IMG/VR virus record: IMGVR_UViG_3300017742_000005 | Coordinates: 1-62,070 of that record | Direction: 5' to 3' (one strand) | Origin: a virus | DNA: 62,070 bases | Shown: positions 1 to 62,070 of the stretch, in pieces | Position numbering within the stretch: the stretch's first letter is position 1 | How the letters are laid out: every line of letters starts with the position of its first letter | Notes under the pieces: model-generated | Seen by the model: the letters and a program-made list of their open reading frames with translations, nothing else | What the model was told of the DNA's origin: nothing | Databases searched by the model: none | Translations under genes and position numbers: made by a program

Positions 1-2
1 CC

Positions 3-470
3 AAAGGTGAAAAAGGAACTCAAGGTACTTTAGGTACGCAAGGTATTAGAGGTATACAAGGTATTAGAGGTACGCAAGGTATTAAAGGTACACAAGGAAC
101 TAAAGGTGAAAAAGGAACTCAAGGAACTAACGGAACACAAGGTATTTTAGGTACTCAAGGAATTAGAGGAACTCAGGGAACCAAAGGTGAAACTGGTACA
201 CAAGGAACTAAAGGTACACAAGGAACTAAAGGTGAAAAAGGAACACAAGGTTCTAAAGGTACTCAAGGTACTAAAGGAGCTCAAGGAACCAAAGGTCAAA
301 CTGGAGCTCAGGGTGCTAAAGGTACTAAAGGTGATAAAGGTTTACAAGGAAGTAAAGGTACTAGTGGAGATAAAGGATCTCAAGGAACTAAAGGTATATT
401 AGGTACACAAGGTACTGGTGGGGCTAATGCTGTACAAGGTACACAAGGACTTTCTGGTGGAGGAGGATCC
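3..470 (+). repeat. collagen-like Gly-X-Y coding repeat
   Basis: About 50 consecutive 9-base units of the form GGT-ACA/ACT-CAA and GGT-ACT-AAA encode Gly-Thr-Gln and Gly-Thr-Lys triplets. The array continues to the left window edge, so its full length is unknown. Near-identical units make it prone to slippage and copy-number change. Confidence 0.9.
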
Positions 471-1019
471 GGTCCATTTCAGACTGGTGTAATGGCCCAT
501 ATGTTTGGAATTGAGAATCCCTCGCCTGGCGAATATTATTGGGGTGGATCTGATGCTAGATCAGGTGGTGTCCCTTATGGCTGGTCCTCAAATATGTGGG
601 TTCCAGGTAATGTTGCTGTTGGAAGTACTTTACAAACAAACCAAAAAGCTAGGCTCGGTATAAAAATACCAGGTGATATAAATTGGACTGGGAATGGTGA
701 TAGAGTAGCGATATGTTGGTCAGCTGGTTTTAATCCAGGAAAAGGTTCTGTTGTAGATGGTACAATGTGGCTGTCAGGTTATTTATGTGATAATAAAGCC
801 AATGGACCGATATGGAATGCAAAGGAAAATTTTACAATCGATGCCACCACGACATTATACTGTGGTAGGTTTGAATCGGACAACAACCTTTACGATTGGG
901 GAGCCTGTGATTATGTTATGGTTACTTTACAAACACATGAACAAGTAAACCACTCAGGATATATGCATGTGAGTTTCAATTTATCAACATGGCGACAAAG
1001 TTTAAGTGGGCCTTTATAA
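3..1019 (+). CDS. collagen-like tail fibre protein, 5' partial
   Basis: The reading frame is open from the window edge and ends in TAA, giving 338 residues; the true start lies upstream. Residues 1 to about 150 are Gly-X-Y triplets of the form GTQGTKG/GEKG, the collagen-like stalk found in many phage fibres. A short GGGGSG hinge follows, then about 175 non-repetitive residues rich in Gly, Trp and aromatics that probably form a trimeric C-terminal tip. Phage collagen-like stretches commonly form stiff trimeric rods on fibres or heads. The role as a receptor-binding or decorative fibre is inferred from this architecture. The ATG at 492 is inside the same frame and is unlikely to be the real start. 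Confidence 0.8.
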   Translation, partial: KGEKGTQGTLGTQGIRGIQGIRGTQGIKGTQGTKGEKGTQGTNGTQGILGTQGIRGTQGTKGETGTQGTKGTQGTKGEKGTQGSKGTQGTKGAQGTKGQTGAQGAKGTKGDKGLQGSKGTSGDKGSQGTKGILGTQGTGGANAVQGTQGLSGGGGSGPFQTGVMAHMFGIENPSPGEYYWGGSDARSGGVPYGWSSNMWVPGNVAVGSTLQTNQKARLGIKIPGDINWTGNGDRVAICWSAGFNPGKGSVVDGTMWLSGYLCDNKANGPIWNAKENFTIDATTTLYCGRFESDNNLYDWGACDYVMVTLQTHEQVNHSGYMHVSFNLSTWRQSLSGPL

Positions 1020-1027
1020 AATAAACA

Positions 1028-1231
1028 ATGATGAGATTATTAAGATTTTTAAAAGCTTTAATAAAGTATATTTTTATTGGTAATCAGGTAAACCAAAGAG
1101 AGTATGATATGAGATTAGAAATATGTTCTGCATGTAATGATAAATGTGGTAAGAAATGTTGTCTATGTGGTTGTTATCTAAATAAAAAGGCACAATGGTC
1201 AACTGAAAGTTGCCCTAAAAATAAATGGTAA
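1028..1231 (+). CDS. small cysteine-rich zinc-ribbon-like protein
   Basis: This is a 67-residue protein. A basic, amphipathic N-terminus precedes a dense cysteine cluster (ICSACNDKCGKKCCLCGC) and a final CPKNKW. The pattern of CxxC pairs followed by a terminal CP-x-x-KW resembles small conserved proteins that occur near tail-fibre genes in marine T4-like phages. Metal binding is likely from the spacing, but the function is unknown. It starts 9 bases after the fibre stop and sits in a run of tightly packed small genes. Confidence 0.7.
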   Translation: MMRLLRFLKALIKYIFIGNQVNQREYDMRLEICSACNDKCGKKCCLCGCYLNKKAQWSTESCPKNKW

Positions 1232-1233
1232 AT

Positions 1234-1368
1234 ATGGGATGCGGATGTAATAAAAAGGTTAAAAAACAAAAACCTATAACTAAAACTAAAGAGGTCTTGC
1301 GAAAAATGTGGCAAAAAAGCCAAACAGAAACTAAACCAGTTAGTGTTAAGGGAATAAATAAACCATAA
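1234..1368 (+). CDS. 44-residue MGCGC-type small protein
   Basis: An intact 44-codon frame starts with ATG two bases after the previous stop. Its own TAA shares one base with the next ATG (TAATG), which is good evidence of translational coupling. The protein starts MGCGCNKKVKKQKP and is otherwise Lys/Thr rich with no hydrophobic core. Short proteins starting MGCGC occur beside fibre and lysis genes in several phages, but no function is known. The perfect fit between its neighbours is the main reason to accept it. Confidence 0.6.
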   Translation: MGCGCNKKVKKQKPITKTKEVLRKMWQKSQTETKPVSVKGINKP

Positions 1369-1586
1369 TGAAACTAAAAATGTTGTTAAGCGATAAAAAT
1401 TCATGTATATTTAGTGAAAAGCCATCATGTATAGAAGAGCTAAAAGAATTAGCAGCTTCTCTATCTGATCGTGATACTCTCATGAAAAAAGATTATAAAA
1501 TAGTTAAGGGAATTATACATGACTCTGGTTTAACAAATGCACAAAAGATAAAGAAAATTAAAACTATTATAGATGGCGGCAAATAA
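1368..1586 (+). CDS. small protein of unknown function
   Basis: This 72-residue protein has no recognised domain. It is Lys/Glu rich and predicted mostly helical, with two cysteines near residues 13 and 21. It overlaps the upstream gene by one base and the downstream gene by 14 bases, so it looks like part of one operon with the small genes on either side. I cannot assign a role. Confidence 0.55.
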   Translation: MKLKMLLSDKNSCIFSEKPSCIEELKELAASLSDRDTLMKKDYKIVKGIIHDSGLTNAQKIKKIKTIIDGGK

Positions 1587-1905
1587 TTCCCAAAATGGCT
1601 GGAACGAATATTCTAAACTTGTCATTGCAGAATTGGAAAGATTGAATGATGGAATCACGAATCTTAATGTAGAAATACAGGATCTTAAAAGAGAGATTGC
1701 TGAAATGAAAGTCAAAGAGGATTTTGCAAAAGAACTCTGGAGATGGAAAAAAGAGGTAGACGAAGTTGCATCCCCGTCACAATTAGACCAGGCAGTTAAA
1801 GATGTTGCTGATTTGAAAACATTTAAGACCCAAGCAATTACTGTATGGATAGTAGTTCAAACTTTGTTTGGTATGGCTTTAGCATTACTTAAATTCTGGA
1901 AATAA
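1573..1905 (+). CDS. coiled-coil protein with C-terminal membrane segment (XhlA/holin-like)
   Basis: This is a 110-residue protein. Residues 15-50 form heptad-patterned coiled coil (ERLNDGITNLNVEIQDLKRE). The C-terminus holds one hydrophobic segment, TVWIVVQTLFGMALALL, followed by KFWK. This order, coil then a single C-terminal helix, is that of XhlA-type haemolysin/holin accessory proteins and of some phage membrane anchors. It ends the fibre operon just before a terminator, a common place for lysis genes. No endolysin is visible beside it, so a lysis role is only inferred. Confidence 0.55.
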   Translation: MAANNSQNGWNEYSKLVIAELERLNDGITNLNVEIQDLKREIAEMKVKEDFAKELWRWKKEVDEVASPSQLDQAVKDVADLKTFKTQAITVWIVVQTLFGMALALLKFWK

Positions 1906-1924
1906 TACAATTTAGAAAATAATT

Positions 1925-1960
1925 AAAAAAAAGATTTGAATTAGCTTTCAGATCTTTTTT
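1925..1960 (+). terminator. intrinsic terminator after the fibre/small-gene operon
   Basis: An AAAAAAGATTTGAA arm pairs with TTCAGATCTTTTTT across a six-base loop, with one T-G wobble, and runs into a T tract. It closes the operon starting with the fibre gene. Confidence 0.75.
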
Positions 1961-1998
1961 AGTTTTGTTATATTTAAATAAATAATAAAATAACAAAT

Positions 1999-2343
1999 AT
2001 GGAAAACGATTGGTACAATTCAGATCCTGAAGATGGATTTAATCCTCAAGATCACAACATTGAAATGGATGAGATCGCCAAAATGTATGCAATGGCAGAT
2101 ATGGAAGAAGAACAAAAAACATGGGCAAAACAACAGGCTGAAAAATTTTATGCTGATTTTGAAAATCTAAGTATCGAGGAATCTGTGTTAGCAGTAAAAT
2201 CATTAGTGAAAACTAAAAGTGTTACTTTGGCTGAAGCAAATACATTATTGGATAATATGATTCAAGTTTTTCAAGATGATGAAGAATATGAAAGATGTCA
2301 TATATGTCTGCAAATTAAAAAAGGTATCAATGATAGAGTTTAA
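1999..2343 (+). CDS. acidic protein of unknown function
   Basis: A 114-residue, strongly acidic, helical protein (many Glu/Asp, MEEEQKTWAKQQAEKF) that ends with a CxxC pair (ERCHICLQIKKGI). No family is recognised. It follows a terminator and an A/T-rich leader with TTATATTTAAATAAATAA, so it probably starts a new transcription unit. It overlaps the next gene by 14 bases. Confidence 0.6.
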   Translation: MENDWYNSDPEDGFNPQDHNIEMDEIAKMYAMADMEEEQKTWAKQQAEKFYADFENLSIEESVLAVKSLVKTKSVTLAEANTLLDNMIQVFQDDEEYERCHICLQIKKGINDRV

Positions 2344-2620
2344 TTCCGATAATTTAGAAGACCTCGAGGAAGAGGCAAGAAATAGAGCGGTTGAAGTTTC
2401 TGTTTCAATTGTACAAGGTGTATGCGATGGTTTAGATAAAGGTGCTGATGTTATAGCATTAGGATTTATGAAAGCTCAAAACTTAGACATTAATGTAGAC
2501 AAGGATAATTACTTAGACGCATTATTACTTAACCTACCTAGAGTAGAACAGGCTGAGGAATTTGAATTATGCCAAAGAGCAGTTAAGTGGATAGATAAAC
2601 TTAAATCAGAATCAGAATAA
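2330..2620 (+). CDS. protein of unknown function
   Basis: With the ATG at 2330 this is a 96-residue acidic protein, starting MIEFNSDNLEDLEEEARNR. The frame is open further up to an ATG at 2276, but that start would overlap the previous gene by 68 bases and add a Lys/Val-rich sequence unlike the rest, so 2330 is preferred. No domain is recognised. The helical, acidic make-up resembles the preceding gene and the two are probably co-translated. Confidence 0.55.
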   Translation: MIEFNSDNLEDLEEEARNRAVEVSVSIVQGVCDGLDKGADVIALGFMKAQNLDINVDKDNYLDALLLNLPRVEQAEEFELCQRAVKWIDKLKSESE

Positions 2621-2689
2621 GGGAGATAGAAGCACTTTATAGTTATCACCTATTATTTTATAATTACATTAAACAATTCCTTTAATAAT

Positions 2690-2704
2690 CAATATAATAA
2701 TAAA
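2690..2704 (+). promoter_or_regulatory. YATATAA-type box (class A)
   Basis: CAATATAATAATAAA lies 21 bases before the next ATG and matches the box seen before replication genes elsewhere in the window. Confidence 0.4.
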
Positions 2705-2710
2705 TAAGTT

Positions 2711-2923
2711 ATGAGTTTAAGAGATGATATGAAATTGCGTTGGAGATATAATGATACAGAATTCACACCTCCTAATAATCCTCTTTTAAGTAAAAGATTA
2801 GTTTTAGAGAATCTTAATCAAATTTTAAGTCTTCTAAAAGAAGATCCTCCAGGAGTAAAAAAAAGAATTGAGTTTCTAATATCTGATATCAAAAATGATA
2901 AACTAAAGCCAGGTAATCTTTAG
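2711..2923 (+). CDS. small protein of unknown function
   Basis: A 70-residue protein with a basic N-terminus (MSLRDDMKLRWRYND) and a helical Leu/Lys-rich C-terminal half. No domain or membrane segment is recognised. It stands alone between a promoter-like box and a hairpin, so it may be a single-gene unit. Its size and early position would suit a small host-takeover protein, but nothing in the sequence demonstrates that. Confidence 0.5.
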   Translation: MSLRDDMKLRWRYNDTEFTPPNNPLLSKRLVLENLNQILSLLKEDPPGVKKRIEFLISDIKNDKLKPGNL

Positions 2924-2936
2924 CAAATTGTTAATA

Positions 2937-2963
2937 ACTTTTTTCATTTTTAGAGAAAAAAGT
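2937..2963 (+). terminator. possible terminator hairpin
   Basis: ACTTTTTTC and GAAAAAAGT form a perfect 9-bp, AT-rich stem with a nine-base loop. There is no immediate T run after it, so termination is uncertain. Confidence 0.35.
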
Positions 2964-3032
2964 CTCCCAAAAATTTTTATTTCCCAATTATTTTTATTAT
3001 ATTTATAATATAATTATAAAACGGAAAACAAT

Positions 3033-3605
3033 ATGGATAACACATTCTACAAACAAATCGGAGAGTACAAAACATCAAAAGACCCAGTATTAGGTAACCT
3101 AAGATTGGTCGTTCACCTTGCTAAAAAATATCAAGGTATGGGATTATCATTAGAGGATCTAATCCATGAAGGTACAATCGGATTATGCCAAGCAAGGGAT
3201 AAATGGAACCCTGCAAAATCAAACGGTGCAAAATTCTCCACTCACGCTTCATGGTGGATCAAGGCAACAATTCGCCAGGCACTAAACAACAAAAGCCGTA
3301 CCATCAGAGTACCGGCTCATAAGACTCATCTTACCGAAGAAGCACCTAAGGTATCTGTATTAGATGCTACTTACCAAGGTTCTTATCAACCACATATTGA
3401 AGCCTCTCATAATGAATCACATCTGAATCATACTATTGCCGGTTTACTTACCAAACTAAAACCTAAGCAACAAGAAATTATCAAAATGAAATTCGGTATC
3501 GGTTGCCATGAAATGAAAACTTCTGAAATTGCCAAAGAACTTAATCTAACTGTCCAGGCAGTAAACGGAAATATTCGTAACGCTCTAAAACTGATGAAAG
3601 GATGA
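3033..3605 (+). CDS. sigma-70-like RNA polymerase sigma factor
   Basis: This is a 190-residue sigma factor. Residues about 20-85 match sigma region 2 (NLRLVVHLAKKYQGMGLSLE, then DLIHEGTIGL, then FSTHASWWIKATIRQAL), which binds core polymerase and the -10 element. Residues about 130-190 match region 4 (LTKLKPKQQEIIKMKFGIG followed by a helix-turn-helix, SEIAKELNLTVQAV). It is shorter than a housekeeping sigma and lacks region 1.1. The tryptophan pair and ARDKWNPA segment are close to bacterial primary sigmas, so it may have come from a host gene. It probably redirects host RNA polymerase to early or middle phage promoters. A separate gp55-like factor is encoded at 33711. Confidence 0.9.
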   Translation: MDNTFYKQIGEYKTSKDPVLGNLRLVVHLAKKYQGMGLSLEDLIHEGTIGLCQARDKWNPAKSNGAKFSTHASWWIKATIRQALNNKSRTIRVPAHKTHLTEEAPKVSVLDATYQGSYQPHIEASHNESHLNHTIAGLLTKLKPKQQEIIKMKFGIGCHEMKTSEIAKELNLTVQAVNGNIRNALKLMKG

Positions 3606-4111
3606 TACCAAGAATAAAACTATACGCCGAAACATTATATCCTTTACTTAAATGGTATGATGAAAATCCTGACGATAAAGATACTAAATATGCTATATCT
3701 AGAATAATTAGATTTTCATCTGATAATCCTAGACAGCATGGAATACCTTATATGTATTCTTTAGGTGCTTTAAATGAAGCAAAGAAAATGGAAATACCTG
3801 ATGCTGAAGAAAGATTGCAATGGGTAAGGTGGAAAGAACAAAATCATAAAAGTGGATTAAGAGATATAGGTAGACAAAATGGTATCTTTCACCAAGAACA
3901 TATTGTACCAGTATCTCAAATAGCAAAAAAGCTATATGACTTAGAAAAAATTACAGTTAAGAATATTCATGACATCTTAGTTGATAATCTTAAGATTGCT
4001 TGGATACTTAAAACTGAACAGAAAACATTAGATGCCGTATGTAGAAGCGGTGTAAGAACTCCAGAATTACTAACCTCCTTAGATATTCATATTAAAGGAT
4101 TTAACTGTTAA
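3602..4111 (+). CDS. HNH-like protein, function unknown
   Basis: This is a 169-residue protein overlapping the sigma gene by four bases (ATGA). The centre holds HQEHIVPVSQIAKKL followed by LVDNLKIAWILKTEQKTLD. The EHIVP element and the later Asn/Lys-rich part look like the core of HNH-superfamily nucleases, but the flanking zinc cysteines are absent. It could be a DNA-processing nuclease or an inactive relative. The tight coupling to sigma and glycosylase genes suggests a nucleic-acid role, which is inference. Confidence 0.5.
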   Translation: MIPRIKLYAETLYPLLKWYDENPDDKDTKYAISRIIRFSSDNPRQHGIPYMYSLGALNEAKKMEIPDAEERLQWVRWKEQNHKSGLRDIGRQNGIFHQEHIVPVSQIAKKLYDLEKITVKNIHDILVDNLKIAWILKTEQKTLDAVCRSGVRTPELLTSLDIHIKGFNC

Positions 4112-4114
4112 CAT

Positions 4115-4951
4115 ATGCCAGAATTAGCTGAACTTAGATTAACTGCCGACTATGTCAATAAAGCGGCAACAGGATTAAAATTTGTAAATATTAAAAAGAA
4201 CCCAGTTCATAAAGGTAAAGATGTTGAAGTACCTTTTAAATTCTTTAGAATATCGGCAGAGAGTAGAGGTAAGGAACTTATGCTTACTTTCTCAGATAAT
4301 AACTCTGCTGAAAAAATGTACCTTCTAATGACAATGGGAATGAGCGGTCATTTTGCCCATACAAATACTGGTCAAGAAAAGAAACATTCACATCTTATGT
4401 TTACTGAAAAGGATGGAACTACATTATCATTTGTAGATGTACGAAGGTTTGGTAAATGGAAATGGGTAGATGATTGGTCGCCTAATAGAGGACCAGATCC
4501 TACAACTGAATATGATGCCTTTACTGATAATATTATTCATAACTTAGATAAAGCTGCATTCAATCACCCTATACACACAGTACTGATGAACCAGTCTTAC
4601 TTTAATGGTATAGGAAATTATTTAAGGGCAGAAATACTTTACCGATTACCTTGGATTAATCCTTTTGAGTCGGCAAGAGAAGTATTAAAAAGAGAGCCTG
4701 ATCTTTTTGTATTATGTAGAGACATTCCTCTCCAAGCATATAAGCTAGGCGGCGGCCAACTTAAGGATTGGGAAAATCCATTTAGCACAGACCCTGAACC
4801 ACTCAGACAGTTTATGAGATGCTATGGTAACCCACAAATGTCAAAAAGAAAGGATAAAAATGGTAGAATGTTTTGGTATGATTCAAAGTGGAATGAAGAT
4901 GCTCTATGGGATCATTATAGTGGACTCCCAAATCCTTCTGCTTACTTGTAA
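4115..4951 (+). CDS. Fpg/Nei DNA glycosylase, NEIL1-like with zincless finger
   Basis: This 278-residue base-excision enzyme starts MPELAEL, with the catalytic Pro2 and Glu3 of the Fpg/Nei family. Lys53 sits in SRGKEL, matching the conserved lysine of NEIL1. The helix-two-turn-helix is at about 158-176 (MNQSYFNGIGNYLRAEILYR), strikingly like animal NEIL1. The C-terminal element FMRCYGNPQMS...NGRMFWY (233-255) has only one cysteine and ends in Arg251, the layout of the NEIL1 zincless finger, not the four-cysteine bacterial finger. It should remove oxidised bases and nick the abasic site. It lies three bases after the HNH-like gene. Confidence 0.9.
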   Translation: MPELAELRLTADYVNKAATGLKFVNIKKNPVHKGKDVEVPFKFFRISAESRGKELMLTFSDNNSAEKMYLLMTMGMSGHFAHTNTGQEKKHSHLMFTEKDGTTLSFVDVRRFGKWKWVDDWSPNRGPDPTTEYDAFTDNIIHNLDKAAFNHPIHTVLMNQSYFNGIGNYLRAEILYRLPWINPFESAREVLKREPDLFVLCRDIPLQAYKLGGGQLKDWENPFSTDPEPLRQFMRCYGNPQMSKRKDKNGRMFWYDSKWNEDALWDHYSGLPNPSAYL

Positions 4952-4968
4952 ACAAATTTACATTTTAG

Positions 4969-4983
4969 CTATATAAAAATAAA
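4969..4983 (+). promoter_or_regulatory. YATATAA-type box (class A)
   Basis: CTATATAAAAATAAA follows a TTTTAG tract and lies 26 bases before the dUTPase ATG. It is one of the clearest copies of the repeated box. Confidence 0.5.
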
Positions 4984-4994
4984 TCAAAATTTAT

Positions 4995-5489
4995 ATGGCA
5001 AACATTGATAACAAATGTAAAGATTTGGATGTAAGAGACTACTTTACAGAAAACGGCTATGATCATTCTAAGAATTCTTTAGAAGATCTTTATTCATTAC
5101 AAAACGAAACACAATCTATGTATTTTGAAAAACAAGGAAAGAAACCTTTTTCAGAATATAACATAGGTGATGTAGTAGATTTTCTAATGGTTACTAATCA
5201 TGCAATCATTGATGAATTACATGAGATGATGGATGCAGTCGGTGGAATCGAAGACGGCGAAGGTAATGCTGCATGGAAACCTTGGAAGTCTACAAACCCT
5301 GAAGTTAGAAATAAAAAATTATCTGATTTAACCCCAGGTGATTTAAAAGAACTTAAAATGGAATGGATAGATGTAATGCATTTCGTATTTAATGCTGGGT
5401 TAGCAATAGGTGTTACCCCTAAGGAGTTTTATAATTTTTACTTAAGTAAGAATGAAGAAAACTGGAATAGACAAAAAAATAATTATTAA
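4995..5489 (+). CDS. all-alpha dUTPase-like NTP pyrophosphatase
   Basis: A 164-residue helical protein. DELHEMMDAVGG (about 74-85) and EWIDVMHFVFNAGLAIG (about 123-139) form the two acidic helices that bind magnesium in the all-alpha NTP pyrophosphatase fold, the dimeric dUTPase_2 group. The C-terminal KNEENWNRQ also matches that family. It should hydrolyse dUTP, and perhaps dCTP, to the monophosphate, keeping uracil out of phage DNA. This suits the neighbouring glycosylase and the reductase genes downstream. Confidence 0.8.
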   Translation: MANIDNKCKDLDVRDYFTENGYDHSKNSLEDLYSLQNETQSMYFEKQGKKPFSEYNIGDVVDFLMVTNHAIIDELHEMMDAVGGIEDGEGNAAWKPWKSTNPEVRNKKLSDLTPGDLKELKMEWIDVMHFVFNAGLAIGVTPKEFYNFYLSKNEENWNRQKNNY

Positions 5490-5492
5490 CAT

Positions 5493-6095
5493 ATGTTTTT
5501 AAAAAATACTCATTATCATCAAATTGCAAAAATTTATGGGCGAGAATGTATTCACCCATCATATTTAAACTTAGATAAATTTTTGTGGGGAGACACAGGA
5601 AACGTTTGGCAATTATCATTACTTGTAACTTTAGCAAAAGATAACGATGTATTTGAAATCGGCACTTATCGTGGAAGAACAACAGATCAATTAGCAAAAG
5701 TAGCAAAAAGAGTAGTTACTTTAGATTGGGATAGTACACCAACTGAAGATGTACCAGATAATGGGTATTCAAATTATACTGTAGGTGAAATTTATAAAAA
5801 GAATAATAGAACTAATGTAACCCAATTAATTGGAGATAGCAGAACTATAAACTTAAGTAAATATTATAACCAATTTAATGTTGTATACTTAGACGGTGGT
5901 CATACAAAAGAAATGGCATACAATGATTTCTATTTAGCATTAAACCTTTTAAAAGATGGCGGTATAATTATTATAGATGATTCACAATGGGAAGGTGTTT
6001 ATCAGGCTATTCATAAATTACGAGATGAAGGATTTGAAATTCCTACAGTACATTATATTAACTATTACATTAAACGAAATAAACCATGCTTTTAG
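5493..6095 (+). CDS. class I SAM-dependent methyltransferase
   Basis: A 200-residue Rossmann methyltransferase. Motif I is VFEIGTYRGRTTDQLA (about residues 51-66), followed by an acidic end of strand 2 (TLDWD), and later VVYLDGGHTKEMAYND and GGIIIIDDS. This arrangement matches the Methyltransf_24 group, whose substrates are mostly small molecules or sugars. The substrate cannot be told. It overlaps the polymerase start by 10 bases, so the two are translationally coupled, which hints at coordinated expression but not at a shared reaction. Confidence 0.75.
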   Translation: MFLKNTHYHQIAKIYGRECIHPSYLNLDKFLWGDTGNVWQLSLLVTLAKDNDVFEIGTYRGRTTDQLAKVAKRVVTLDWDSTPTEDVPDNGYSNYTVGEIYKKNNRTNVTQLIGDSRTINLSKYYNQFNVVYLDGGHTKEMAYNDFYLALNLLKDGGIIIIDDSQWEGVYQAIHKLRDEGFEIPTVHYINYYIKRNKPCF

Positions 6096-7501
6096 ACATT
6101 ACACAAGAAGACCGCCAATTATGGGTATCATACTTTAACCTTGATGGTAAAACTAGATTTAAAACTTATGATCTTAAACCAGAAGATATGTTTAACTGGG
6201 AGGTTTGCGATGAAGGTGATACTAAAGCAGATTCTAAAATGAAAAACTGGGATGGTCGTCCTGTTAAAAAAGTAAAATCTAGATGGCTTAACAAATATAG
6301 AATAATTGAATATATGGATCAATTATCTTTTTCTGATAGGGAATTAATTTTTGGTTATCACTTTCCAAGAACTTATTTTGTAGATATTGAGGTTGAGGTA
6401 ACCGATTCATTCCCTGAGCCAAGTAAAGCAGCAAACCCAGTTACTACAATTTGTATTGTTACTCCAGAGAAACAATGTATTGTTTTAGCAACTAAAGATT
6501 TAGACAATCAAACTCAAACCAAAATACAAAAACAAATTGATGAACATTTTAAAGATATAGATGATGATTTTTCTTTTACCTTTAAATGTTTTAAATCTGA
6601 GTATGATATGATGTCAACCTTTATGATGTCATTTGTTCAGAAATTCCCAATGATGACAGGGTGGAATTATATTAAATTTGATTGGCAGTACATTATAAAC
6701 CGTTGCAAAAAATTAGGTATTGATATTGGCTCTGCTTCGCCAATAGGTAGGAACTTTGGTAGAGATGAATTTCCATGCCATGTAGGTGTAATGGATTATT
6801 TAGATATTTATGCCAAGTGGGATAGAACTGTTGATATTAAGGAAGACTTTAAATTAGATACTGTAGGTGAAGCTGTCGTAGGAATTAAGAAAGTTAAATA
6901 TGAAGGCACTATTCAAGATATGTACGAAAAGGATTATCCAAAATATGTTTTCTATAACGTAATTGATACTGCATTAGTTTATCTTATTCATCAAAAGATT
7001 AAGACAATGGACATTGCATTAACAATTGCTCATATGACTCAGATTAGTATTTTTAAAGCTGCATCGCCAGTAGCAATTACCGAAGCCCTGTTGGCAAGAG
7101 AATTTTTAACAAGGAATCTTGTAATGGCAAAAGATCCGAAAGCCCCTCCATCTAAACGAGAACAATTTGAAGGTGCCTTTGTAAAAGAACCTATAACAGG
7201 TATGCATAATGCTGTTGCTGCATTTGACTTTGCTTCTCTATATCCTTCTATAATGAGACAGATGAATGTTTCCCCAGAAAGCTTTAAGAAGAAGGTTGCT
7301 CCAGAAAAAAGAAAAGAAGAGGAAGGTGATAACAACATAGTATCAGTTACAGGTGCAGTGTATGATACTGAAAGATCAATATTAAAAGATGTATTAACTA
7401 GGTTATATTCACAAAGAAAAGAATATAAAACAGAATCTTTTAGATTGCAGCAAAAAGCATATGATTTAGAACAAGAATTAAAAAAGGACTTAAATAAATA
7501 A
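6086..7501 (+). CDS. 43A: DNA polymerase B, N-terminal half (gp43A: exonuclease and motif A)
   Basis: This 471-residue protein is the first part of a T4 gp43-type polymerase. The 3'-5' exonuclease motifs are visible: FVDIEVE (near 100), NYIKFDWQYI (near 197) and FYNVIDTAL (near 290). Palm motif A is FDFASLYPSIMRQ (near 380). The protein then stops with TAA after a helical region (FRLQQKAYDLEQELKK), before motifs B and C. Those lie in a separate gene at 21769. The sum of the two, 843 residues, is close to T4 gp43 (898). The stop is clean: no intein, no homing-endonuclease remnant and no frame continuing beyond it. Confidence 0.92.
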   Translation: MLLDITQEDRQLWVSYFNLDGKTRFKTYDLKPEDMFNWEVCDEGDTKADSKMKNWDGRPVKKVKSRWLNKYRIIEYMDQLSFSDRELIFGYHFPRTYFVDIEVEVTDSFPEPSKAANPVTTICIVTPEKQCIVLATKDLDNQTQTKIQKQIDEHFKDIDDDFSFTFKCFKSEYDMMSTFMMSFVQKFPMMTGWNYIKFDWQYIINRCKKLGIDIGSASPIGRNFGRDEFPCHVGVMDYLDIYAKWDRTVDIKEDFKLDTVGEAVVGIKKVKYEGTIQDMYEKDYPKYVFYNVIDTALVYLIHQKIKTMDIALTIAHMTQISIFKAASPVAITEALLAREFLTRNLVMAKDPKAPPSKREQFEGAFVKEPITGMHNAVAAFDFASLYPSIMRQMNVSPESFKKKVAPEKRKEEEGDNNIVSVTGAVYDTERSILKDVLTRLYSQRKEYKTESFRLQQKAYDLEQELKKDLNK

Positions 7502-7522
7502 ACAACACTAAACCAAACTACT

Positions 7523-7542
7523 TATGCAACTTCTGTTGCATA
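7523..7542 (+). other. perfect hairpin just after gp43A
   Basis: TATGCAAC and GTTGCATA form a perfect 8-bp stem with a TTCT loop, 21 bases after the polymerase stop. There is no T run, so it is not a standard terminator; it could protect the 3' end of the mRNA or be a processing or recombination site. Confidence 0.6.
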
Positions 7543-7566
7543 TTTAGTCAAAAAGAAAAATTAACA

Positions 7567-8562
7567 ATGAGCAAACTTTTTACTGAACGCGTCGAATATA
7601 AACCCTTTGAATTTCCTGAATATTATTTGGACGGTTGGTTACCACAAGCACAAGCCTTTTGGCTTCATACAGAAATCTCGATGCAAGGTGATTTAAAAGA
7701 TTGGAATGAAAACATTAAACCTCATGAAAAAAACCTAGTTGGAAATATTCTTTTAGGCTTTGCTCAAACTGAATGTGCAGTATCTGATTATTGGACAGGA
7801 ATGGTTACTAAATGGTTTCCTAAGCATGAAATAAGACAAATGGCAATGATGTTCGGTTCACAAGAAACTATTCATGCCGTTGCATACTCTTATTTAAATG
7901 AAACTTTAGGACTTGAGGATTATACTGCATTTTTACATGAACCTTCAATGGCTAATAAATTTGAATTCTTAATGTCAACTAAAGCCGAATACACAGATAA
8001 AGATTTATTAGAAAGCAAAGATGCCAGAAAAGAAGTTGCTAGGAGTCTTGCAATATTTTCTGCGTTTGCTGAAGGAGTAAGTTTATATAGCTCCTTTGCT
8101 GTTCTTTATTCTTTTCAAATGAGAAACCTTTTAAAAGGAATAGGTCAACAAATGAAATGGTCTGTAAGAGATGAATCATTGCATTCTAAAATGGGATGCA
8201 GATTATTTAATCATATGTGTTCTGAGGATGAAACTCTAAGAGGAGAAGTTGAAGAATCTGTTTATGAAGCTGCAAAATTAATTGTAGGTATGGAGCATGA
8301 TTATATTGATAAGATATTTGAACAAGGAGATATTGAAAATCTTAAAGCATATGATTTAAAGAATTTTATTTACAGGAGAACAAACGAAAAATTACAAGAA
8401 CTAGGATTAGATCCGATATTTGAATATGATGAAAAATCTGCTGATGCGTTAGATTGGTTTTATCATTTAACTGGTGGCCATACTCATACTGACTTTTTTG
8501 CAATCAGACCAACTGATTATGCTAAAGCAGGTGAAGGTGATGATTGGGATGATATTTGGTAA
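7567..8562 (+). CDS. nrdB: ribonucleotide reductase class I, beta subunit
   Basis: A 331-residue NrdB. The metal-ligand helices are visible: FAQTECAVSDYW, QETIHAVAYSYL (Glu and His ligands, with the radical tyrosine seven residues after the Glu), FAEGVSLYSSFAV and RDESLHSKMGC. The Tyr at the E. coli Tyr122 position is kept, so a tyrosyl-radical enzyme is likely. It generates the radical passed to NrdA for making deoxyribonucleotides. It precedes nrdA with 20 bases between stop and preferred start. The order beta-then-alpha is less usual than alpha-then-beta. Confidence 0.93.
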   Translation: MSKLFTERVEYKPFEFPEYYLDGWLPQAQAFWLHTEISMQGDLKDWNENIKPHEKNLVGNILLGFAQTECAVSDYWTGMVTKWFPKHEIRQMAMMFGSQETIHAVAYSYLNETLGLEDYTAFLHEPSMANKFEFLMSTKAEYTDKDLLESKDARKEVARSLAIFSAFAEGVSLYSSFAVLYSFQMRNLLKGIGQQMKWSVRDESLHSKMGCRLFNHMCSEDETLRGEVEESVYEAAKLIVGMEHDYIDKIFEQGDIENLKAYDLKNFIYRRTNEKLQELGLDPIFEYDEKSADALDWFYHLTGGHTHTDFFAIRPTDYAKAGEGDDWDDIW

Positions 8563-8582
8563 TAATTAAAAAACAAAAAGAA

Positions 8583-10358
8583 ATGACAGCAGATCAAATA
8601 GAAAAAGAATTAGGTTGGGAACGTGGTGTTGATTATCCAGAATGGGGTCATACTGATGTTTACTTAAATACAATATCCAGAGGTTATTGTTTACCAGGAG
8701 AAACACCAAAAGATGCATATTGGAGAGTAGCAACAACAGTTGCAAATAGACTTAAGAAACCAGAAATGGCAGATAAGTTTATGAAGTACATTTGGAGGGG
8801 ATGGCTAAATCTAGCCTCACCTGTATTAAGTAACACTGGAACTGAAAGAGGTTTACCTATAAGCTGTTTCGGTATAGATGTAGCGGATTCAATAAACGAT
8901 ATAGGGCAAAAGAACCTAGAGTTAATGTTATTAGCTAAGCATGGTGGAGGAGTAGGAATATGCCATAATCAGATTAGGCCTGCAGGAGCTGCCATAACTG
9001 ATAACGGTACAAGTGACGGTGTAGTACCTTTTATTAAAATTAATGATTCTACAATTCTTGCTACTAATCAAGGCGCGGTAAGAAGAGGTGCCGCTAGTAC
9101 AAACTTAAGTATTGATCATGATGATTTTTGGGAATGGCTAGAAATCAGAGAACCTAAAGGTGATATTAATAGACAATGTTTAAATACTAATCAATGTGTT
9201 GTTATTTCTGATAAGTTTATGAGAAATGTTTTAGAAGGTGATTCTGAATCTAGAAAAAGATATGCGGCTGTACAAAGAAAAAGAAGACAGACAGGTCAAC
9301 CTTACATAATGTATAGAGGAAATGTTAATAAGCAAAACCCTGATGCATATAAGAGAAATGGACTGAAGGTTTTTATGACCAACATTTGTTCTGAAATTGT
9401 TTTACATACAGATGAAAATCACTCTTTCGTATGTTGTTTAAGTTCTCTTAATCTTTCTAAATATGATGAATGGAAAAACACTAATCTTATTTATGATGCT
9501 ACTTGGTTTCTTGATGGTGTACTTGAAGAATTTATCCAAAAGGCTAAATACAGAAAAGGTTTTGAAAATTCTGTAAGAACCGCTGAAAAGGGTAGGGCTG
9601 TAGGTTTAGGTGTATTAGGATGGCATACTTATTTACAGCAAAGAGGAATCGCATTTGAAGGTTTAGAGGCACAGTATGAAACTCGTAATATATTTTCTCA
9701 AATTAAAATAGAAAGTGAAAAGGCGAGCCGGGATCTTGCTGAAGAATACGGAGAACCTTTATGGTGCAGAGATACCGGTTTTAGGAATACTCACCTGAGA
9801 GCCGTAGCACCAACGGTTTCTAATTCTAAATTAGCGGGTGGTATATCTGCAGGAATTGAACCTGTACCTGCAAACATTTGGACTGATCAATCTGCTAAAG
9901 GAACATTTATTAGAAAGAACAGGCAATTAGAAGGTTATCTTGATAAAATTGGTCATGATAATAAAAAGGTATGGGATAAAATTATGGCTGACGGTGGATC
10001 TGTACAAGGATTAAAATTCTTAGATGATTGGTGTTTCTTAAAAGGCATCCTAATGAAATGTAAAGATGTTCCACAATACCAAGAAGGTGTTCCATTTAAA
10101 GATGTGTTTAAAACATTTAAAGAAATCAATCAATTAGAATTAGTAAAGCAAGCAGGCGTTAGACAACAATACGTAGATCAAGCAGTATCTTTAAATCTTG
10201 CCTTTCCTAAAGAAGCTACACCAAAATGGATTAACCAAGTTCATTTAGAAGCATGGAAGCAAGGAATTAAAACTTTATATTATATGAGAACTGAATCTGT
10301 ATTGAGAGGTGACATTGCTCAAAAGGCAATGGAAGACTGTATTAGCTGTGACGGATAA
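8583..10358 (+). CDS. nrdA: ribonucleotide reductase class I, alpha subunit
   Basis: With the ATG at 8583 the protein has 591 residues; a TTG at 8556 is in frame but overlaps nrdB. Active-site elements are present: LPISCFGI (first redox cysteine), MTNICSEIVL (Asn, radical Cys and Glu), VCCLSSLNLS (second redox cysteine) and LYYMRT (radical-transfer tyrosine pair). The C-terminal CISC is the swinging thiol pair. The N-terminal ATP cone of larger NrdA proteins is missing, so overall allosteric activity control is probably lost, a frequent phage adaptation. It works with the upstream NrdB to supply dNTPs. Confidence 0.93.
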   Translation: MTADQIEKELGWERGVDYPEWGHTDVYLNTISRGYCLPGETPKDAYWRVATTVANRLKKPEMADKFMKYIWRGWLNLASPVLSNTGTERGLPISCFGIDVADSINDIGQKNLELMLLAKHGGGVGICHNQIRPAGAAITDNGTSDGVVPFIKINDSTILATNQGAVRRGAASTNLSIDHDDFWEWLEIREPKGDINRQCLNTNQCVVISDKFMRNVLEGDSESRKRYAAVQRKRRQTGQPYIMYRGNVNKQNPDAYKRNGLKVFMTNICSEIVLHTDENHSFVCCLSSLNLSKYDEWKNTNLIYDATWFLDGVLEEFIQKAKYRKGFENSVRTAEKGRAVGLGVLGWHTYLQQRGIAFEGLEAQYETRNIFSQIKIESEKASRDLAEEYGEPLWCRDTGFRNTHLRAVAPTVSNSKLAGGISAGIEPVPANIWTDQSAKGTFIRKNRQLEGYLDKIGHDNKKVWDKIMADGGSVQGLKFLDDWCFLKGILMKCKDVPQYQEGVPFKDVFKTFKEINQLELVKQAGVRQQYVDQAVSLNLAFPKEATPKWINQVHLEAWKQGIKTLYYMRTESVLRGDIAQKAMEDCISCDG

Positions 10359-10368
10359 AAAATAAATT

Positions 10369-11115
10369 ATGAAAGACTATACTTATATACTTGGTCCTTG
10401 TAGTATTGAAAACGAGGAAAACTTCTTAACTGTAGCAAAAGCTTTGGATGCTTGGATGGGAAATAAAAATTGGTACTTAAAAGGTTCTTTTGATAAAGCA
10501 AACAGAACTTCTATACATTCTGATAGAGGTCCTGGATTAGAAGAAGGGATGGAAATTATGAGAACGGTTAAGCACCATTATCCTAACATTAAAATTATAA
10601 CAGATATTCATGAACCTAGTCAGGCACTACCGCTATCTGAAGTAGTAGATGTTATTCAAATACCTGCATTCTTATGTAGACAAACTGATCTTTTAGTTGA
10701 ATGCGCTAAAAACTTTAATGTTATTAATATTAAGAAAGGTCAATGGTTATCAGCTGAGGCAATGGAACATGCAGTTACTAAGATAAAAGAAGTAGATCCT
10801 AATTGTGAAGTATGGGTAACTGAAAGAGGGTCTAACTTTGGTTATGACAGACTTATTGTAGATTTTAGAGGGGTTGATGTAATGAAACAATTTGCAGATA
10901 AAGTTATTTTAGATTGTACTCATTCAACACAAATGGCTGGGGATGGTATAACTGGAGGAAGTCGCAAATTAGCTAAGCAGTATTCACAAGCTGCAAAGAT
11001 ATTTGAATACGATGGAGCTTTTATTGAAACTCACCCAGATCCAGACAATGCAATATCAGATGCAGGAAGTCAAGTAGAATTAGATTGGTTAATTTCCAAT
11101 TTAGATAACATATGA
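10369..11115 (+). CDS. kdsA: 3-deoxy-D-manno-octulosonate 8-phosphate synthase (KdsA)
   Basis: A 248-residue protein with the KdsA motifs in order: YILGPCSIE, KGSFDKANRTS, TDIHEP, IQIPAFLCRQTDL, KKGQWLS, TERGSNFGYDRLIVDFR, DCTHSTQM and FIETHPDPDNAISDAGS. The family condenses phosphoenolpyruvate with arabinose 5-phosphate to give KDO 8-phosphate, a precursor of the lipopolysaccharide core and of some capsules. It is slightly shorter than bacterial KdsA (about 280). No KdsB is recognised nearby. It overlaps the next gene by four bases and opens the glycan cassette. A role in host-envelope or virion glycan change is inferred. Confidence 0.92.
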   Translation: MKDYTYILGPCSIENEENFLTVAKALDAWMGNKNWYLKGSFDKANRTSIHSDRGPGLEEGMEIMRTVKHHYPNIKIITDIHEPSQALPLSEVVDVIQIPAFLCRQTDLLVECAKNFNVINIKKGQWLSAEAMEHAVTKIKEVDPNCEVWVTERGSNFGYDRLIVDFRGVDVMKQFADKVILDCTHSTQMAGDGITGGSRKLAKQYSQAAKIFEYDGAFIETHPDPDNAISDAGSQVELDWLISNLDNI

Positions 11116-12182
11116 ATTTAGAAAAGATATTAGCAAATAGTCTTAAGACTGAAAACCATAAGTATTTTCATATTGAAGATTTAGGTGAATGGTCTAAAAA
11201 GGTTTTATCTAAAGGTTATGTTGAATATCAAACAGATGAAGACGGCAATGTAATTTCTTACGTAGCTTATTACAAAAATAAAAATAGTTATTTTATTACT
11301 ATGGTATGGACTCATCCTAACCATAGAGGTAAAGGTCTTTCTAAAAAAATTATTAAAGATATTGTAGATTCAACTGAACTTCCTGTTGACTTAGAAGTTC
11401 ATAAAGATAACCCTGCATATAACTTATATCGGATATTAAAGTTTGAAGCTGTTGATTTTAAGAATGACCAGATCATAATGAGGAGGTGTAAGAAGTTAGC
11501 TATAATGCAACCTTATATCTTTCCTTATGTAGGTTACTTTAGTTTAATTAATTCATCTGATAAAATTTTATTTTATGATGATGTTAACTTCATTAAAAGA
11601 GGATGGATTCACAGGCAAAGAATTCTCATAAACGGCAAGGATCATTTATTTACTATTCCTTTAAATAAACCATCACAAAATAAAAAGATAAATCAAATAG
11701 AAATATCTGAAAATGAAAGTAGAGTAAAAATTATAAAGAATATAGAAAATGCATACAAAAAGGCACCATACTTTAAAGAAGTTTTCCCAATTATTGAAAA
11801 AGTTATATTAGGTAAATATACACATATTGATGAAATGGCTATTTCTTCTTTAATTGCAGTATGTAAATATTTAAACTTAGAGATTAATTATGATAGGTCT
11901 TCAAAGGCTGATCCTAATTCACAAGGGCAAGAAAAGTGTGAAAGGTTAGCATCTATAACAAAGACACTAGGTTTTTCTAATTATGTAAATGTAATAAATG
12001 ACATGTATGATAAAGAAACTTTTAAAACAAAGGGTGTTAATTTATTCTTTAATGATCATAAAATAAAACCATATAAGCAATTCGGTAAACCTTTCGTATC
12101 TCATTTGTCAATTATTGATGTTTTGATGTTTAATTCAATAAGAGACGTTAAGAAATTAATATTATCATATCATATCATTTAA
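11112..12182 (+). CDS. GNAT acetyltransferase fused to a WbqC-like domain
   Basis: A 356-residue two-domain protein. Residues 1 to about 125 form a GNAT fold with the acetyl-CoA loop in HPNHRGKGLSKKII (near 73-86). From about 128 a WbqC-family domain begins: LAIMQPYIFPYVGYFSLINS, then FYDDVNFIKRGWIHRQRI. WbqC proteins occur in O-antigen and amino-sugar clusters, usually as stand-alone proteins. The fusion suggests that N-acylation of an amino-sugar is coupled to the WbqC step. The start overlaps kdsA by four bases. Confidence 0.8.
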   Translation: MNLEKILANSLKTENHKYFHIEDLGEWSKKVLSKGYVEYQTDEDGNVISYVAYYKNKNSYFITMVWTHPNHRGKGLSKKIIKDIVDSTELPVDLEVHKDNPAYNLYRILKFEAVDFKNDQIIMRRCKKLAIMQPYIFPYVGYFSLINSSDKILFYDDVNFIKRGWIHRQRILINGKDHLFTIPLNKPSQNKKINQIEISENESRVKIIKNIENAYKKAPYFKEVFPIIEKVILGKYTHIDEMAISSLIAVCKYLNLEINYDRSSKADPNSQGQEKCERLASITKTLGFSNYVNVINDMYDKETFKTKGVNLFFNDHKIKPYKQFGKPFVSHLSIIDVLMFNSIRDVKKLILSYHII

Positions 12183-12184
12183 CA

Positions 12185-12198
12185 GATATATAATAAAA
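12185..12198 (+). promoter_or_regulatory. YATATAA-type box (class A)
   Basis: GATATATAATAAAA lies 27 bases before the glycosyltransferase ATG; a weaker match to the class A box. Confidence 0.35.
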
Positions 12199-12211
12199 TT
12201 AGAAAACCAAT

Positions 12212-13099
12212 ATGTTACAGTCATATGATACTTATTTATTATTAGAATCTTTTATTGATGATAAAAACTTTGAAATATTAAATGAAAAGAATTTATCTAG
12301 TAAAATTAATAACGATATAAAATTTGCTGTGGTTATGCCAACTTACAAAATTAAGAGTGATGCTGGTGTACATAAGACAAGAGCAAATCATATGTCTTCA
12401 ATTGATGTTCTTAAGGATTCTTTAGGATCTATTAAAAATCAAAAATTTAAAAATTGGAAACTATTTATAGTTGGTGATAAATATGAAGATGATCAAGAAT
12501 TAAAAGATTTATTATCTTCTATGCTTAAGCCTGGTCAATACGAATATTTTAATTTACCTAAACCAGGTGAAAGAGAATCTAATATATCATCAGAAGAAAA
12601 GAGATTAACTGGAGGTATTAAAGCAGTTAATAAGGGATTAGATATGGCAGCATCTGCTGGCTTTAATTATATTACAAGATTAGATCACGATGATAAATGG
12701 GCACCTAATCATTTAGAGCTTTTAGCAAAAGCATATTCTCAATTTCCTAATCTAGGATTTGTATTTACACAAGGTAAGAAAAAGATAGATGCTACCAATT
12801 CCTCTGGTGGTTATATGATGATGCCAGATGCAACACCAGAATTAGATGTTAATAATAAAGGTTATGCAACCGGTCAAACTGCTGCTAGTTCTGTTTCATG
12901 GTGTCCTAAGTTAATAGGAAAATTTAAATATCGAGATGCTTCAGCGCAAAAAGGAACTGAACCAAAACAAAAGAAAACTATTGCCGGTGATGTTGATTTA
13001 TTTCAACGAATGATGAAAGCAATAAAAGATAAAGAACACAAATACATGTTTATACCTAAAATGACTGTGTATCACAGAAACAGAAAAGGTAAATTTTAA
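12212..13099 (+). CDS. family 2 glycosyltransferase
   Basis: A 295-residue GT-A fold protein. KFAVVMPTYK (about 47-56) is the nucleotide-sugar binding strand, and ITRLDHDDKWAPNHLELL holds the DxDD metal site typical of GT2 enzymes. A short glycine-rich stretch and QRMMKAIKD near the C-terminus follow. It should transfer a sugar from a nucleotide donor; donor and acceptor are unknown. It belongs to the cassette that starts with kdsA. Confidence 0.8.
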   Translation: MLQSYDTYLLLESFIDDKNFEILNEKNLSSKINNDIKFAVVMPTYKIKSDAGVHKTRANHMSSIDVLKDSLGSIKNQKFKNWKLFIVGDKYEDDQELKDLLSSMLKPGQYEYFNLPKPGERESNISSEEKRLTGGIKAVNKGLDMAASAGFNYITRLDHDDKWAPNHLELLAKAYSQFPNLGFVFTQGKKKIDATNSSGGYMMMPDATPELDVNNKGYATGQTAASSVSWCPKLIGKFKYRDASAQKGTEPKQKKTIAGDVDLFQRMMKAIKDKEHKYMFIPKMTVYHRNRKGKF

Positions 13100-13101
13100 G
13101 T

Positions 13102-13116
13102 GAATATATATTAAAA
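13102..13116 (+). promoter_or_regulatory. GAATATATA-type box (class B)
   Basis: GAATATATATTAAAA lies 33 bases before the histone-like gene and matches the box before head and tail genes. Confidence 0.45.
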
Positions 13117-13134
13117 CAATAAAAAATAACTATT

Positions 13135-13311
13135 ATGGAAAAATTTGAAGAAATCAAAGCTCTTATTGAATCAGTAAGTGAAGATGTAGATAAATTCTAC
13201 GTAAAAGGAAACAAGGCTGCTGCCGTAAGAATTAGAAAATCAATGCAAGAAGTTAAAAATCTTGCACAAGAGCTAAGATTACATGTCCAAGAGACAAAGA
13301 ACAATATGTAA
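13135..13311 (+). CDS. histone H1-like small basic protein, Bacteroidota type
   Basis: An intact 58-codon frame, MEKFEEIKALIESVSEDVDK, then FYVKGNKAAAVRIRKSMQEV, and an ending in LAQELR...QETKNNM. The layout, including VDKFY-x-KGNKAA-x-R-x-RK and the NLAQE helix, is that of the small histone-H1/Hc1-like protein carried by most Bacteroidota. It probably binds DNA or nucleoprotein, either for genome condensation in the capsid or host chromatin control. It has its own class B box and terminator, so it is a single-gene unit inside the glycan cassette, perhaps expressed late. Confidence 0.85.
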   Translation: MEKFEEIKALIESVSEDVDKFYVKGNKAAAVRIRKSMQEVKNLAQELRLHVQETKNNM

Positions 13312-13328
13312 TTTTACATACCCTTCAT

Positions 13329-13364
13329 TAAAAAGGACTATCTTTAACTAGGTAGTCCTTTTTT
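13329..13364 (+). terminator. intrinsic terminator after the histone-like gene
   Basis: AAAAAGGACTATC pairs with GGTAGTCCTTTTTT over an eight-base loop and is followed by more T residues. Strong GC core for this AT-rich genome. Confidence 0.85.
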
Positions 13365-13407
13365 AGTTTTTATTGTCCTATTTACTTGAAACTATTTTAT
13401 AATCCTC

Positions 13408-13422
13408 TATATAATAATAAAT
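13408..13422 (+). promoter_or_regulatory. YATATAA-type box (class A)
   Basis: CTATATAATAATAAA lies 27 bases before the HAD gene; identical to the box before uvsX. Confidence 0.5.
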
Positions 13423-13434
13423 CAAACAGATTAT

Positions 13435-13986
13435 ATGGAAAAATGTTTAATATTAGATTTTGATGATACATTAGTTTCTACTATAGAAACTCATGCTGAT
13501 TCGTGGCGGCGTGCATTAGAAAGAGTCTTAAACAGAGATATACCGTTAAGTACTATAATGGCGGATATTAATTATGGTATGGATGTCCTTTTAAAGAAAT
13601 ACCAATTAAGTGAAGATGAATCCAAATTGGCACAAGATTATAAAAGGGAAATATTTTCAAAGAATCTTTATAAAACTAAAATTAATCAATTACTCTTATG
13701 GGTAATAAAAAATCATAAATTTGAAAAAATTATTATAGCATCAAATTCATCTAGAGAAAATGTAGATAGAATTATGTCGTATCATAATATCAGCCCTAAT
13801 TTGTTTGATATGATTGTAACAAGAGATGATGTAGTAAATAAAAAGCCACATTCTGATATGGCAGATTTAATTTTTAAAACATTTACTGAATATAAGCCTA
13901 AAGACTTTCTTATGGTTGGTGATTCAGAAGTAGATTCAACATTCGCACTTAAAAACAAAATGAAATGCATACTGGTAAAGTTTTAG
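13435..13986 (+). CDS. HAD-family phosphatase
   Basis: A 183-residue HAD hydrolase. Motif I is LDFDDTLVST (residues 7-16, nucleophile Asp9), motif II ASNSS (near 102), motif III the KKPHSD lysine (near 141) and motif IV MVGDSEVDS (near 160). The small cap between motifs I and II suggests a phosphosugar or similar metabolite. It overlaps the kinase gene by 22 bases. Together with the kinase and nucleotidyltransferase it forms a phosphatase-kinase-NTase trio of the kind found in surface-polysaccharide loci. Confidence 0.82.
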   Translation: MEKCLILDFDDTLVSTIETHADSWRRALERVLNRDIPLSTIMADINYGMDVLLKKYQLSEDESKLAQDYKREIFSKNLYKTKINQLLLWVIKNHKFEKIIIASNSSRENVDRIMSYHNISPNLFDMIVTRDDVVNKKPHSDMADLIFKTFTEYKPKDFLMVGDSEVDSTFALKNKMKCILVKF

Positions 13987-14711
13987 TAGGAAATAGTGGA
14001 GATAAGGTATATCTCCAAGATAACAAAGTTATTAAAGAAGCAGGCGTTTATCCTATAAAGTTTAAACAACAAATGGATTGGTTACAAAATTGTACTCATC
14101 CTAATTTTATAAAGATTAATCCAATATCAGATACTTCTTTTGAAATGAAAAGGTATCCTACTTGGTATGATAAAATTTGCGAGCAGCCTTTAATTAAATC
14201 AATTGATCAATTAGATAATCTTATTCATATAATAAACGACTTTGATGGATATGGTGCTGATGTAGATGTAAGATCTTATTTGGATAAATTAGAAGGAAGA
14301 ACCGGTTATCAGTATGATGGCGAATTAAATGCATCTTCTGGGTGGGGATTTGTACATGGTGATTTAACAGTAAGTAATATTTTATATGATAATGATTTTA
14401 TCTTTATTGACCCAAGAGGTACTGAAGAACAGAATTATTATGACTATGGAAAACTGATGCAATCCTTTGTAATGAAATATGAGGCCCATATATACAATGA
14501 AAGGAATTCTAAATACCTTAAGTTCTGTAGAGAAGCAGAAAACATAATGTATGAATGGTATGATGAATATCAATTAAAATTCTTTTTAGCAGTCCACTTA
14601 TTAGGAGCAGTACCTTTCTTTGAATTAAATGAAAGATATGAATTGGCTGGAATGTTCCTTAAAAAAGGTCATGAATTATTTGACGAATTAGAAATTAAAT
14701 ATAGCAAATGA
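13965..14711 (+). CDS. APH/choline-kinase-like phosphotransferase
   Basis: A 248-residue protein with the kinase catalytic loop GFVHGDLTVSNILYDNDF (near 125-142) and the metal-binding IDPRG that follows. This is the aminoglycoside phosphotransferase/LicA fold. The N-terminal half is short and its ATP-lysine is harder to place (DNKVIKEAG). It overlaps the HAD gene by 22 bases and the nucleotidyltransferase by four, so the three are made together. It probably phosphorylates a sugar or an alcohol such as choline; an antibiotic-resistance role is not suggested by the context. Confidence 0.72.
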   Translation: MHTGKVLVGNSGDKVYLQDNKVIKEAGVYPIKFKQQMDWLQNCTHPNFIKINPISDTSFEMKRYPTWYDKICEQPLIKSIDQLDNLIHIINDFDGYGADVDVRSYLDKLEGRTGYQYDGELNASSGWGFVHGDLTVSNILYDNDFIFIDPRGTEEQNYYDYGKLMQSFVMKYEAHIYNERNSKYLKFCREAENIMYEWYDEYQLKFFLAVHLLGAVPFFELNERYELAGMFLKKGHELFDELEIKYSK

Positions 14712-15415
14712 GCAGAGTAAGAAAAGCAATTATCTTAGCAGCCGGAAGGTCTACTAGGTATGGATCAAATAAACTTATAGATCCAATTTTAGGAAAATCA
14801 ACAATTCAGTACTGTATTGAATTTTGTATTGAAAATGGAATAGAAGATGCATATGTTACTATAAGCAAATCTGACTTCTTTTTTAAAGGAAGGAATACTA
14901 AATTATCTCATCCTATTATTGAAAGTTTATCTAAGTATAAAGAAAAGATAAACATTTATTATGAATTTCAAAAGGATGATGAATATGGACCAGGTGCTGC
15001 AATTAAAGCATGGGAAGGTAAATTTTATGAACCTTTCTTATGTCTCTTTGGTGATAATTATTATCAAGGTAATATTGGTTTAGAATATCATGATCCAAAC
15101 AATACTGTAGTTACTTATAAGGATTATGAAACTAGAGCAAGGAATTTACAACTTGCTACTATCTTAGAAGATGTGGTTATTGAAAAACCTCATGGTGTAG
15201 TAAACGGAAGATACTTCTGTGGATATATGATATTTGGTAAAGAAGCATTTGATAACTTAAGCAGTATTAAATTATCAAATAGAAATGAATACGAAATTAC
15301 TCATCTTATAAACTCGATGGATAATTTAAAATTTGAAGAATTAAATATATGTTGGTATGACCTAACATATGAACAAGATAAACAAGTAATAGAAGACATT
15401 ATTCAAAATTGTTAA
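14708..15415 (+). CDS. sugar/alcohol-phosphate nucleotidyltransferase
   Basis: A 235-residue GT-A-like nucleotidyltransferase. The N-terminal KAIILAAGRSTRYG is the phosphate-binding loop, with NKLIDPILGKSTIQYC as the following lysine-containing turn, and FLCLFGDNYY carries the metal-binding Asp. LicC and RmlA proteins share this plan. It probably activates the phosphorylated product of the preceding kinase as a CDP- or NDP-derivative. The true start is the ATG that overlaps the kinase stop by four bases. Confidence 0.78.
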   Translation: MSRVRKAIILAAGRSTRYGSNKLIDPILGKSTIQYCIEFCIENGIEDAYVTISKSDFFFKGRNTKLSHPIIESLSKYKEKINIYYEFQKDDEYGPGAAIKAWEGKFYEPFLCLFGDNYYQGNIGLEYHDPNNTVVTYKDYETRARNLQLATILEDVVIEKPHGVVNGRYFCGYMIFGKEAFDNLSSIKLSNRNEYEITHLINSMDNLKFEELNICWYDLTYEQDKQVIEDIIQNC

Positions 15416-15416
15416 T

Positions 15417-16682
15417 ATGAAAGAGAATGTAAAAAAGATTGGCTTTTTTAAATTAGGTAAAGCCATAAAGTTTAACGAAAACAGTTGGAGTGCAATCGGT
15501 GGTGATTGTGAACCTAAGCAATTAATTTGCTCAATTGCAAACCGAAACCCTAATATTGAATATTGGTTATTAAGCCCAAATGATTTAGGTAAGTTTAGAG
15601 CAAAACAAAAACCTAAAGTAGCTTCATTATTTGGACCTCCACCTACTGATGATCCAGTAGTTCCTAATAATATTAAGGAGTTTCATTCAACTATGAAAGA
15701 GAGAAAGTCTACGGATGAAACTGTTGAAATTATTCAAGGTTTAGATTTAGATTTTATTTTCTTTTATACTGGTCCAACAAGTACCGTTAATATTCCAGAA
15801 TATATTAATAAGAAAGATGGTACTGGTCAAGTTAAATCATTAGACTTCTTTAAGTATTATGCAGCTCCTATTATTAAATCGATGAATGAGTTGGAAAAGA
15901 AAGTTCCTATTGTAGGTTTACTTGTTGATAACCGATACGTTCTTGCATGTAAGGATTGGGGAATTAATAATAGACCAACTTATTACTTGGCACAAAATAC
16001 CTTTACTAAAGAAGAACAATATTTCTGCAACCCACCATTAAGAGATGTTAAGACTATTACATCAACCTATGAATATTCCGGTATTGAAACAGTATTCTTA
16101 TTAGATAAGAAAAGATATAATACTGATGAATTATTTAAAATGAAGAAGACTGATTCATTTATGATGCTACAGAATCAAGGTAAAGGATCAGGTGGAATGG
16201 ACCGATGGAATCCAGTAAAAGAGTACATTGTAGATCAAAATATTGAAACTGATATTTATGGAAAATGGGACGATGAGATTAAGGAAAAATATCCTAAATG
16301 GTTTAAAGGTGAAACTAGGATTGAAACAATGACTGATGAACTACTTGGTACCAAATATACATTCTGTGTTCCTATTAAAGAAGGTATGGTCACTTCTAAA
16401 TATGCGGAAATGTTGCATTATGGTATAATACCTTTCTTACACCCATCTTACGATACTGACTTTAATGTGTTTCCTGAAGGTCACTTCATTAGATGTAAAT
16501 CACCAGAAGATCTTAAAAAGAAAATTGAATTCTTAAATGCAAACCCAGAGCATTATAAGAAATTATTTTACAATCTCCAAGAAAAGTATCTTAAAGATTC
16601 TTATTATACCGGAGAGCATGTAGATAACAAAATCTGGGAAGCTTATGAACTTGTAACAAAAACTGAAACAATAAATGTATAA
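15417..16682 (+). CDS. GT-B-like glycosyltransferase
   Basis: A 421-residue protein. The C-terminal part (SKYAEMLHYGIIPFLHPSYD, then HFIRCKSPEDLKKKIEFLN) has the plan of a GT-B nucleotide-sugar domain, with a Glu before the hydrophobic turn. The N-terminal half carries a GG-containing loop (WSAIGGDCEPKQL). T4 alpha-glucosyltransferase has a similar C-terminal arrangement, so transfer to modified DNA bases is possible. Transfer to a surface glycan is as likely given the cassette. The next gene starts within the last eight bases. Confidence 0.55.
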   Translation: MKENVKKIGFFKLGKAIKFNENSWSAIGGDCEPKQLICSIANRNPNIEYWLLSPNDLGKFRAKQKPKVASLFGPPPTDDPVVPNNIKEFHSTMKERKSTDETVEIIQGLDLDFIFFYTGPTSTVNIPEYINKKDGTGQVKSLDFFKYYAAPIIKSMNELEKKVPIVGLLVDNRYVLACKDWGINNRPTYYLAQNTFTKEEQYFCNPPLRDVKTITSTYEYSGIETVFLLDKKRYNTDELFKMKKTDSFMMLQNQGKGSGGMDRWNPVKEYIVDQNIETDIYGKWDDEIKEKYPKWFKGETRIETMTDELLGTKYTFCVPIKEGMVTSKYAEMLHYGIIPFLHPSYDTDFNVFPEGHFIRCKSPEDLKKKIEFLNANPEHYKKLFYNLQEKYLKDSYYTGEHVDNKIWEAYELVTKTETINV

Positions 16683-17697
16683 TTCCGAAACAAAAATCCT
16701 AGTCACCGGTGGTGCTGGGTTCGTTGGTACAAATTTTATTAACGATTTATTAAATAGAGGTCATAACCCTAAATGTATTGCCGTTATTGACAATATGGAA
16801 CACGGTACTTATATACCAAAGGTACATGACCAAATAGAAAATTTTCATAAAGTAGATATTAGAAATCAATATGTAGAAAACATTATTCAAGAATTTGCTC
16901 CTGATTATGTTTATCACTTTGCAGGTTTAGTTTCTATTTATGACTGTCATGAAGATCCGTATGAAGCTGTTGATAATAATATTCTAGGTAGTATTAATGT
17001 AATGAATGGCTGTGTAAAGGCTAATGTAAAAAGAATCATTTTTAGCGAAACTTCTGCTGTGTATGAAAACTGTGAAATGCCAGAAGCTGGGTTTAATGAA
17101 ACGCAATCAGATCCTACTACAATTTATTCTACAACAAAAGCATGCTTGGCATTATTAGCAGAATCATATCAGAGAACCAAAGGATTAAATTATACTGCAT
17201 TAAGATACTTTAATGTTGCTGGGCCACTACAGGATTATAATAGAACTATACCTCCAGTGTTTGCCGGATTTATTTTAAGAATTAAAGGTAATCATAACCC
17301 TATTGTGTTTGGGGATTATATGAAGGCGAGAGATTATATTGATGTATCTGATGTTAATGCATTTCATATTCTTTGTATGGAAAATGAAGACACTGCAAAC
17401 CAAACTTTTAATTTAGGAACTGGAAAAATGACAAATTTAATGGATCTTAAAAATATGATTGGGGAAATCATGGAAGTAGGTGAAGTACCTTTTGATCATT
17501 ATGATCCAATTGCAGGTGAAGCTCTAAATATCAGAGGAGATATTTCTAAAGCTAAATCAATGGGATGGGAACCTAAAAAAGATATTAGAGATACTATTAA
17601 AGAAACTATTGTTTACTTAGAAGAAGAGATTAAACAAGGTACAATTGATCCTCTAACATTTATGGAAGATTTAGAAATTGAAAAAGTAAAAATATAA
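16675..17697 (+). CDS. NAD-dependent sugar epimerase/dehydratase (GalE-like SDR)
   Basis: A 340-residue extended SDR enzyme. TGGAGFVGTNF (residues 11-21) is the NAD-binding glycine motif, FAGLVSIYDCHEDP the following catalytic-region strand, and YSTTK the active-site Tyr-x-x-x-Lys. NVAGPL and the C-terminal LGTG-x-MT region match UDP-sugar epimerases. It should act on a nucleotide-activated sugar, epimerising or dehydrating it, as part of the same cassette. The exact substrate cannot be told. Confidence 0.85.
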   Translation: MYNSETKILVTGGAGFVGTNFINDLLNRGHNPKCIAVIDNMEHGTYIPKVHDQIENFHKVDIRNQYVENIIQEFAPDYVYHFAGLVSIYDCHEDPYEAVDNNILGSINVMNGCVKANVKRIIFSETSAVYENCEMPEAGFNETQSDPTTIYSTTKACLALLAESYQRTKGLNYTALRYFNVAGPLQDYNRTIPPVFAGFILRIKGNHNPIVFGDYMKARDYIDVSDVNAFHILCMENEDTANQTFNLGTGKMTNLMDLKNMIGEIMEVGEVPFDHYDPIAGEALNIRGDISKAKSMGWEPKKDIRDTIKETIVYLEEEIKQGTIDPLTFMEDLEIEKVKI

Positions 17698-17699
17698 AT

Positions 17700-18962
17700 A
17701 TGGAAAAAGAGTTAAAATGGGGTACTATAATTCCACTTATTGGAGGTAGTGCAATAGGATGTAAAAAATCTGCAGGTAATGAGCCGGCATTTCATTTAAG
17801 TTATGATGCATTTGCCGCTAATGAAAGTCATATTGAAAAGTATTGGCCAGAAGTACCTATGTATAGATTAGACCACGAAGACTTAGATATACCTAAACAA
17901 ACTTTTAATGAAGTTGACTATGTAAATTCAGTATGTCCTTGTGCAGGTTTATCACAATTAAATTCTGCAAAAGGTAGTGCAGCATCTCGAGGATCTGGTG
18001 CAACACAGAATCAATGGATGTATAATTCATCAGAGTATATTTTAGAAAATGTAAAGCCTAAAGTTCTTTGGGGTGAAAACGCGCCTGGTCTTTTTACTAA
18101 GATGGGGGAAGGTGTAGTTGATAGGCTAAAGGCTATTGGTGAAAAATACGGATATAGTTTTTCTTTAATTAAAACTAATACTGAATTGCATGGAATTCCA
18201 CAAAGAAGAATGAGAACATTTTATTTCTTTTGGAATACACCAACCGTCCCTATGCTAAGCTGGAAGTTTAGAGAAAAGAAAAATCTTATTGATTATCTTA
18301 ATGAAATACCAGAAGATGCTACACACCAAGATATGTTTATGGTAGAAGGTAAAGTTACAGATCATTTTAAACCTTATGAATATGTTTTAGAAAAAGAAGG
18401 TTTAACACATTCTGAATTCGCTGCTAAATTTAAAAAAGGTACTATTGCTCAATATTTAGAGAAAAATGAATTAATACCTGACTGTATTAAGTGGTTAGAG
18501 AAGCATTATCCAAAAAGAGGGTTTTCAAATAAAAAATCTACCAAGACTTTTATTGATATGTTAGAACATCAGCAATATAAAACAAGTCAAGGGTTAGGTT
18601 ATTGGGATGCCTCACCACACTTCTTCCATGATTCATTCTCTGCTCTTATTGGTAGAAATATGTTTAATGGTGTTCATCCTATAGAAAATAGATATCTTAA
18701 TGTAAGAGAGATGTTACATTTAATGGGCTTACCATTAGACTTCGGTATTGAAAATGCAAAGCAAGTAAATCACATTGCTCAAAATGTACCAGTAACTACT
18801 GCAATGGATATGGCCGATGAAGTAAAGAAATTTTGTAATGGAGAAGCTAAAATGACTAATTATACTTTTCTTAAACAAGATAATACAAACCATAAAATAA
18901 TTGACTCTGTTGAAATCGGAGCAGAACCTAAAAAGAAGTATAAAGTAAAAAGTATAATTTAA
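17700..18962 (+). CDS. C5-cytosine DNA methyltransferase
   Basis: A 420-residue protein with the Dcm-type motifs: PLIGGSAIGCKKSAG near the N-terminus as motif I, VCPCAGLSQLN as motif IV with the catalytic Cys, WGENAPGLF as motif VI (ENV-like), and HGIPQRRMRTFYF as motif VIII (QRRxR). HIAQNVPVTTAMDMADEV at the C-terminus matches motif X. It should methylate cytosine in DNA, giving protection from host restriction. No restriction partner is present. It sits between sugar genes and could also serve a DNA hypermodification scheme. Confidence 0.85.
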   Translation: MEKELKWGTIIPLIGGSAIGCKKSAGNEPAFHLSYDAFAANESHIEKYWPEVPMYRLDHEDLDIPKQTFNEVDYVNSVCPCAGLSQLNSAKGSAASRGSGATQNQWMYNSSEYILENVKPKVLWGENAPGLFTKMGEGVVDRLKAIGEKYGYSFSLIKTNTELHGIPQRRMRTFYFFWNTPTVPMLSWKFREKKNLIDYLNEIPEDATHQDMFMVEGKVTDHFKPYEYVLEKEGLTHSEFAAKFKKGTIAQYLEKNELIPDCIKWLEKHYPKRGFSNKKSTKTFIDMLEHQQYKTSQGLGYWDASPHFFHDSFSALIGRNMFNGVHPIENRYLNVREMLHLMGLPLDFGIENAKQVNHIAQNVPVTTAMDMADEVKKFCNGEAKMTNYTFLKQDNTNHKIIDSVEIGAEPKKKYKVKSII

Positions 18963-18964
18963 TT

Positions 18965-19981
18965 ATGAAAGATAAGGCATTAGCAATAGGCGTTTCAAGC
19001 CTAGAGTTTACTAACATCTTATGTAGTTATTATCCTAGAGGAATTAAAGAAGAATTTGACATTTACCTGTTTGTGGATGATACCAAAATAGATTTAGATA
19101 AACTGCAAGGAATTTTTAATGAACATGATTTAGATATTTTTAAGAAGGCAAAAGTTATTATTTTAAATGACCTTTATGACTATTATATAGAAAAGCATGG
19201 CTATGAAGGTAAGTCAAAGGAATTTTTATTAAGTCATGGGTGTCTATTTAAAATCTTAATGCCTATTTATCTAAAGGAAAAATTTGGAGTTAAAAGAACT
19301 TTAGTATCAGATGATGATGTATTTATTTTAAATGACATTAGTTATATGTGGGATGAATATGAAGAGTTCGGTATTAAAAAGGAAAATTTATTTTACATTA
19401 GGAATAAAGATAAGTATGATGTAATGAATGCATTTAATGAAATCTTTGAAACTGATTTTACATTAGAGCAAATGAATGCCCTTTCAATCAATGCCGGTAA
19501 TATCATATACGGTGAGGATCCTAAATTAGAATATTACTTTGAAAGATTTATGAAGCATCCTTTCATTCACCACCAATATTTTAATTTTACAGGATATACG
19601 AGTTGGACAGTAGAACAGAGATTCCATCATTTTAATATTCATAGGTATTTAGCCGAAGGTAGAAAGGTTAAATTTACTGAGAGCAAAGACTTAAGGTTAA
19701 TGCAAAATAGAGATAAGATGATGAAAGCCGGTACACCACCTGATAAGTATCTTAAAGTAGTTGTACCATCTATTATTCATTATGCTATAGGTACAAAAAA
19801 ACCATTATGGTTAAATGATTTTTTACCAGGATTAGAATGGAGATACGGTTTTACATATGAAGCTAAATATGAGCTTAAAGATATCTTATACAATAAAAAT
19901 TGGCAACCACCATCATTTAAAAGTGTACAAAAAAATGGCTTTAATTTAAATAAAGATTTAAAAACAAATTCAGTATTTTAG
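18965..19981 (+). CDS. GT-A/GT8-like glycosyltransferase
   Basis: A 338-residue protein. KRTLVSDDDVFILNDISYMWD (near 113-133) holds the DxD-type metal motif of the GT8 and related families, and LSINAGNIIYGEDP follows where GT8 enzymes have their second conserved block. The rest is not recognised. It closes the cassette just before the sliding-clamp gene. Substrate unknown; surface or DNA glycosylation are both possible. Confidence 0.6.
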   Translation: MKDKALAIGVSSLEFTNILCSYYPRGIKEEFDIYLFVDDTKIDLDKLQGIFNEHDLDIFKKAKVIILNDLYDYYIEKHGYEGKSKEFLLSHGCLFKILMPIYLKEKFGVKRTLVSDDDVFILNDISYMWDEYEEFGIKKENLFYIRNKDKYDVMNAFNEIFETDFTLEQMNALSINAGNIIYGEDPKLEYYFERFMKHPFIHHQYFNFTGYTSWTVEQRFHHFNIHRYLAEGRKVKFTESKDLRLMQNRDKMMKAGTPPDKYLKVVVPSIIHYAIGTKKPLWLNDFLPGLEWRYGFTYEAKYELKDILYNKNWQPPSFKSVQKNGFNLNKDLKTNSVF

Positions 19982-20002
19982 CTTAAACTAAGTAACAATA
20001 AT

Positions 20003-20017
20003 CAATATAATAATAAA
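20003..20017 (+). promoter_or_regulatory. YATATAA-type box (class A)
   Basis: CAATATAATAATAAA lies 30 bases before the sliding-clamp ATG; the same box as at 2690. Confidence 0.45.
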
Positions 20018-20032
20018 CAAATAATATTTTAA

Positions 20033-20782
20033 ATGGAAACAAAAATCAACAAAATTGACGGTTATGAATTAAGTTCATTCGTTCGCAAATTACTTCCAAT
20101 TGACAAATTCATCTTTATGAAAATCGCTAAAGAAGGTACAGTGTCTTCTGTATATTTTCCTGAGAGAGATGCCGTAAAATTGGTTAATACTCCAACATCT
20201 GATATCTTTGATGCTGATATATCTGACCCTGTTAAAGTAAGCTTTTACAACGGTACTAAAGTAATAGATGCATTAAGTCATTTTAACGGAGATGTACAAG
20301 GTCGTATTAAGTATACTGAATATGATGGTGAATTAATGGCAAGTGATTTTATTTTAGAAAATGAAGATCTTCAAATTAATTTGGCATGTACTGATCCATC
20401 ATTATCATTTATGGAAATGAGTAAAGAAGAAACGGATAGAGCATTTGGTGTTGAATCTAAAATGTTTGATTTTGATTTACTTACAACGCACGTAGATAAA
20501 ATGAAATCATTATTTAATTTAGATAAAGATGAGGATATCTTTACTCTCTATATTGGAGAAAAAGGAATTAATATTAAAGGTACTTCTTATGATGCTACAT
20601 TATGTCACTCTTATGATTCAAATGTAGAAAAAGGTGCAAAGGTTGTAATTTACAAAAAGTATATCAATCTTTTAGATAAAGAAAATTACAAAGTAAGTGT
20701 ATGTGAAAATAAAGTGGTGTTTAAATCTCTTGATACTAATACGCACTTAACTGTTGCTGTTGCTATAACAGACGAAGATTAA
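20033..20782 (+). CDS. 45: sliding clamp (gp45-like)
   Basis: A 249-residue protein that aligns in outline with T4 gp45 (228): a beta-rich N-terminal domain with FYNGTKVIDALSHFNGDVQG where gp45 has its central helix, LACTDPSLSFM resembling gp45 ADPSTV, and a second domain ending in a beta strand (HLTVAVAITDED). It would form the ring that tethers the polymerase and, in T4, activates late transcription with gp55. Its position directly upstream of a WavE-like gene and gp43B fits. Recognition is by pattern, not by strong motifs. Confidence 0.65.
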   Translation: METKINKIDGYELSSFVRKLLPIDKFIFMKIAKEGTVSSVYFPERDAVKLVNTPTSDIFDADISDPVKVSFYNGTKVIDALSHFNGDVQGRIKYTEYDGELMASDFILENEDLQINLACTDPSLSFMEMSKEETDRAFGVESKMFDFDLLTTHVDKMKSLFNLDKDEDIFTLYIGEKGINIKGTSYDATLCHSYDSNVEKGAKVVIYKKYINLLDKENYKVSVCENKVVFKSLDTNTHLTVAVAITDED

Positions 20783-20790
20783 TTTCTTAT

Positions 20791-21735
20791 ATGCTGACTG
20801 GAAAAATTGACATTGTATTACAAGGTCCTTATAATGATTATGTTGATGAGGTTGCCTTATATTACTTATCATTAAGCTTTGTCAATAACATAATTATTTC
20901 TCATCATACTACAGATACTAAAGAGAGATTAATTCATGACCAGATAAAATATATCACTACCGATAAAATTAAACCTATCGGTAGTGGTAATGAAAATTTA
21001 CAAATCATATCTTCTTTGGCTGGTATAAAGGCTGCAACTACAACTTTTGTTGTAAAAATGAGGAATGACCAAAAGTATACTTTGGATTCTATGAAGGCTA
21101 TGTATGACTTTTATAATCAAAACTCTGATAAAGAAGTTTCTTTTTTAGATGATTCATCTAAGCCATGTAATAGAATCTGTGTAGCTGGTAATTTTTCTCA
21201 TTTACCATTTCATCCTAGAGATCATATTTTTTGGGGTAATAAAAATGACTTAATTGATTTATTCAGTTTACCTTTAGATGAATATGATATCTATCAAAGA
21301 CTAGATAATCGTGATGATGATATAGTTGATGTTATTAATAAGAAAGGTGTTGATTGGATTTTAACTGATCCTATACATTCACCTTCCGAAATGGTAAAAA
21401 AGCACAACATCTCATGGATATTCTATGAGCACCCACCAGAAGAAAATTATAGTATGCCTTTAATAAGAACTGAGGCAAGAATAGCTTTAAATTATATAGC
21501 TAAATTTGATCCAAGAGTAAAGTTGTTTTTATCTAATCCTAAGGAATATGTACATGATGGTGCACCTAATTATTATGAAGCGTTAAACGTGAGTACTAAT
21601 TTAACACCGAAGGTTTTTAAATCCTTTCCAAAAACCGGTATTGATTTATCATGCCCAAAAAATGGATGGACTAATTACCCATATGATCAACAATACAATC
21701 AATACGGAGAAAGATGGCATGAAGATAATGTTTAA
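20791..21735 (+). CDS. WavE-like lipopolysaccharide synthesis protein
   Basis: A 314-residue protein beginning KIDIVLQGPYNDYVDE, the IVxQGP opening of the WavE family of putative glycosyltransferases in lipopolysaccharide loci. FVVKMRNDQKYTLDSMK matches the later WavE block containing a R-x-D motif. It starts eight bases after the clamp and ends just before gp43B, so a glycan gene sits inside the replication block. Donor and acceptor are unknown. Confidence 0.65.
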   Translation: MLTGKIDIVLQGPYNDYVDEVALYYLSLSFVNNIIISHHTTDTKERLIHDQIKYITTDKIKPIGSGNENLQIISSLAGIKAATTTFVVKMRNDQKYTLDSMKAMYDFYNQNSDKEVSFLDDSSKPCNRICVAGNFSHLPFHPRDHIFWGNKNDLIDLFSLPLDEYDIYQRLDNRDDDIVDVINKKGVDWILTDPIHSPSEMVKKHNISWIFYEHPPEENYSMPLIRTEARIALNYIAKFDPRVKLFLSNPKEYVHDGAPNYYEALNVSTNLTPKVFKSFPKTGIDLSCPKNGWTNYPYDQQYNQYGERWHEDNV

Positions 21736-21751
21736 ACTAAGTATAACTTTA

Positions 21752-21766
21752 CCATATAAAAATAAA
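21752..21766 (+). promoter_or_regulatory. YATATAA-type box (class A)
   Basis: CCATATAAAAATAAA lies 17 bases before gp43B, giving the second polymerase half its own promoter-like box. Confidence 0.5.
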
Positions 21767-21768
21767 AA

Positions 21769-22887
21769 ATGACTGAGGAATTACAAAAAATTAACGAAGA
21801 AGCATCAAAGTTTTATAATTATGAACAGGCAGTTAAGTTAATGCTCAATTCAATTTACGGAGCATTTGGTAATCCTTATTTTTATTTCTTTAATGTTGAT
21901 ATTGCAGAAACTATTACTTTACAAGGTAAGGATGCAATTCTTTATACCGAAAATTTAGTTAACAAATATTTTAAGGAATATTGGCATAAAGATACTGCTG
22001 CTCATCAAGCCATGGGAATTACCGTTACCGGTAAAATTGAAAAGCCCGTAGGTATTTACATTGATACTGATTCTGTATATGTAAAGTTTGAGGAATTAAT
22101 TAAAAAATGCGAGGGATGGGAAGGCGATGAAAAGGAATTTATTTTAAAGTTATATGAAGTAAGACTTAAATCTTATATAGAAAAAATTCTACAAGTATAT
22201 GCTGATAATAATAATGCTGAAAACTTTTTATCTTTTGAATTAGAAAGTATAGCAAAAAATGCGATATGGCTCGCCAAGAAAAAGTATATGCAAAATATTG
22301 TTTGGAAAGATCCGGATATTCATTATGATGATCTTTCTAAAATTAGTTCTAAAGGTTTTGAAATCATACAGTCATCTACTCCAATTTTTGCTAGAGAAAA
22401 ACTTAAAGAATTGCTAACTTATATCTTTTCAGTTAGTGAATTAGATATGGGAGCTTTTGCTGCATTACTTAAGGATATAAAAAGACAATTTAGATTAGCC
22501 AACGTAGATCAAATATGTTTCTCAAGAAAGGTAAATAATTATCAGAAATATATTGTTAATGATTATGAGGCTTTTGAAATTGCATCAAAGTGTCCTATTG
22601 GTGTAAGGTCTGCAGGTTATCATAATTACCTTTTAAATAATTCTGGTCTTAAAGGAAAATATCAACCATTAGGAAATGGAGAAAAATGTAAAATGTATTT
22701 CTCCACTGATAATTCTTGCGATGTATTTGCATTTGCGCCAGGTGATTATCCTTACGAGTTTGCACCTAAGATAGATTATGATAGGCAATTCGAAAAAACA
22801 ATATTAGATCCAATAAATCGAGTAGTTACTGCAATGGGCTTTAAGTCTTTTAATAGAAATTTGATTTATACAACCAGCTTATTTTAA
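21769..22887 (+). CDS. 43B: DNA polymerase B, C-terminal half (gp43B: motifs B and C)
   Basis: A 372-residue protein carrying what gp43A lacks. Motif B is VKLMLNSIYGAFGNP (residues 22-36), contributing the finger lysine/tyrosine, and motif C is GIYIDTDSVYVKF (near 94-106) with the two palm aspartates. The thumb follows; FESIAKNAIWLAKKKYM-like sequence matches the KKxY region of family B. The protein must pair with gp43A to make an active enzyme. It begins cleanly at an ATG with a promoter-like box and no partner-intein sequence. The C-terminal NLIYTTSLF may bind the clamp. Confidence 0.92.
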   Translation: MTEELQKINEEASKFYNYEQAVKLMLNSIYGAFGNPYFYFFNVDIAETITLQGKDAILYTENLVNKYFKEYWHKDTAAHQAMGITVTGKIEKPVGIYIDTDSVYVKFEELIKKCEGWEGDEKEFILKLYEVRLKSYIEKILQVYADNNNAENFLSFELESIAKNAIWLAKKKYMQNIVWKDPDIHYDDLSKISSKGFEIIQSSTPIFAREKLKELLTYIFSVSELDMGAFAALLKDIKRQFRLANVDQICFSRKVNNYQKYIVNDYEAFEIASKCPIGVRSAGYHNYLLNNSGLKGKYQPLGNGEKCKMYFSTDNSCDVFAFAPGDYPYEFAPKIDYDRQFEKTILDPINRVVTAMGFKSFNRNLIYTTSLF

Positions 22888-22901
22888 AAAAATAATAATA
22901 T

Positions 22902-24524
22902 ATGGAAAAGAGATTAGAAAATCTAAAAGAACAAACAGGTATAAAAAATATATGCAAATTAGCCCTTGATGCAGGTGGTGATATTAGCCCTCTTATTATA
23001 CCTTCATCACAAACCGGCGGCGATGGTTTAACTAATGGTACTATACTTAAAGTTGATGGTAAATGGTTAATGAATATCAGAAGAGTTGCTTATGCATTAT
23101 TTCATTCTGAAAATAATCAAAAGTTTCATTCACCTTGGGGTCCTCTTGTTTATTTTAATCCTGAAGATGACATTACATTAACCACTACTAATTACATGTG
23201 TGAAGTTAATCCAGATAATTTAGAATTACTTAAATGGTCAAAAACTGATACGAGTAAATTAGACGTGAAACCTATATGGGAATTTGTTGGTCATGAGGAT
23301 GTTAGATTAGCGCATTGGGACAATATTTTATATCAAACCGGTGTGCGTAGAGATACCACACCTAACGGTGAAGGAAGGATGGAACTATCAACAGTAGAAA
23401 AATCTGAGCCTTTTAATTGGAAAGAGGTTGAGCGACAAAGATTATCTACACCAGACGGTAAGGCAAATAATCAAGGAGGTAGCTATTGTGAAAAGAATTG
23501 GATGCCTATTAATGATATGCCTTACCATTATGTTAAATGGTGTATACCTACAGAAATAGTTAAGGTAAATCCTAATGACGGTTCTGTTGAACAGGTTGCA
23601 TTAATAGATCAACCTAACTTTAATCCACCTAGAGATATAAGAGGATCCTCCAATGTCATTAGATATAAAGATATGTGGGTTGCTATAATTCATGAATGCG
23701 ATTTATGGTATGATATAGATGGAAAGAAAGATGCAGTTTACCATCATAGAATATTATGTTGGGATAATGATTGGAATTTAATTAAGACTAGTGAAACTTT
23801 TAACTTTATGACAGGGCAGGTAGAGTTTACGTGTGGTTTGGCATTAGATGGTGATAACTTTTTAATCCCGTTCGGTTTCCAGGACCATACTTCATTCTTA
23901 TTAAAATTACCAACATCGGTATTTGATTTTTTAATTGAAGATGATATTATACATACCGAGATTAATAAAGATAATCATAAAGATACAGTTATTACAAGAT
24001 TTATTAAAGACCCTCATAATGGTAAGCTTGCCTTTGATGTGGCAGAATGGTATTTTAAACAAGGGCAGTATGCATCTGCTTTAGGTTTTTATTCAAGGTG
24101 TGCAGAATATTCAACTGATGATAATTTAATTTACCAAGCAGTATATATGTTAGCCGGTAGTTTATCTGCAATGAAACGTCGAGATAATGCCGAAGAGCTT
24201 ATGTATCTTAAAACCATAGAATTAGATAAAGATAGGCCTGAGGCTTATTTAGCATTATCAAGATGGTACTCATGGAGAAATGATCCAAATAAAGCTTTCT
24301 ATTTTGCAAGTATGGGCTGTAAGTGTACAAAGAAAAATATGCCAGTATCTTCAAGTTTAGGTTATAATGAAGATGAACTACAATTACAGAGAGTTTTATT
24401 TTCTAGCTTTGATGGCAAATATGACGAAAAGAAAAAATTACTACAAAGAGCAGTTAATGATGGTTTAGATTACCCATGGGTTAAATACCATGCAGATAAG
24501 TGGAACATAAAAAAGAATAATTAA
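22902..24524 (+). CDS. beta-propeller plus TPR protein
   Basis: A 540-residue protein with two parts. Residues 1 to about 345 have recurring beta-rich blades with WxNI, GSSNVIRYKDMW and FMTGQVEFTCGLALDGDNFL, resembling five-bladed propellers of glycosidase or phosphorylase type (GH130-like). Residues about 370-530 form TPR-like helical pairs (AEWYFKQGQYASALGFYSRC, DRPEAYLALSRWYSW). The combination occurs in multi-domain glycan proteins of large phages. It probably works with the glycosyltransferases; the activity is unknown. Confidence 0.5.
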   Translation: MEKRLENLKEQTGIKNICKLALDAGGDISPLIIPSSQTGGDGLTNGTILKVDGKWLMNIRRVAYALFHSENNQKFHSPWGPLVYFNPEDDITLTTTNYMCEVNPDNLELLKWSKTDTSKLDVKPIWEFVGHEDVRLAHWDNILYQTGVRRDTTPNGEGRMELSTVEKSEPFNWKEVERQRLSTPDGKANNQGGSYCEKNWMPINDMPYHYVKWCIPTEIVKVNPNDGSVEQVALIDQPNFNPPRDIRGSSNVIRYKDMWVAIIHECDLWYDIDGKKDAVYHHRILCWDNDWNLIKTSETFNFMTGQVEFTCGLALDGDNFLIPFGFQDHTSFLLKLPTSVFDFLIEDDIIHTEINKDNHKDTVITRFIKDPHNGKLAFDVAEWYFKQGQYASALGFYSRCAEYSTDDNLIYQAVYMLAGSLSAMKRRDNAEELMYLKTIELDKDRPEAYLALSRWYSWRNDPNKAFYFASMGCKCTKKNMPVSSSLGYNEDELQLQRVLFSSFDGKYDEKKKLLQRAVNDGLDYPWVKYHADKWNIKKNN

Positions 24525-24540
24525 ACAAACCTCAGATTTT

Positions 24541-24555
24541 CTATATAATAATAAA
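24541..24555 (+). promoter_or_regulatory. YATATAA-type box (class A)
   Basis: CTATATAATAATAAA directly after a TTTT tract, 27 bases before uvsX. One of the best copies. Confidence 0.5.
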
Positions 24556-24567
24556 ATAAAAACAAAC

Positions 24568-25764
24568 ATGGCAAAAGAATTTTCATTCGCAGATTTAAAT
24601 AAAGAAATGTCAAAACACTCCACTTATGGGGAGACATTAGACAAATCAACTATTTCAGAAATAGATCATTATATACCAACCGGTAATTGGCACCTTAACG
24701 CATGTTTAACCGGTTCTTTATTTGGTGGTTATCCTAATAATAGAGCAGTTGCATTAGCCGGCCCTTCTGGTACAGGTAAAACTTATCTTATCTTAAATGC
24801 AATTAAACAAGCACAGGCACAAGGTTATAGTATCGTATTTTATGATTCTGAAAATGCTGTAGATAAAACTCTAGTAGAGAAATTCGGTATTGATCCAACA
24901 AAATTCCGTTATGAGCCATGTAATACGGTTCAAGAATTTAGAACTTCAGTAACTGCAATTACTGATGTATTAATTGAACAAAAGTCAAAAGGAATAGCTT
25001 TACCTAAAATTATGGTAGTGTTAGATTCTGCAGGTAACTTGGCAACTCAAAAAGAAATTGATGATGCTAAAACCGGTAGCAGTAAGGCAGATATGACAAG
25101 AGCCAAACTTCTTAAATCTACCTTCCGAATCATTATGACCCAATTCGGAATTTGTAAAATACCTTTCTTATTTACAAATCATACTTACCAAACACAAGAT
25201 TTATTCTCAAGGCAAGTAGGAGGTGGTGGTACTGGTCCTGAGTATGCTGCTTCTATTATCTTATTTTTAGGTAAAGCAAAACTTAAAGAAGGTATAGAAC
25301 AAACTGGTATCATTGTAACTGCAAAGCCTAATAAAAATAGATTTGCAAAACCGACTAATATTAAATTCCATATTTCCTTTAATAAAGGTATGAATCCTTA
25401 TATTGGATTAGAAGAGTATATTAGCTGGGATGCATGCGGTGTTGAAAGAGGGAGATTTATTAATGCAAATGCTTTTAATAAATTAACTGATCCAGGTAAA
25501 GCTGAATGTAGAGAGCATACTTACGAAAAGGATGGTAAAGAAATTACTGTTTATTTTCAACCAGCTGCAACGGCTAGAAAGATTTGTGTAAAGCATCTTA
25601 ATGATACTGTTGATCTTAATCAATTATTTACACCTGAAGTTTTAACTGAAGATGTACTCAAGGCATTAGAACCTATCGTTGCTGCTAAATTTAAATACGG
25701 CGAAGAAATTGATGTTGAGAACTTAACCGAAATGCTAGAAGCCGATGTTACCGAAAACTCTTAA
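24568..25764 (+). CDS. uvsX: RecA-like recombinase UvsX
   Basis: A 398-residue strand-exchange ATPase. The Walker A motif is GPSGTGKT (near 65), Walker B lies in KIMVVLDSAG, and FLFTNHTYQTQD plus GGGGTGPEYAASIILFLGKA match the UvsX DNA-binding loop and following strand. It is close to T4 UvsX (391). It should drive recombination-dependent replication and repair with the gp46/gp47 nuclease encoded just downstream. No uvsY or gp32 homologue is recognised in the window. Confidence 0.93.
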   Translation: MAKEFSFADLNKEMSKHSTYGETLDKSTISEIDHYIPTGNWHLNACLTGSLFGGYPNNRAVALAGPSGTGKTYLILNAIKQAQAQGYSIVFYDSENAVDKTLVEKFGIDPTKFRYEPCNTVQEFRTSVTAITDVLIEQKSKGIALPKIMVVLDSAGNLATQKEIDDAKTGSSKADMTRAKLLKSTFRIIMTQFGICKIPFLFTNHTYQTQDLFSRQVGGGGTGPEYAASIILFLGKAKLKEGIEQTGIIVTAKPNKNRFAKPTNIKFHISFNKGMNPYIGLEEYISWDACGVERGRFINANAFNKLTDPGKAECREHTYEKDGKEITVYFQPAATARKICVKHLNDTVDLNQLFTPEVLTEDVLKALEPIVAAKFKYGEEIDVENLTEMLEADVTENS

Positions 25765-26044
25765 TACTGCAAAACTTAAAGTAAAGCACGTATTAGGAAA
25801 TCATACAACATTACCAAGCTATCCAGATGCTGAAGATATCATATATGAACTAATACGAGATTATTGTGGAAAGGTTGCACAAGAAATTAAATTTACTAAT
25901 GTATCCTTAAAGAAAAAATATAGCCTAGATGATGAAAGGGCTAATGCAATAATTATGAAACTTAGAAATGATAAAATTATTAAAGTATCATTATCTAATT
26001 CTGCTTATACTACATATGAAGTCATCACAAACCCTTATGAGTAA
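25745..26044 (+). CDS. small protein of unknown function, coupled to uvsX
   Basis: A 99-residue protein starting inside the last 20 bases of uvsX. Residues 50-95 look like a winged-helix or helix-turn-helix unit (VSLKKKYSLDDERANAIIMK, then a beta hairpin SNSAYTTYEVI). No family is recognised. The position suggests an accessory to recombination or to the helicase that follows, as UvsY is in T4, but sequence does not support that identity. Confidence 0.5.
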   Translation: MLPKTLNTAKLKVKHVLGNHTTLPSYPDAEDIIYELIRDYCGKVAQEIKFTNVSLKKKYSLDDERANAIIMKLRNDKIIKVSLSNSAYTTYEVITNPYE

Positions 26045-26061
26045 ACTAAATATAGTTTTTG

Positions 26062-26076
26062 CTATATAAAAATAAA
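26062..26076 (+). promoter_or_regulatory. YATATAA-type box (class A)
   Basis: CTATATAAAAATAAA after a TTTTTG tract, 20 bases before the helicase ATG. Confidence 0.5.
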
Positions 26077-26081
26077 CAAAG

Positions 26082-27365
26082 ATGAATTCCAGTACAGATC
26101 ACGAAAAAATATTTTTTAATTACTTTCTTAAGAAACCGCATTATCTAAAAAGTACTGGTCCAGGTTTCTTTTCTAACAGTGATTTAGATCATATAGCAAA
26201 ATTATCAAAAAAGTTTTATACTGATTTTGGTGAAAGCCCTTCAAGAGAACAGATGAAGGCTCTTATTAAAGATGATCCTAATGAAATTCCTGATAGTATA
26301 GTATCAAGTGTTTATGATATTAACATTAATGAATATGACCAGGATTGGTTAAAAAGAACTGGTGAATCATGGGTTAAATGGAAGCATTTTGATAAACAAC
26401 TAGTAAGAACAATTGAATATGTAAAAACTCAAGATGTATCTCCAGAAAATGTTGAGGATGTAGTAACTCGTGCTATTGGTATGATCTCAACAGAAGGATC
26501 GCTAAACTTTGATACAGATATTGGATTAGACTTTTTTAAACCAGAAGACCATGTACAGAGAACATCAAAGAAAATAGAAACCGGTTGGTCATTTATAGAT
26601 AATGTATCAGGTGGAGGTTATGATACTAAATCTTTAATAGTTTATGCAGGTGAACAAAACATTGGTAAATCTATTTGGTTAGCAAATGATGCAGCCAACT
26701 TTGTTAGGATGGGTCATAATGTTGTTTTTATTACAGCTGAGATGTCAGCACAAAAGGTTCTTAAAAGAATTGGATCTAATTTATTAAGTATACCTATGCC
26801 ACAGTATGATGAAAAAACTGGCAATAGAGATTTTATGAAAAGGCGCCTTGAAAAAATATCCAGAGGATTACTACCACCAGGTAAACTTTTCGTAAAGGAA
26901 ATGCCAACATCACAAGGTACTGTTTTAGATATAGAAGCATACTTAAAAGATTTAGAAGAAGCACAAGATCATAAAGTAAATGTATTAGTTGTTGATTATA
27001 TTAATATTCTTGCAAATTATAGAAATCCTAATACTGAAAATACTTATATGAAAATAAAACAAATTGCTGAAGATCTCAGAGCATTGGCTGTTAAAAGAGA
27101 TATGTTAGTAATTTCAGCCACACAGATTAACCGTGGTGCATGGGATGCTACGGAAGTAAGAATGGAAAACATTGCTGAATCTGCTGGTCTTGCACATACT
27201 GCTGATGTTATGTATGCGCTGATACAGGATTCAATGATGCATGCAAATAGAGAATACTGGTTAAAGGTATTAAAAATTAGAGACGGTCAAGGTAAGGGTA
27301 CTCGATGTAGATTTAATATTGATTATGATCACATGAGACTTACTGAAACTGATGATATAAATTAA
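26082..27365 (+). CDS. 41: DnaB-type replicative helicase (gp41)
   Basis: A 427-residue RecA-fold helicase. Walker A is GEQNIGKSIW (near 190), Walker B is VLVVDYINILANY (near 305), and ISATQINRGAWDA supplies the sensor Gln/Arg. The N-terminal 160 residues are helical, as in gp41. Length and motif spacing suit T4 gp41 (475). It should unwind the fork 5'-3' and recruit primase. No primase (gp61) is recognised nearby. Confidence 0.9.
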   Translation: MNSSTDHEKIFFNYFLKKPHYLKSTGPGFFSNSDLDHIAKLSKKFYTDFGESPSREQMKALIKDDPNEIPDSIVSSVYDININEYDQDWLKRTGESWVKWKHFDKQLVRTIEYVKTQDVSPENVEDVVTRAIGMISTEGSLNFDTDIGLDFFKPEDHVQRTSKKIETGWSFIDNVSGGGYDTKSLIVYAGEQNIGKSIWLANDAANFVRMGHNVVFITAEMSAQKVLKRIGSNLLSIPMPQYDEKTGNRDFMKRRLEKISRGLLPPGKLFVKEMPTSQGTVLDIEAYLKDLEEAQDHKVNVLVVDYINILANYRNPNTENTYMKIKQIAEDLRALAVKRDMLVISATQINRGAWDATEVRMENIAESAGLAHTADVMYALIQDSMMHANREYWLKVLKIRDGQGKGTRCRFNIDYDHMRLTETDDIN

Positions 27366-27375
27366 ATAAAAAAAT

Positions 27376-27873
27376 ATGTGGGGTAAAAAGAAAAAACCAA
27401 AATTAGACGAGAATGGAAAACCTATTCCAGTTAAGTTAGCTGACAAAGATAAAATTTTTAATAATACATACGGTGATCAAGATGTAACCGAAAATAAAGT
27501 TAACTTTACAGTTGCTGCTACTTACGGTGATAGCATGGATCCAGATGATAGGATGCATTATGAATTACTAATTAAGAAAATAGATAAAATAATTAAGGGG
27601 AGTGAATACGAACATTTAAATGAAGCAACACCAGAAGGCGTTATTAAAAAATTAAATAAGGTTCAGATTAATCGTGTCTATTCTCATATTATAGAAAAGA
27701 TAGGTGACGGTTATACAAGAGTTGATTTGTTCAGTGTCATATCAGATTATTTTGATGTATTTCCTAATAAATTTTATAATTCACTTTCCAACAAATTTAA
27801 AGATGAACTTATTAAAGAATTAGATGATAAGTATAATATCCTAGAAAAAAGAAAAATCCGAAAATTATTTTAA
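27376..27873 (+). CDS. protein of unknown function in the replication block
   Basis: A 165-residue protein. The N-terminal 12 residues are basic (MWGKKKKPKLDENG); the rest is helical (LIKKIDKIIKGSEYEHLN, and VDLFSVISDYFDVFP near the C-terminus). No family is recognised. It sits between gp41 and gp47 with spacings of ten and one bases, so it is probably expressed with the replication and recombination proteins. Confidence 0.55.
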   Translation: MWGKKKKPKLDENGKPIPVKLADKDKIFNNTYGDQDVTENKVNFTVAATYGDSMDPDDRMHYELLIKKIDKIIKGSEYEHLNEATPEGVIKKLNKVQINRVYSHIIEKIGDGYTRVDLFSVISDYFDVFPNKFYNSLSNKFKDELIKELDDKYNILEKRKIRKLF

Positions 27874-27874
27874 T

Positions 27875-28960
27875 ATGGCAAGAGTTTGGATGGTGAGTGA
27901 TTCGCATTTAGGATGTAGATCAAATTCTGTATTATGGCTTAATATTATTGAAGATTACTTTTTTAACTTTTTTATTCCTTTGGTAAAAAAAGAATATAAA
28001 GAAGGTGATGTTCTTTATCATTTAGGTGATGTATTTGATAATCGACAAAGTGTCAATTTAGCAGCACAAGATTTAGCAATTAGAGTATTTGAAGAATTAG
28101 GAAAAATATTTCCAGATGTGCATATCATTGTAGGTAATCATGATATCATGAGAAAAAACTCAAATGAAATTGCATCTGTTGATTGTTTAAAATATATTCC
28201 TAATGTTACGGTACATAAAGAACCTAAGATTTTACAGTATGGAAAAACTAAATGTTTACTGATGCCTTGGAGAAGAGATCATAAACATGAAAAGGAAACA
28301 TTAGATTCAATAAAGGAAAAAATTGATTATATGTTTTGTCATACTGAAACAAGAGGTGTTCAAACTAGCCCAAGTACAAAACATTTACATGAAGGTGGTA
28401 ATGAAGTAGGCATCTTTAAAAGATTTAAAAGAGTATACTCTGGTCATATTCACTATAGGCAAGATAAGCAGAATTTTGTTTTAGTAGGTAATCCTTATCA
28501 AATGACCAGATCTGATAGAGGTAATCAAAAAGGTATATACTTATTAGATTTAGATACAGGTAAGCACCAATTCTTTATGAATAAAAGGAGTCCAGAATTT
28601 ATAAGGTATTATATTAATGATATCTTAGAGATGCGTATGGAGGATATAAAGAAAGAAATTAAGGATAATTTTGTAGATGTTTTTATACCATCAAATGTAT
28701 TAGGAAAGTATAATATTAATATGTTTATGGATTATCTTGATGGTGTTGCTAGAAAATTAGAGCCTAGAATTTATGATGAAGAAAATCCTTATGATAGAGA
28801 AGATGGTGAAATGTCTGATTTTAACGGAGAACTTAATCTAATGAATATTGCTGCTGAATATATTAATTCATTAGAATATGAAGAGGATTTAAAAGATAGG
28901 CTAAAGACGTCGGTACAAGAATTATATAAAAGAACATTATCACCTAACTATGAAGATTAA
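27875..28960 (+). CDS. 47: recombination nuclease subunit gp47 (SbcD/Mre11-like)
   Basis: A 361-residue calcineurin-like phosphoesterase with the Mre11 motifs in order: VSDSHLG, HLGDVFDNR, VGNHDI, CHTE and SGHIHYRQ. These bind the two catalytic metals. It forms a complex with gp46 that resects DNA ends for recombination-dependent replication and degrades host DNA. The gp46 gene overlaps its 3' end by 11 bases. Confidence 0.93.
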   Translation: MARVWMVSDSHLGCRSNSVLWLNIIEDYFFNFFIPLVKKEYKEGDVLYHLGDVFDNRQSVNLAAQDLAIRVFEELGKIFPDVHIIVGNHDIMRKNSNEIASVDCLKYIPNVTVHKEPKILQYGKTKCLLMPWRRDHKHEKETLDSIKEKIDYMFCHTETRGVQTSPSTKHLHEGGNEVGIFKRFKRVYSGHIHYRQDKQNFVLVGNPYQMTRSDRGNQKGIYLLDLDTGKHQFFMNKRSPEFIRYYINDILEMRMEDIKKEIKDNFVDVFIPSNVLGKYNINMFMDYLDGVARKLEPRIYDEENPYDREDGEMSDFNGELNLMNIAAEYINSLEYEEDLKDRLKTSVQELYKRTLSPNYED

Positions 28961-30620
28961 AAAGGTAGAATTTAAAAACTTTGCAAGTTACGGAAACCGA
29001 ACACAGGTAATAGAATTTGATAAAGATAAAAGTGATCTTTATTTAGTTCTTGGTGGAAATGGTGCAGGTAAGAGTACTCTTGCTAAAGTAATTACATATT
29101 TATGTTATGGTAAAGTAGAAGGTTCCACTTTAAAAGATTTACCTAACAGAGTAAACGGTGCTCTTTGGGGTAGGATAGAATTAGAATCTAAAAATAATAC
29201 CGTTGAAATAGAAAGAGGAATTAATCCAGGTATTTTTAACGTAAAAATAAATGGTTCTGAATATGATGTTGCAGGTAAAGTAAACCTTCAGGATTTTTTA
29301 GAAACTGAAATTTATGAAATACCATATCATGTATTTAAGAATGTAATTATTTTATCCGTAAATGATTTTAAGTCTTTTATAACAATGTCTCCGTATGATA
29401 AGAAAAGAATTATTGATAAGATATTTGGATTTTCTATCATTAATGAAATGGCAGAGTCTGTAAAGGAAAAGAGAAGATCTATAATTGAAGAAATTAGAAC
29501 ATATGAAGACGAGATCCGAACTCTTAATGAATCTATAGAATCCGTTATAGAAAAGATAACACAATTTGAAAAGGTAAGCAAAAGTAAAGATGCTGAAAAG
29601 ATAAAAATACTTAAAGAAAAGTTAGTAGAATTAAACGGTAATAGAAAGAAATTAAAAGACTTAACAGCATCTACAAAACTCAACCTAGAAAAATTAGATG
29701 AAGATTCTAGAAAAAAGAATAACCAAAGATCATCACTAAATAATAAAATCAATACAGTTAAGAAGGAGCTTAAGCTTTATGAAAACAATGCATGCCCTAC
29801 ATGTACAGCTCCTCTTAACTCTGATTTTCATTTAGATATAAAAAAGGAAAAGGAAGAAAAGTTAGATTCTCTATTTACTGAATGGAATCAGATAAAGGTT
29901 GATGCTGAAAAGGCTGAAGCTGATTTAACAGACTTAAGACAAAAAGGTAGAAAGATCCACGTCAAAGTTGGTCAATTAGAAACACAGATGGAAGCCATTA
30001 AAGATAAGTTAATTGAAATGGCTGATAAAGATGAATCAGAATCATCAACACATCTCAAACAATTGGTCAAGGATTTTAAAGTTCGTAAAGATGATAAAAC
30101 TACTGGTAAGCTTAAGAGCGAAGGCGAAGATTATTATTTAACCATCTTGGAAAATATAATGGGCGAAAATGGGATTAAGAATTTAGCAGTAAGATCTATA
30201 CTCCCTTCTTTTAACAATCATATTCTTTTAATGGGAAGAGAAATGGGCATACCTTTCGGTATTAGATTTAATGAAAAGTTTTATTGTTCTCTTCATCATT
30301 TAGGAACTGAGATTAGTCCTAAGACATTAAGCACGGGTGAAAAGAAAAAAGTTGATTTTGTAATTATCATGGCATTAATAAAAATGATTAAAGTTAGGTT
30401 CCCTTCTCTTAATATTTTATTCCTAGATGAAATCTTCTCTTCTATTGACTCTGATGGTGTCCACCATATAATTAATATACTTCATAATACTATTCAAGAT
30501 ATAGGCCTTAATACCTTTGTTATCAACCATACAGTTTTACCGAGTGAATATTTTGATAAAAAGATTGAAATAACAAAAGACGGTGGCTTTAGTGAATTTA
30601 ACATTGAATCTATTGGATAA
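28950..30620 (+). CDS. 46: recombination nuclease ATPase gp46 (SbcC/Rad50-like)
   Basis: A 556-residue SMC-like ATPase. Walker A is GGNGAGKST (near 36), the coiled-coil arms flank a zinc hook CPTC (near 282), the ABC signature is LSTGEKKKVDF (near 460) and Walker B is ILFLDEIFSSID (near 490). The order and length match T4 gp46 (560). It powers the gp47 nuclease. Confidence 0.93.
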   Translation: MKIKKVEFKNFASYGNRTQVIEFDKDKSDLYLVLGGNGAGKSTLAKVITYLCYGKVEGSTLKDLPNRVNGALWGRIELESKNNTVEIERGINPGIFNVKINGSEYDVAGKVNLQDFLETEIYEIPYHVFKNVIILSVNDFKSFITMSPYDKKRIIDKIFGFSIINEMAESVKEKRRSIIEEIRTYEDEIRTLNESIESVIEKITQFEKVSKSKDAEKIKILKEKLVELNGNRKKLKDLTASTKLNLEKLDEDSRKKNNQRSSLNNKINTVKKELKLYENNACPTCTAPLNSDFHLDIKKEKEEKLDSLFTEWNQIKVDAEKAEADLTDLRQKGRKIHVKVGQLETQMEAIKDKLIEMADKDESESSTHLKQLVKDFKVRKDDKTTGKLKSEGEDYYLTILENIMGENGIKNLAVRSILPSFNNHILLMGREMGIPFGIRFNEKFYCSLHHLGTEISPKTLSTGEKKKVDFVIIMALIKMIKVRFPSLNILFLDEIFSSIDSDGVHHIINILHNTIQDIGLNTFVINHTVLPSEYFDKKIEITKDGGFSEFNIESIG

Positions 30621-30645
30621 ATAGAATATAAACAAAGTCTAATAA

Positions 30646-31602
30646 ATGTCAGCATATAATCAAGAATTTAATAAAGATAATACTATCCTCAGATACTTAG
30701 TAGTAGGTATGCTTGCTGAGTTAAGTAAAAAGGTTTATTATTATAACCAGGTAGATGAGGATACTCTAAAGAAAATTGAAGTACCTTTCTTTTATTCAGT
30801 TTCCGGAAACGAAAGATTTCTTTTAGATAATTTTATGTTTGATGCTGAAAAGGCAGGTAAAGCTATTGGTGATTATGAAGTAGTTCCTAGAGGTATTATT
30901 CAAATGAATTCAATGTCTATTAATGCAGATGAACAAACTAATAAATTTACAAGAGCAGAATTTGTTAGAGAATGGGAAGGTGTATTAAAAACCTTTTCTT
31001 TAATGACAAATTTTTTACCTGTAACTATAGGATTCGGCGTTACTGTAATATGTTCTAATAATTTAGAAATGTTAAAGGTTACCGATTCTATTATGAGTAA
31101 GTTATATAAAGGTACCTTATTTAATGTTGATTTAGGAATGTTTAGGGTTAACGCATCAATGTCAGTTCCTGAAGATTTTTCACAAGAAAGATTATTTGAA
31201 TGGGGATTAAATGATAAAAAAGAATTCCAGGTTACTTTTGATATGGAATTAAAATCATTTATGCCAGTGTTTGAGAGTGGTATATTATTAGCTGAAATTG
31301 ATTATATCACCAGAGAAGCTATAAAATCTAATCCAAATGCTAATGGTATCGGTCAATTAAGATCTGATAGTAACGGTAATTTAGGAATCTATTTTGGTGG
31401 TGTATTTCAGGAATTTAAATTTACTGATGATAATTTAAGAGTTGCTCCAAATACAACGGTTATGAGTAATGAATCATATAACAATACATCAAGTAAAGAA
31501 GTAGGTGGTCCTTATGATGAAAGAAGTATTGATACATCACAAAAAACAAAGGAAAGTGAACCAAGTAGGGTTTACAGAAATGCTAATGATGACGAGGGAT
31601 AA
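30646..31602 (+). CDS. putative tail sheath stabiliser / terminator (gp15-like)
   Basis: A 318-residue protein. ILRYLVVGMLAELSKKVYY opens it, KIEVPFFYSVSGNERFL and VPRGIIQMNSM follow, and VTIGFGVTVICSNNLEMLKV and EFQVTFDMELKSFMPV lie later. That alternation matches the gp15-type tail-completion proteins of marine T4-like phages in outline. The last 70 residues are hydrophilic and low in complexity. The call rests on block pattern only; a generic virion protein is the alternative. It marks the switch from replication to structural genes. Confidence 0.45.
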   Translation: MSAYNQEFNKDNTILRYLVVGMLAELSKKVYYYNQVDEDTLKKIEVPFFYSVSGNERFLLDNFMFDAEKAGKAIGDYEVVPRGIIQMNSMSINADEQTNKFTRAEFVREWEGVLKTFSLMTNFLPVTIGFGVTVICSNNLEMLKVTDSIMSKLYKGTLFNVDLGMFRVNASMSVPEDFSQERLFEWGLNDKKEFQVTFDMELKSFMPVFESGILLAEIDYITREAIKSNPNANGIGQLRSDSNGNLGIYFGGVFQEFKFTDDNLRVAPNTTVMSNESYNNTSSKEVGGPYDERSIDTSQKTKESEPSRVYRNANDDEG

Positions 31603-31619
31603 TTAACTCTAAGATCTTA

Positions 31620-31634
31620 GAATATATAAAACAA
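31620..31634 (+). promoter_or_regulatory. GAATATATA-type box (class B)
   Basis: GAATATATAAAACAA follows CTTA, 30 bases before the next ATG. Confidence 0.45.
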
Positions 31635-31649
31635 ATCAAATTCTATAAT

Positions 31650-33626
31650 ATGGAAAAAGTTATTAAAGAAGGACAAACTCAGGTTTACTCAGGTGGTTCA
31701 ATAGACCGTCAATATGGTGTTAACACTGATGCTCCTTACCTTAATATGCCACCTCAGCAATTAATTGATATTGTTGGTGTTTTATTTGCCCAGAGTGGAA
31801 AAACAAAACTAGATGGTAAAAACGGTAAGGTTGTTGAAAGTGGACCGATGACAGATTCACAAGTACTTGCAATTCTTGTAGGTATGGGAACTCCTCAACA
31901 ATTAGCAATGAGTGCAATTAATGCCTTCAAAGGAAATCAAACAGAAATTACAGAAAATAATAATAAACAAAAAAATCATAACGAAATGAAATTTACAATT
32001 GCTGAACTGCACGAAAATGTTATGAAGAGCATTGATGCATTAAAGGAAATGAATTCGGATAATTCCAGAGTTTCTTATTCTGCTAAAAATGCACTTGACA
32101 TTTTAGAAGAATCTTTAAAGGCATTCCCAATGAGATTCAAAAACGAAGAAACTGAAGTTATCAGTGAAGAAATAGAAAACAGTGTTAATCCTATGTTGAA
32201 ATTTAACATTGCTAAACATCTTCACAAAAGCTTAGCCTCTTCAGATTGGTTAAATCCAATCACAGAACTAAGAGCTTATATTACTGGAGCTTATAATGAT
32301 ACTAAATGGTCATTCAGAGTATCTGAAGCGATCGCTCGTACACAAACACAAAAAGGTAAAATGTATGAAGGATTAGTAAATGACCTAGAAGGTTTATTAA
32401 ATGAATCTTCTGATTCTATTAAATCTAAGTTTTCTGCAATTGCTGCAAAGAACCCATGGTCAATGGATTGTAAAGCTATTCTTAATGAAATGAAAGCAGA
32501 AGATAATAAAGCTGTATCAAACAGTGGTGGTAATATTTCTACTATTCTTTCACCAGTTTTAGAATCTGAAAAAGGATTAACATTCCACTTACATGGAAAG
32601 AATTATAATTTTGATGGAAAAACAATTACTGAAGCCGATGTTAAAGATGCTAGATTCTTTGATGTATTAGAAGGATTAGGAATGTTTAAGAATATGAATA
32701 ATACTTTAGTTACTTTTGGTGAAGGTAATGATAGAACTTTAGAATTTAATTTAACTGAAGGTACTATTAAGTTAGGAAAGACTGATTTATCAAATGCTAG
32801 TATAATTGAATTAAAAGAATCTTTAATGGCTCTTAACTTTTTCGGTTATAGAAATCAATGGAAAATAGATAAAGTATGTAAATTCTTTGAATCTGTTGAT
32901 CTTCTTGCTGAAATGGATAATTTTACAAATATTACTTCAACCGAATTTGATAATTTATTTTTAACTATGATAGGTGTAAATGAAGGAATTTATGTAAATA
33001 AAGTTAATTCTGCAATGCACTTAAATGAAATGGTATTTGTACCTTCTGCAACTGAAGCTGTTAAATTAGTAAAAGAATTTATTAATTATGATGCTTCTCC
33101 AATTCTTTCAGAAAGATTAATTGCTGAAAATGATGAAGCTGCTAAAGTTGAAAAAGAAAGATCTGATATCTCTGATAAAATATCATTCCTAGAAGAAAAG
33201 AAAGCTAAAGTTAAAGAAGCTATTAATAAGCTTGGTGAAACTGAAGAACTTACTGAAGCTATGAATTTATTAGAAGAAGAAATTTCTAAGTTTGAAAAAT
33301 CTTTACAAGAAACATATGACAGAGTTGTATTAGGTGGTAATAAAGGCGATAAGTCTAAAACTCATGACGGCGAAGATTATGAAGATGAAGATGAAAAGAA
33401 AGAAGAAGCAGTAACAGAAAAAAAAAGTCGTAACGATTATTTAAACGACGGATTTGTTGAAGCTGAAATTAATAAGAACGGAAATGGTCTTAGAAAAGGT
33501 CAAGAAGTTATGGTAAGTGCTGAAGATTATACTTCTTTAGGCGATGATGATTCTTTAGAATGTATTGATCCAAAAAATGGAAAAACTACAATCTGTCCTA
33601 AAGGTCAACTTAACGTTAAGATTTAA
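31650..33626 (+). CDS. large virion-associated protein of unknown function
   Basis: A 658-residue protein with no recognised enzyme motif. Residues 1-110 are Gly/Gln/Pro containing; about 115-300 are helical; 500-560 form a charged coiled coil (VEKERSDISDKISFLEEKKA); an acidic Glu/Asp/Lys linker (EDYEDEDEKKEE) precedes a small C-terminal domain (SRNDYLNDGFVEAEIN). It has a class B box and a strong terminator, so it is a single-gene late unit. Position among head genes suggests a head or core component. Confidence 0.6.
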   Translation: MEKVIKEGQTQVYSGGSIDRQYGVNTDAPYLNMPPQQLIDIVGVLFAQSGKTKLDGKNGKVVESGPMTDSQVLAILVGMGTPQQLAMSAINAFKGNQTEITENNNKQKNHNEMKFTIAELHENVMKSIDALKEMNSDNSRVSYSAKNALDILEESLKAFPMRFKNEETEVISEEIENSVNPMLKFNIAKHLHKSLASSDWLNPITELRAYITGAYNDTKWSFRVSEAIARTQTQKGKMYEGLVNDLEGLLNESSDSIKSKFSAIAAKNPWSMDCKAILNEMKAEDNKAVSNSGGNISTILSPVLESEKGLTFHLHGKNYNFDGKTITEADVKDARFFDVLEGLGMFKNMNNTLVTFGEGNDRTLEFNLTEGTIKLGKTDLSNASIIELKESLMALNFFGYRNQWKIDKVCKFFESVDLLAEMDNFTNITSTEFDNLFLTMIGVNEGIYVNKVNSAMHLNEMVFVPSATEAVKLVKEFINYDASPILSERLIAENDEAAKVEKERSDISDKISFLEEKKAKVKEAINKLGETEELTEAMNLLEEEISKFEKSLQETYDRVVLGGNKGDKSKTHDGEDYEDEDEKKEEAVTEKKSRNDYLNDGFVEAEINKNGNGLRKGQEVMVSAEDYTSLGDDDSLECIDPKNGKTTICPKGQLNVKI

Positions 33627-33643
33627 GAAACCTCCCATATTAT

Positions 33644-33680
33644 AAAAGCCGGTAGTAATAATAAACTATCGGCTTTTTTT
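33644..33680 (+). terminator. intrinsic terminator
   Basis: AAAAGCCGGTAG pairs with CTATCGGCTTTT across a ten-base AT-rich loop, followed by T residues. It ends the 658-residue virion gene. Confidence 0.85.
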
Positions 33681-33695
33681 GTATATAATAATAAA
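33681..33695 (+). promoter_or_regulatory. YATATAA-type box (class A)
   Basis: GTATATAATAATAAA lies 30 bases before the gp55-like gene, right after the terminator. Confidence 0.45.
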
Positions 33696-33710
33696 TAAAA
33701 CATTTATGAA

Positions 33711-34076
33711 ATGGCAAGAAAAAGAAATTACTTAAATAATAGAGATCTCCTGGAACAAATAATTTTATCTAAAGAACAGGATGAACTTACACCAAAGGCA
33801 TTAGAATTTCTAATGTTATTAGCAGATAAATGTTCTAGAAAATTATCATATGCAAATCCTGATGATAGACAAGATTGTATAGCATCTGCTTACATGGATT
33901 TATTTAAATATTGGAGAAATTTTAATCCTGAGAAAAGTACTAATGCATTTGCTTATTTTACTGAAATAGCAAAAAGAGGATTTGCTAAAGGTTGGAATAA
34001 ACTTCATCCTAGAAAATATGCCGGTACTGTTTCAATTAACGGTAGCGCTGATAGCGACGGTATTTATACAATATAA
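33711..34076 (+). CDS. 55: late transcription sigma factor (gp55-like)
   Basis: A 121-residue protein. The N-terminus NYLNNRDLLEQIILSKEQDE closely follows the start of T4 gp55, and DDRQDCIASAYMDLFKYWRN then NPEKSTNAFAYFTEIAKRGF matches the sigma region-2 core of gp55. It is shorter than T4 gp55 (185), lacking much of the C-terminal clamp-binding tail. It should direct RNA polymerase to late promoters, most likely the class B boxes. It is preceded by a class A box, fitting expression before the late genes. Confidence 0.8.
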   Translation: MARKRNYLNNRDLLEQIILSKEQDELTPKALEFLMLLADKCSRKLSYANPDDRQDCIASAYMDLFKYWRNFNPEKSTNAFAYFTEIAKRGFAKGWNKLHPRKYAGTVSINGSADSDGIYTI

Positions 34077-34082
34077 TATTAA

Positions 34083-34559
34083 ATGGGCATTAAAAAAGTA
34101 AAACCTACTTCTAAGTCTGGATTTAAGCAAGGGTATTATAATCCTACTAATCCACGAAAGTATATTGGGGAGCATCCAATTATATACAGAAGTAGTTGGG
34201 AAAGAAAGTTTTGCCACTGGTGTGATCATAATGAAGAAGTAATAAAATGGGCATCTGAACCTTTCTCTGTAAAATACTTTAATATGTTAGATAAAAAGTT
34301 TCATAATTATTATCCGGATTTTTATATGAAAATGGATAAAGGTGGTATAATGGAAGAATTTGTAGTAGAGATAAAACCTAAAGCACAATTACAAAAACCT
34401 AAAGCACCAAAAAGAAAAACAGCAAAGGCTTTAAAAAACTTTCAACATGGATACGAAACTTATGTAAGAAACCTTTGTAAAACTGAAGCATTAAATAAAA
34501 TGGCAAAGTTAAGAAATTTTAAAGTAATGCTATTAACAGAAGACTCAAAATTATTCTAA
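34083..34559 (+). CDS. 4: head completion protein gp4-like
   Basis: A 158-residue protein. YRSSWERKFCHWCDHNEEV, then WASEPFSVKY, YYPDFYMKMD and FVVEIKPKAQLQKP are the conserved blocks of T4 gp4, a restriction-nuclease-like fold in which PDF and E-x-K are the catalytic positions. T4 gp4 completes heads before tail joining. It starts six bases after the gp55 stop and shares one base with the next gene. Confidence 0.75.
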   Translation: MGIKKVKPTSKSGFKQGYYNPTNPRKYIGEHPIIYRSSWERKFCHWCDHNEEVIKWASEPFSVKYFNMLDKKFHNYYPDFYMKMDKGGIMEEFVVEIKPKAQLQKPKAPKRKTAKALKNFQHGYETYVRNLCKTEALNKMAKLRNFKVMLLTEDSKLF

Positions 34560-35134
34560 TGGCAATAATAGGATCCTTTCAAGAAGACTTAGATATTTAC
34601 CTTGCAGATTATAAAGGTAGAAGTGGAGCATCTAAACAGTCTGATAAAGAATTAAAAAATATAGGGAGTGCGGCAAAAGGTATTTTAGATAATGGAAAAA
34701 TGTATTCTTTTGAATATTTTACTCCAGCTGAAACATTCTATGATACATACCCTTTAGTTTTAGGATTAGGTAAAAGTGATAATGATCACCAACTTGGCGT
34801 TAATCTTCATTATATTCCTTATGATGCTAGACTACCATTTCTTTCAGATGTAATTAAATCATTTAAGAATACTATATCATCTGCAATAAATAAATCTCCA
34901 GGTAATCCTGCTGCTCAACCTAGATTAAGTGAATTTACATATGAAAATTTAAAAAAGTCTTTAGGAAGAAAGTATAATCTTACGTATGCTATTAGGCAAT
35001 ATAGATTAGATAGAATAAGAAAACAGAGGATGTTAGGATATGAGGATTGGTATATAGGTGCCGTTAACAATCAAAATCATTTCTTTGGTGGAAATATAAA
35101 TGAGGCACAAGCATTATATTACAAGAATATATAA
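34559..35134 (+). CDS. conserved virion-assembly protein of unknown role
   Basis: A 191-residue protein. GKMYSFEYFTPAETFYDTYP, then PLVLGLGK and GVNLHYIPYDARLPFL, form a pattern seen in conserved T4-like proteins encoded near gp4 and the portal. T4 has gp53 next to gp4, but the sequence does not show gp53 features. The C-terminal half is basic (RQYRLDRIRKQR). Likely structural or assembly-related; the exact role is unknown. Confidence 0.6.
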   Translation: MAIIGSFQEDLDIYLADYKGRSGASKQSDKELKNIGSAAKGILDNGKMYSFEYFTPAETFYDTYPLVLGLGKSDNDHQLGVNLHYIPYDARLPFLSDVIKSFKNTISSAINKSPGNPAAQPRLSEFTYENLKKSLGRKYNLTYAIRQYRLDRIRKQRMLGYEDWYIGAVNNQNHFFGGNINEAQALYYKNI

Positions 35135-35139
35135 ACAAT
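35125..35139 (+). promoter_or_regulatory. GAATATATA-type box (class B)
   Basis: GAATATATAAACAAT lies 30 bases before the portal ATG and includes the stop codon of the previous gene. Confidence 0.45.
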
Positions 35140-35154
35140 AAAAGATAAAACAAT

Positions 35155-36801
35155 ATGGCAGGTTTTACTGATAGAAGAGGACCCTTAAGTACAGGCAATC
35201 CAGTAAGGAAGATTTTAAAGGATCTTTCTAATTTAGGCATGGCTTACGATGATATGATTATTCGTAATTCACGAGCGGTTGGGTTTACGGAAAATCAAAT
35301 GGGTTATACCTTTAATCCAATGGGCTCTGATGCCGATGATATGTACAGCGCATTTGCTGCACTATCTTTAACGGATACTACAATGAAAAAGAATATCTCT
35401 ATTTTTGATAGGGATTATGAAAGAAAGAGAGACCAGCTTAGAGAATACGCAGTACAGGATGAGATAGAAGATATCTTAGATGTAATTACCGATGAGGCAA
35501 TTGTATTTGATGAATCTAATTTTATGGCATATGCTGATTTTCACGGTCATATTGCAAGTTCTATCGAAGATGAAATAGATGATGTATATAATAACCTTTA
35601 TAATTACTTTGGCTTTAATGATTCGGTACAGCCTTGGAATTATTTTAGAAAATGGTTAGTTGATGGATTCCTTGCATTTGAAATAGTATATAATGATAAA
35701 CAAACAGAGATTATTGGGTTTAAAGAATTGGATCCTATTTCCTTAATGCCTGGTATTGATACTGACACTGGAAAGAAGCAGTGGGTACAATATAAAGGGC
35801 AAGGTGCTAAAGAGAGAAAGTTATGGGATTCTCAAATTATATACCTTTCTTATTCACAAGTTAATTCCCCAATGAGAATATCTTATGTCGAGAGATTAAT
35901 AAGATCATTTAATCTTTTAAGAATTATGGAAACTACTAGAATTATCTGGGCTGTTTCTAATGCTTCATTTAAAACTCAATTTATTATACCAGTTGGTGGT
36001 AAATCTAAAACTAGAGCAAAGCAATCACTTGCACAGTTAATGAATTCATATAGAGAGGTTGTAGATTTTAACCAAGAAAGTGGTGAAATTGTAACTAACG
36101 GAAAACCAATGATGCCGTTTAATAAAGAGTATTGGTTACCTTCAAAAGACGGTGAATCACCAGAGATTAGTACAATCGGTGGAGATGGTCCTGACTTAGG
36201 AGATACTGAATCTCTAAAGTATTTTGCTGATAGACTAAAAATGGCTTCTAAAATTCCTTTCTCAAGATTTGATAAAGAAGGAGGTAATACATATGATATG
36301 GATGCCAGTGGAATGTTAAGAGATGAAATTAAATTTTCTAAATTTGTTGATCGTTTAAGATCAATATTTCAGGAAATATTAGTTAAGCCTATGTATCTTC
36401 AGATGTGCCTTAACCATCCTGAATTAAAAAATGATGTTTCATTTAAATCAGGACTAGGACTTAATTTTGTTAAAGATAATGTCTTTGAGGAAATGAAAGA
36501 AATGGAATTACAGACTAAGCGAGTTGATTTTATCGGTAACCTAAAAACTCAGTTGAGTACTATGACAGCAGAAATGGAGGAAATTCCATACTTCGATTTA
36601 GGATTCTTGGTTAAGAGATATGGTGGCTTTACTCGTGAAGATTTAAAGGCTAATGCTAGAGCTAAAGAAAGAGCTGATTTAGAGAAAGAAGGGTATTCTG
36701 AAAAGGATATAGAAATGATCCTTTTAGGTGCTGATAAAGCAGATTTTAAACCAGAAAAGAAAGAAGGTGCAGCTGATGAGGATCCATTAGCAGACCTCTA
36801 A
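35155..36801 (+). CDS. 20: portal vertex protein (gp20)
   Basis: A 548-residue portal. DEIEDILDVITDEAIVFDE, WRKWLVDGFLAFEIVYN-like sequence, FKELDPISLMPG, and later KIPFSRFDKEGGNTYDMDAS and DEIKFSKFVDRLR follow the conserved blocks of T4 gp20 (524). It forms the dodecameric vertex through which DNA is packaged and ejected. The acidic tail EKKEGAADEDPLADL is common among portals. It precedes the protease/scaffold gene as in T4. Confidence 0.92.
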   Translation: MAGFTDRRGPLSTGNPVRKILKDLSNLGMAYDDMIIRNSRAVGFTENQMGYTFNPMGSDADDMYSAFAALSLTDTTMKKNISIFDRDYERKRDQLREYAVQDEIEDILDVITDEAIVFDESNFMAYADFHGHIASSIEDEIDDVYNNLYNYFGFNDSVQPWNYFRKWLVDGFLAFEIVYNDKQTEIIGFKELDPISLMPGIDTDTGKKQWVQYKGQGAKERKLWDSQIIYLSYSQVNSPMRISYVERLIRSFNLLRIMETTRIIWAVSNASFKTQFIIPVGGKSKTRAKQSLAQLMNSYREVVDFNQESGEIVTNGKPMMPFNKEYWLPSKDGESPEISTIGGDGPDLGDTESLKYFADRLKMASKIPFSRFDKEGGNTYDMDASGMLRDEIKFSKFVDRLRSIFQEILVKPMYLQMCLNHPELKNDVSFKSGLGLNFVKDNVFEEMKEMELQTKRVDFIGNLKTQLSTMTAEMEEIPYFDLGFLVKRYGGFTREDLKANARAKERADLEKEGYSEKDIEMILLGADKADFKPEKKEGAADEDPLADL

Positions 36802-36821
36802 CAAAAACCTTACAGAGATTG

Positions 36822-36836
36822 TAATATATAAATCAA
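36822..36836 (+). promoter_or_regulatory. class B box before protease/scaffold
   Basis: TAATATATAAATCAA lies 29 bases before the ATG; it may drive the major capsid gene as well, since that gene has no box of its own. Confidence 0.4.
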
Positions 36837-36850
36837 ATAACTACTAGAAA

Positions 36851-38653
36851 ATGTCAGGAAAAAAATTATTAATTCTTGAAAGACAAAAATCAAATTTAGA
36901 TATAACAACCGGCGATGACGGATCTGTTGTACTAGAAGGTGTATTTACCGAATTTGATGTTAAGAACAAGAATAACCGAATTTATGAGGAGAAAGAAGTA
37001 ATGCCTCACATTAATGAATTACAAGAAAAGGTTAAGACCAATAAACTTCTAGGTGAATTAGACCATCCTAAAGATTTTGATGTTAGTTTGGCTAATGTCT
37101 CTCACGTTGTTGAATCTTTAGATTATGATAAAGAAAAGAAGCAGGTTATTGGAAAAATAAGATTACTGAATACCTCTAAAGGAAAAGAAGCACAAGCACT
37201 TATTAAGGACGGTATTCCTTTACATATTTCAAGCAGAGCTGCTGGTACAGTAGATGAAAATGGTAAAGTTAAAATTAAAAAGTTTTTTACTTATGACTTG
37301 GTTGCAGATCCTGGCTTTGAAAATGCTGAGTTATCAAGAGTAAATGAATCTTTTGGTTTAAGTAATGATGATGGTATATTAATCTACGAAATGGAAGAAA
37401 CTGAAAATAACGATAATAAAAAAGATCTAACGATGGAAAATAATAATTTTGTAACTGTTGAAGATTTTCAAAAGTATACTGAATATGTATCAGGTGTTCT
37501 TAGTAATGTTAAAGAATCTACTAATTCTAATAATGATGAGGTAATGGAAAAACTTATTAAGTATACCGAGCACATTGCAGAGAAAGTGAATCAGGTTACT
37601 GATTATGCTGAATACTTATCAGAGAATCTTGATAAAAACATTTCATACTCTGACTACTTAGCAGAGAATGTAAATTCAATTAAAGACTATGCGTCTTATT
37701 TAGCTGAAGAACTAGATGGAAGTATTCAATATGCTGAACATGTAGCTGAAATGGCTGACAAAGGAATTCAATATTCTAACTATGTTGCTGAAAACTTAGA
37801 GAAGAGTATTGACTATTCTGAATACGTTGCTGAAAAGGTTGACCAGAATATTGCTTATTCTGAATATCTTGGTGAAAATGTAGATAAGAGCATTAAGTAT
37901 GCTGAGTATATTGCTGAAAATGTAAACACTCCTAATGCTGAATCTATTAATGAAGGTACTGTTAATGAATATGGTATGAAGGAAGGTTCTATGCCAACAA
38001 TGGAAGAAGTTTCTAAATGTATGGATGAAGGAATGACTTATGAACAAGTTTGTGAAAAGTATCCTGATGCTGATAAAGCAAAATTAAAAGAAATGTGTGA
38101 ATCATGTGGTAAAACTCATGAGACTGTAGATTATAAAAATTCTATTGAAGAAAAATTAGAAAAGTTAATTGCAGCTGCTGAGGTTAAGAATGTATCTGAA
38201 ATGCACTTTATGAATTTCTTAGGAGAATCTAAAAAGAATGAATTTAATTCTTTATCTACAGAGAAGCAAGCTATGATTGTAGAATCAATGAATGCTAAAC
38301 CAATTATGTCAACTATACAGGCTGAAAATGTTTGGGAATCTAATTTTATTGAAAAGAAAAGAGGATTAGATGTTGTTACTGATATGCCAGAAAAATTCAA
38401 AGAAAAATGGAATAACCTTTCTGAAGCAAGACAAAGTCAAATTATTTCGGAATCTAGGTTCCACCCTGTAAATAATCAATATGGAATTAATAACTTCTGG
38501 TCAACTAGAGATCTAAGGGATACTCAAATTGTAACAGAATCTATTAACGAAAGTAAAACTGCTGCTGAGGCCGCGAATACAAAAGAGCCATTAGTAAATG
38601 AATCTTTTAAAAACGACTTAGTAAACAAAATGAAATTCAGATTAAATAGATAA
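36851..38653 (+). CDS. prohead protease fused to a scaffold/core domain (gp21-gp22-like)
   Basis: A 600-residue protein. Residues 1-180 are a gp21-type prohead protease: NNRIYEEKEVMPHI, GELDHP with His72, and HISSRA with Ser127/128 as the likely catalytic pair, then DLVADPGF. After a Glu/Asn-rich linker, residues about 238-360 carry eight and a half 14-residue repeats (YAEYLAENVDKSI type), then a CxxC-containing stretch and a basic helical tail. T4 encodes the protease and the scaffold gp22 separately. An in-frame ATG at 37433 (residue 195) could give the scaffold alone. Confidence 0.8.
   Translation: MSGKKLLILERQKSNLDITTGDDGSVVLEGVFTEFDVKNKNNRIYEEKEVMPHINELQEKVKTNKLLGELDHPKDFDVSLANVSHVVESLDYDKEKKQVIGKIRLLNTSKGKEAQALIKDGIPLHISSRAAGTVDENGKVKIKKFFTYDLVADPGFENAELSRVNESFGLSNDDGILIYEMEETENNDNKKDLTMENNNFVTVEDFQKYTEYVSGVLSNVKESTNSNNDEVMEKLIKYTEHIAEKVNQVTDYAEYLSENLDKNISYSDYLAENVNSIKDYASYLAEELDGSIQYAEHVAEMADKGIQYSNYVAENLEKSIDYSEYVAEKVDQNIAYSEYLGENVDKSIKYAEYIAENVNTPNAESINEGTVNEYGMKEGSMPTMEEVSKCMDEGMTYEQVCEKYPDADKAKLKEMCESCGKTHETVDYKNSIEEKLEKLIAAAEVKNVSEMHFMNFLGESKKNEFNSLSTEKQAMIVESMNAKPIMSTIQAENVWESNFIEKKRGLDVVTDMPEKFKEKWNNLSEARQSQIISESRFHPVNNQYGINNFWSTRDLRDTQIVTESINESKTAAEAANTKEPLVNESFKNDLVNKMKFRLNR
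37562..37928 (+). repeat. 14-residue (42-base) tandem repeats in the scaffold domain
   Basis: Eight full copies and one partial of a unit Y-x-x-Y-[LVI]-[AGS]-E-N-x-D-x-x-I-x. Fourteen residues equal two heptads, so a continuous coiled coil or helical rod is expected. The DNA copies have diverged, which argues for maintained protein function and not recent expansion. Confidence 0.85.
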
Positions 38654-38718
38654 TCATTTAATCTAAAAGATATTAATCGAATGGTTAAGAAGAAAAGAAC
38701 CGAGGCGATTAAATAAAC

Positions 38719-38734
38719 GGAATTGAAAGATTCC
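38719..38734 (+). other. small hairpin in the capsid-gene leader
   Basis: GGAAT and ATTCC pair around a six-base loop, 30 bases before the major capsid ATG. No class A or B box is seen in this 110-base leader, so the hairpin may be an mRNA stability or processing element. Confidence 0.35.
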
Positions 38735-38763
38735 ACAAAAATGCGAAAAATAATTTTTTAAAA

Positions 38764-40500
38764 ATGTACGCAAATCAATTAATCAACGAGGCTGAGGTTC
38801 AAAAGACCTGGGGCCCTATCATTGAGGAAAGTACTGGTATTACTGAAAAGTCTAAGTTATCTTGGATGTCTAAGTACTGTCACTACCACAATCTTAATGA
38901 GAGTGTATATAATACTGTACACTTAAATCCAAACATGAATGTTCAAGGTATGGGTGCAACTGCTTTCCCAAGCGATCCTACTACAATGAACAACTTCAAC
39001 GGTAATATGACTGCCGGTTCTGGAGATAGACCATTCTCTTTGTTGCCACTTGCTATGCAGGTTGCTGCTCAGACTGTAGGTTTAGACTTAGTACCAGTTG
39101 TACCAATGCAAGGTCCTATGGGAGTATTAACTTACCTAGACTTCGTATATGGTGGAGGTAGAACTACCGATGCAGGTGGAAAAGTAACTGATTCTGCTCC
39201 ATTACTAATTAAAGCTGATTTAACTTTAGCTTCAGGTGTAGCTGCATTAGCAGTTAACCAATTAGTATATGCTGCTTCAACTGCTGCTAACAATGCTGCT
39301 TACGAATTAACTTACGTAGGTAAATCTAGAATCGATGGTTACTCAATCTTCCGTGTAAGAGGTAATGGTGTTGCTACTGATACTAACTTTGCTCAAGGTG
39401 AAGAAGGTTACGAAGCAATTTATGAAGCTGTTAAAGGTGGTGTAGATTTCTATTCTGATATCGCTACTGCAGCAGTTATCGGTGCATGGGGTGATACTCC
39501 TGAATATGTAAAAGCTTTAGAGGACCATATTACTGGTTTCTCAGGTAATGCATTTGAGGATAACAACCCACTACCTGGTGCTACGAACGTTCCTGGATTC
39601 TTAACTGAGTCTATTGACGGAACTGATCCTTACCAAAGAGGTGTTGGAGAATCAACTCCAGACAATATCATGGGACTAAGCTTATTCAACAAGTCTGTTG
39701 CTGCTAAAACTTACCAAGTTGCTGCTGCCGTGACTAGAGAACAAGTTCAGGATTTGAAACAATTCGGAATCGACGCAGTTGCTCAAGTAGAAGCTGTATT
39801 GGTGAATGAATTAACTCAATCTATCAACAAATATATCTTAGATAGAATCTTCAGAAATGGAGCTGAAAATGCTAAGAATATTAATGCTGTTGACGGTTTA
39901 CAGTTATCAGCTTCTTACGGAACAACTGCAGCACCTGCTGTTGTAATTCCATTAGGACCTGGAAACGATAGCAATACTAACATTAATGCAACTGTTGCAA
40001 GAACGTTAGTTGGTGCAGGTGGTGAAACACAAGGAACTTTACAACGTAGGTTGTATACTAAAGTACTTGCTGCTTCTAACCTAATCGCAACAAGAGGAAG
40101 AAGAGGACCTGCTACTTTCGCAGTAACTTCTGGAGAAATTGCTACGGCACTTCAGGATGTTGCAGGATTCGTACCTTACCCACTATCAAATACAATCAAC
40201 CAAGCTGGTGGATCTTTATATCCAATCGGTGCTTTGGCTGGTGTAACTATTTATGTTGATCCAAACATGGCTTGGACTGACTATAGAGTTGCTGTAGGTA
40301 GAAAAGGTGATGGTAATTCTCCTGGTTTAGTATTCATGCCTTACTTAATGGCTGAATCTGTTGAAACAATCGCAGAAGGAACTATGGCTCCTAAAATCGC
40401 GGTTAAATCTAGATTCGCTTTAGTAGACGCTGGATTCCACCCAGAAACAATGTATTACACATTAGGTTTTAACTTCGAGGCTGGTACTAGTATCATCTAA
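38764..40500 (+). CDS. 23: major capsid protein (gp23)
   Basis: A 578-residue protein with the gp23 opening blocks: EVQKTWGPIIEESTGI, WMSKYCHYHNLNES, and PFSLLPLAMQVAAQ with LVPVVPMQGPMGVLTYLDF. VDPNMAWTDYRVAVGRKGD and ESVETIAEGTMAPKIAVKSR near the C-terminus also fit. It is somewhat longer than T4 gp23 (521). The N-terminal propeptide should be removed by the prohead protease. Codon use shifts to more C-ending codons (TTC, TAC) than neighbours, typical of a highly expressed gene. Confidence 0.95.
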   Translation: MYANQLINEAEVQKTWGPIIEESTGITEKSKLSWMSKYCHYHNLNESVYNTVHLNPNMNVQGMGATAFPSDPTTMNNFNGNMTAGSGDRPFSLLPLAMQVAAQTVGLDLVPVVPMQGPMGVLTYLDFVYGGGRTTDAGGKVTDSAPLLIKADLTLASGVAALAVNQLVYAASTAANNAAYELTYVGKSRIDGYSIFRVRGNGVATDTNFAQGEEGYEAIYEAVKGGVDFYSDIATAAVIGAWGDTPEYVKALEDHITGFSGNAFEDNNPLPGATNVPGFLTESIDGTDPYQRGVGESTPDNIMGLSLFNKSVAAKTYQVAAAVTREQVQDLKQFGIDAVAQVEAVLVNELTQSINKYILDRIFRNGAENAKNINAVDGLQLSASYGTTAAPAVVIPLGPGNDSNTNINATVARTLVGAGGETQGTLQRRLYTKVLAASNLIATRGRRGPATFAVTSGEIATALQDVAGFVPYPLSNTINQAGGSLYPIGALAGVTIYVDPNMAWTDYRVAVGRKGDGNSPGLVFMPYLMAESVETIAEGTMAPKIAVKSRFALVDAGFHPETMYYTLGFNFEAGTSII

Positions 40501-40525
40501 GAATAAAAACTTATAATACAGTTTT

Positions 40526-40557
40526 AAAAGGTTCGCTTAACGGCGGACCTTTTTTTT
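40526..40557 (+). terminator. intrinsic terminator after the major capsid gene
   Basis: AAAAGGTTCGC pairs with GCGGACCTTTT across a short loop, with one wobble pair, and continues into a run of T residues. Confidence 0.85.
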
Positions 40558-40571
40558 GTCTTATATTAGTT

Positions 40572-40586
40572 GAATATATAAAAAAA
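40572..40586 (+). promoter_or_regulatory. GAATATATA-type box (class B)
   Basis: GAATATATAAAAAAA lies 28 bases before the internal-protein candidate, following TTAGTT. Confidence 0.5.
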
Positions 40587-40599
40587 TCAATAACTAGAT

Positions 40600-41775
40600 A
40601 TGAAAAGAGTAAAATCATACAATGAGTTTATAGCTGAATCTAATAATAAAAATGTAGATGAAGGTATTACTGACATTAAAGGTATTGCATCTAATCCTAT
40701 AAAATGGAAAAAGATTAAAAACAATGCTAAGAAGTATCAACAGACTAAAGTTCAAATAGCTTTAAATAATGTTGATCATGCTAAGAAGAAAGAAAAGTCT
40801 TCAGGTAAAATAGATCCTAAGCAAAAGGAGGTTTTAGATGCTGCAAATAAAGCTAAGAACCAAGCGTTAAAAGATAAAGCATCTGCGGTTAGTCAAAGAA
40901 TGAAAGATTTAGCTTCAACTGATGCTCTTAAAAAGGTTGTAACCATTGCAACAACAAAAGCTAACCTAGCCGCAGCAGAAACTGCTCTTAAAGCTGCTGA
41001 TGGCGAAGAATCAAAACAACTTAAGATTAAAATTAAAAAATTAGCAGGTCAGGCTGCTGATGCACAGCAAGCATTAAAGGATTATGAATCAGAAGGTGAT
41101 AAGGAAGTTAAATTACCAGGTGAAGATGAAAAGGCTGCAGCTGCAGAAAAGGCAAAGTTAGATAAAGAAAAAGCTGAGAAGGCTAAAGAAGCTGTTGAAG
41201 GCGAGATTACTAAAGCTAAAGCTGCGTATGATAAAGTAAAAGACGGCGAAGATGAAAAGGCCAAACTACAAGCAGAAATTAAATTTAAACAAGCTCAACA
41301 GAAAAAAGCTAAATTAGATGGTAATGATGAATTGTTCCAAGGTTTAGGAAATGACATTGGGGAGATTATGAAAAAGATAAAGGCTATTGATCCGAATGCT
41401 GAAACTGAAACAGAGACCGAGACCGAGACTGAAACAGAGACCGAGACTGGTAAAGATGATCCAGGTGCAAAATTAGAAGCTGATATTAAAGCCTTTAATG
41501 ATAACATAGAAGCTGAGAGAACTACAATGAATAAAGCTACTAAAGATTTGGAACAGGCTAAAAGAGATCTAAAAACCGGTAGAGGTTCTGAGGAACAAGT
41601 TCAAAAGTTACAAAAGGCAATTGAAGATAGTAAAGAAGATATTGCTGAACTTAAGAAAAAGGAAGCTGATGCTAAAAAGAAATTGGCTGCACTATCTAAA
41701 CCTAAAGGAGAATCATTTCAACCACTCGAAGAAACAGTTTCTGAAAAGTTTAGAAGGTTAATGAATAATGTATAA
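40600..41775 (+). CDS. candidate internal head protein with capsid-targeting sequence
   Basis: A 391-residue Lys/Ala/Glu-rich protein. The N-terminus MKRVKSYNEFIAESN closely matches the capsid-targeting sequence of T4 internal proteins (MKTYQEFIAEA), with a possible prohead-protease cut after the Glu of FIAE. The rest is charged coiled coil with an (Glu-Thr)8 run near residues 268-283 and a C-terminal KFRRLMNNV. Internal proteins travel in the capsid with the DNA and often act in the host. It follows the capsid terminator with its own late-type box. A core or scaffold role is the alternative. Confidence 0.65.
   Translation: MKRVKSYNEFIAESNNKNVDEGITDIKGIASNPIKWKKIKNNAKKYQQTKVQIALNNVDHAKKKEKSSGKIDPKQKEVLDAANKAKNQALKDKASAVSQRMKDLASTDALKKVVTIATTKANLAAAETALKAADGEESKQLKIKIKKLAGQAADAQQALKDYESEGDKEVKLPGEDEKAAAAEKAKLDKEKAEKAKEAVEGEITKAKAAYDKVKDGEDEKAKLQAEIKFKQAQQKKAKLDGNDELFQGLGNDIGEIMKKIKAIDPNAETETETETETETETETGKDDPGAKLEADIKAFNDNIEAERTTMNKATKDLEQAKRDLKTGRGSEEQVQKLQKAIEDSKEDIAELKKKEADAKKKLAALSKPKGESFQPLEETVSEKFRRLMNNV
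41401..41448 (+). repeat. Glu-Thr dipeptide-coding repeat
   Basis: Eight GAR-ACN codon pairs in a row encode (Glu-Thr)8. Synonymous third positions vary, so the repeat is not a simple recent slippage product. Confidence 0.9.
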
Positions 41776-42259
41776 AGTCCGTAAGATAAACTTTGGATGG
41801 TATAAAAGGAGGCATGGAATTCTATTGGAGAATCTGCCTCCTTTGAAGCAACGATTTATGATAGAGAATAATTATCTTAAATGGTTGGATTCAGATACTC
41901 AGGCATTTGAGATTATCTTTAAAGTTGAGGATATGAATGAGCATGAAAAAAATCCTAATCGTATACTTTGGAATCCTTTCAGAGAAACTTTTACAAACAT
42001 TAAAGAATTAGAAAAAGATTCTGATGTTGTGGATTGGAATTGTGGTATATGTAAAGTTGAAATTAAATCTAGAATGGATTCTAGGAAGGTTGAAAACTTT
42101 GTTTGTAATAAGTGTTCAGATGCTCATAACTCCCGGAATAAAAGAGTTGATCAAAGAATAATAGATTCGTCAATCAAATTTACCCAACACTGTAAATCGT
42201 TATTAAAAGGTGAACAAAGAGAGTTTATGACTTATGTACGCAGATCATCAAAGGGATAA
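41768..42259 (+). CDS. zinc-finger-like protein of unknown function
   Basis: A 163-residue basic protein. WNCGICKVEI and NFVCNKCSDAH form two CxxC pairs about 22 residues apart, a likely zinc site in the middle-to-late part. The N-terminal third is Arg/Tyr rich (VRKINFGWYKRRHGIL). No family is recognised. It overlaps the previous gene by eight bases. Its 3' end overlaps the convergent minus-strand gene by 12 bases. Confidence 0.6.
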   Translation: MYKVRKINFGWYKRRHGILLENLPPLKQRFMIENNYLKWLDSDTQAFEIIFKVEDMNEHEKNPNRILWNPFRETFTNIKELEKDSDVVDWNCGICKVEIKSRMDSRKVENFVCNKCSDAHNSRNKRVDQRIIDSSIKFTQHCKSLLKGEQREFMTYVRRSSKG

Positions 42260-43036
42260 CGATTCTTCTATAGTTATTTTTTTAAATACATTTAATTTAC
42301 TCGTAGGGCATGCATTAAAAATTTGTATACCTTTACCTTTGATATGTTCCTTTAGAATATCAAACCCTGGTAAAAAGTGTTTATTATAAATAGTATCAGC
42401 TGTTGCATTAATTGGGTACCCATCATGAAAGTGACTAACAGTTCCACTATTTCCCATATCATAACCTAATAATACTATTTTCTTAGATCCTAAATGTAAT
42501 GCTAAATTAATGGCAGCATATCCACTATTCATTCCGTGAGCTAATGTATTTGGTGAAGTTTCTAATCCATATTTTACACCTCTCTTTAACAAATGAATAT
42601 CTTCCGTAAGTTCTCTTCTAGGGGCAATCGTATATTTTAAACCTTTAAAACTATCAATATCTTTTTTATGCCAATTATAAAATCTACCATCCGTCCAATA
42701 TAAAACATTCGCATTAGGATAGCTTAGTAGTGCTTTGTTTATAACTATTGTTTTTTTATCATTTAACCTATTCCAATTAAACCCTTTTAATGATGGCCCA
42801 CCACCAATAATGTATACGGTTTCACCAGCCCATATTCTTGGTACAGGTTTAAATACCTTTGGTATATTCCAATTAGGATTTACATTTTTTCTATGAGTAG
42901 CTGCTATACGAGTAGATGCATTAGGTTTGGTCTTATGTACTACCACAGGCCCTCTAGTTATATTACTCCTAACATTACTAGATATCTTTGGATCTACTTT
43001 AACTTTAACTATCTTCCTAATTTTTCGAGGACTCAT
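42248..43036 (-). CDS. Rossmann-fold protein (DUF115/GT29-like), the only minus-strand gene
   Basis: With the ATG at 43036 the product has 262 residues; upstream ATGs at 43087 and 43126 are in frame but would overlap the gp44 box or start. Residues about 70-95 carry ETVYIIGGGPSLKGFNW, a glycine-rich nucleotide-binding loop, and MNSGYAAINLALHLGSKKIVLLGYDMG follows. This plan occurs in DUF115 and sialyltransferase-like proteins that use nucleotide-sugars. The N-terminal 60 residues are very basic. Its strand, and location between + strand units, suggest a late acquisition. Glycan role inferred. Confidence 0.6.
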   Translation of the reverse strand: MSPRKIRKIVKVKVDPKISSNVRSNITRGPVVVHKTKPNASTRIAATHRKNVNPNWNIPKVFKPVPRIWAGETVYIIGGGPSLKGFNWNRLNDKKTIVINKALLSYPNANVLYWTDGRFYNWHKKDIDSFKGLKYTIAPRRELTEDIHLLKRGVKYGLETSPNTLAHGMNSGYAAINLALHLGSKKIVLLGYDMGNSGTVSHFHDGYPINATADTIYNKHFLPGFDILKEHIKGKGIQIFNACPTSKLNVFKKITIEESLSL

Positions 43037-43083
43037 TAATAGATTTTTTTTATTTATTTCTATTAAAACAAATGCTATTTTTT

Positions 43084-43098
43084 CCATATAAAAATAAA
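43084..43098 (+). promoter_or_regulatory. YATATAA-type box (class A) before gp44
   Basis: CCATATAAAAATAAA after a TTTTT tract, 28 bases before the ATG. The same interval must also carry the promoter of the divergent minus-strand gene. Confidence 0.5.
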
Positions 43099-43111
43099 TC
43101 AAAACTAAAAT

Positions 43112-44074
43112 ATGAAGAATATTCAAAATGTACTTTTAACAGAGAAGTACCGACCACAGTCATTAGATGATTTAATTACTCCTAAAAGAGTAGGTGAAAA
43201 ACTAAGTAAAGGAGTCTATCAACATTTATTACTACATGGCAGTCCTGGTACCGGTAAAACTTCTGCTGCTAAGGCTTTGGTTAAACATTTTAAGCACCCT
43301 TACTTATACATTAATGCTTCTACTGATACTTCTGTTGATGTTGTAAGAAATAGGATTACTGATTTTTGTGCTAACCGTTCTATTATGGATGAGCCAGGAA
43401 AAATGAAAGTAATTATACTTGATGAGATTGATGGTGTATCTGATCAATTCTTTAAAGCATTAAGAGCTACAATGGATCAGTTTGCTGTTAATGCAAGATT
43501 CGTTGCAACATGTAATTATATTAATAAAGTACCTGATCCAATTCAGTCAAGATTTGAAATGATTGATTTTGATTTTTCCAAAGAAGAAGAAACTGAAATA
43601 ATGAAAAGTTACATTATGAGAATTCTTCAAATTTGTAAGGAAGAAGGTATCGGTATTGATAAACATGCAGCTGTAGAATTAGTAAAAAGAAAATTTCCTG
43701 ATTTAAGAAATATGTTAAATCAGTTACAAGGATTTAAATCCCAGGGCGTAGAAACTATAACGGTTGAAAATATTAAACAATTCAGTTCAGTATATAAAGA
43801 TATTTATGATCTTGTTATTGACGGTGAAGATCCTGTAAAAAATTATCAATATATGCTATCTAATTATGCAAATAGAACCGATGATGTTTTATCTTCACTA
43901 GGTGCTGAGTTTATAGATTTTATAAAACAAGATAGGCAATCATACACTACATTTATTCCACAGATAATTGTAACAGTTGCAAAATACCAGGCACAGCGAC
44001 AACAGGTAATTGATCCTGCTGTATCAATGCTTGCTTGTATATATGAATTACAAACAATAGTAAACGGAGCATAA
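43112..44074 (+). CDS. 44: clamp loader large subunit (gp44)
   Basis: A 320-residue AAA+ ATPase. Walker A is HGSPGTGKTS (near 44), Walker B is VIILDEIDGV (near 100), and PIQSRFEMIDFDF supplies the SRF arginine finger. EKYRPQSLDDLI at the N-terminus is typical of RFC-like loaders. The size matches T4 gp44 (319). It opens the gp45 ring together with gp62. It shares one base with the next gene. Confidence 0.93.
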   Translation: MKNIQNVLLTEKYRPQSLDDLITPKRVGEKLSKGVYQHLLLHGSPGTGKTSAAKALVKHFKHPYLYINASTDTSVDVVRNRITDFCANRSIMDEPGKMKVIILDEIDGVSDQFFKALRATMDQFAVNARFVATCNYINKVPDPIQSRFEMIDFDFSKEEETEIMKSYIMRILQICKEEGIGIDKHAAVELVKRKFPDLRNMLNQLQGFKSQGVETITVENIKQFSSVYKDIYDLVIDGEDPVKNYQYMLSNYANRTDDVLSSLGAEFIDFIKQDRQSYTTFIPQIIVTVAKYQAQRQQVIDPAVSMLACIYELQTIVNGA

Positions 44075-44730
44075 TGGCATACGGAGTATATAAAAACACT
44101 GAAGAGTTTGAGGAGCAGTTAGCACAATACACTGGTTCTAAATATGCAGTAACTTTAGATAATATGAGTAACGGTTTATTCCTTGCTTTATATTATGAGA
44201 AGCATGTTAACAAATCAATAATAGATGATTCTATAATAATTCCAAATAGAACTTACCCATCAGTCCCTTGTGAAATAATCCATGCAGGATTAAAGGTTAA
44301 GTGGAATAAAAAACACCCACAAGTTTTTAAAGGTAAATTAACTGGCGCATATCAGTTAAAAGGATCTAATGTTTGGGATTCAGCATTAACATTTACTGCA
44401 GATATGTATAAACCTTCTACTCATATGTGTGTATCATTCACTGGCCCTTTTAAACATTTTAAATTATCTAAAGGCGGTGCAATACTAACCGATAGTCTAA
44501 AAGCATATCATTGGTTTAAAAGAGCAAGGTATTCAGGTCGCAGAGAATGTTCTTATCATGATGATAATTTTGATATGATTGGGTGGAATTTTTATATGAT
44601 GCCAGAATTAGCAGCAAGAGGATTATTATTAATGAACCAATTTTATAACCAGGACGGTACTAAAAAGCACCAAGAAGATTTGTCGTTACCTTACCCTGAT
44701 TTATCAAAATTTAAAATATACGAAAAATGA
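44074..44730 (+). CDS. short DegT/DnrJ/EryC1-like aminotransferase
   Basis: A 218-residue protein. FEEQLAQYTGSKYAVTLDNM is the N-terminal block of DegT sugar aminotransferases, IIIPNRTYPSVPCEIIHAG the second, and SFTGPFKHFKLSKGGAILTD holds the PLP-lysine position aligned with K-x-x-x-x-G-x-GG of the family. Typical members have 350-400 residues, so the C-terminal domain is missing. It overlaps gp44 by one base. It may add an amino group to a sugar in the glycan cassette, or be a degraded or minimal enzyme. Confidence 0.65.
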   Translation: MAYGVYKNTEEFEEQLAQYTGSKYAVTLDNMSNGLFLALYYEKHVNKSIIDDSIIIPNRTYPSVPCEIIHAGLKVKWNKKHPQVFKGKLTGAYQLKGSNVWDSALTFTADMYKPSTHMCVSFTGPFKHFKLSKGGAILTDSLKAYHWFKRARYSGRRECSYHDDNFDMIGWNFYMMPELAARGLLLMNQFYNQDGTKKHQEDLSLPYPDLSKFKIYEK

Positions 44731-44882
44731 GAGAAGAATTTTTAAAAAAATTAATTAAGGCATTTCCTAATTATATGGAGCTAGGAGCCGCTGTACATAA
44801 ATATCATACACTTATACAGGATGGAATAGGTGAAAAACAAGTAGAAGAATATATCTTACAAGAAACTTTCAAAGTTCTTTAA
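44727..44882 (+). CDS. 51-residue protein of unknown function
   Basis: An intact 51-codon frame overlapping the previous stop by four bases (ATGA), starting MREEFLKKLIKAFPNY. It is amphipathic and helical and has no recognised domain. The overlap is the main evidence that it is translated. Confidence 0.5.
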   Translation: MREEFLKKLIKAFPNYMELGAAVHKYHTLIQDGIGEKQVEEYILQETFKVL

Positions 44883-44913
44883 TACTTGTTATAATTATAT
44901 TAAATAACACATT

Positions 44914-46140
44914 ATGAAAAAAACAGGCAGACATACATTTGTCATAGATGGAAACTATTTTCTATTTAGAACATTATACGTAATTCCACAAAGATCAAAA
45001 AAGGCAGGTCTATTAGGAACAGAAGAAGATGTACAGGCCTTTGTTAAAAAATTGGCAACTGACTTTGCATATCAGATCAGGTTATTTGAAGGTCTTATTG
45101 ATAAGGTAGTTTGGACGGTAGATTCAAGGTCATGGCGTAAAGACTTTTACCCAGAAGCAGAATATAAAGGTAACCGTAAACAGAACGATGCTCTTAACTG
45201 GGAAAACTTCTCAAAGGCAACAGCTGACTTTATTTCTATTCTATCTAAACAAGGTGTTATCATTTCTAAAATTGATGGCGCTGAAGGTGATGATTTAATG
45301 TATGCATGGAATACTGAATCTCTTGCTAATGACAAATCAGTTATTATGTTTACTGGAGATAGGGATTTAGTTCAATTAGTAGATAAGAGTAAAAGTAATC
45401 ATACTCATACTATTCTATTTTCACCAGCTCATAAAAAATTATATACTTACCAAGGTTTTTCTGAATGGATGGATTCTCAAACTGAAGAAGAACAATCTGA
45501 TGACATATTTGATGTACTAAAAACTTCTGTATCGCCAGAGAATCAGGCTAAAAAATTACTTAAGGCATTAGTCGCAAAGAAAAAGGTTTCTATTATAGAA
45601 GTTGACCCTGAAGACTTCCGTTTCCGTAAAGTACTCACTGGAGATGCAGGTGATAATGTACCACCTGCATACTATTATAAAAAAGGTAATAGGAGATACG
45701 GTATTAGTGAAAACAAGGCAACTGCTATTATTGCTGAGTTCAAAGAAAAGCATGGTCACTTATCCCATATGTATCTTTATAATGATGAGTATATTACTGA
45801 CCTTGCAAATATGACCGTAAGAGTTATGAATGCAAAACATATGAGCAGAGAACAGATTATTTCTAATCTCAAATCTAATGTCAATCTTATGGTTCTTGCT
45901 GCTGAATCTATACCAGAAGGTATCCTAGACGAAATGTTTAAATCAGTTGAATCTAAAATGAATTTAAAAGGTTTACAGTTAAAAACAATTTCTACTATGA
46001 AATCTATCTTGGAGAATACTGAATATGCTAAAGAAACTGATAGCTCTTTTAAAGCTTCATTTTTTAAAGATGATGATTCAAGTGATTCTAATGATATGTC
46101 TTTTATAAAAGGTAGTAAAAAACAAGATAAGATTTTTTAA
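44914..46140 (+). CDS. rnh: FEN-1-like 5'-3' exonuclease / RNase H
   Basis: A 408-residue protein. The metal-binding Asp/Glu set is visible: FVIDGNYFLFRT near the N-terminus, VVWTVDSRSWRKDFYPEAEYKGNR (bridge region), DGAEGDDLMYAW, MFTGDRDLVQL and LTGDAGDNVPP. These are the positions of T4 RNase H and bacteriophage flap nucleases. It should remove Okazaki RNA primers. It is longer than T4 Rnh (305), with an acidic insert near 190 and a Ser/Asp-rich C-terminal tail. Confidence 0.88.
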   Translation: MKKTGRHTFVIDGNYFLFRTLYVIPQRSKKAGLLGTEEDVQAFVKKLATDFAYQIRLFEGLIDKVVWTVDSRSWRKDFYPEAEYKGNRKQNDALNWENFSKATADFISILSKQGVIISKIDGAEGDDLMYAWNTESLANDKSVIMFTGDRDLVQLVDKSKSNHTHTILFSPAHKKLYTYQGFSEWMDSQTEEEQSDDIFDVLKTSVSPENQAKKLLKALVAKKKVSIIEVDPEDFRFRKVLTGDAGDNVPPAYYYKKGNRRYGISENKATAIIAEFKEKHGHLSHMYLYNDEYITDLANMTVRVMNAKHMSREQIISNLKSNVNLMVLAAESIPEGILDEMFKSVESKMNLKGLQLKTISTMKSILENTEYAKETDSSFKASFFKDDDSSDSNDMSFIKGSKKQDKIF

Positions 46141-46157
46141 ACTTTTTACTTTTTCTT

Positions 46158-46172
46158 CATATAAATATAAAA
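46158..46172 (+). promoter_or_regulatory. YATATAA-type box (class A)
   Basis: CATATAAATATAAAA follows a TTTTT tract, 22 bases before the next ATG; a slightly diverged copy. Confidence 0.4.
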
Positions 46173-46179
46173 TAACTTA

Positions 46180-46596
46180 ATGAAATTATTTGACTACATA
46201 AGAGTACTTTTTGGTAAAGATGTTCACTGGGATAAGGTATCTAATTACGATAAATCTAAAAATTCATTTATGACTAATAGATTTATGAGTATTAAGTTTC
46301 CTATCCAGGCAAATATGTTTAATACTTTAAAAATAGATCCCGTTGGTCAAGCCGAATCATGGAGATTAATTTCATCTAAATTTAATAGGGTGCCAGGTTT
46401 TATTTACACTAAAGTAAAAAAGACAGCAAAACAAAAATCAAAGGAATGGACTCCTGATCCTGCTGCAAAAGAAATGTACATGAAGTTTAATGAAATAGGC
46501 GAAAGAGAATACAGAGAAGCTCTAAAACATAACCCATCACTAATAAAGTCTTCGATAGATATATTAGAAAAACAAATGGGCAAAGATGTTAATTGA
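46180..46596 (+). CDS. candidate clamp loader small subunit (gp62-like)
   Basis: A 138-residue protein. YDKSKNSFMTNRFMSIKF, then FPIQANMFN, and later KFNRVPGFIYTKVKK match in outline the small clamp-loader subunit of marine T4-like phages (Y-x-x-x-NPF-x-VNR-x-LS and ANEMN blocks). The C-terminal EYREALKHNPSLIKSSIDIL resembles the terminal helix of those proteins. It lies 2 kb from gp44. No other gp62 candidate is visible. Moderate confidence only. Confidence 0.45.
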   Translation: MKLFDYIRVLFGKDVHWDKVSNYDKSKNSFMTNRFMSIKFPIQANMFNTLKIDPVGQAESWRLISSKFNRVPGFIYTKVKKTAKQKSKEWTPDPAAKEMYMKFNEIGEREYREALKHNPSLIKSSIDILEKQMGKDVN

Positions 46597-47251
46597 TAAT
46601 AAATTTGAACTAGGCATACCCACGCATATTATGTTTACTTTATATAAGTATGATTACTTTGATAGTATTATTATAAATAGAGTAAAAAAAGAATGCAGAA
46701 ATCTATCAAAGATAGACGGTGAAATAACAGTTAAGCTTTCTTCTTTCTTAACTGCTATTAATACAAGCAAAAGACTTAGGACTGAAATTCAAAAGGCTGA
46801 AGATTTTGGTTATATTCCTAATCCTAACATTAAGCCTAATTCTATTTACTTTTTATTTTCTATTTTTAACAGACTTGAAAATTTAGATTTTATAACATTT
46901 AAAATTAGCGACGATAAAAACTTTAGTAGATTGATTAAAAATGAAAGAGGTTCATCAATACTAAGCTTTCACTTTAATATAATTGAAGGTATTTTTGACT
47001 TGACTAAATTGATGGATAGGGTAGAATTGGATACTTTCAATAAAACACTAATTGATTTTAAAATACTTAAAAATAAATATTTAGAAAGAAAGCCATATTT
47101 CTATATGAAAGCTACTGCTATTATTGATATTTTAACATCAATGGATATTGAAGGTAAATTAAGTACTTTTGGTGTATTGGATAGAATAGATCAAAAATTA
47201 GAAGAAGATGATCCGGTCTTAATTGTGAAGACAGACTATACTCCATATTAG
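46586..47251 (+). CDS. protein of unknown function
   Basis: A 221-residue protein overlapping the previous gene by 11 bases. It is rich in Ile, Asn, Phe and Lys with no cysteine cluster or membrane segment, and probably alpha-helical. Its length and place after the flap nuclease would suit a helicase loader such as T4 gp59 (217), but the sequence gives no direct support. Unassigned. Confidence 0.55.
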   Translation: MLIDNKFELGIPTHIMFTLYKYDYFDSIIINRVKKECRNLSKIDGEITVKLSSFLTAINTSKRLRTEIQKAEDFGYIPNPNIKPNSIYFLFSIFNRLENLDFITFKISDDKNFSRLIKNERGSSILSFHFNIIEGIFDLTKLMDRVELDTFNKTLIDFKILKNKYLERKPYFYMKATAIIDILTSMDIEGKLSTFGVLDRIDQKLEEDDPVLIVKTDYTPY

Positions 47252-47256
47252 TAGCT

Positions 47257-47271
47257 GAATATATAAACAAA
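47257..47271 (+). promoter_or_regulatory. GAATATATA-type box (class B)
   Basis: GAATATATAAACAAA follows TTAGTAGCT, 27 bases before the membrane-protein ATG. Confidence 0.5.
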
Positions 47272-47283
47272 TAATGTTTGTAT

Positions 47284-47544
47284 ATGAAAAGAATTGTCAA
47301 TTGGTTAGGTGGTCTTTTAAAAGATGAAAAAGGTACACCTTCTTCAAAAAGGTTTATTGGTATTTTAGCAGGTGTAACATTATGCTCTGCATTAATGATT
47401 AATTTATACACAGATATGCCAGTAGAACCTACTCTTGTTAATGCCGTAGCGGCAATATGTATTGGTGGTTTAGGTCTTGCTTCAGCTGATAAAATTTTTG
47501 GAAAGAAAAAATCTATGGGTGGAGATCAACAAATAAATTCTTAA
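47284..47544 (+). CDS. small membrane protein with two hydrophobic segments (holin-like)
   Basis: With the ATG at 47284 it has 86 residues; an in-frame TTG two codons earlier is less likely. RFIGILAGVTLCSALMINLY and LVNAVAAICIGGLGLASA are two membrane helices, with a basic turn before (DEKGTPSSKR) and a basic tail (GKKKS). The plan matches small class II holin-type proteins seen in phages of Bacteroidota. Late-type box in front. No endolysin is seen nearby, so holin is inferred. Confidence 0.55.
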   Translation: MKRIVNWLGGLLKDEKGTPSSKRFIGILAGVTLCSALMINLYTDMPVEPTLVNAVAAICIGGLGLASADKIFGKKKSMGGDQQINS

Positions 47545-47547
47545 TCG

Positions 47548-49509
47548 ATGGCAGTTAACGGAAGAACAACAGATGCTAACGGGGATGCTATATTAATAAG
47601 TCTTCAGGAACCTTACTTAAATGTAGTTGAAGTCTTAGGATATACTGATGTCACAAAAGGTGAAAGTACAGGTACCTATTATAATAAACAATTTAGGTGG
47701 GGAACGGATGGTGTCACATATTCTGATTATACCACCCTTACAAATGCGAATCTAGAGGCTTTATTATTAAATCCAAATAAACCTTTTTGGATTCAATATA
47801 GATATGAACAGGTTGGCGATGGCACTTTAGAATTTGAATCTATTGCATTAGAATTAGTAACGGATGGCGGTGTAATTTGTAGAGTACCCCAAGTTGAATG
47901 CGGAGCTGAAGGTTGTATAGGTGTACCTAATTTAGTTGTAGATTGCTGTGGTGATACCTGGAATCCTTATGACTTATCTAGAACTTCATCAATGTATAAT
48001 CAATTATCCGCTATCACATCTAACATGTTTGGCTTCTGCGTTGATTATTTTAAGACTAAGGCAGATCAAAGAAGTAGAGATGTTATATTAAAAGAGTATT
48101 CTTTATTTGATGTTATTAAAGAAGGTGAAGTAAAGATTTTAATTCCAGATAACGAATTACCAACAAGGGAAATTCAGTTTAATCCAATGATGATGGATTT
48201 TCCTGTTCAATTTGAAATACATATTGTAAAATCTGCATTTGAGGCAATATTCGGATTAGGTACTAAACCTGAAATGAGAGACTATTTATATTTTAAAGAT
48301 TATATGAATCGTATGTATGAAGTTGATGCAATTGCTGAAGCAGATGATTTTCTTTATTCAGGTTCTTATTGGAGAGTTAGTTTAGTACCTTATCAGAAAA
48401 GGACGGCCGTTGGTTTTGATCCAACACCAGAAGGTCAAAGAGCTGAAATCGATACAGATGCATTAACGTCAAATGTAGAAGATAAATTTAGAGTTGAAAG
48501 AGAAAACGAATTTAGAGATGTAAGAAAGAATAATCAATATAATACAATAGGCACATTAGCAAATGATTATGTCAGGAGATCCTTAAATAAGAAATTAATT
48601 ATAAAAGAAGAAAACGTTTATAATGAATGGACTATAATTTCTAAATATCATTATAGGTTAGGTTCTTTAGGAACTTCTAACGAAGCTATAAAATATCAAT
48701 ATGAAGGTGGTTGGACTAATGAAGAAGACAGGGCATTTACTTTTTGGATTAGACCACAGTATGCAAAACCTATAGGCGAAAATATATTAATATTATCAAT
48801 TGCAGATAATAATGGAAAGGTTCAATTTAATACAGGTGGATTGCCTAAATTTGGTAATGCTATTAACATAGGTGATTGGGTTGAAATAAGAGGAACTAAA
48901 TCTTATAATGGAATAGGAAAGGTTATTGAAATAATTGGTGATTCTATTGTAATTGATGAAAAATTTATAGATGATGTAACAACAACAGGATCTCCTAGTT
49001 TTAATAAAGAAGCAACCAATAATTTTATGGTTTATGAAAATTCTTTATTACCACCAACTCAGTATGTTTCACTTACCTACACACCTAATTGGTTTATTAT
49101 GAAAATTAATGATGTTTACTATAAGTGGAAATTAACACAATCTTTTGCAAAAGATAAATGGTATGCTATAGTAATTAATTTAAATGCTACTGCGAGACAA
49201 TTAGGACTGTTTGTATATAATACTGAAGAAGCAACAGGCGCGGTTAATCCTGAGTTAACATCAACATTAAATTTGGTTTATAATAAAACCCAGGCAGCAA
49301 CACCACAAACAGTAATAGATGACCAATCATGGAAATTATTTGGATGTGAAACTGATTTAACAAATATAAGAATTTGGAAAAAGCCAATAGAAGAGGAACT
49401 GCAATCTTTAATACTTAGTCAATATGTAGTAAAAGATACACATTTAACTTTATTATTGGATAATGCTTCACCTGAATTAATGCTGCAAGATGTAACAGAT
49501 GCCAGATAA
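47548..49509 (+). CDS. virion structural protein with C-terminal LamG-like domain
   Basis: A 653-residue protein. The N-terminal part is beta-rich with a cysteine-containing loop (VECGAEGCIGVPNLVVDCCG). Residues about 360-650 look like a laminin-G/concanavalin fold: GGWTNEEDRAFTFWIRPQ, WFIMKINDVYYKWKL, then WYAIVINLNATARQLGLFVY. Such domains bind glycans or decorate virions. It starts three bases after the membrane gene and precedes the terminase. Neck, fibre or head-decoration roles are possible. Confidence 0.55.
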   Translation: MAVNGRTTDANGDAILISLQEPYLNVVEVLGYTDVTKGESTGTYYNKQFRWGTDGVTYSDYTTLTNANLEALLLNPNKPFWIQYRYEQVGDGTLEFESIALELVTDGGVICRVPQVECGAEGCIGVPNLVVDCCGDTWNPYDLSRTSSMYNQLSAITSNMFGFCVDYFKTKADQRSRDVILKEYSLFDVIKEGEVKILIPDNELPTREIQFNPMMMDFPVQFEIHIVKSAFEAIFGLGTKPEMRDYLYFKDYMNRMYEVDAIAEADDFLYSGSYWRVSLVPYQKRTAVGFDPTPEGQRAEIDTDALTSNVEDKFRVERENEFRDVRKNNQYNTIGTLANDYVRRSLNKKLIIKEENVYNEWTIISKYHYRLGSLGTSNEAIKYQYEGGWTNEEDRAFTFWIRPQYAKPIGENILILSIADNNGKVQFNTGGLPKFGNAINIGDWVEIRGTKSYNGIGKVIEIIGDSIVIDEKFIDDVTTTGSPSFNKEATNNFMVYENSLLPPTQYVSLTYTPNWFIMKINDVYYKWKLTQSFAKDKWYAIVINLNATARQLGLFVYNTEEATGAVNPELTSTLNLVYNKTQAATPQTVIDDQSWKLFGCETDLTNIRIWKKPIEEELQSLILSQYVVKDTHLTLLLDNASPELMLQDVTDAR

Positions 49510-49513
49510 CCTG

Positions 49514-49528
49514 GAATATATATTACAA
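49514..49528 (+). promoter_or_regulatory. GAATATATA-type box (class B)
   Basis: GAATATATATTACAA lies 26 bases before the small-terminase ATG. Confidence 0.45.
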
Positions 49529-49539
49529 ATAACTTATTA

Positions 49540-50145
49540 ATGGAAGATAACTCAAAGGAGAAGTTTAGAGATAGTATTGGTGATTTACTTAGCGATTTAC
49601 CAGATGAAGTACCTGGTTTAAATGAAACACCAGAATTATCAAGAGTAAGAAATGAAAGTACACAAGCAGTTGCTTTAACAAAGGCTAAAGGAAAGGCTAA
49701 AAAAGTAATGTCGAGTTTACTTAAGTTTTATTTAAGTGAAGAGATAATAGCTGAACATGAATACATTCAAGCAAAATCAAACTTAGATGAATATGCACTA
49801 GGTATGTTAATTCGCCAAATGGAAAATAGCGAAATTGCAATTTCACAGCTAATGGACATTATTAATGAAGGTGATGTTTCCCCAAGAATGTTTGAGGTAC
49901 TTAGTGATTTACAGAGAACTTTATTGGATATTATTAAAAGCCAAACAATGTATATGGTGGCTATTGAAGAGAATGCTAAAAAGACGTCAAGAGATATTGA
50001 TGTATATCATGGTAACTCTGATAGTAGCAGTAAAAAACAAACTGGAGTTAAGTCTAGGGGTACTAAAGATTTAATGAGAGCATTACAAGAAACAATTAAC
50101 GAAGAAGATATACAAGATGTCGATAGCGATGAAAATGAAGAATGA
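49540..50145 (+). CDS. 16: small terminase subunit (gp16-like)
   Basis: A 201-residue helical protein. A disordered acidic N-terminus (SIGDLLSDLPDEVPGLNETP) precedes a central coiled-coil helical hairpin (EHEYIQAKSNLDEYALGMLI, then LQRTLLDIIKSQTMYMVAIE) and an acidic tail. This matches the fold plan of T4 gp16 (164). The place directly upstream of gp17 supports it. It would form the ring that stimulates and regulates packaging. Confidence 0.65.
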   Translation: MEDNSKEKFRDSIGDLLSDLPDEVPGLNETPELSRVRNESTQAVALTKAKGKAKKVMSSLLKFYLSEEIIAEHEYIQAKSNLDEYALGMLIRQMENSEIAISQLMDIINEGDVSPRMFEVLSDLQRTLLDIIKSQTMYMVAIEENAKKTSRDIDVYHGNSDSSSKKQTGVKSRGTKDLMRALQETINEEDIQDVDSDENEE

Positions 50146-50404
50146 TTACATTCTTACACAGGAAATAGTACAAGGTGAAAGAAGAACCGATAGTGGATTA
50201 ATTATTCCTGAAGAAAAATATAATAGGGTTGCTTTAGTGATAGAGGCAGCCGATAACCTTGAAGTAAAGAAAGGTGACCAAATAGTAAAAACAATAGGCA
50301 AGGGTACTGAATACACATTTGAAGGAGATAAGTTTGAAATCCTTCATATAAATCATGTTCTTGCTGTAATAGAAGAAGATGGCACAGAAACCACAAGCGC
50401 CTAG
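50129..50404 (+). CDS. GroES/gp31-like co-chaperonin
   Basis: With the ATG at 50129 the product has 91 residues; 50117 and 50135 are alternative in-frame starts. The order KNDYILTQEIV, then DSGLIIPEEK (mobile-loop region), VKKGDQIVKTI and FEGDKFEILHINHVLAVIEE is that of Cpn10. T4 gp31 replaces GroES to fold gp23. It overlaps both gp16 (17 bases) and gp17 (26 bases), so it is made with the terminase. A chaperonin cap for the large capsid protein is the likely role. Confidence 0.7.
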   Translation: MKMKNDYILTQEIVQGERRTDSGLIIPEEKYNRVALVIEAADNLEVKKGDQIVKTIGKGTEYTFEGDKFEILHINHVLAVIEEDGTETTSA

Positions 50405-52196
50405 CGCAGGATTTGATTTTAATGTTGGTAAAGCCAAGCAAGCGTTTTCATGGTCTAGTGAAAGTGTAGAACAACTAATGTTTGCAATAGAAGAAGGTTA
50501 TAAACCAGCATCTACTCCATTCTATGAAGGTAATCCTAATTTAAGAAAGGGTAATATTGTTTTTAACTATACCTCAAATGAAATAAAAGAAATTAAAAAG
50601 TGTGCAAAAGATATTGTATACTTTGCCAATACTTATTGTACTGTAATGACCGACCACGGTTTACAAACAATTAATTTAAGACCTTACCAAGAAGAAATGT
50701 TAAGGCAGTTTCAAGCAGAAAGATTTAATGTTTGTTTAGCTAGTAGGCAAGTTGGTAAAACTATATGCTCATCTATTTTTATAGCTTGGTATTCATTATT
50801 TAACTTCGATAAAAATTCTTTAATACTTTCAAATAAAGGTGCAACAACCAGAGAGATCATTGATAAAGGTAAAACTATATTAGAGCATTTACCTTTCTTT
50901 TTAAAACCCGGTACTCTTAAATGGGATGTATTTAATTCTAAGTTTGATAATGGCTGTAGAATAATTGGTCAGACAACAACAAAGAAAGCAGCAATTGGTT
51001 TTACTATTCATTTATTATTCATGGATGAGTTCGCGCATATCCCTGCAAATTTCGTTGATACTTTTTATGAAAATGTGTATCCAACGGTATCCGCATCCAC
51101 AAACTCTAAAGTTATCATAACAAGTACACCTAATGGCTTTAATAAATTTTATGACATATATACTGCTGCCGATAAAGGCTTAAGTGAATATACGCCCTTT
51201 AGAGTTGACTGGTGGGATGTACCAGGAAGAGACGATGCTTGGATGAAGCAAGAGGTTGCTAACTTAGGTAGTGACGAAGCATTTAATAGGCAATACGGAA
51301 ATCAATTTATTGCAGGTTCATCATTACTATTAGGACCTGATAGTCTTAAGAAATTAAAAGGAAACGAAACAGAATTTGTTCATCGTGAAATGATTGCGTT
51401 TGAAGATGAGCAAGTAGAATACTCTGGTTTATTATGGGATCCTGAATTTAATTTAGATGATGCTGAAGAAGATGAAAATTATTGGTGTTTTTCTGTTGAT
51501 ATAGCAGAAGGTACCGGTGGTGACTATTCTATTATTAATATCTTTAAGATAGAGCTTATGGATGAGGCCGATTGGAAAAAGGTAACTTCACCAGGTAGCT
51601 TTATTGATTTTTACAGAATTAGACAAGTTGGTAGATTTAGAAGTAATGAACATACCATTGAAGAATTTGCAAAATCTCTTTATATTTTAGCATATGATGT
51701 TTTTTACTCTGAGAATGTAAAATTAATTATAGAATGGAATTTATTTGGTGGTGAGCTAATTAAAAGAATGGAAACCGTTTTTCCACAGAGAAATGATTTT
51801 GATGAAGAATCTGTTGTTAAATTTAAACACCGTATAGATGCAAGGACTAAACAATTTGGGTTAAAAGTTAAAAAAGATAATAAGCCTATTTTTTGTCAAA
51901 ACTTTAAAAAATATATTACACAAAATAAAATTGTAATAAAAGATAAGCAAACTGTTTATGAAGCAGCTACATTCGGTAAATTACCTAATGGTACGTATGC
52001 TGGGCAATTAGGCCATGATGATTTAATAATGACCTGCATAAATAGTTCTGAATTCTTTTTTACATTAGACTTTTCCGATTTTGCTGAAGAGATTCACGAT
52101 GTTGCCGAACAGCACGTACAGGATAAAATTGATGCTATCTTAGAACAAGATGCTAAGGGAGGACAATTGAATTTTGATATCTATGACTTGGTATAA
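50379..52196 (+). CDS. 17: large terminase subunit (gp17)
   Basis: A 605-residue packaging motor. Walker A-like SRQVGKTI (near 123), Walker B LLFMDEFAHI (near 212) and motif III ITSTPNGFNKF lie in the ATPase. The RNase H-like nuclease starts with FSVDIAEGTGGDYSII (near 371), and ends in LGHDDLIM containing the second acidic residues. Length and order match T4 gp17 (610). It overlaps the GroES-like gene by 26 bases. Confidence 0.95.
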   Translation: MAQKPQAPSAGFDFNVGKAKQAFSWSSESVEQLMFAIEEGYKPASTPFYEGNPNLRKGNIVFNYTSNEIKEIKKCAKDIVYFANTYCTVMTDHGLQTINLRPYQEEMLRQFQAERFNVCLASRQVGKTICSSIFIAWYSLFNFDKNSLILSNKGATTREIIDKGKTILEHLPFFLKPGTLKWDVFNSKFDNGCRIIGQTTTKKAAIGFTIHLLFMDEFAHIPANFVDTFYENVYPTVSASTNSKVIITSTPNGFNKFYDIYTAADKGLSEYTPFRVDWWDVPGRDDAWMKQEVANLGSDEAFNRQYGNQFIAGSSLLLGPDSLKKLKGNETEFVHREMIAFEDEQVEYSGLLWDPEFNLDDAEEDENYWCFSVDIAEGTGGDYSIINIFKIELMDEADWKKVTSPGSFIDFYRIRQVGRFRSNEHTIEEFAKSLYILAYDVFYSENVKLIIEWNLFGGELIKRMETVFPQRNDFDEESVVKFKHRIDARTKQFGLKVKKDNKPIFCQNFKKYITQNKIVIKDKQTVYEAATFGKLPNGTYAGQLGHDDLIMTCINSSEFFFTLDFSDFAEEIHDVAEQHVQDKIDAILEQDAKGGQLNFDIYDLV

Positions 52197-52212
52197 AAAG
52201 TTATAGGTTAGT

Positions 52213-52227
52213 GGATATATAAAAAAA
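52213..52227 (+). promoter_or_regulatory. GATATATAAA-type box (class B)
   Basis: GGATATATAAAAAAA follows TTAGT, 38 bases before the sheath ATG. Confidence 0.5.
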
Positions 52228-52250
52228 GCAAATAAAAAAAATAATATAAG

Positions 52251-55200
52251 ATGGCACTAGATCCGAAAATCGCTTCGATTAAAGCAGCAGGAACTTACAG
52301 ATTTGAATTTGACAAATCTCAAGTAGTTAGTATTCCTGCTAATCAGACAAGGTTAATTGTCGGTTTCTCTAAAACAGGTCCTTTCAATACTCCGGTATTT
52401 GTACCTGACACCGCATTCTTCAAACAAGTATATGGTGATATTGACAGAAACTTAGAAAGAAAGGATTCATTTTTCCATAGAAGCTGTTTAGCAGCATTGG
52501 AAAGAGGACCGATTCTTGCACTTAACCTATTAAACTTAACTGCTGCCGATAAGGTAGAATATATTAAATTTGGTACAGCTGCTACCCCTGATGTTCAGGA
52601 TAATGCTGGAGCCTTAGGAGAATATCAAAAAATGTACAATAGAGATAAATTCTTTTATCCTGACTCAGACGCATTCTTAGATAATGTTGGTGCAAATAAA
52701 CTAGCATTTAATTCAGGAACAACTAATGATTTATTAGACTTTACTAATTTAGGTCAGAATCCTATCTCAGTTATTGTAAGAAAAGCATCAGCTGCAAATT
52801 CAACAGGATTTAATGTAACTGCAGAAGAATGGTATGGTGCTGCAAATGTACCAGGTTATTTAAATAAAGATAGTTTAGTATCTGACTTCTTAGTAGATGT
52901 ATTTTTAATAGAAGGTAATTTTGGTGGAGACTTTGGTTCTGCAACGCCTTATGAAAGATTTGTAGCAGATCCAATTTATCAAACATATTTTGATAAAGTA
53001 CAAGGATTAAAAAGAAGAGTATTCCAAAATGATGAATCAGATACAAAAATTGCTGAATTCTTTAATGAATCAGAAGTTAATGTAGTTGCAACTTATACTG
53101 CATCATTACTTCCTAATTTTACAGACTTACTAGGTAATAACCTTTTTATTGAAAAAGTTATTAATGCTGATACAGCAAGCACTGGTGTATTTGTCGCAGT
53201 AAATGAAGATTTATTTGATGGTGATACATTAATTGATGGGGTTGCTGGTGGTATTGATTTAATAGGTCATAACCTTGAATATACTCAAGCTTACGATTTC
53301 CAACAAGATGTTAATTTCTTATCTTATAGTGGATCAATCGTTTCAGATGTTAGTTATGCTGGCACAGGAACTGCACCAAACACAGTAAGTGCAACGACTG
53401 AAGCTATTAATGTAAGTCAATTAACAAGTGGAGATATACAGATTACTGTTGTAGGTTCTGCTGGTGATCCATTATGGGATGCATTCGCTGCGTTTACTGC
53501 AAATACACAAAGTGCTGTAGGTACTTACATATTAGCAAACACTGGTACAGGTGATAAATATGTTCCTGTAACATCAGTACAGATTGTAGGAAATACTGTT
53601 ACCTTATTACTATCAAGTGTAGGTGGAATTATACCAGGTGATTTTAGTAATGTTACTGGAGCTTCATATACATTTATTAATGAAAGTGACTTTGGTTTTG
53701 TAACTGATGAAGCAATCCTAGCAGATAATGCAAATGCAAATATCATAGGTGGATATGGTTCAACATTATACAGCCAATTCTCAAACGGTACTCTTACCGA
53801 TGGTGATGAAGCGGTATATTTGAAAACCGGTACAGAATATTTAAGTTACTTAGTATTTAATGCTGTTGATTATGGATTCATTCATACGCAAACTCCAACT
53901 ACTACTTTAACAACTATTCCTATTTCAGATCCGGCATATAACTTACCATCTGTTCAGGTAACACCTTACGAGGAAGATGCATTTAATAATTTAACACCGC
54001 ATGATCAATTTACTTTAGATCCTGCTAATGGCGGTTTCTTTATAGACACAGAATTTTCAAATACAGGTATTACTTATCCTGCAGGTACATTAGGAATTCA
54101 AACGCTGAAAGGTGCTAATAATGTTTCTATTGATATTATTTCAGATTCAATAACTGAAACTGGATTAAAACCTAACCAAGTATTAATAGCTAGTGATAAT
54201 CCTGATGCTGCTGATGTAGTTGTAGGAAACTACTTAGTACATTCTGAAGGCTCTCCTTCCGGTGTAGCCCACTCAAGGTTAACAAGAATTAACGTTGTAC
54301 AAGGTGGATTAACAAATGCTGAATTTAGTACTATTCCTGCAGGTAAGCAGGCACTATTAGTAACTTGTCAAAGTGAAATTGCAACAACAACCGCTGCAGG
54401 TATTGTTAAAGTTGAATTATACTTCCCAATAGATAAGTGGATTGATTATTTAAATATCTTTACATTAGATGGATTTAATTTAACTTCTACTCACGTACCT
54501 AACGGAACTAATGACAGACAGGTTGAAATCTTAAATGGTACTTTAAATGGAACAAATTTATTTAAAGCATTAACTGACAGAGATGTAATTAACTTTAGAT
54601 ATATTGTAGATACATTTGGAAACGGTATTGAAAGTGGATCTAAAGCGATCTATACAATATTGGCTTCTACTAGAAAGAATGCATTCGCAATATTAAATGC
54701 TCCATCTGCTAAGGACTTTAAGAGTAATTCTTCACCTTCATTTAAAGATCTAACTGGAAGTTTATCCTCTAGATTTATTTCTACTGGTGGTGATCTTTCA
54801 TTAAATCCTACAGTAAGATACTCATTACCATCTCAAACACAAGGTGCGAGTTGGGGAGCATTCTATTATCCTTTTATTACTGTTAGGGATTTAGGTAGAA
54901 ATATAAATGTTGTACCGGCTGCATACGTTTCAAATAACTTTATTGCAAAATATGAAAACGCATTACCGTGGTCATTAGTTGCCGGAGTTCGTCGAGGTGT
55001 TGTAGGTGGAACAGGAGTTGTAGGATTAGAAATCAATCTTGGAAAAGAGGACAGAGAATACTTAGAACCATTTGGATTAAATCCAATTGTATTCCAAAGT
55101 GGAACTGGGCCAACAATCTTTGCAAATAAAACTGCACAGCAGACTACAAAATCTGCATTAAGCTCTATTAACTGTAGAGAGGTTGTAATTTATATCCAAG

Positions 55201-55487
55201 ATGGTATTGAAGCAATTCTTAGAAACTATCTATTTGAATTCAATACTGCTCAAACAAGATTAGAGATTAAAACACTTGCTGATAACTTTTTATCAACAGT
55301 TCAGAATGATGATGGTGTTTATGACTTTAAGAATGTAATGGATGAAACTAATAATACTCCAGAAGTTATTGATCAAAATGTAGGTATCCTAGATACATAT
55401 ATTGAACCAGTAAGAGGAATGGAAATTCTTGTACAAAGAACAACTATTTTGAAAACAGGAGCTATTAGTTCAGGAAACTTCCAATAA
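52251..55487 (+). CDS. 18: contractile tail sheath protein (gp18), enlarged
   Basis: A 1078-residue sheath, against 659 in T4. The N-terminal 90 residues (YRFEFDKSQVVSIPANQTRL, then VGFSKTGPFNTPVFV) and the C-terminal 250 (WSLVAGVRRGVVGGTGVVGL, INLGKEDREYLEPFGLNPIV, and the terminal ILVQRTTIL strand) are the conserved sheath parts. The middle holds several extra beta-rich domains of Thr/Gly/Asn-rich sequence, which would face outwards. The protein contracts around the tube to inject DNA. Confidence 0.9.
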   Translation: MALDPKIASIKAAGTYRFEFDKSQVVSIPANQTRLIVGFSKTGPFNTPVFVPDTAFFKQVYGDIDRNLERKDSFFHRSCLAALERGPILALNLLNLTAADKVEYIKFGTAATPDVQDNAGALGEYQKMYNRDKFFYPDSDAFLDNVGANKLAFNSGTTNDLLDFTNLGQNPISVIVRKASAANSTGFNVTAEEWYGAANVPGYLNKDSLVSDFLVDVFLIEGNFGGDFGSATPYERFVADPIYQTYFDKVQGLKRRVFQNDESDTKIAEFFNESEVNVVATYTASLLPNFTDLLGNNLFIEKVINADTASTGVFVAVNEDLFDGDTLIDGVAGGIDLIGHNLEYTQAYDFQQDVNFLSYSGSIVSDVSYAGTGTAPNTVSATTEAINVSQLTSGDIQITVVGSAGDPLWDAFAAFTANTQSAVGTYILANTGTGDKYVPVTSVQIVGNTVTLLLSSVGGIIPGDFSNVTGASYTFINESDFGFVTDEAILADNANANIIGGYGSTLYSQFSNGTLTDGDEAVYLKTGTEYLSYLVFNAVDYGFIHTQTPTTTLTTIPISDPAYNLPSVQVTPYEEDAFNNLTPHDQFTLDPANGGFFIDTEFSNTGITYPAGTLGIQTLKGANNVSIDIISDSITETGLKPNQVLIASDNPDAADVVVGNYLVHSEGSPSGVAHSRLTRINVVQGGLTNAEFSTIPAGKQALLVTCQSEIATTTAAGIVKVELYFPIDKWIDYLNIFTLDGFNLTSTHVPNGTNDRQVEILNGTLNGTNLFKALTDRDVINFRYIVDTFGNGIESGSKAIYTILASTRKNAFAILNAPSAKDFKSNSSPSFKDLTGSLSSRFISTGGDLSLNPTVRYSLPSQTQGASWGAFYYPFITVRDLGRNINVVPAAYVSNNFIAKYENALPWSLVAGVRRGVVGGTGVVGLEINLGKEDREYLEPFGLNPIVFQSGTGPTIFANKTAQQTTKSALSSINCREVVIYIQDGIEAILRNYLFEFNTAQTRLEIKTLADNFLSTVQNDDGVYDFKNVMDETNNTPEVIDQNVGILDTYIEPVRGMEILVQRTTILKTGAISSGNFQ

Positions 55488-55502
55488 GAGGAAACTAAAT
55501 AA

Positions 55503-55517
55503 GAATATATAAAAAAA
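55503..55517 (+). promoter_or_regulatory. GAATATATA-type box (class B)
   Basis: GAATATATAAAAAAA lies 27 bases before the tail-tube ATG; the same sequence as at 40572. Confidence 0.5.
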
Positions 55518-55529
55518 ATAAAATAAACT

Positions 55530-56087
55530 ATGCCACTACCACATTATACCCAATCAAGGGCCAGTAGCCAAAGGTACGAACCAGTTCAGCCTAACCTTTT
55601 TGAGGTGACAGTATTTTCACCACTAGGGGATGATACGGGTTTAATCTTAGAGCAAGTTAAAACTATTGGAGGTTTAAATAACTTAAACCCTGCTGTAGAT
55701 GCAATCGGACAGAAATACAAATTTGCTGACCGTTCATTTGCAAGTATGCCAGGTCAAACATTTATGGATCTGACTGTTAACTTTAGTCTTAACTTAAATG
55801 AAGCTAACGAAAATTACATTTACAATACATTCCGTAATTGGTACAAATTAATCTATGATCCATTGACTGGTGAAATGGGATTAAAGAAAGACTATGTAGG
55901 AAGTATGATTATTGTACAGTACAACAGAGCAGGTGATATCTTTAGAAAGATTACTTGTAAAGATGTATTCCCTACAGGTCAACCTGATTTTGTAGATGAA
56001 TTAAGTTATGAAACTCCAGACGCAGTTGATTTAACAATGACTTATCGTTGTGATCACTGGGTTGAGGAAAATGTTGGAGCTGCATAA
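55530..56087 (+). CDS. 19: tail tube protein (gp19)
   Basis: A 185-residue protein. PVQPNLFEVTVFSPLG, then QKYKFADRSFASMPGQTFMD and YIYNTFRNWYKLIYDPLTGE, followed by GSMIIVQYNRAGDIFRKITC, are typical of T4-like tail tubes (T4 gp19, 163). It forms the inner channel within the sheath. It ends at a strong terminator. Confidence 0.9.
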   Translation: MPLPHYTQSRASSQRYEPVQPNLFEVTVFSPLGDDTGLILEQVKTIGGLNNLNPAVDAIGQKYKFADRSFASMPGQTFMDLTVNFSLNLNEANENYIYNTFRNWYKLIYDPLTGEMGLKKDYVGSMIIVQYNRAGDIFRKITCKDVFPTGQPDFVDELSYETPDAVDLTMTYRCDHWVEENVGAA

Positions 56088-56104
56088 TCTTTTAAATATT
56101 TTAG

Positions 56105-56132
56105 AAAAACTGGCTTTAGGGCCAGTTTTTTT
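56105..56132 (+). terminator. intrinsic terminator after the tail tube gene
   Basis: AAAAACTGGC and GCCAGTTTTT form a perfect 10-bp stem with a short loop and a trailing T run. Confidence 0.9.
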
Positions 56133-56175
56133 GTCTTCACTCTAATATATATTATAAATTATATAATCTAAACAT

Positions 56176-56646
56176 ATGACAATCTTTAAAGTAGTAAATG
56201 AAACTGATGGAAAAGTTTATGTAGGTTATTCAGTTAATGATAATCCTAATAACTTAGGAGCAGGTAAATATATTAAAAGAGCAGTTAAAGACTTTGGTAC
56301 AAGATCTTTTCAAAAAACTGTTCTTGAAGAATTTGAATCTGAAGAATCATTAAGCCATATAATGGAAAGGCTAGAATTTTGGATAAAAAATTATAAAGCC
56401 GATAATCCTAAATATGGATATAATGAAAGCGTACAAGAATTAATTCCACAAAAAAAGAGACTTACTAAAAAACTACAAGTTCTCTTAACACCAGAAGATG
56501 AAGATAATTTAAATTCAATTATTATCGAGAAATCAATGGAAAATAAAACAAAACCGTTGCCAGTATCCAAATACGTAAGACAATTAATAGTTGAACATAT
56601 AGTAGAGGAAACCGCTCCTGAAAAACAATTAATAAAAACTAAATAA
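56176..56646 (+). CDS. GIY-YIG-like protein with ribbon-helix-helix-like tail
   Basis: A 156-residue protein. TIFKVVNETDGKVYVGYSVN at the start resembles the GIY-YIG core, although the GIY part reads IFK, and ERLEFWIKNYK...YGYN follows the Glu/Asn end of the domain. A residue pattern like a small DNA-binding ribbon-helix-helix lies at 95-145 (LQVLLTPEDEDNLNSIII then VSKYVRQLIVEHI). Free-standing GIY-YIG genes in T4-like phages are homing endonucleases. It sits alone between the tube terminator and the gp26-like gene, a typical insertion spot. Confidence 0.55.
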   Translation: MTIFKVVNETDGKVYVGYSVNDNPNNLGAGKYIKRAVKDFGTRSFQKTVLEEFESEESLSHIMERLEFWIKNYKADNPKYGYNESVQELIPQKKRLTKKLQVLLTPEDEDNLNSIIIEKSMENKTKPLPVSKYVRQLIVEHIVEETAPEKQLIKTK

Positions 56647-56648
56647 TT

Positions 56649-57653
56649 ATGAGTAGTCACGAAGACAATATTAAAAAAGAATTTGCAGAGGCTGAAGGTA
56701 TAGTAGATACTACGGCTGAGGTAAAAACAAATGATGAAGGTAAAGTTACTGAATTAGGTAAAGTAGATACTACAAGAGGATCTGGTATAACTTCTATAGA
56801 TGATCCTGAAATTCAGAGAATACAATCTTTAACAGGTTATATTAAATTAGATTTAGCTAACTTTCCATCAGGTGGTCAATTTTATAGAGAAGATTTTGAA
56901 ATTCATATTAGAGCCGCAAGGGTTGGTGAGATTAGGGAATTCTCTACATTAGATGAAGAAAACATTTTAGATGTTGATGAAAAGCTAAACTCACTTCTAG
57001 TGAACTGTACAAAAATTATGTATGGTAACCAAAGAGGATCTTATAGAGATGTTTTAGAAGAGGATAGAATATATCTAATCCTATCTATTAGAGAGTTAAC
57101 ATTTAAGGAAGGCGAAAATAAATTAATGATGCCGGTTGGTAAAAAGAGTTGTAAAACAGGAACTTGTAAATCACAAGAATCAGTGGAACTTCAAACAGCT
57201 AATCTTCAATTTAATGAACAAGATGATTTAATAGCAAAATATTATGATCATGAAAATAAATGTTTTACCGTACCAACAAAAAGCCACGGTGAATTAACCA
57301 TAGCACCTCCTACGATTGGTGTTATGCGATCTATTACTGATTGGATACGAAAGAGAGAAGAAGAAGGAAAGACTTGGGATAGATCATCATTATCTATCTT
57401 ACCTTACATTCAGAGAGAATGGAGAGGATTTAATGATAAAGAAATATTTTCAGCCATTACAAATTTTCAGGGCTGGGACGCTACTAAATTTTCAATTGTA
57501 TACAGATTAGTTGAGAAAGCGAAAATTGGAGTTAAACCTGAGTTTAGTTTTCCATGTGAAAGTTGCGGTGAGGAGGTCGCCGTCCCGCTCACGTTTCCCG
57601 GCGGCATCAAAGCTCTGTTTATTATTCAAGATATCTCTTCTGAACTTTTATAA
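56649..57653 (+). CDS. 26: baseplate hub/tail assembly chaperone gp26-like
   Basis: A 334-residue protein. LANFPSGGQFYREDFEIHIR and AARVGEIREFSTLD fit the T4 base-plate (gp26) family, and FPCESCGEEVAVPLTFPGGI near the C-terminus carries a CxxC. It lies two bases after the GIY-YIG-like gene and just upstream of the gp51-like region and the tape measure, as tail chaperones do in many phages. Its last 80 bases contain a GC-rich island quite unlike the rest of the gene. A longer product through frameshifting into the next frame is possible. Confidence 0.6.
   Translation: MSSHEDNIKKEFAEAEGIVDTTAEVKTNDEGKVTELGKVDTTRGSGITSIDDPEIQRIQSLTGYIKLDLANFPSGGQFYREDFEIHIRAARVGEIREFSTLDEENILDVDEKLNSLLVNCTKIMYGNQRGSYRDVLEEDRIYLILSIRELTFKEGENKLMMPVGKKSCKTGTCKSQESVELQTANLQFNEQDDLIAKYYDHENKCFTVPTKSHGELTIAPPTIGVMRSITDWIRKREEEGKTWDRSSLSILPYIQREWRGFNDKEIFSAITNFQGWDATKFSIVYRLVEKAKIGVKPEFSFPCESCGEEVAVPLTFPGGIKALFIIQDISSELL
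57568..57605 (+). promoter_or_regulatory. GC-rich RNA element: AGGAGG, hairpin and possible pseudoknot
   Basis: GTCGCCG (57576-57582) pairs with CGGCGGC (57599-57605), seven pairs with one wobble and a 16-base loop. CTCAC in the loop (57588-57592) can pair with GTGAG (57568-57572), an H-type pseudoknot. AGGAGG lies at 57571-57576. The local GC content is about three-quarters, unlike the AT-rich surroundings. Confidence 0.5.
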
Positions 57654-57903
57654 GATTAGAGTTTTATTATTAGAAAAGTTGCATCTCCAGCCATCAGAGC
57701 TGGATTTGCTTCCTTTCTATGAGTATGAATATACCTTAGAAATTTACAATGATCTATTAAAAGATCGTAATGATGAAGAGAAACAGAATACTCAATCCTA
57801 TTCGGATAAATATAATACGGACAGCATGTCTAGATCTATGAACAAACAGATGAGTTCTTTTAAAGCACCATCTATGCCTAAGATTAGTATGCCGAAGTTT
57901 TAA
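57601..57903 (+). CDS. 51: gp51-like tail assembly chaperone partner, in +1 frame relative to gp26
   Basis: The frame is open from within gp26 to TAA at 57903. The well-formed part, NFYKIRVLLLEKLHLQPSEL then LLPFYEYEYTLEIYNDLLKD, resembles the gp51-type domain of T4-like phages, and a low-complexity tail (MSRSMNKQMSSFKAPSMPKI) ends it. There is no ATG between 57511 and 57825 in this frame. Translation may come from +1 frameshift in gp26, for example at the CCC of 57597-57599 (giving the start used here), or from a non-ATG start such as ATT at 57655 or TTG at 57679. Confidence 0.55.
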   Translation, partial: AASKLCLLFKISLLNFYKIRVLLLEKLHLQPSELDLLPFYEYEYTLEIYNDLLKDRNDEEKQNTQSYSDKYNTDSMSRSMNKQMSSFKAPSMPKISMPKF

Positions 57904-57919
57904 TAAATAAATAGATTGA

Positions 57920-60900
57920 ATGGCTGCTGTAACTCTTAAAGATTTAATGGATCCTCTGTCAAAGATAGAGGCTGCTGCAAAAGAGACTAATGAAAAATTA
58001 GATGCTCTTATTGCAGTTTCTGGAGGCGGTAATTCCGGTGGTAGTTTAGATGCTGCCATAGTGGCTCAATTAACAGCACAAACAGATTTATTAACTGCTA
58101 TTGAAGCAAATACATCCAGAAATCCTTTAGGAGGAATATTTAGTAGAAAAGGTGGTGCTGCTAAGAAAAGTAATGCTGGTGCTACTTTAAATGATTTAGG
58201 TATTGGTGCAAAGTTAACAGCTAAGGCAATAATGTTGTGGCTATTAGTACCGAAGAAAGCATTGGAGAAATTTAAAGGTTTTGTAGCAGATACACTTGAT
58301 TCATTTGAAAAAGTTAAACCTAAAAAAGTAAAGGCTGGGGCTGATGCTCTTGCTGTTGCTTCTGGTGCTGCAATGATATCTGCAAAAGCATTAATGGTTT
58401 GGACGTTTGTACCTGAATCGGCTATAGATAAATTTACAGCTTATATAACAAAATTAGATAAAGCTTTATCTAAGACCACACCTAAAAAGGCTAAGAAAGG
58501 TGCGGAAACTTTAGGCTTAATGGGCGATGCACTTTTAAAATTTGCAAAAGGATTAGCTTTATCTGCAATATTAGTTCCATTAGGTTTAATAGCAATACCG
58601 TTCTTATTATTGGCTGTGACTGCTGTTGGTGGTATTATGGCTTTACTAGGTGGTAAGAAAATGGGCCAACGAATTAGGAGAGGCGCAAGAGCTTTAGATA
58701 AAGTAGGTGATGCTCTAACATCCTTTGCAATAGGACTAGGTTTATTTGCTTTATCTACTATGTTTATTATAACTCAACCAAATATCTTAATAGGTATGGT
58801 AGCTTCACTAATATTAGTACCAGGTGCAATTGCAATATTAGGTGGTAAGAAAATGGCTAAGAGAGTTAGGAGAGGTTCATTAGGTTTACTAATCTTAGGT
58901 GTAGCATTAATACCTTTTTCTATAGGTATGTTAGCATTATCATACGCAACGAGAGGTAATGGTATTGGAGACATTCTTCTACAAGGTGCTACAATATTAG
59001 CAATAGGTGGAGCTGCTGCATTAGTTGGTAAGATGGGTATGAAGAATATTTTGTTTGGTGCTGCCGCGATGGCGTTAAACGGTTTAGGACTTTTAGTATT
59101 TAGTTTAGGTTATACTCCGTTTGCTGATGCAACTAGAGGTAACACTTTAGAAGATGTAGGCGTACAGGCATTAACACTTGTAGCTATTGGTGGAATTATG
59201 GCATTAGCTGGATTGGCAGTTGCTGCCACTGGAGGTACTGCTTTATTAGGTCCTCTTATGTTTGCTGCCGCAGGTTTAGCATTACAAGAATTGGCACCAG
59301 GTTTACAGATGATGAAAAAGATAGACTTTACCAAAACCGATGCTGAAAACTTATCCTTTACATTAGGTGCAGTAGCTGCTGCATTCTCAGGTGTAGAACC
59401 TGAAGCAGGATTCTTAAAGAATGTTGGTAATGTATTTAGTAGAATAGGGCAGAGTATTGCCGGAGGTGGAGCCGCTGCAATGTATATAGGTGCAGGAAAG
59501 GCGTTACAAGAATTATCAAAAGGTTTAAAAGATTTTAAAGAAATTGACTTTACACAAGAAGATTCAGAAGATCTTGCTGTCGCATTAGGTTCTGTTAGTG
59601 CTGCCTTTGCTCAAGCTGGTGGAGAACCATCAAGCCCAGGTGGTTTATTCGGATTGGTATTTGGATCTACGTTTAGCCCTAATGCAACTGAAAGAGGAGT
59701 TAAATCGGTAATGAGATCAGGTGATGCACTTACCGAAATTACAAAAGGGCTCCATTCCTTTATGAAACTACAAGAAAAGGGTGCTAAGTTTGGTGAACCT
59801 GATAGTGATGGACATTATGAAGAAGGTACTTTAGGTTATGCAATTACAAATACTGTAGGATTTATTAGAACGGCGTTTGCCGCAGTTGCTGGAGAAGGTA
59901 ATGTTCAGGCAGGTGGATTCTTTAATACTCTATTTGGAATTAAAAAGAATAAAGTAGCAGAAGGTATTGATTCAGTTAGAGGAGTTGGTAAAAACTTAGA
60001 TGATATTGCCAATAGTGTAATGAAATTCCAAACAATGATAGAAAAAGGTATTAAGTTTGGAGAACCTGATGGTGATGGAAATTATGAAGAAGGTACCCTA
60101 GGTTATGCAATTGTAAATACTATAGGATTTATTCGTACTGCTTTTGCTGCCGTTGCTGATGAAGGTAATGTTGAGGCAGGTGGATTCTTTAATTCCTTAT
60201 TTGGTGTTAAAAAGAATAAAGTAGCGGAAGGTGTTGATTCAGTTAGAGGAGTTGGTAAAGATTTAGATTCAATTGCTGATGGTTTACTTAAATTTATTGG
60301 ATTTACGAAAGATAATATTGATTTTGGTCCAGAAGGTGATTTAGCCAAAGCAGTTGTAGGTTCAATAACATTTATAAGCGATGCATTTGCTGCAGTCGCA
60401 GGTGAGGAAACTGAGGATAGTGCATTATTTGGTCTAATTACATGGAATGAAAATAATGTAGAAAAAGGTGTTTCGGCTGTAAAGGGTGTAGGTAAAGATT
60501 TGGAAGGTATTGCTAACGGATTAGAAACTTTCCAAAAGATGGTAAAAGATAAAGTTGATTTTAAACCAAAGGGAGAATTGGCTAATGCAGTTAAAAATAC
60601 TTTAACTTTTGTTGGTGATGCGTTTGCTGCAATTGGTTCAAATGAAACAACTGACTCTGCAATGTTTGGTTTAATTTCATGGGATGAGAATAATGTAGAA
60701 AAAGGAATTAAAGCAGTAAAAGGCGCAGGTAAGGAACTATCAGGTATTGCTAAAGGTGTAGCTACATTTGCCGGCGTTAAGAACCCTGCCCAAGTAGCAA
60801 AAGGTATAGGTACATTATTTAATAGTATTGCTGATGCGTTTACAAAGAATTATATAGACATTGCAATGATGAGACCTGCAATGAATCATTTCTCTGGTTG

Positions 60901-61297
60901 GATTACTGATTTAGCAGATGCTGCAGATGATGGATCATTAAATAAAGCTGGAACAGATTTAGAAAAAATTGCTGCAGCTATTAATTCTGTTGATCCTTTT
61001 AAGGCTGAAGCAATGGCCGGATTATTCAGTGGTGCCGGTGAACTTGGTGAAAATAGAAGAGCATATCAAACCCTAGCAAGAGCAGTAGAGGATATTCGAG
61101 ATTTACTATCAGAAACGAGTGGAGGCGGTGAAGCTGCAACAACTGAAGGCGGGGCTCCTGCTGCCGGAGGATCAAGTAAGAGTAGTAATAATAATGCTGC
61201 AATGGTAAGACTTAATAGTACTCTTAGCCGACTTAATTCTACAATGAGTTCGTTACCTGCATCAATTCAATCAATTAAAATCATAGTAGAAGATTAA
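57920..61297 (+). CDS. 29: tail tape measure protein (gp29-like)
   Basis: A 1125-residue protein. The N-terminal 80 residues are helical; about 200-440 contain many Gly/Ala/Leu hydrophobic segments (LVPLGLIAIPFLLLAVTAVG, LILGVALIPFSIGMLALSYA). Four related 79-89-residue repeats containing G-x-IKFGEPDGDGNYEEGTLG and VKGVGKDLEGIA follow, then a Ser/Gly/Ala linker and a short C-terminal helix. Length determination and channel formation are the family roles. It is preceded by the gp26/gp51 chaperone genes, as for lambda G/T and H. Confidence 0.8.
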   Translation: MAAVTLKDLMDPLSKIEAAAKETNEKLDALIAVSGGGNSGGSLDAAIVAQLTAQTDLLTAIEANTSRNPLGGIFSRKGGAAKKSNAGATLNDLGIGAKLTAKAIMLWLLVPKKALEKFKGFVADTLDSFEKVKPKKVKAGADALAVASGAAMISAKALMVWTFVPESAIDKFTAYITKLDKALSKTTPKKAKKGAETLGLMGDALLKFAKGLALSAILVPLGLIAIPFLLLAVTAVGGIMALLGGKKMGQRIRRGARALDKVGDALTSFAIGLGLFALSTMFIITQPNILIGMVASLILVPGAIAILGGKKMAKRVRRGSLGLLILGVALIPFSIGMLALSYATRGNGIGDILLQGATILAIGGAAALVGKMGMKNILFGAAAMALNGLGLLVFSLGYTPFADATRGNTLEDVGVQALTLVAIGGIMALAGLAVAATGGTALLGPLMFAAAGLALQELAPGLQMMKKIDFTKTDAENLSFTLGAVAAAFSGVEPEAGFLKNVGNVFSRIGQSIAGGGAAAMYIGAGKALQELSKGLKDFKEIDFTQEDSEDLAVALGSVSAAFAQAGGEPSSPGGLFGLVFGSTFSPNATERGVKSVMRSGDALTEITKGLHSFMKLQEKGAKFGEPDSDGHYEEGTLGYAITNTVGFIRTAFAAVAGEGNVQAGGFFNTLFGIKKNKVAEGIDSVRGVGKNLDDIANSVMKFQTMIEKGIKFGEPDGDGNYEEGTLGYAIVNTIGFIRTAFAAVADEGNVEAGGFFNSLFGVKKNKVAEGVDSVRGVGKDLDSIADGLLKFIGFTKDNIDFGPEGDLAKAVVGSITFISDAFAAVAGEETEDSALFGLITWNENNVEKGVSAVKGVGKDLEGIANGLETFQKMVKDKVDFKPKGELANAVKNTLTFVGDAFAAIGSNETTDSAMFGLISWDENNVEKGIKAVKGAGKELSGIAKGVATFAGVKNPAQVAKGIGTLFNSIADAFTKNYIDIAMMRPAMNHFSGWITDLADAADDGSLNKAGTDLEKIAAAINSVDPFKAEAMAGLFSGAGELGENRRAYQTLARAVEDIRDLLSETSGGGEAATTEGGAPAAGGSSKSSNNNAAMVRLNSTLSRLNSTMSSLPASIQSIKIIVED
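59786..60790 (+). repeat. tandem 79-89-residue repeats in the tape measure
   Basis: The units begin at about 59786, 60053, 60320 and 60557. The first two spacings are exactly 267 bases (89 codons) and the third 237 (79 codons). The first two units are very similar at the DNA level (AAGTTTGGTGAACC / AAGTTTGGAGAACC), so expansion by unequal crossover is plausible. Confidence 0.8.
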
Positions 61298-61330
61298 TTT
61301 CTAAAATCTTAAAACCTTTTTATATTTTAG

Positions 61331-61345
61331 CTATATAAAATTTAA
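61331..61345 (+). promoter_or_regulatory. YATATAA-type box (class A)
   Basis: CTATATAAAATTTAA after a TTTTAG tract; it lies 54 bases before the exonuclease ATG, further than most copies. Confidence 0.4.
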
Positions 61346-61384
61346 CAGAGAGAGTCTGGAAATAGTATAGTTTAAAAGTATAAT

Positions 61385-62070
61385 ATGGAAAAAGTAAAAA
61401 ACATAGTTTGGTTTGATTTAGAAACCACAGGAGTAAACACAAGTAGCGATAGAATTATCGAGATCGCAATGATAAAAACTGATTCTGAAGGAAATGAAAT
61501 AGATTCTTTTCAGTCATTAGTTAATCCCGGCCCTAATGCAGTCATGAGAGAAGAAGCTCAAGATAAGCACGGTATCACACCAGAACAATTAAAAGATGCG
61601 CCCCAATTTGATTTAATAGCCAAAGAAGTTTTGGACTTTATTGATGATAGTGACTTAGGTGGATATAACGCACTTTACTTTGATGTACCAATGCTCGTAG
61701 AGGAATTTATGAGAAGTGGTATTGCATTCTCGCATCGCCAAAGAGCTGTAGTAGATCCTTTTTTAATTTATTCAAAATATGAACGTAGAGATTTAAGTAC
61801 TGCATATAAAAAATATACAGGAAAGGATTTAGAAGGCGCTCATAGGGCCGATGTTGATATTCGTGCAACAATGGAAATATTTCAAAAACAAAAAGAACTT
61901 TATGACATGCCAACCACAGCAAAAGAAATTGATGATGTTGTAAATGAATCAAGAAAAGATCAAGTAGACCTTAGTGGTAAATATAAATTTGCTGAAATAA
62001 ATGGTAAACGAGAAATTGTATTTAACTTTGGTAAAAACAAAGGAAAACCGTTTAAAGAAGTTTATGAAAC
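61385..62070 (+). CDS. DnaQ-like 3'-5' exonuclease, 3' partial
   Basis: The frame is open from ATG at 61385 to the window edge, 228 codons, so the C-terminus is missing. WFDLETTG (residues 9-16) is ExoI with its Asp and Glu, GYNALYFDVPML is ExoII, and HRADVD is ExoIII, the DEDDh layout. A later block (YKFAEINGKREIVFNFGKNK) resembles the C-terminal part of ExoX-type proteins. It is separate from the exonuclease built into gp43A and probably serves repair or host-DNA degradation. Confidence 0.85.
   Translation, partial: MEKVKNIVWFDLETTGVNTSSDRIIEIAMIKTDSEGNEIDSFQSLVNPGPNAVMREEAQDKHGITPEQLKDAPQFDLIAKEVLDFIDDSDLGGYNALYFDVPMLVEEFMRSGIAFSHRQRAVVDPFLIYSKYERRDLSTAYKKYTGKDLEGAHRADVDIRATMEIFQKQKELYDMPTTAKEIDDVVNESRKDQVDLSGKYKFAEINGKREIVFNFGKNKGKPFKEVYE

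Follow-up and report, generated by a model that had tools for sequence, protein, structure and literature searches.

A conserved overlap of gp26-like and gp51-like reading frames suggests programmed +1 frameshifting in a phage tail assembly chaperone gene

The window analyzed here is the whole 62,070-nt stretch of the IMG/VR virus record IMGVR_UViG_3300017742_000005, from a marine phage. It contains a gp26-like gene that is preceded on its 5′ side by genes for terminase, sheath and tail tube and by a short ORF, and that is overlapped by a second reading frame in the +1 register (Table 1). The short ORF (56176-56646), situated between the tail tube and gp26 genes, shows similarity to GIY-YIG homing endonucleases (PHROG 314, E 1.4e-9). 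The +1 frame is open from 57511 to 57903, with its stop codon at 57901-57903, and its first ATG occurs at 57826, within the low-complexity C-terminal tail, in agreement with the initial annotation, which described a gp51-like frame overlapping gp26 and lacking an ATG for most of its length; the frame has no usable start. The 1125-aa ORF that follows begins 16 nt beyond the +1 stop, and its assignment as a tape measure gene derives from a weak match to a tail protein. The comparison of the locus with lambda G/GT is apt. The abrupt GC island reported at the junction was located at 57561-57612, where the GC content reaches 0.69, the highest of any 48-nt stretch in the window (mean over the 62 kb, 0.32). 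The hexamer AGGAGG, which had been said to be absent elsewhere, occurs nine times on the plus strand of the window; what is unusual instead is the presence of GGAGG inside gp26 genes.

Table 1. Features of the gp26/gp51-like junction in the window
Feature	Position	Strand	Basis or remark
gp26-like gene, predicted short tail assembly chaperone	56649..57653	+	ORF; 0-frame product of 334 aa, ending ...SSELL*
Hairpin 5′ arm, GCGGTGA	57565..57571	+	Fold, covariation
Hairpin loop GGAGG, Shine-Dalgarno-like	57572..57576	+	Kept in 44/49 clade A and 39/46 clade B representatives
Hairpin 3′ arm, TCGCCGT	57577..57583	+	10 nt before the slip codon; fold, covariation
Candidate slip site, TTT CCC G	57594..57600	+	P-site UUU to UUC (or CCC to CCG), then next codon in the +1 frame
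Extension in the +1 frame: C-terminal domain of gp51 type, with tail	57595..57903	+	Predicted fusion product of 417 aa
TAA stop of gp26, bypassed by the +1 frame	57651..57653	+	Sequence
Large ORF, 1125 aa, probable tape measure protein	57920..61297	+	Weak match to PHROG 788 'tail protein' (E 6.5e-4); position

In phage T4, gp26 and gp51 both belong to PF12322, and gp51 is full-length with an extra C-terminal stretch. The gp26-like protein of the window scored 16.7 bits against PF12322 (E 0.006), below the cut-off of 24.5 bits, and the L001 protein, whose gene is 49% identical to that of the window, scored 29.2 bits, above the cut-off. The window protein also matched PHROG 36717 (E 5e-26) and PHROG 150, baseplate hub (E 1.5e-4), and a Foldseek search with an AF2 model of the 0-frame product (pLDDT 77) returned baseplate hub assembly proteins of T4-like phages, with E values of about 1e-7 to 1e-5. 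The +1 domain was matched to PHROG 634, 'baseplate hub assembly catalyst', in two relatives only, L097 (E 1.6e-4) and L001 (E 8e-4), at the position where T4 gp51 continues after its core; the gp51 match of the window +1 domain itself is weak. In hhalign comparisons, a profile of the fusion aligned with T4 gp51 to the last residue at moderate significance (Prob 42%, E 2.6e-4), compared with a Prob of 9% for the core alone, and the +1 domain alone gave no significant match to gp51 C-termini. Since both T4 proteins belong to PF12322 and the extension corresponds to PHROG 634, the unshifted product would be of the gp26 type and the fusion of the gp51 type. The PHROG 634 matches and the full-length comparison thus support the proposed fusion of gp26 to a gp51-like C-terminal domain, and the short and long products are predicted to be gp26-type and gp51-type tail assembly chaperones, a role that in this phage is suggested by family membership.

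Relatives were drawn from IMG/VR and from phage records, which gave 257 loci with a readable stop and 128 distinct junctions. Clade A comprises relatives of 65-100% identity, plus others at ~50%, and clade B, of the huge-phage type, has ~30% identity to the window gene; the set also takes in PAU, the Tenacibaculum phages pT24 and PTm1, Flavobacterium phage MaF61, Chryseobacterium phage MA9V and the Prevotella Lak phages. In Lak-type phages (L090, L091, L259), TAG was translated as Gln (code 15) when reading the +1 frame; Lak-B has a TAG within this frame. The +1 frame was found to be open across the gp26 stop in all 128 distinct junctions and to reach well upstream of the stop in 127 of them, the overlap being kept even between proteins of 22-30% identity. 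Beyond the gp26 stop it continues for at least 157 nt in every complete case, compared with a median of 38 nt for the remaining frame. Between the slip site (see below) and the stop, the frequency of third-position differences falls to 0.26 in clade A and 0.07 in clade B, from 0.45 and 0.47 in the gene body, and where two sequences share a residue in the last ten to twenty gp26 codons, they also share the codon in 0.88-0.95 of cases, compared with an expected 0.45-0.55. Such a collapse of synonymous change between slip and stop is as expected if both frames code, and the conservation of the overlap exceeds chance.

A TTT followed by C is present at the aligned place in 123 of 125 distinct junctions, 57-63 nt before the gp26 stop. 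The heptamer begins TTTCCC in 114 of the 125 (59 TTTCCCG, 54 TTTCCCA and 1 TTTCCCT), and the few other variants are TTTCCTG, TTTCAAG, TTTCCAG, TTTCGAG and TTTCTCA. CCC follows TTT in all 46 clade B and in 43 of 49 clade A representatives (89/95), whereas it makes up 1-2% of the proline codons of the same genes. The +1 frame is closed by a stop shortly before TTTC in L001, L078, L092, L101, L163 and others, and in 11 junctions it opens within 6 nt of the slip; the stops mean that the two frames must be joined at or after the slip in those relatives.

The initial annotation placed the slip on the proline codon, CCC-G at 57597-57600, as in Listeria phage PSA. This sequence is indeed there and CCC is the usual next codon, so that the prevalence of TTTCCC is compatible with a CCC-N slip; L093, which has UAC CCC A at this place, offers CCC-A without UUU-C, and in the window the two routes yield an identical peptide. 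However, the nearly invariant element is UUU-C: TTT-C is kept without CCC in L001 and the Lak phages (CAA, giving TTT CAA G as the Lak slip), in L099-type relatives (CCT), and in L163 (CCA), MaF61 (CGA) and L259 (CTC, giving TTT CTC A). The retention of TTT-C where CCC is lost identifies UUU-C as the shared element and CCC as a frequent, probably slow, A-site codon. On this pattern of conservation, slippage on UUU-C is favored with good confidence, and slippage on CCC-N is considered unlikely. A second option named earlier, CTT-T at 57645-57648, is present in the window, but unlike UUU-C it is not conserved in distant relatives, being lost in PAU, pT24 and the huge phages, and the dual constraint on the overlap is already evident upstream of it; it was rejected.

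The 7-bp hairpin of the initial annotation was confirmed on the 5′ side of the slip site, with GCGGUGA paired to UCGCCGU around the GGAGG loop. GGAGG occupies the loop slot in 83 of 95 representatives, 17 nt upstream of the slip, compared with 0.25/0.08 occurrences per kb elsewhere in the gp26 genes. When the hairpin was compared with synonymous recodings of the same peptide, its fold energy gave median p values of 0.04 in clade A and 0.02 in clade B, versus 0.45 and 0.56 for control windows in the same test. The clade B hairpin has six pairs, is 98% paired, and shows seven double changes, all at one U-A/C-G pair; that of clade A is 96% and 89% paired in its two registers. Because most pairs are invariant, the evidence from covariation alone is modest, and it is added to by changes of pairing register between lineages in which the stem, usually of six or more pairs, is kept. 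Comparison across relatives thus revealed conserved pairing, with compensatory changes and shifted registers. MaF61 (CUUCC-AAGGAGG-GGAAG) and pT24 have an unrelated stem around a GGAGG loop. The hairpin is not universal, as it is weak or missing in the Lak phages, L001, L093, PTm1 and L259.

The pseudoknot that had been suggested was not borne out: folding 3′ of the slip did not exceed that of shuffled sequence in either clade (mean z about 0), and a 3′ pseudoknot or 3′ hairpin was rejected as the stimulator. The 5′ hairpin with its GGAGG loop is instead a likely stimulator, as judged from its conservation. A second possible hairpin, CCGCU/GGCGG, with the slip in its loop, can be drawn at 57586-57605 in the window, in much of clade A and in Lak; in the Lak phages, where the 5′ hairpin is missing, CCGC/GCGG flank the slip instead. 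A hairpin of this kind is absent in clade B and was rejected as the common element.

It might be argued that two genes simply overlap at the junction, or that the assembly is wrong there, and that the GC island merely codes for a zinc-finger-like gp26 tail. The CxxC-E-V-FPGG motif encoded there is indeed a conserved protein feature of gp26. However, the same motif is coded by AT-rich codons in L097, so the protein has no need of GC-rich ones. The codons GAG, GTC, CCC and ATC are rare in the gene body and fixed at the junction, whereas those from the loop to the slip vary freely in clade B, and the arrangement recurs in 257 loci on independent contigs. This explanation is already contradicted by the data and is regarded as very improbable.

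In a more serious alternative, reinitiation or coupled initiation at an ATG or a non-AUG codon close to the gp26 stop would yield the gp51-like domain as a protein of its own. Separate synthesis is seen in L097/L098 (about 2400-2815), the only contigs without the overlap among the 128 distinct junctions: gp26 ends, and a separate ATG-started ORF encodes MKAVAGISVDKKSILSMFKINLENFFKAKLALYYHL... In these contigs, SILSMFKINLENFFKAKL corresponds to the segment that elsewhere lies upstream of and across the gp26 stop. Since it is encoded there from an ATG outside gp26, the overlapped segment is real protein, and the gp51-like C-terminal domain can exist as a separate chain. A relative with an ATG-started gp51 and no GC island, the case that the initial annotation had set against frameshifting, therefore exists, but in one lineage only. 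In that lineage the frame link, the hairpin, GAG-GTC and CCC are lost together and the FPGGIK motif of gp26 stays; this joint loss fits secondary decoupling rather than an absence of frameshifting elsewhere.

Possible starts also occur in other relatives. ATGs lie at the gp26 stop in PAU and MaF61, overlapping the stop in the latter, and clade B relatives have ATGs in the +1 frame 9-10 codons ahead of it; reinitiation would be possible in all of these. Gene-caller output for PAU, pT24 and MaF61 includes small separate genes. In PAU (L083, 3380-3400), TAAGGAGCGTATGATG is found right at or after the stop, and this phage could use both frameshifting and reinitiation. Against separate synthesis as the general solution, there is no ATG, GTG or TTG in the +1 frame between the slip and five codons past the stop in 51 of 125 distinct junctions, and the group shares no start position. 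This reading also leaves unexplained the near-invariant TTT-C, the CCC of 89/95 representatives, the hairpin at fixed spacing, and the disappearance of all these signals in the one lineage with a proper start. Separate synthesis is accordingly rated improbable. Internal initiation directed by GGAGG was rejected as well: the window has no +1-frame start codon at the right distance, and +1 stops come after GGAGG in L001, L078 and L092.

The best-supported reading, on sequence comparison, is that proposed in the initial annotation: the locus is very probably decoded by programmed +1 frameshifting, to give gp26 alone and a gp26-gp51 fusion. Most ribosomes would terminate at the gp26 stop and so produce the short chaperone. 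In the others, with UUU (57594-57596) in the P site and the rare CCC in the A site, the 5′ hairpin with its Shine-Dalgarno (SD)-like GGAGG loop would refold behind the ribosome and favor a forward shift of one base, in which the Phe tRNA moves from UUU to UUC. The shifted ribosome would then read the +1 frame to 57900, and the resulting fusion, with its gp51-type C-terminal domain, would be the long chaperone. The two forms may act on the tape measure protein and the tail tube, as lambda gpG and gpGT do.

How the hairpin might act can be considered in light of published work. In vitro, a refolding hairpin placed upstream was shown to promote +1 shifts by 70S ribosomes, mimicking an SD duplex (PMC6321510). 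The classical SD spacing for +1 shifts is 3 nt (PMC5009743), so that 17 nt would be an unusual distance for an ordinary SD effect. The anti-SD is hidden in Bacteroidia ribosomes, yet 72% of the Bacteroidia examined carry an SD-dependent prfB +1 site (PMC8710568). In MA9V (L084, 3150-3300) there is no GGAGG, AGCGAGACAG lies between UGGU/ACCA arms, and the slip site is uncertain. The host family of this phage has an altered anti-SD, UCUCA (PMC8710568), to which the GAGA of MA9V might be a matched change, in this single case. No further relatives from Chryseobacterium or Tenacibaculum phages were found in a search for co-variation with the host anti-SD. A tentative proposal, given somewhat less than an even chance, is that phages of Bacteroidota possess a new, natural class of +1 stimulator, in which an SD-like GGAGG is held in a hairpin loop 10 nt behind the slip and acts by refolding alone or by contact of the loop with the anti-SD, and that the chaperone pair has also been switched between -1, +1 and two-gene solutions.

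A search of the literature, covering only a minority of subscription papers, found no earlier description of the +1 arrangement; what is put forward as new here is the direction of the shift (+1), its UUU-C site and the 5′ hairpin. Vladimirov, Gautam and Davidson (2022, Virology 566:9, as relayed in PMC10885494 and PMC12846349) have already named a short and a long tail assembly chaperone in T4-like phages, with two genes in some, and poly-T -1 signals in T4-like phages are mentioned in PMC12846349. As the chaperone identity and the -1 version appear from these accounts to be at least partly published, they are not claimed as new. The proposed frameshift would explain a hidden protein that is either missing from present annotations or truncated in them, across a large group of phages from marine, freshwater and gut habitats, Lak phages among them, and would tie it to the T4 chaperone pair. 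One protein pair would then be realized in three ways, by two genes, by a -1 shift and by a +1 shift, and how frameshift direction evolves would become open to testing. The hairpin would also represent a naturally conserved upstream +1 signal, of a mechanism that the literature consulted describes for engineered constructs; most known hosts of these phages are Bacteroidota, in which SD pairing is seldom used.

The proposed arrangement can be compared with several known systems. T4 gp26 and gp51 are likewise a short and a long form of the PF12322 family, the long one carrying the gp51 C-terminal extension, but they are encoded by two separate, divergently transcribed genes, in contrast to the one gene with a predicted +1 frameshift described here. 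In the cyanophages and KVP40-type phages, gp51 is annotated as a stub, and a frame change that bypasses the gp26 stop appears to link the same two domains. Among 83 cyanophage loci with 55 distinct junctions (L267-L349), gp26 ends with NNT TTT TTC NNN stop in all 55, and the -1 frame remains open for another 173-194 nt, which encode the gp51 domain. In several junctions this frame opens precisely at the heptamer, and in most an SD-like GAGGG lies about 9 nt upstream of it. Cyanophage and vibriophage gp51 was reported to lack the first about 200 residues (Sullivan et al., PMC3037559). What is annotated as a short gp51 in cyanophages is probably the C-terminal part of a -1 fusion. The -1 arrangement was also found, with GAT TTT TTC or GAT TTT TTT, in the T4-like phages phi-pp2, Ps15, LG08 and pf16 (L350-L353; KVP40-type vibriophage, Stenotrophomonas, Rhizobium and Pseudomonas pf16). 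The cyanophage signal is a canonical -1 U UUU UUY heptamer that ends 3 nt before the stop, whereas the candidate described here is a +1 UUU-C situated 57-63 nt before the stop and preceded by a 5′ hairpin.

Lambda gpG/gpGT and P2 E/E′ resemble the present pair in having a short chaperone and a frameshifted long one just before the tape measure gene, but their shift is -1. No similarity to lambda-type chaperones was found, the HK97 chaperone appearing in Foldseek only at E 8.4. Listeria phage PSA uses +1 shifts on a proline codon in structural genes (capsid and tail shaft); the genes are different, and the stimulator is a 3′ pseudoknot or a stop codon rather than a 5′ hairpin (PMC5009743). The prfB (RF2) gene shares a +1 slip aided by an upstream SD-like element; there, CUU-U precedes UGA and the SD lies 3 nt upstream, whereas UUU-C precedes a sense codon here and GGAGG lies 17 nt upstream in a loop. 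The synthetic refolding hairpins (PMC6321510) are also located 5′ of the slip and stimulate +1 shifts on 70S ribosomes; those hairpins were engineered, whereas the one described here is apparently natural and conserved.
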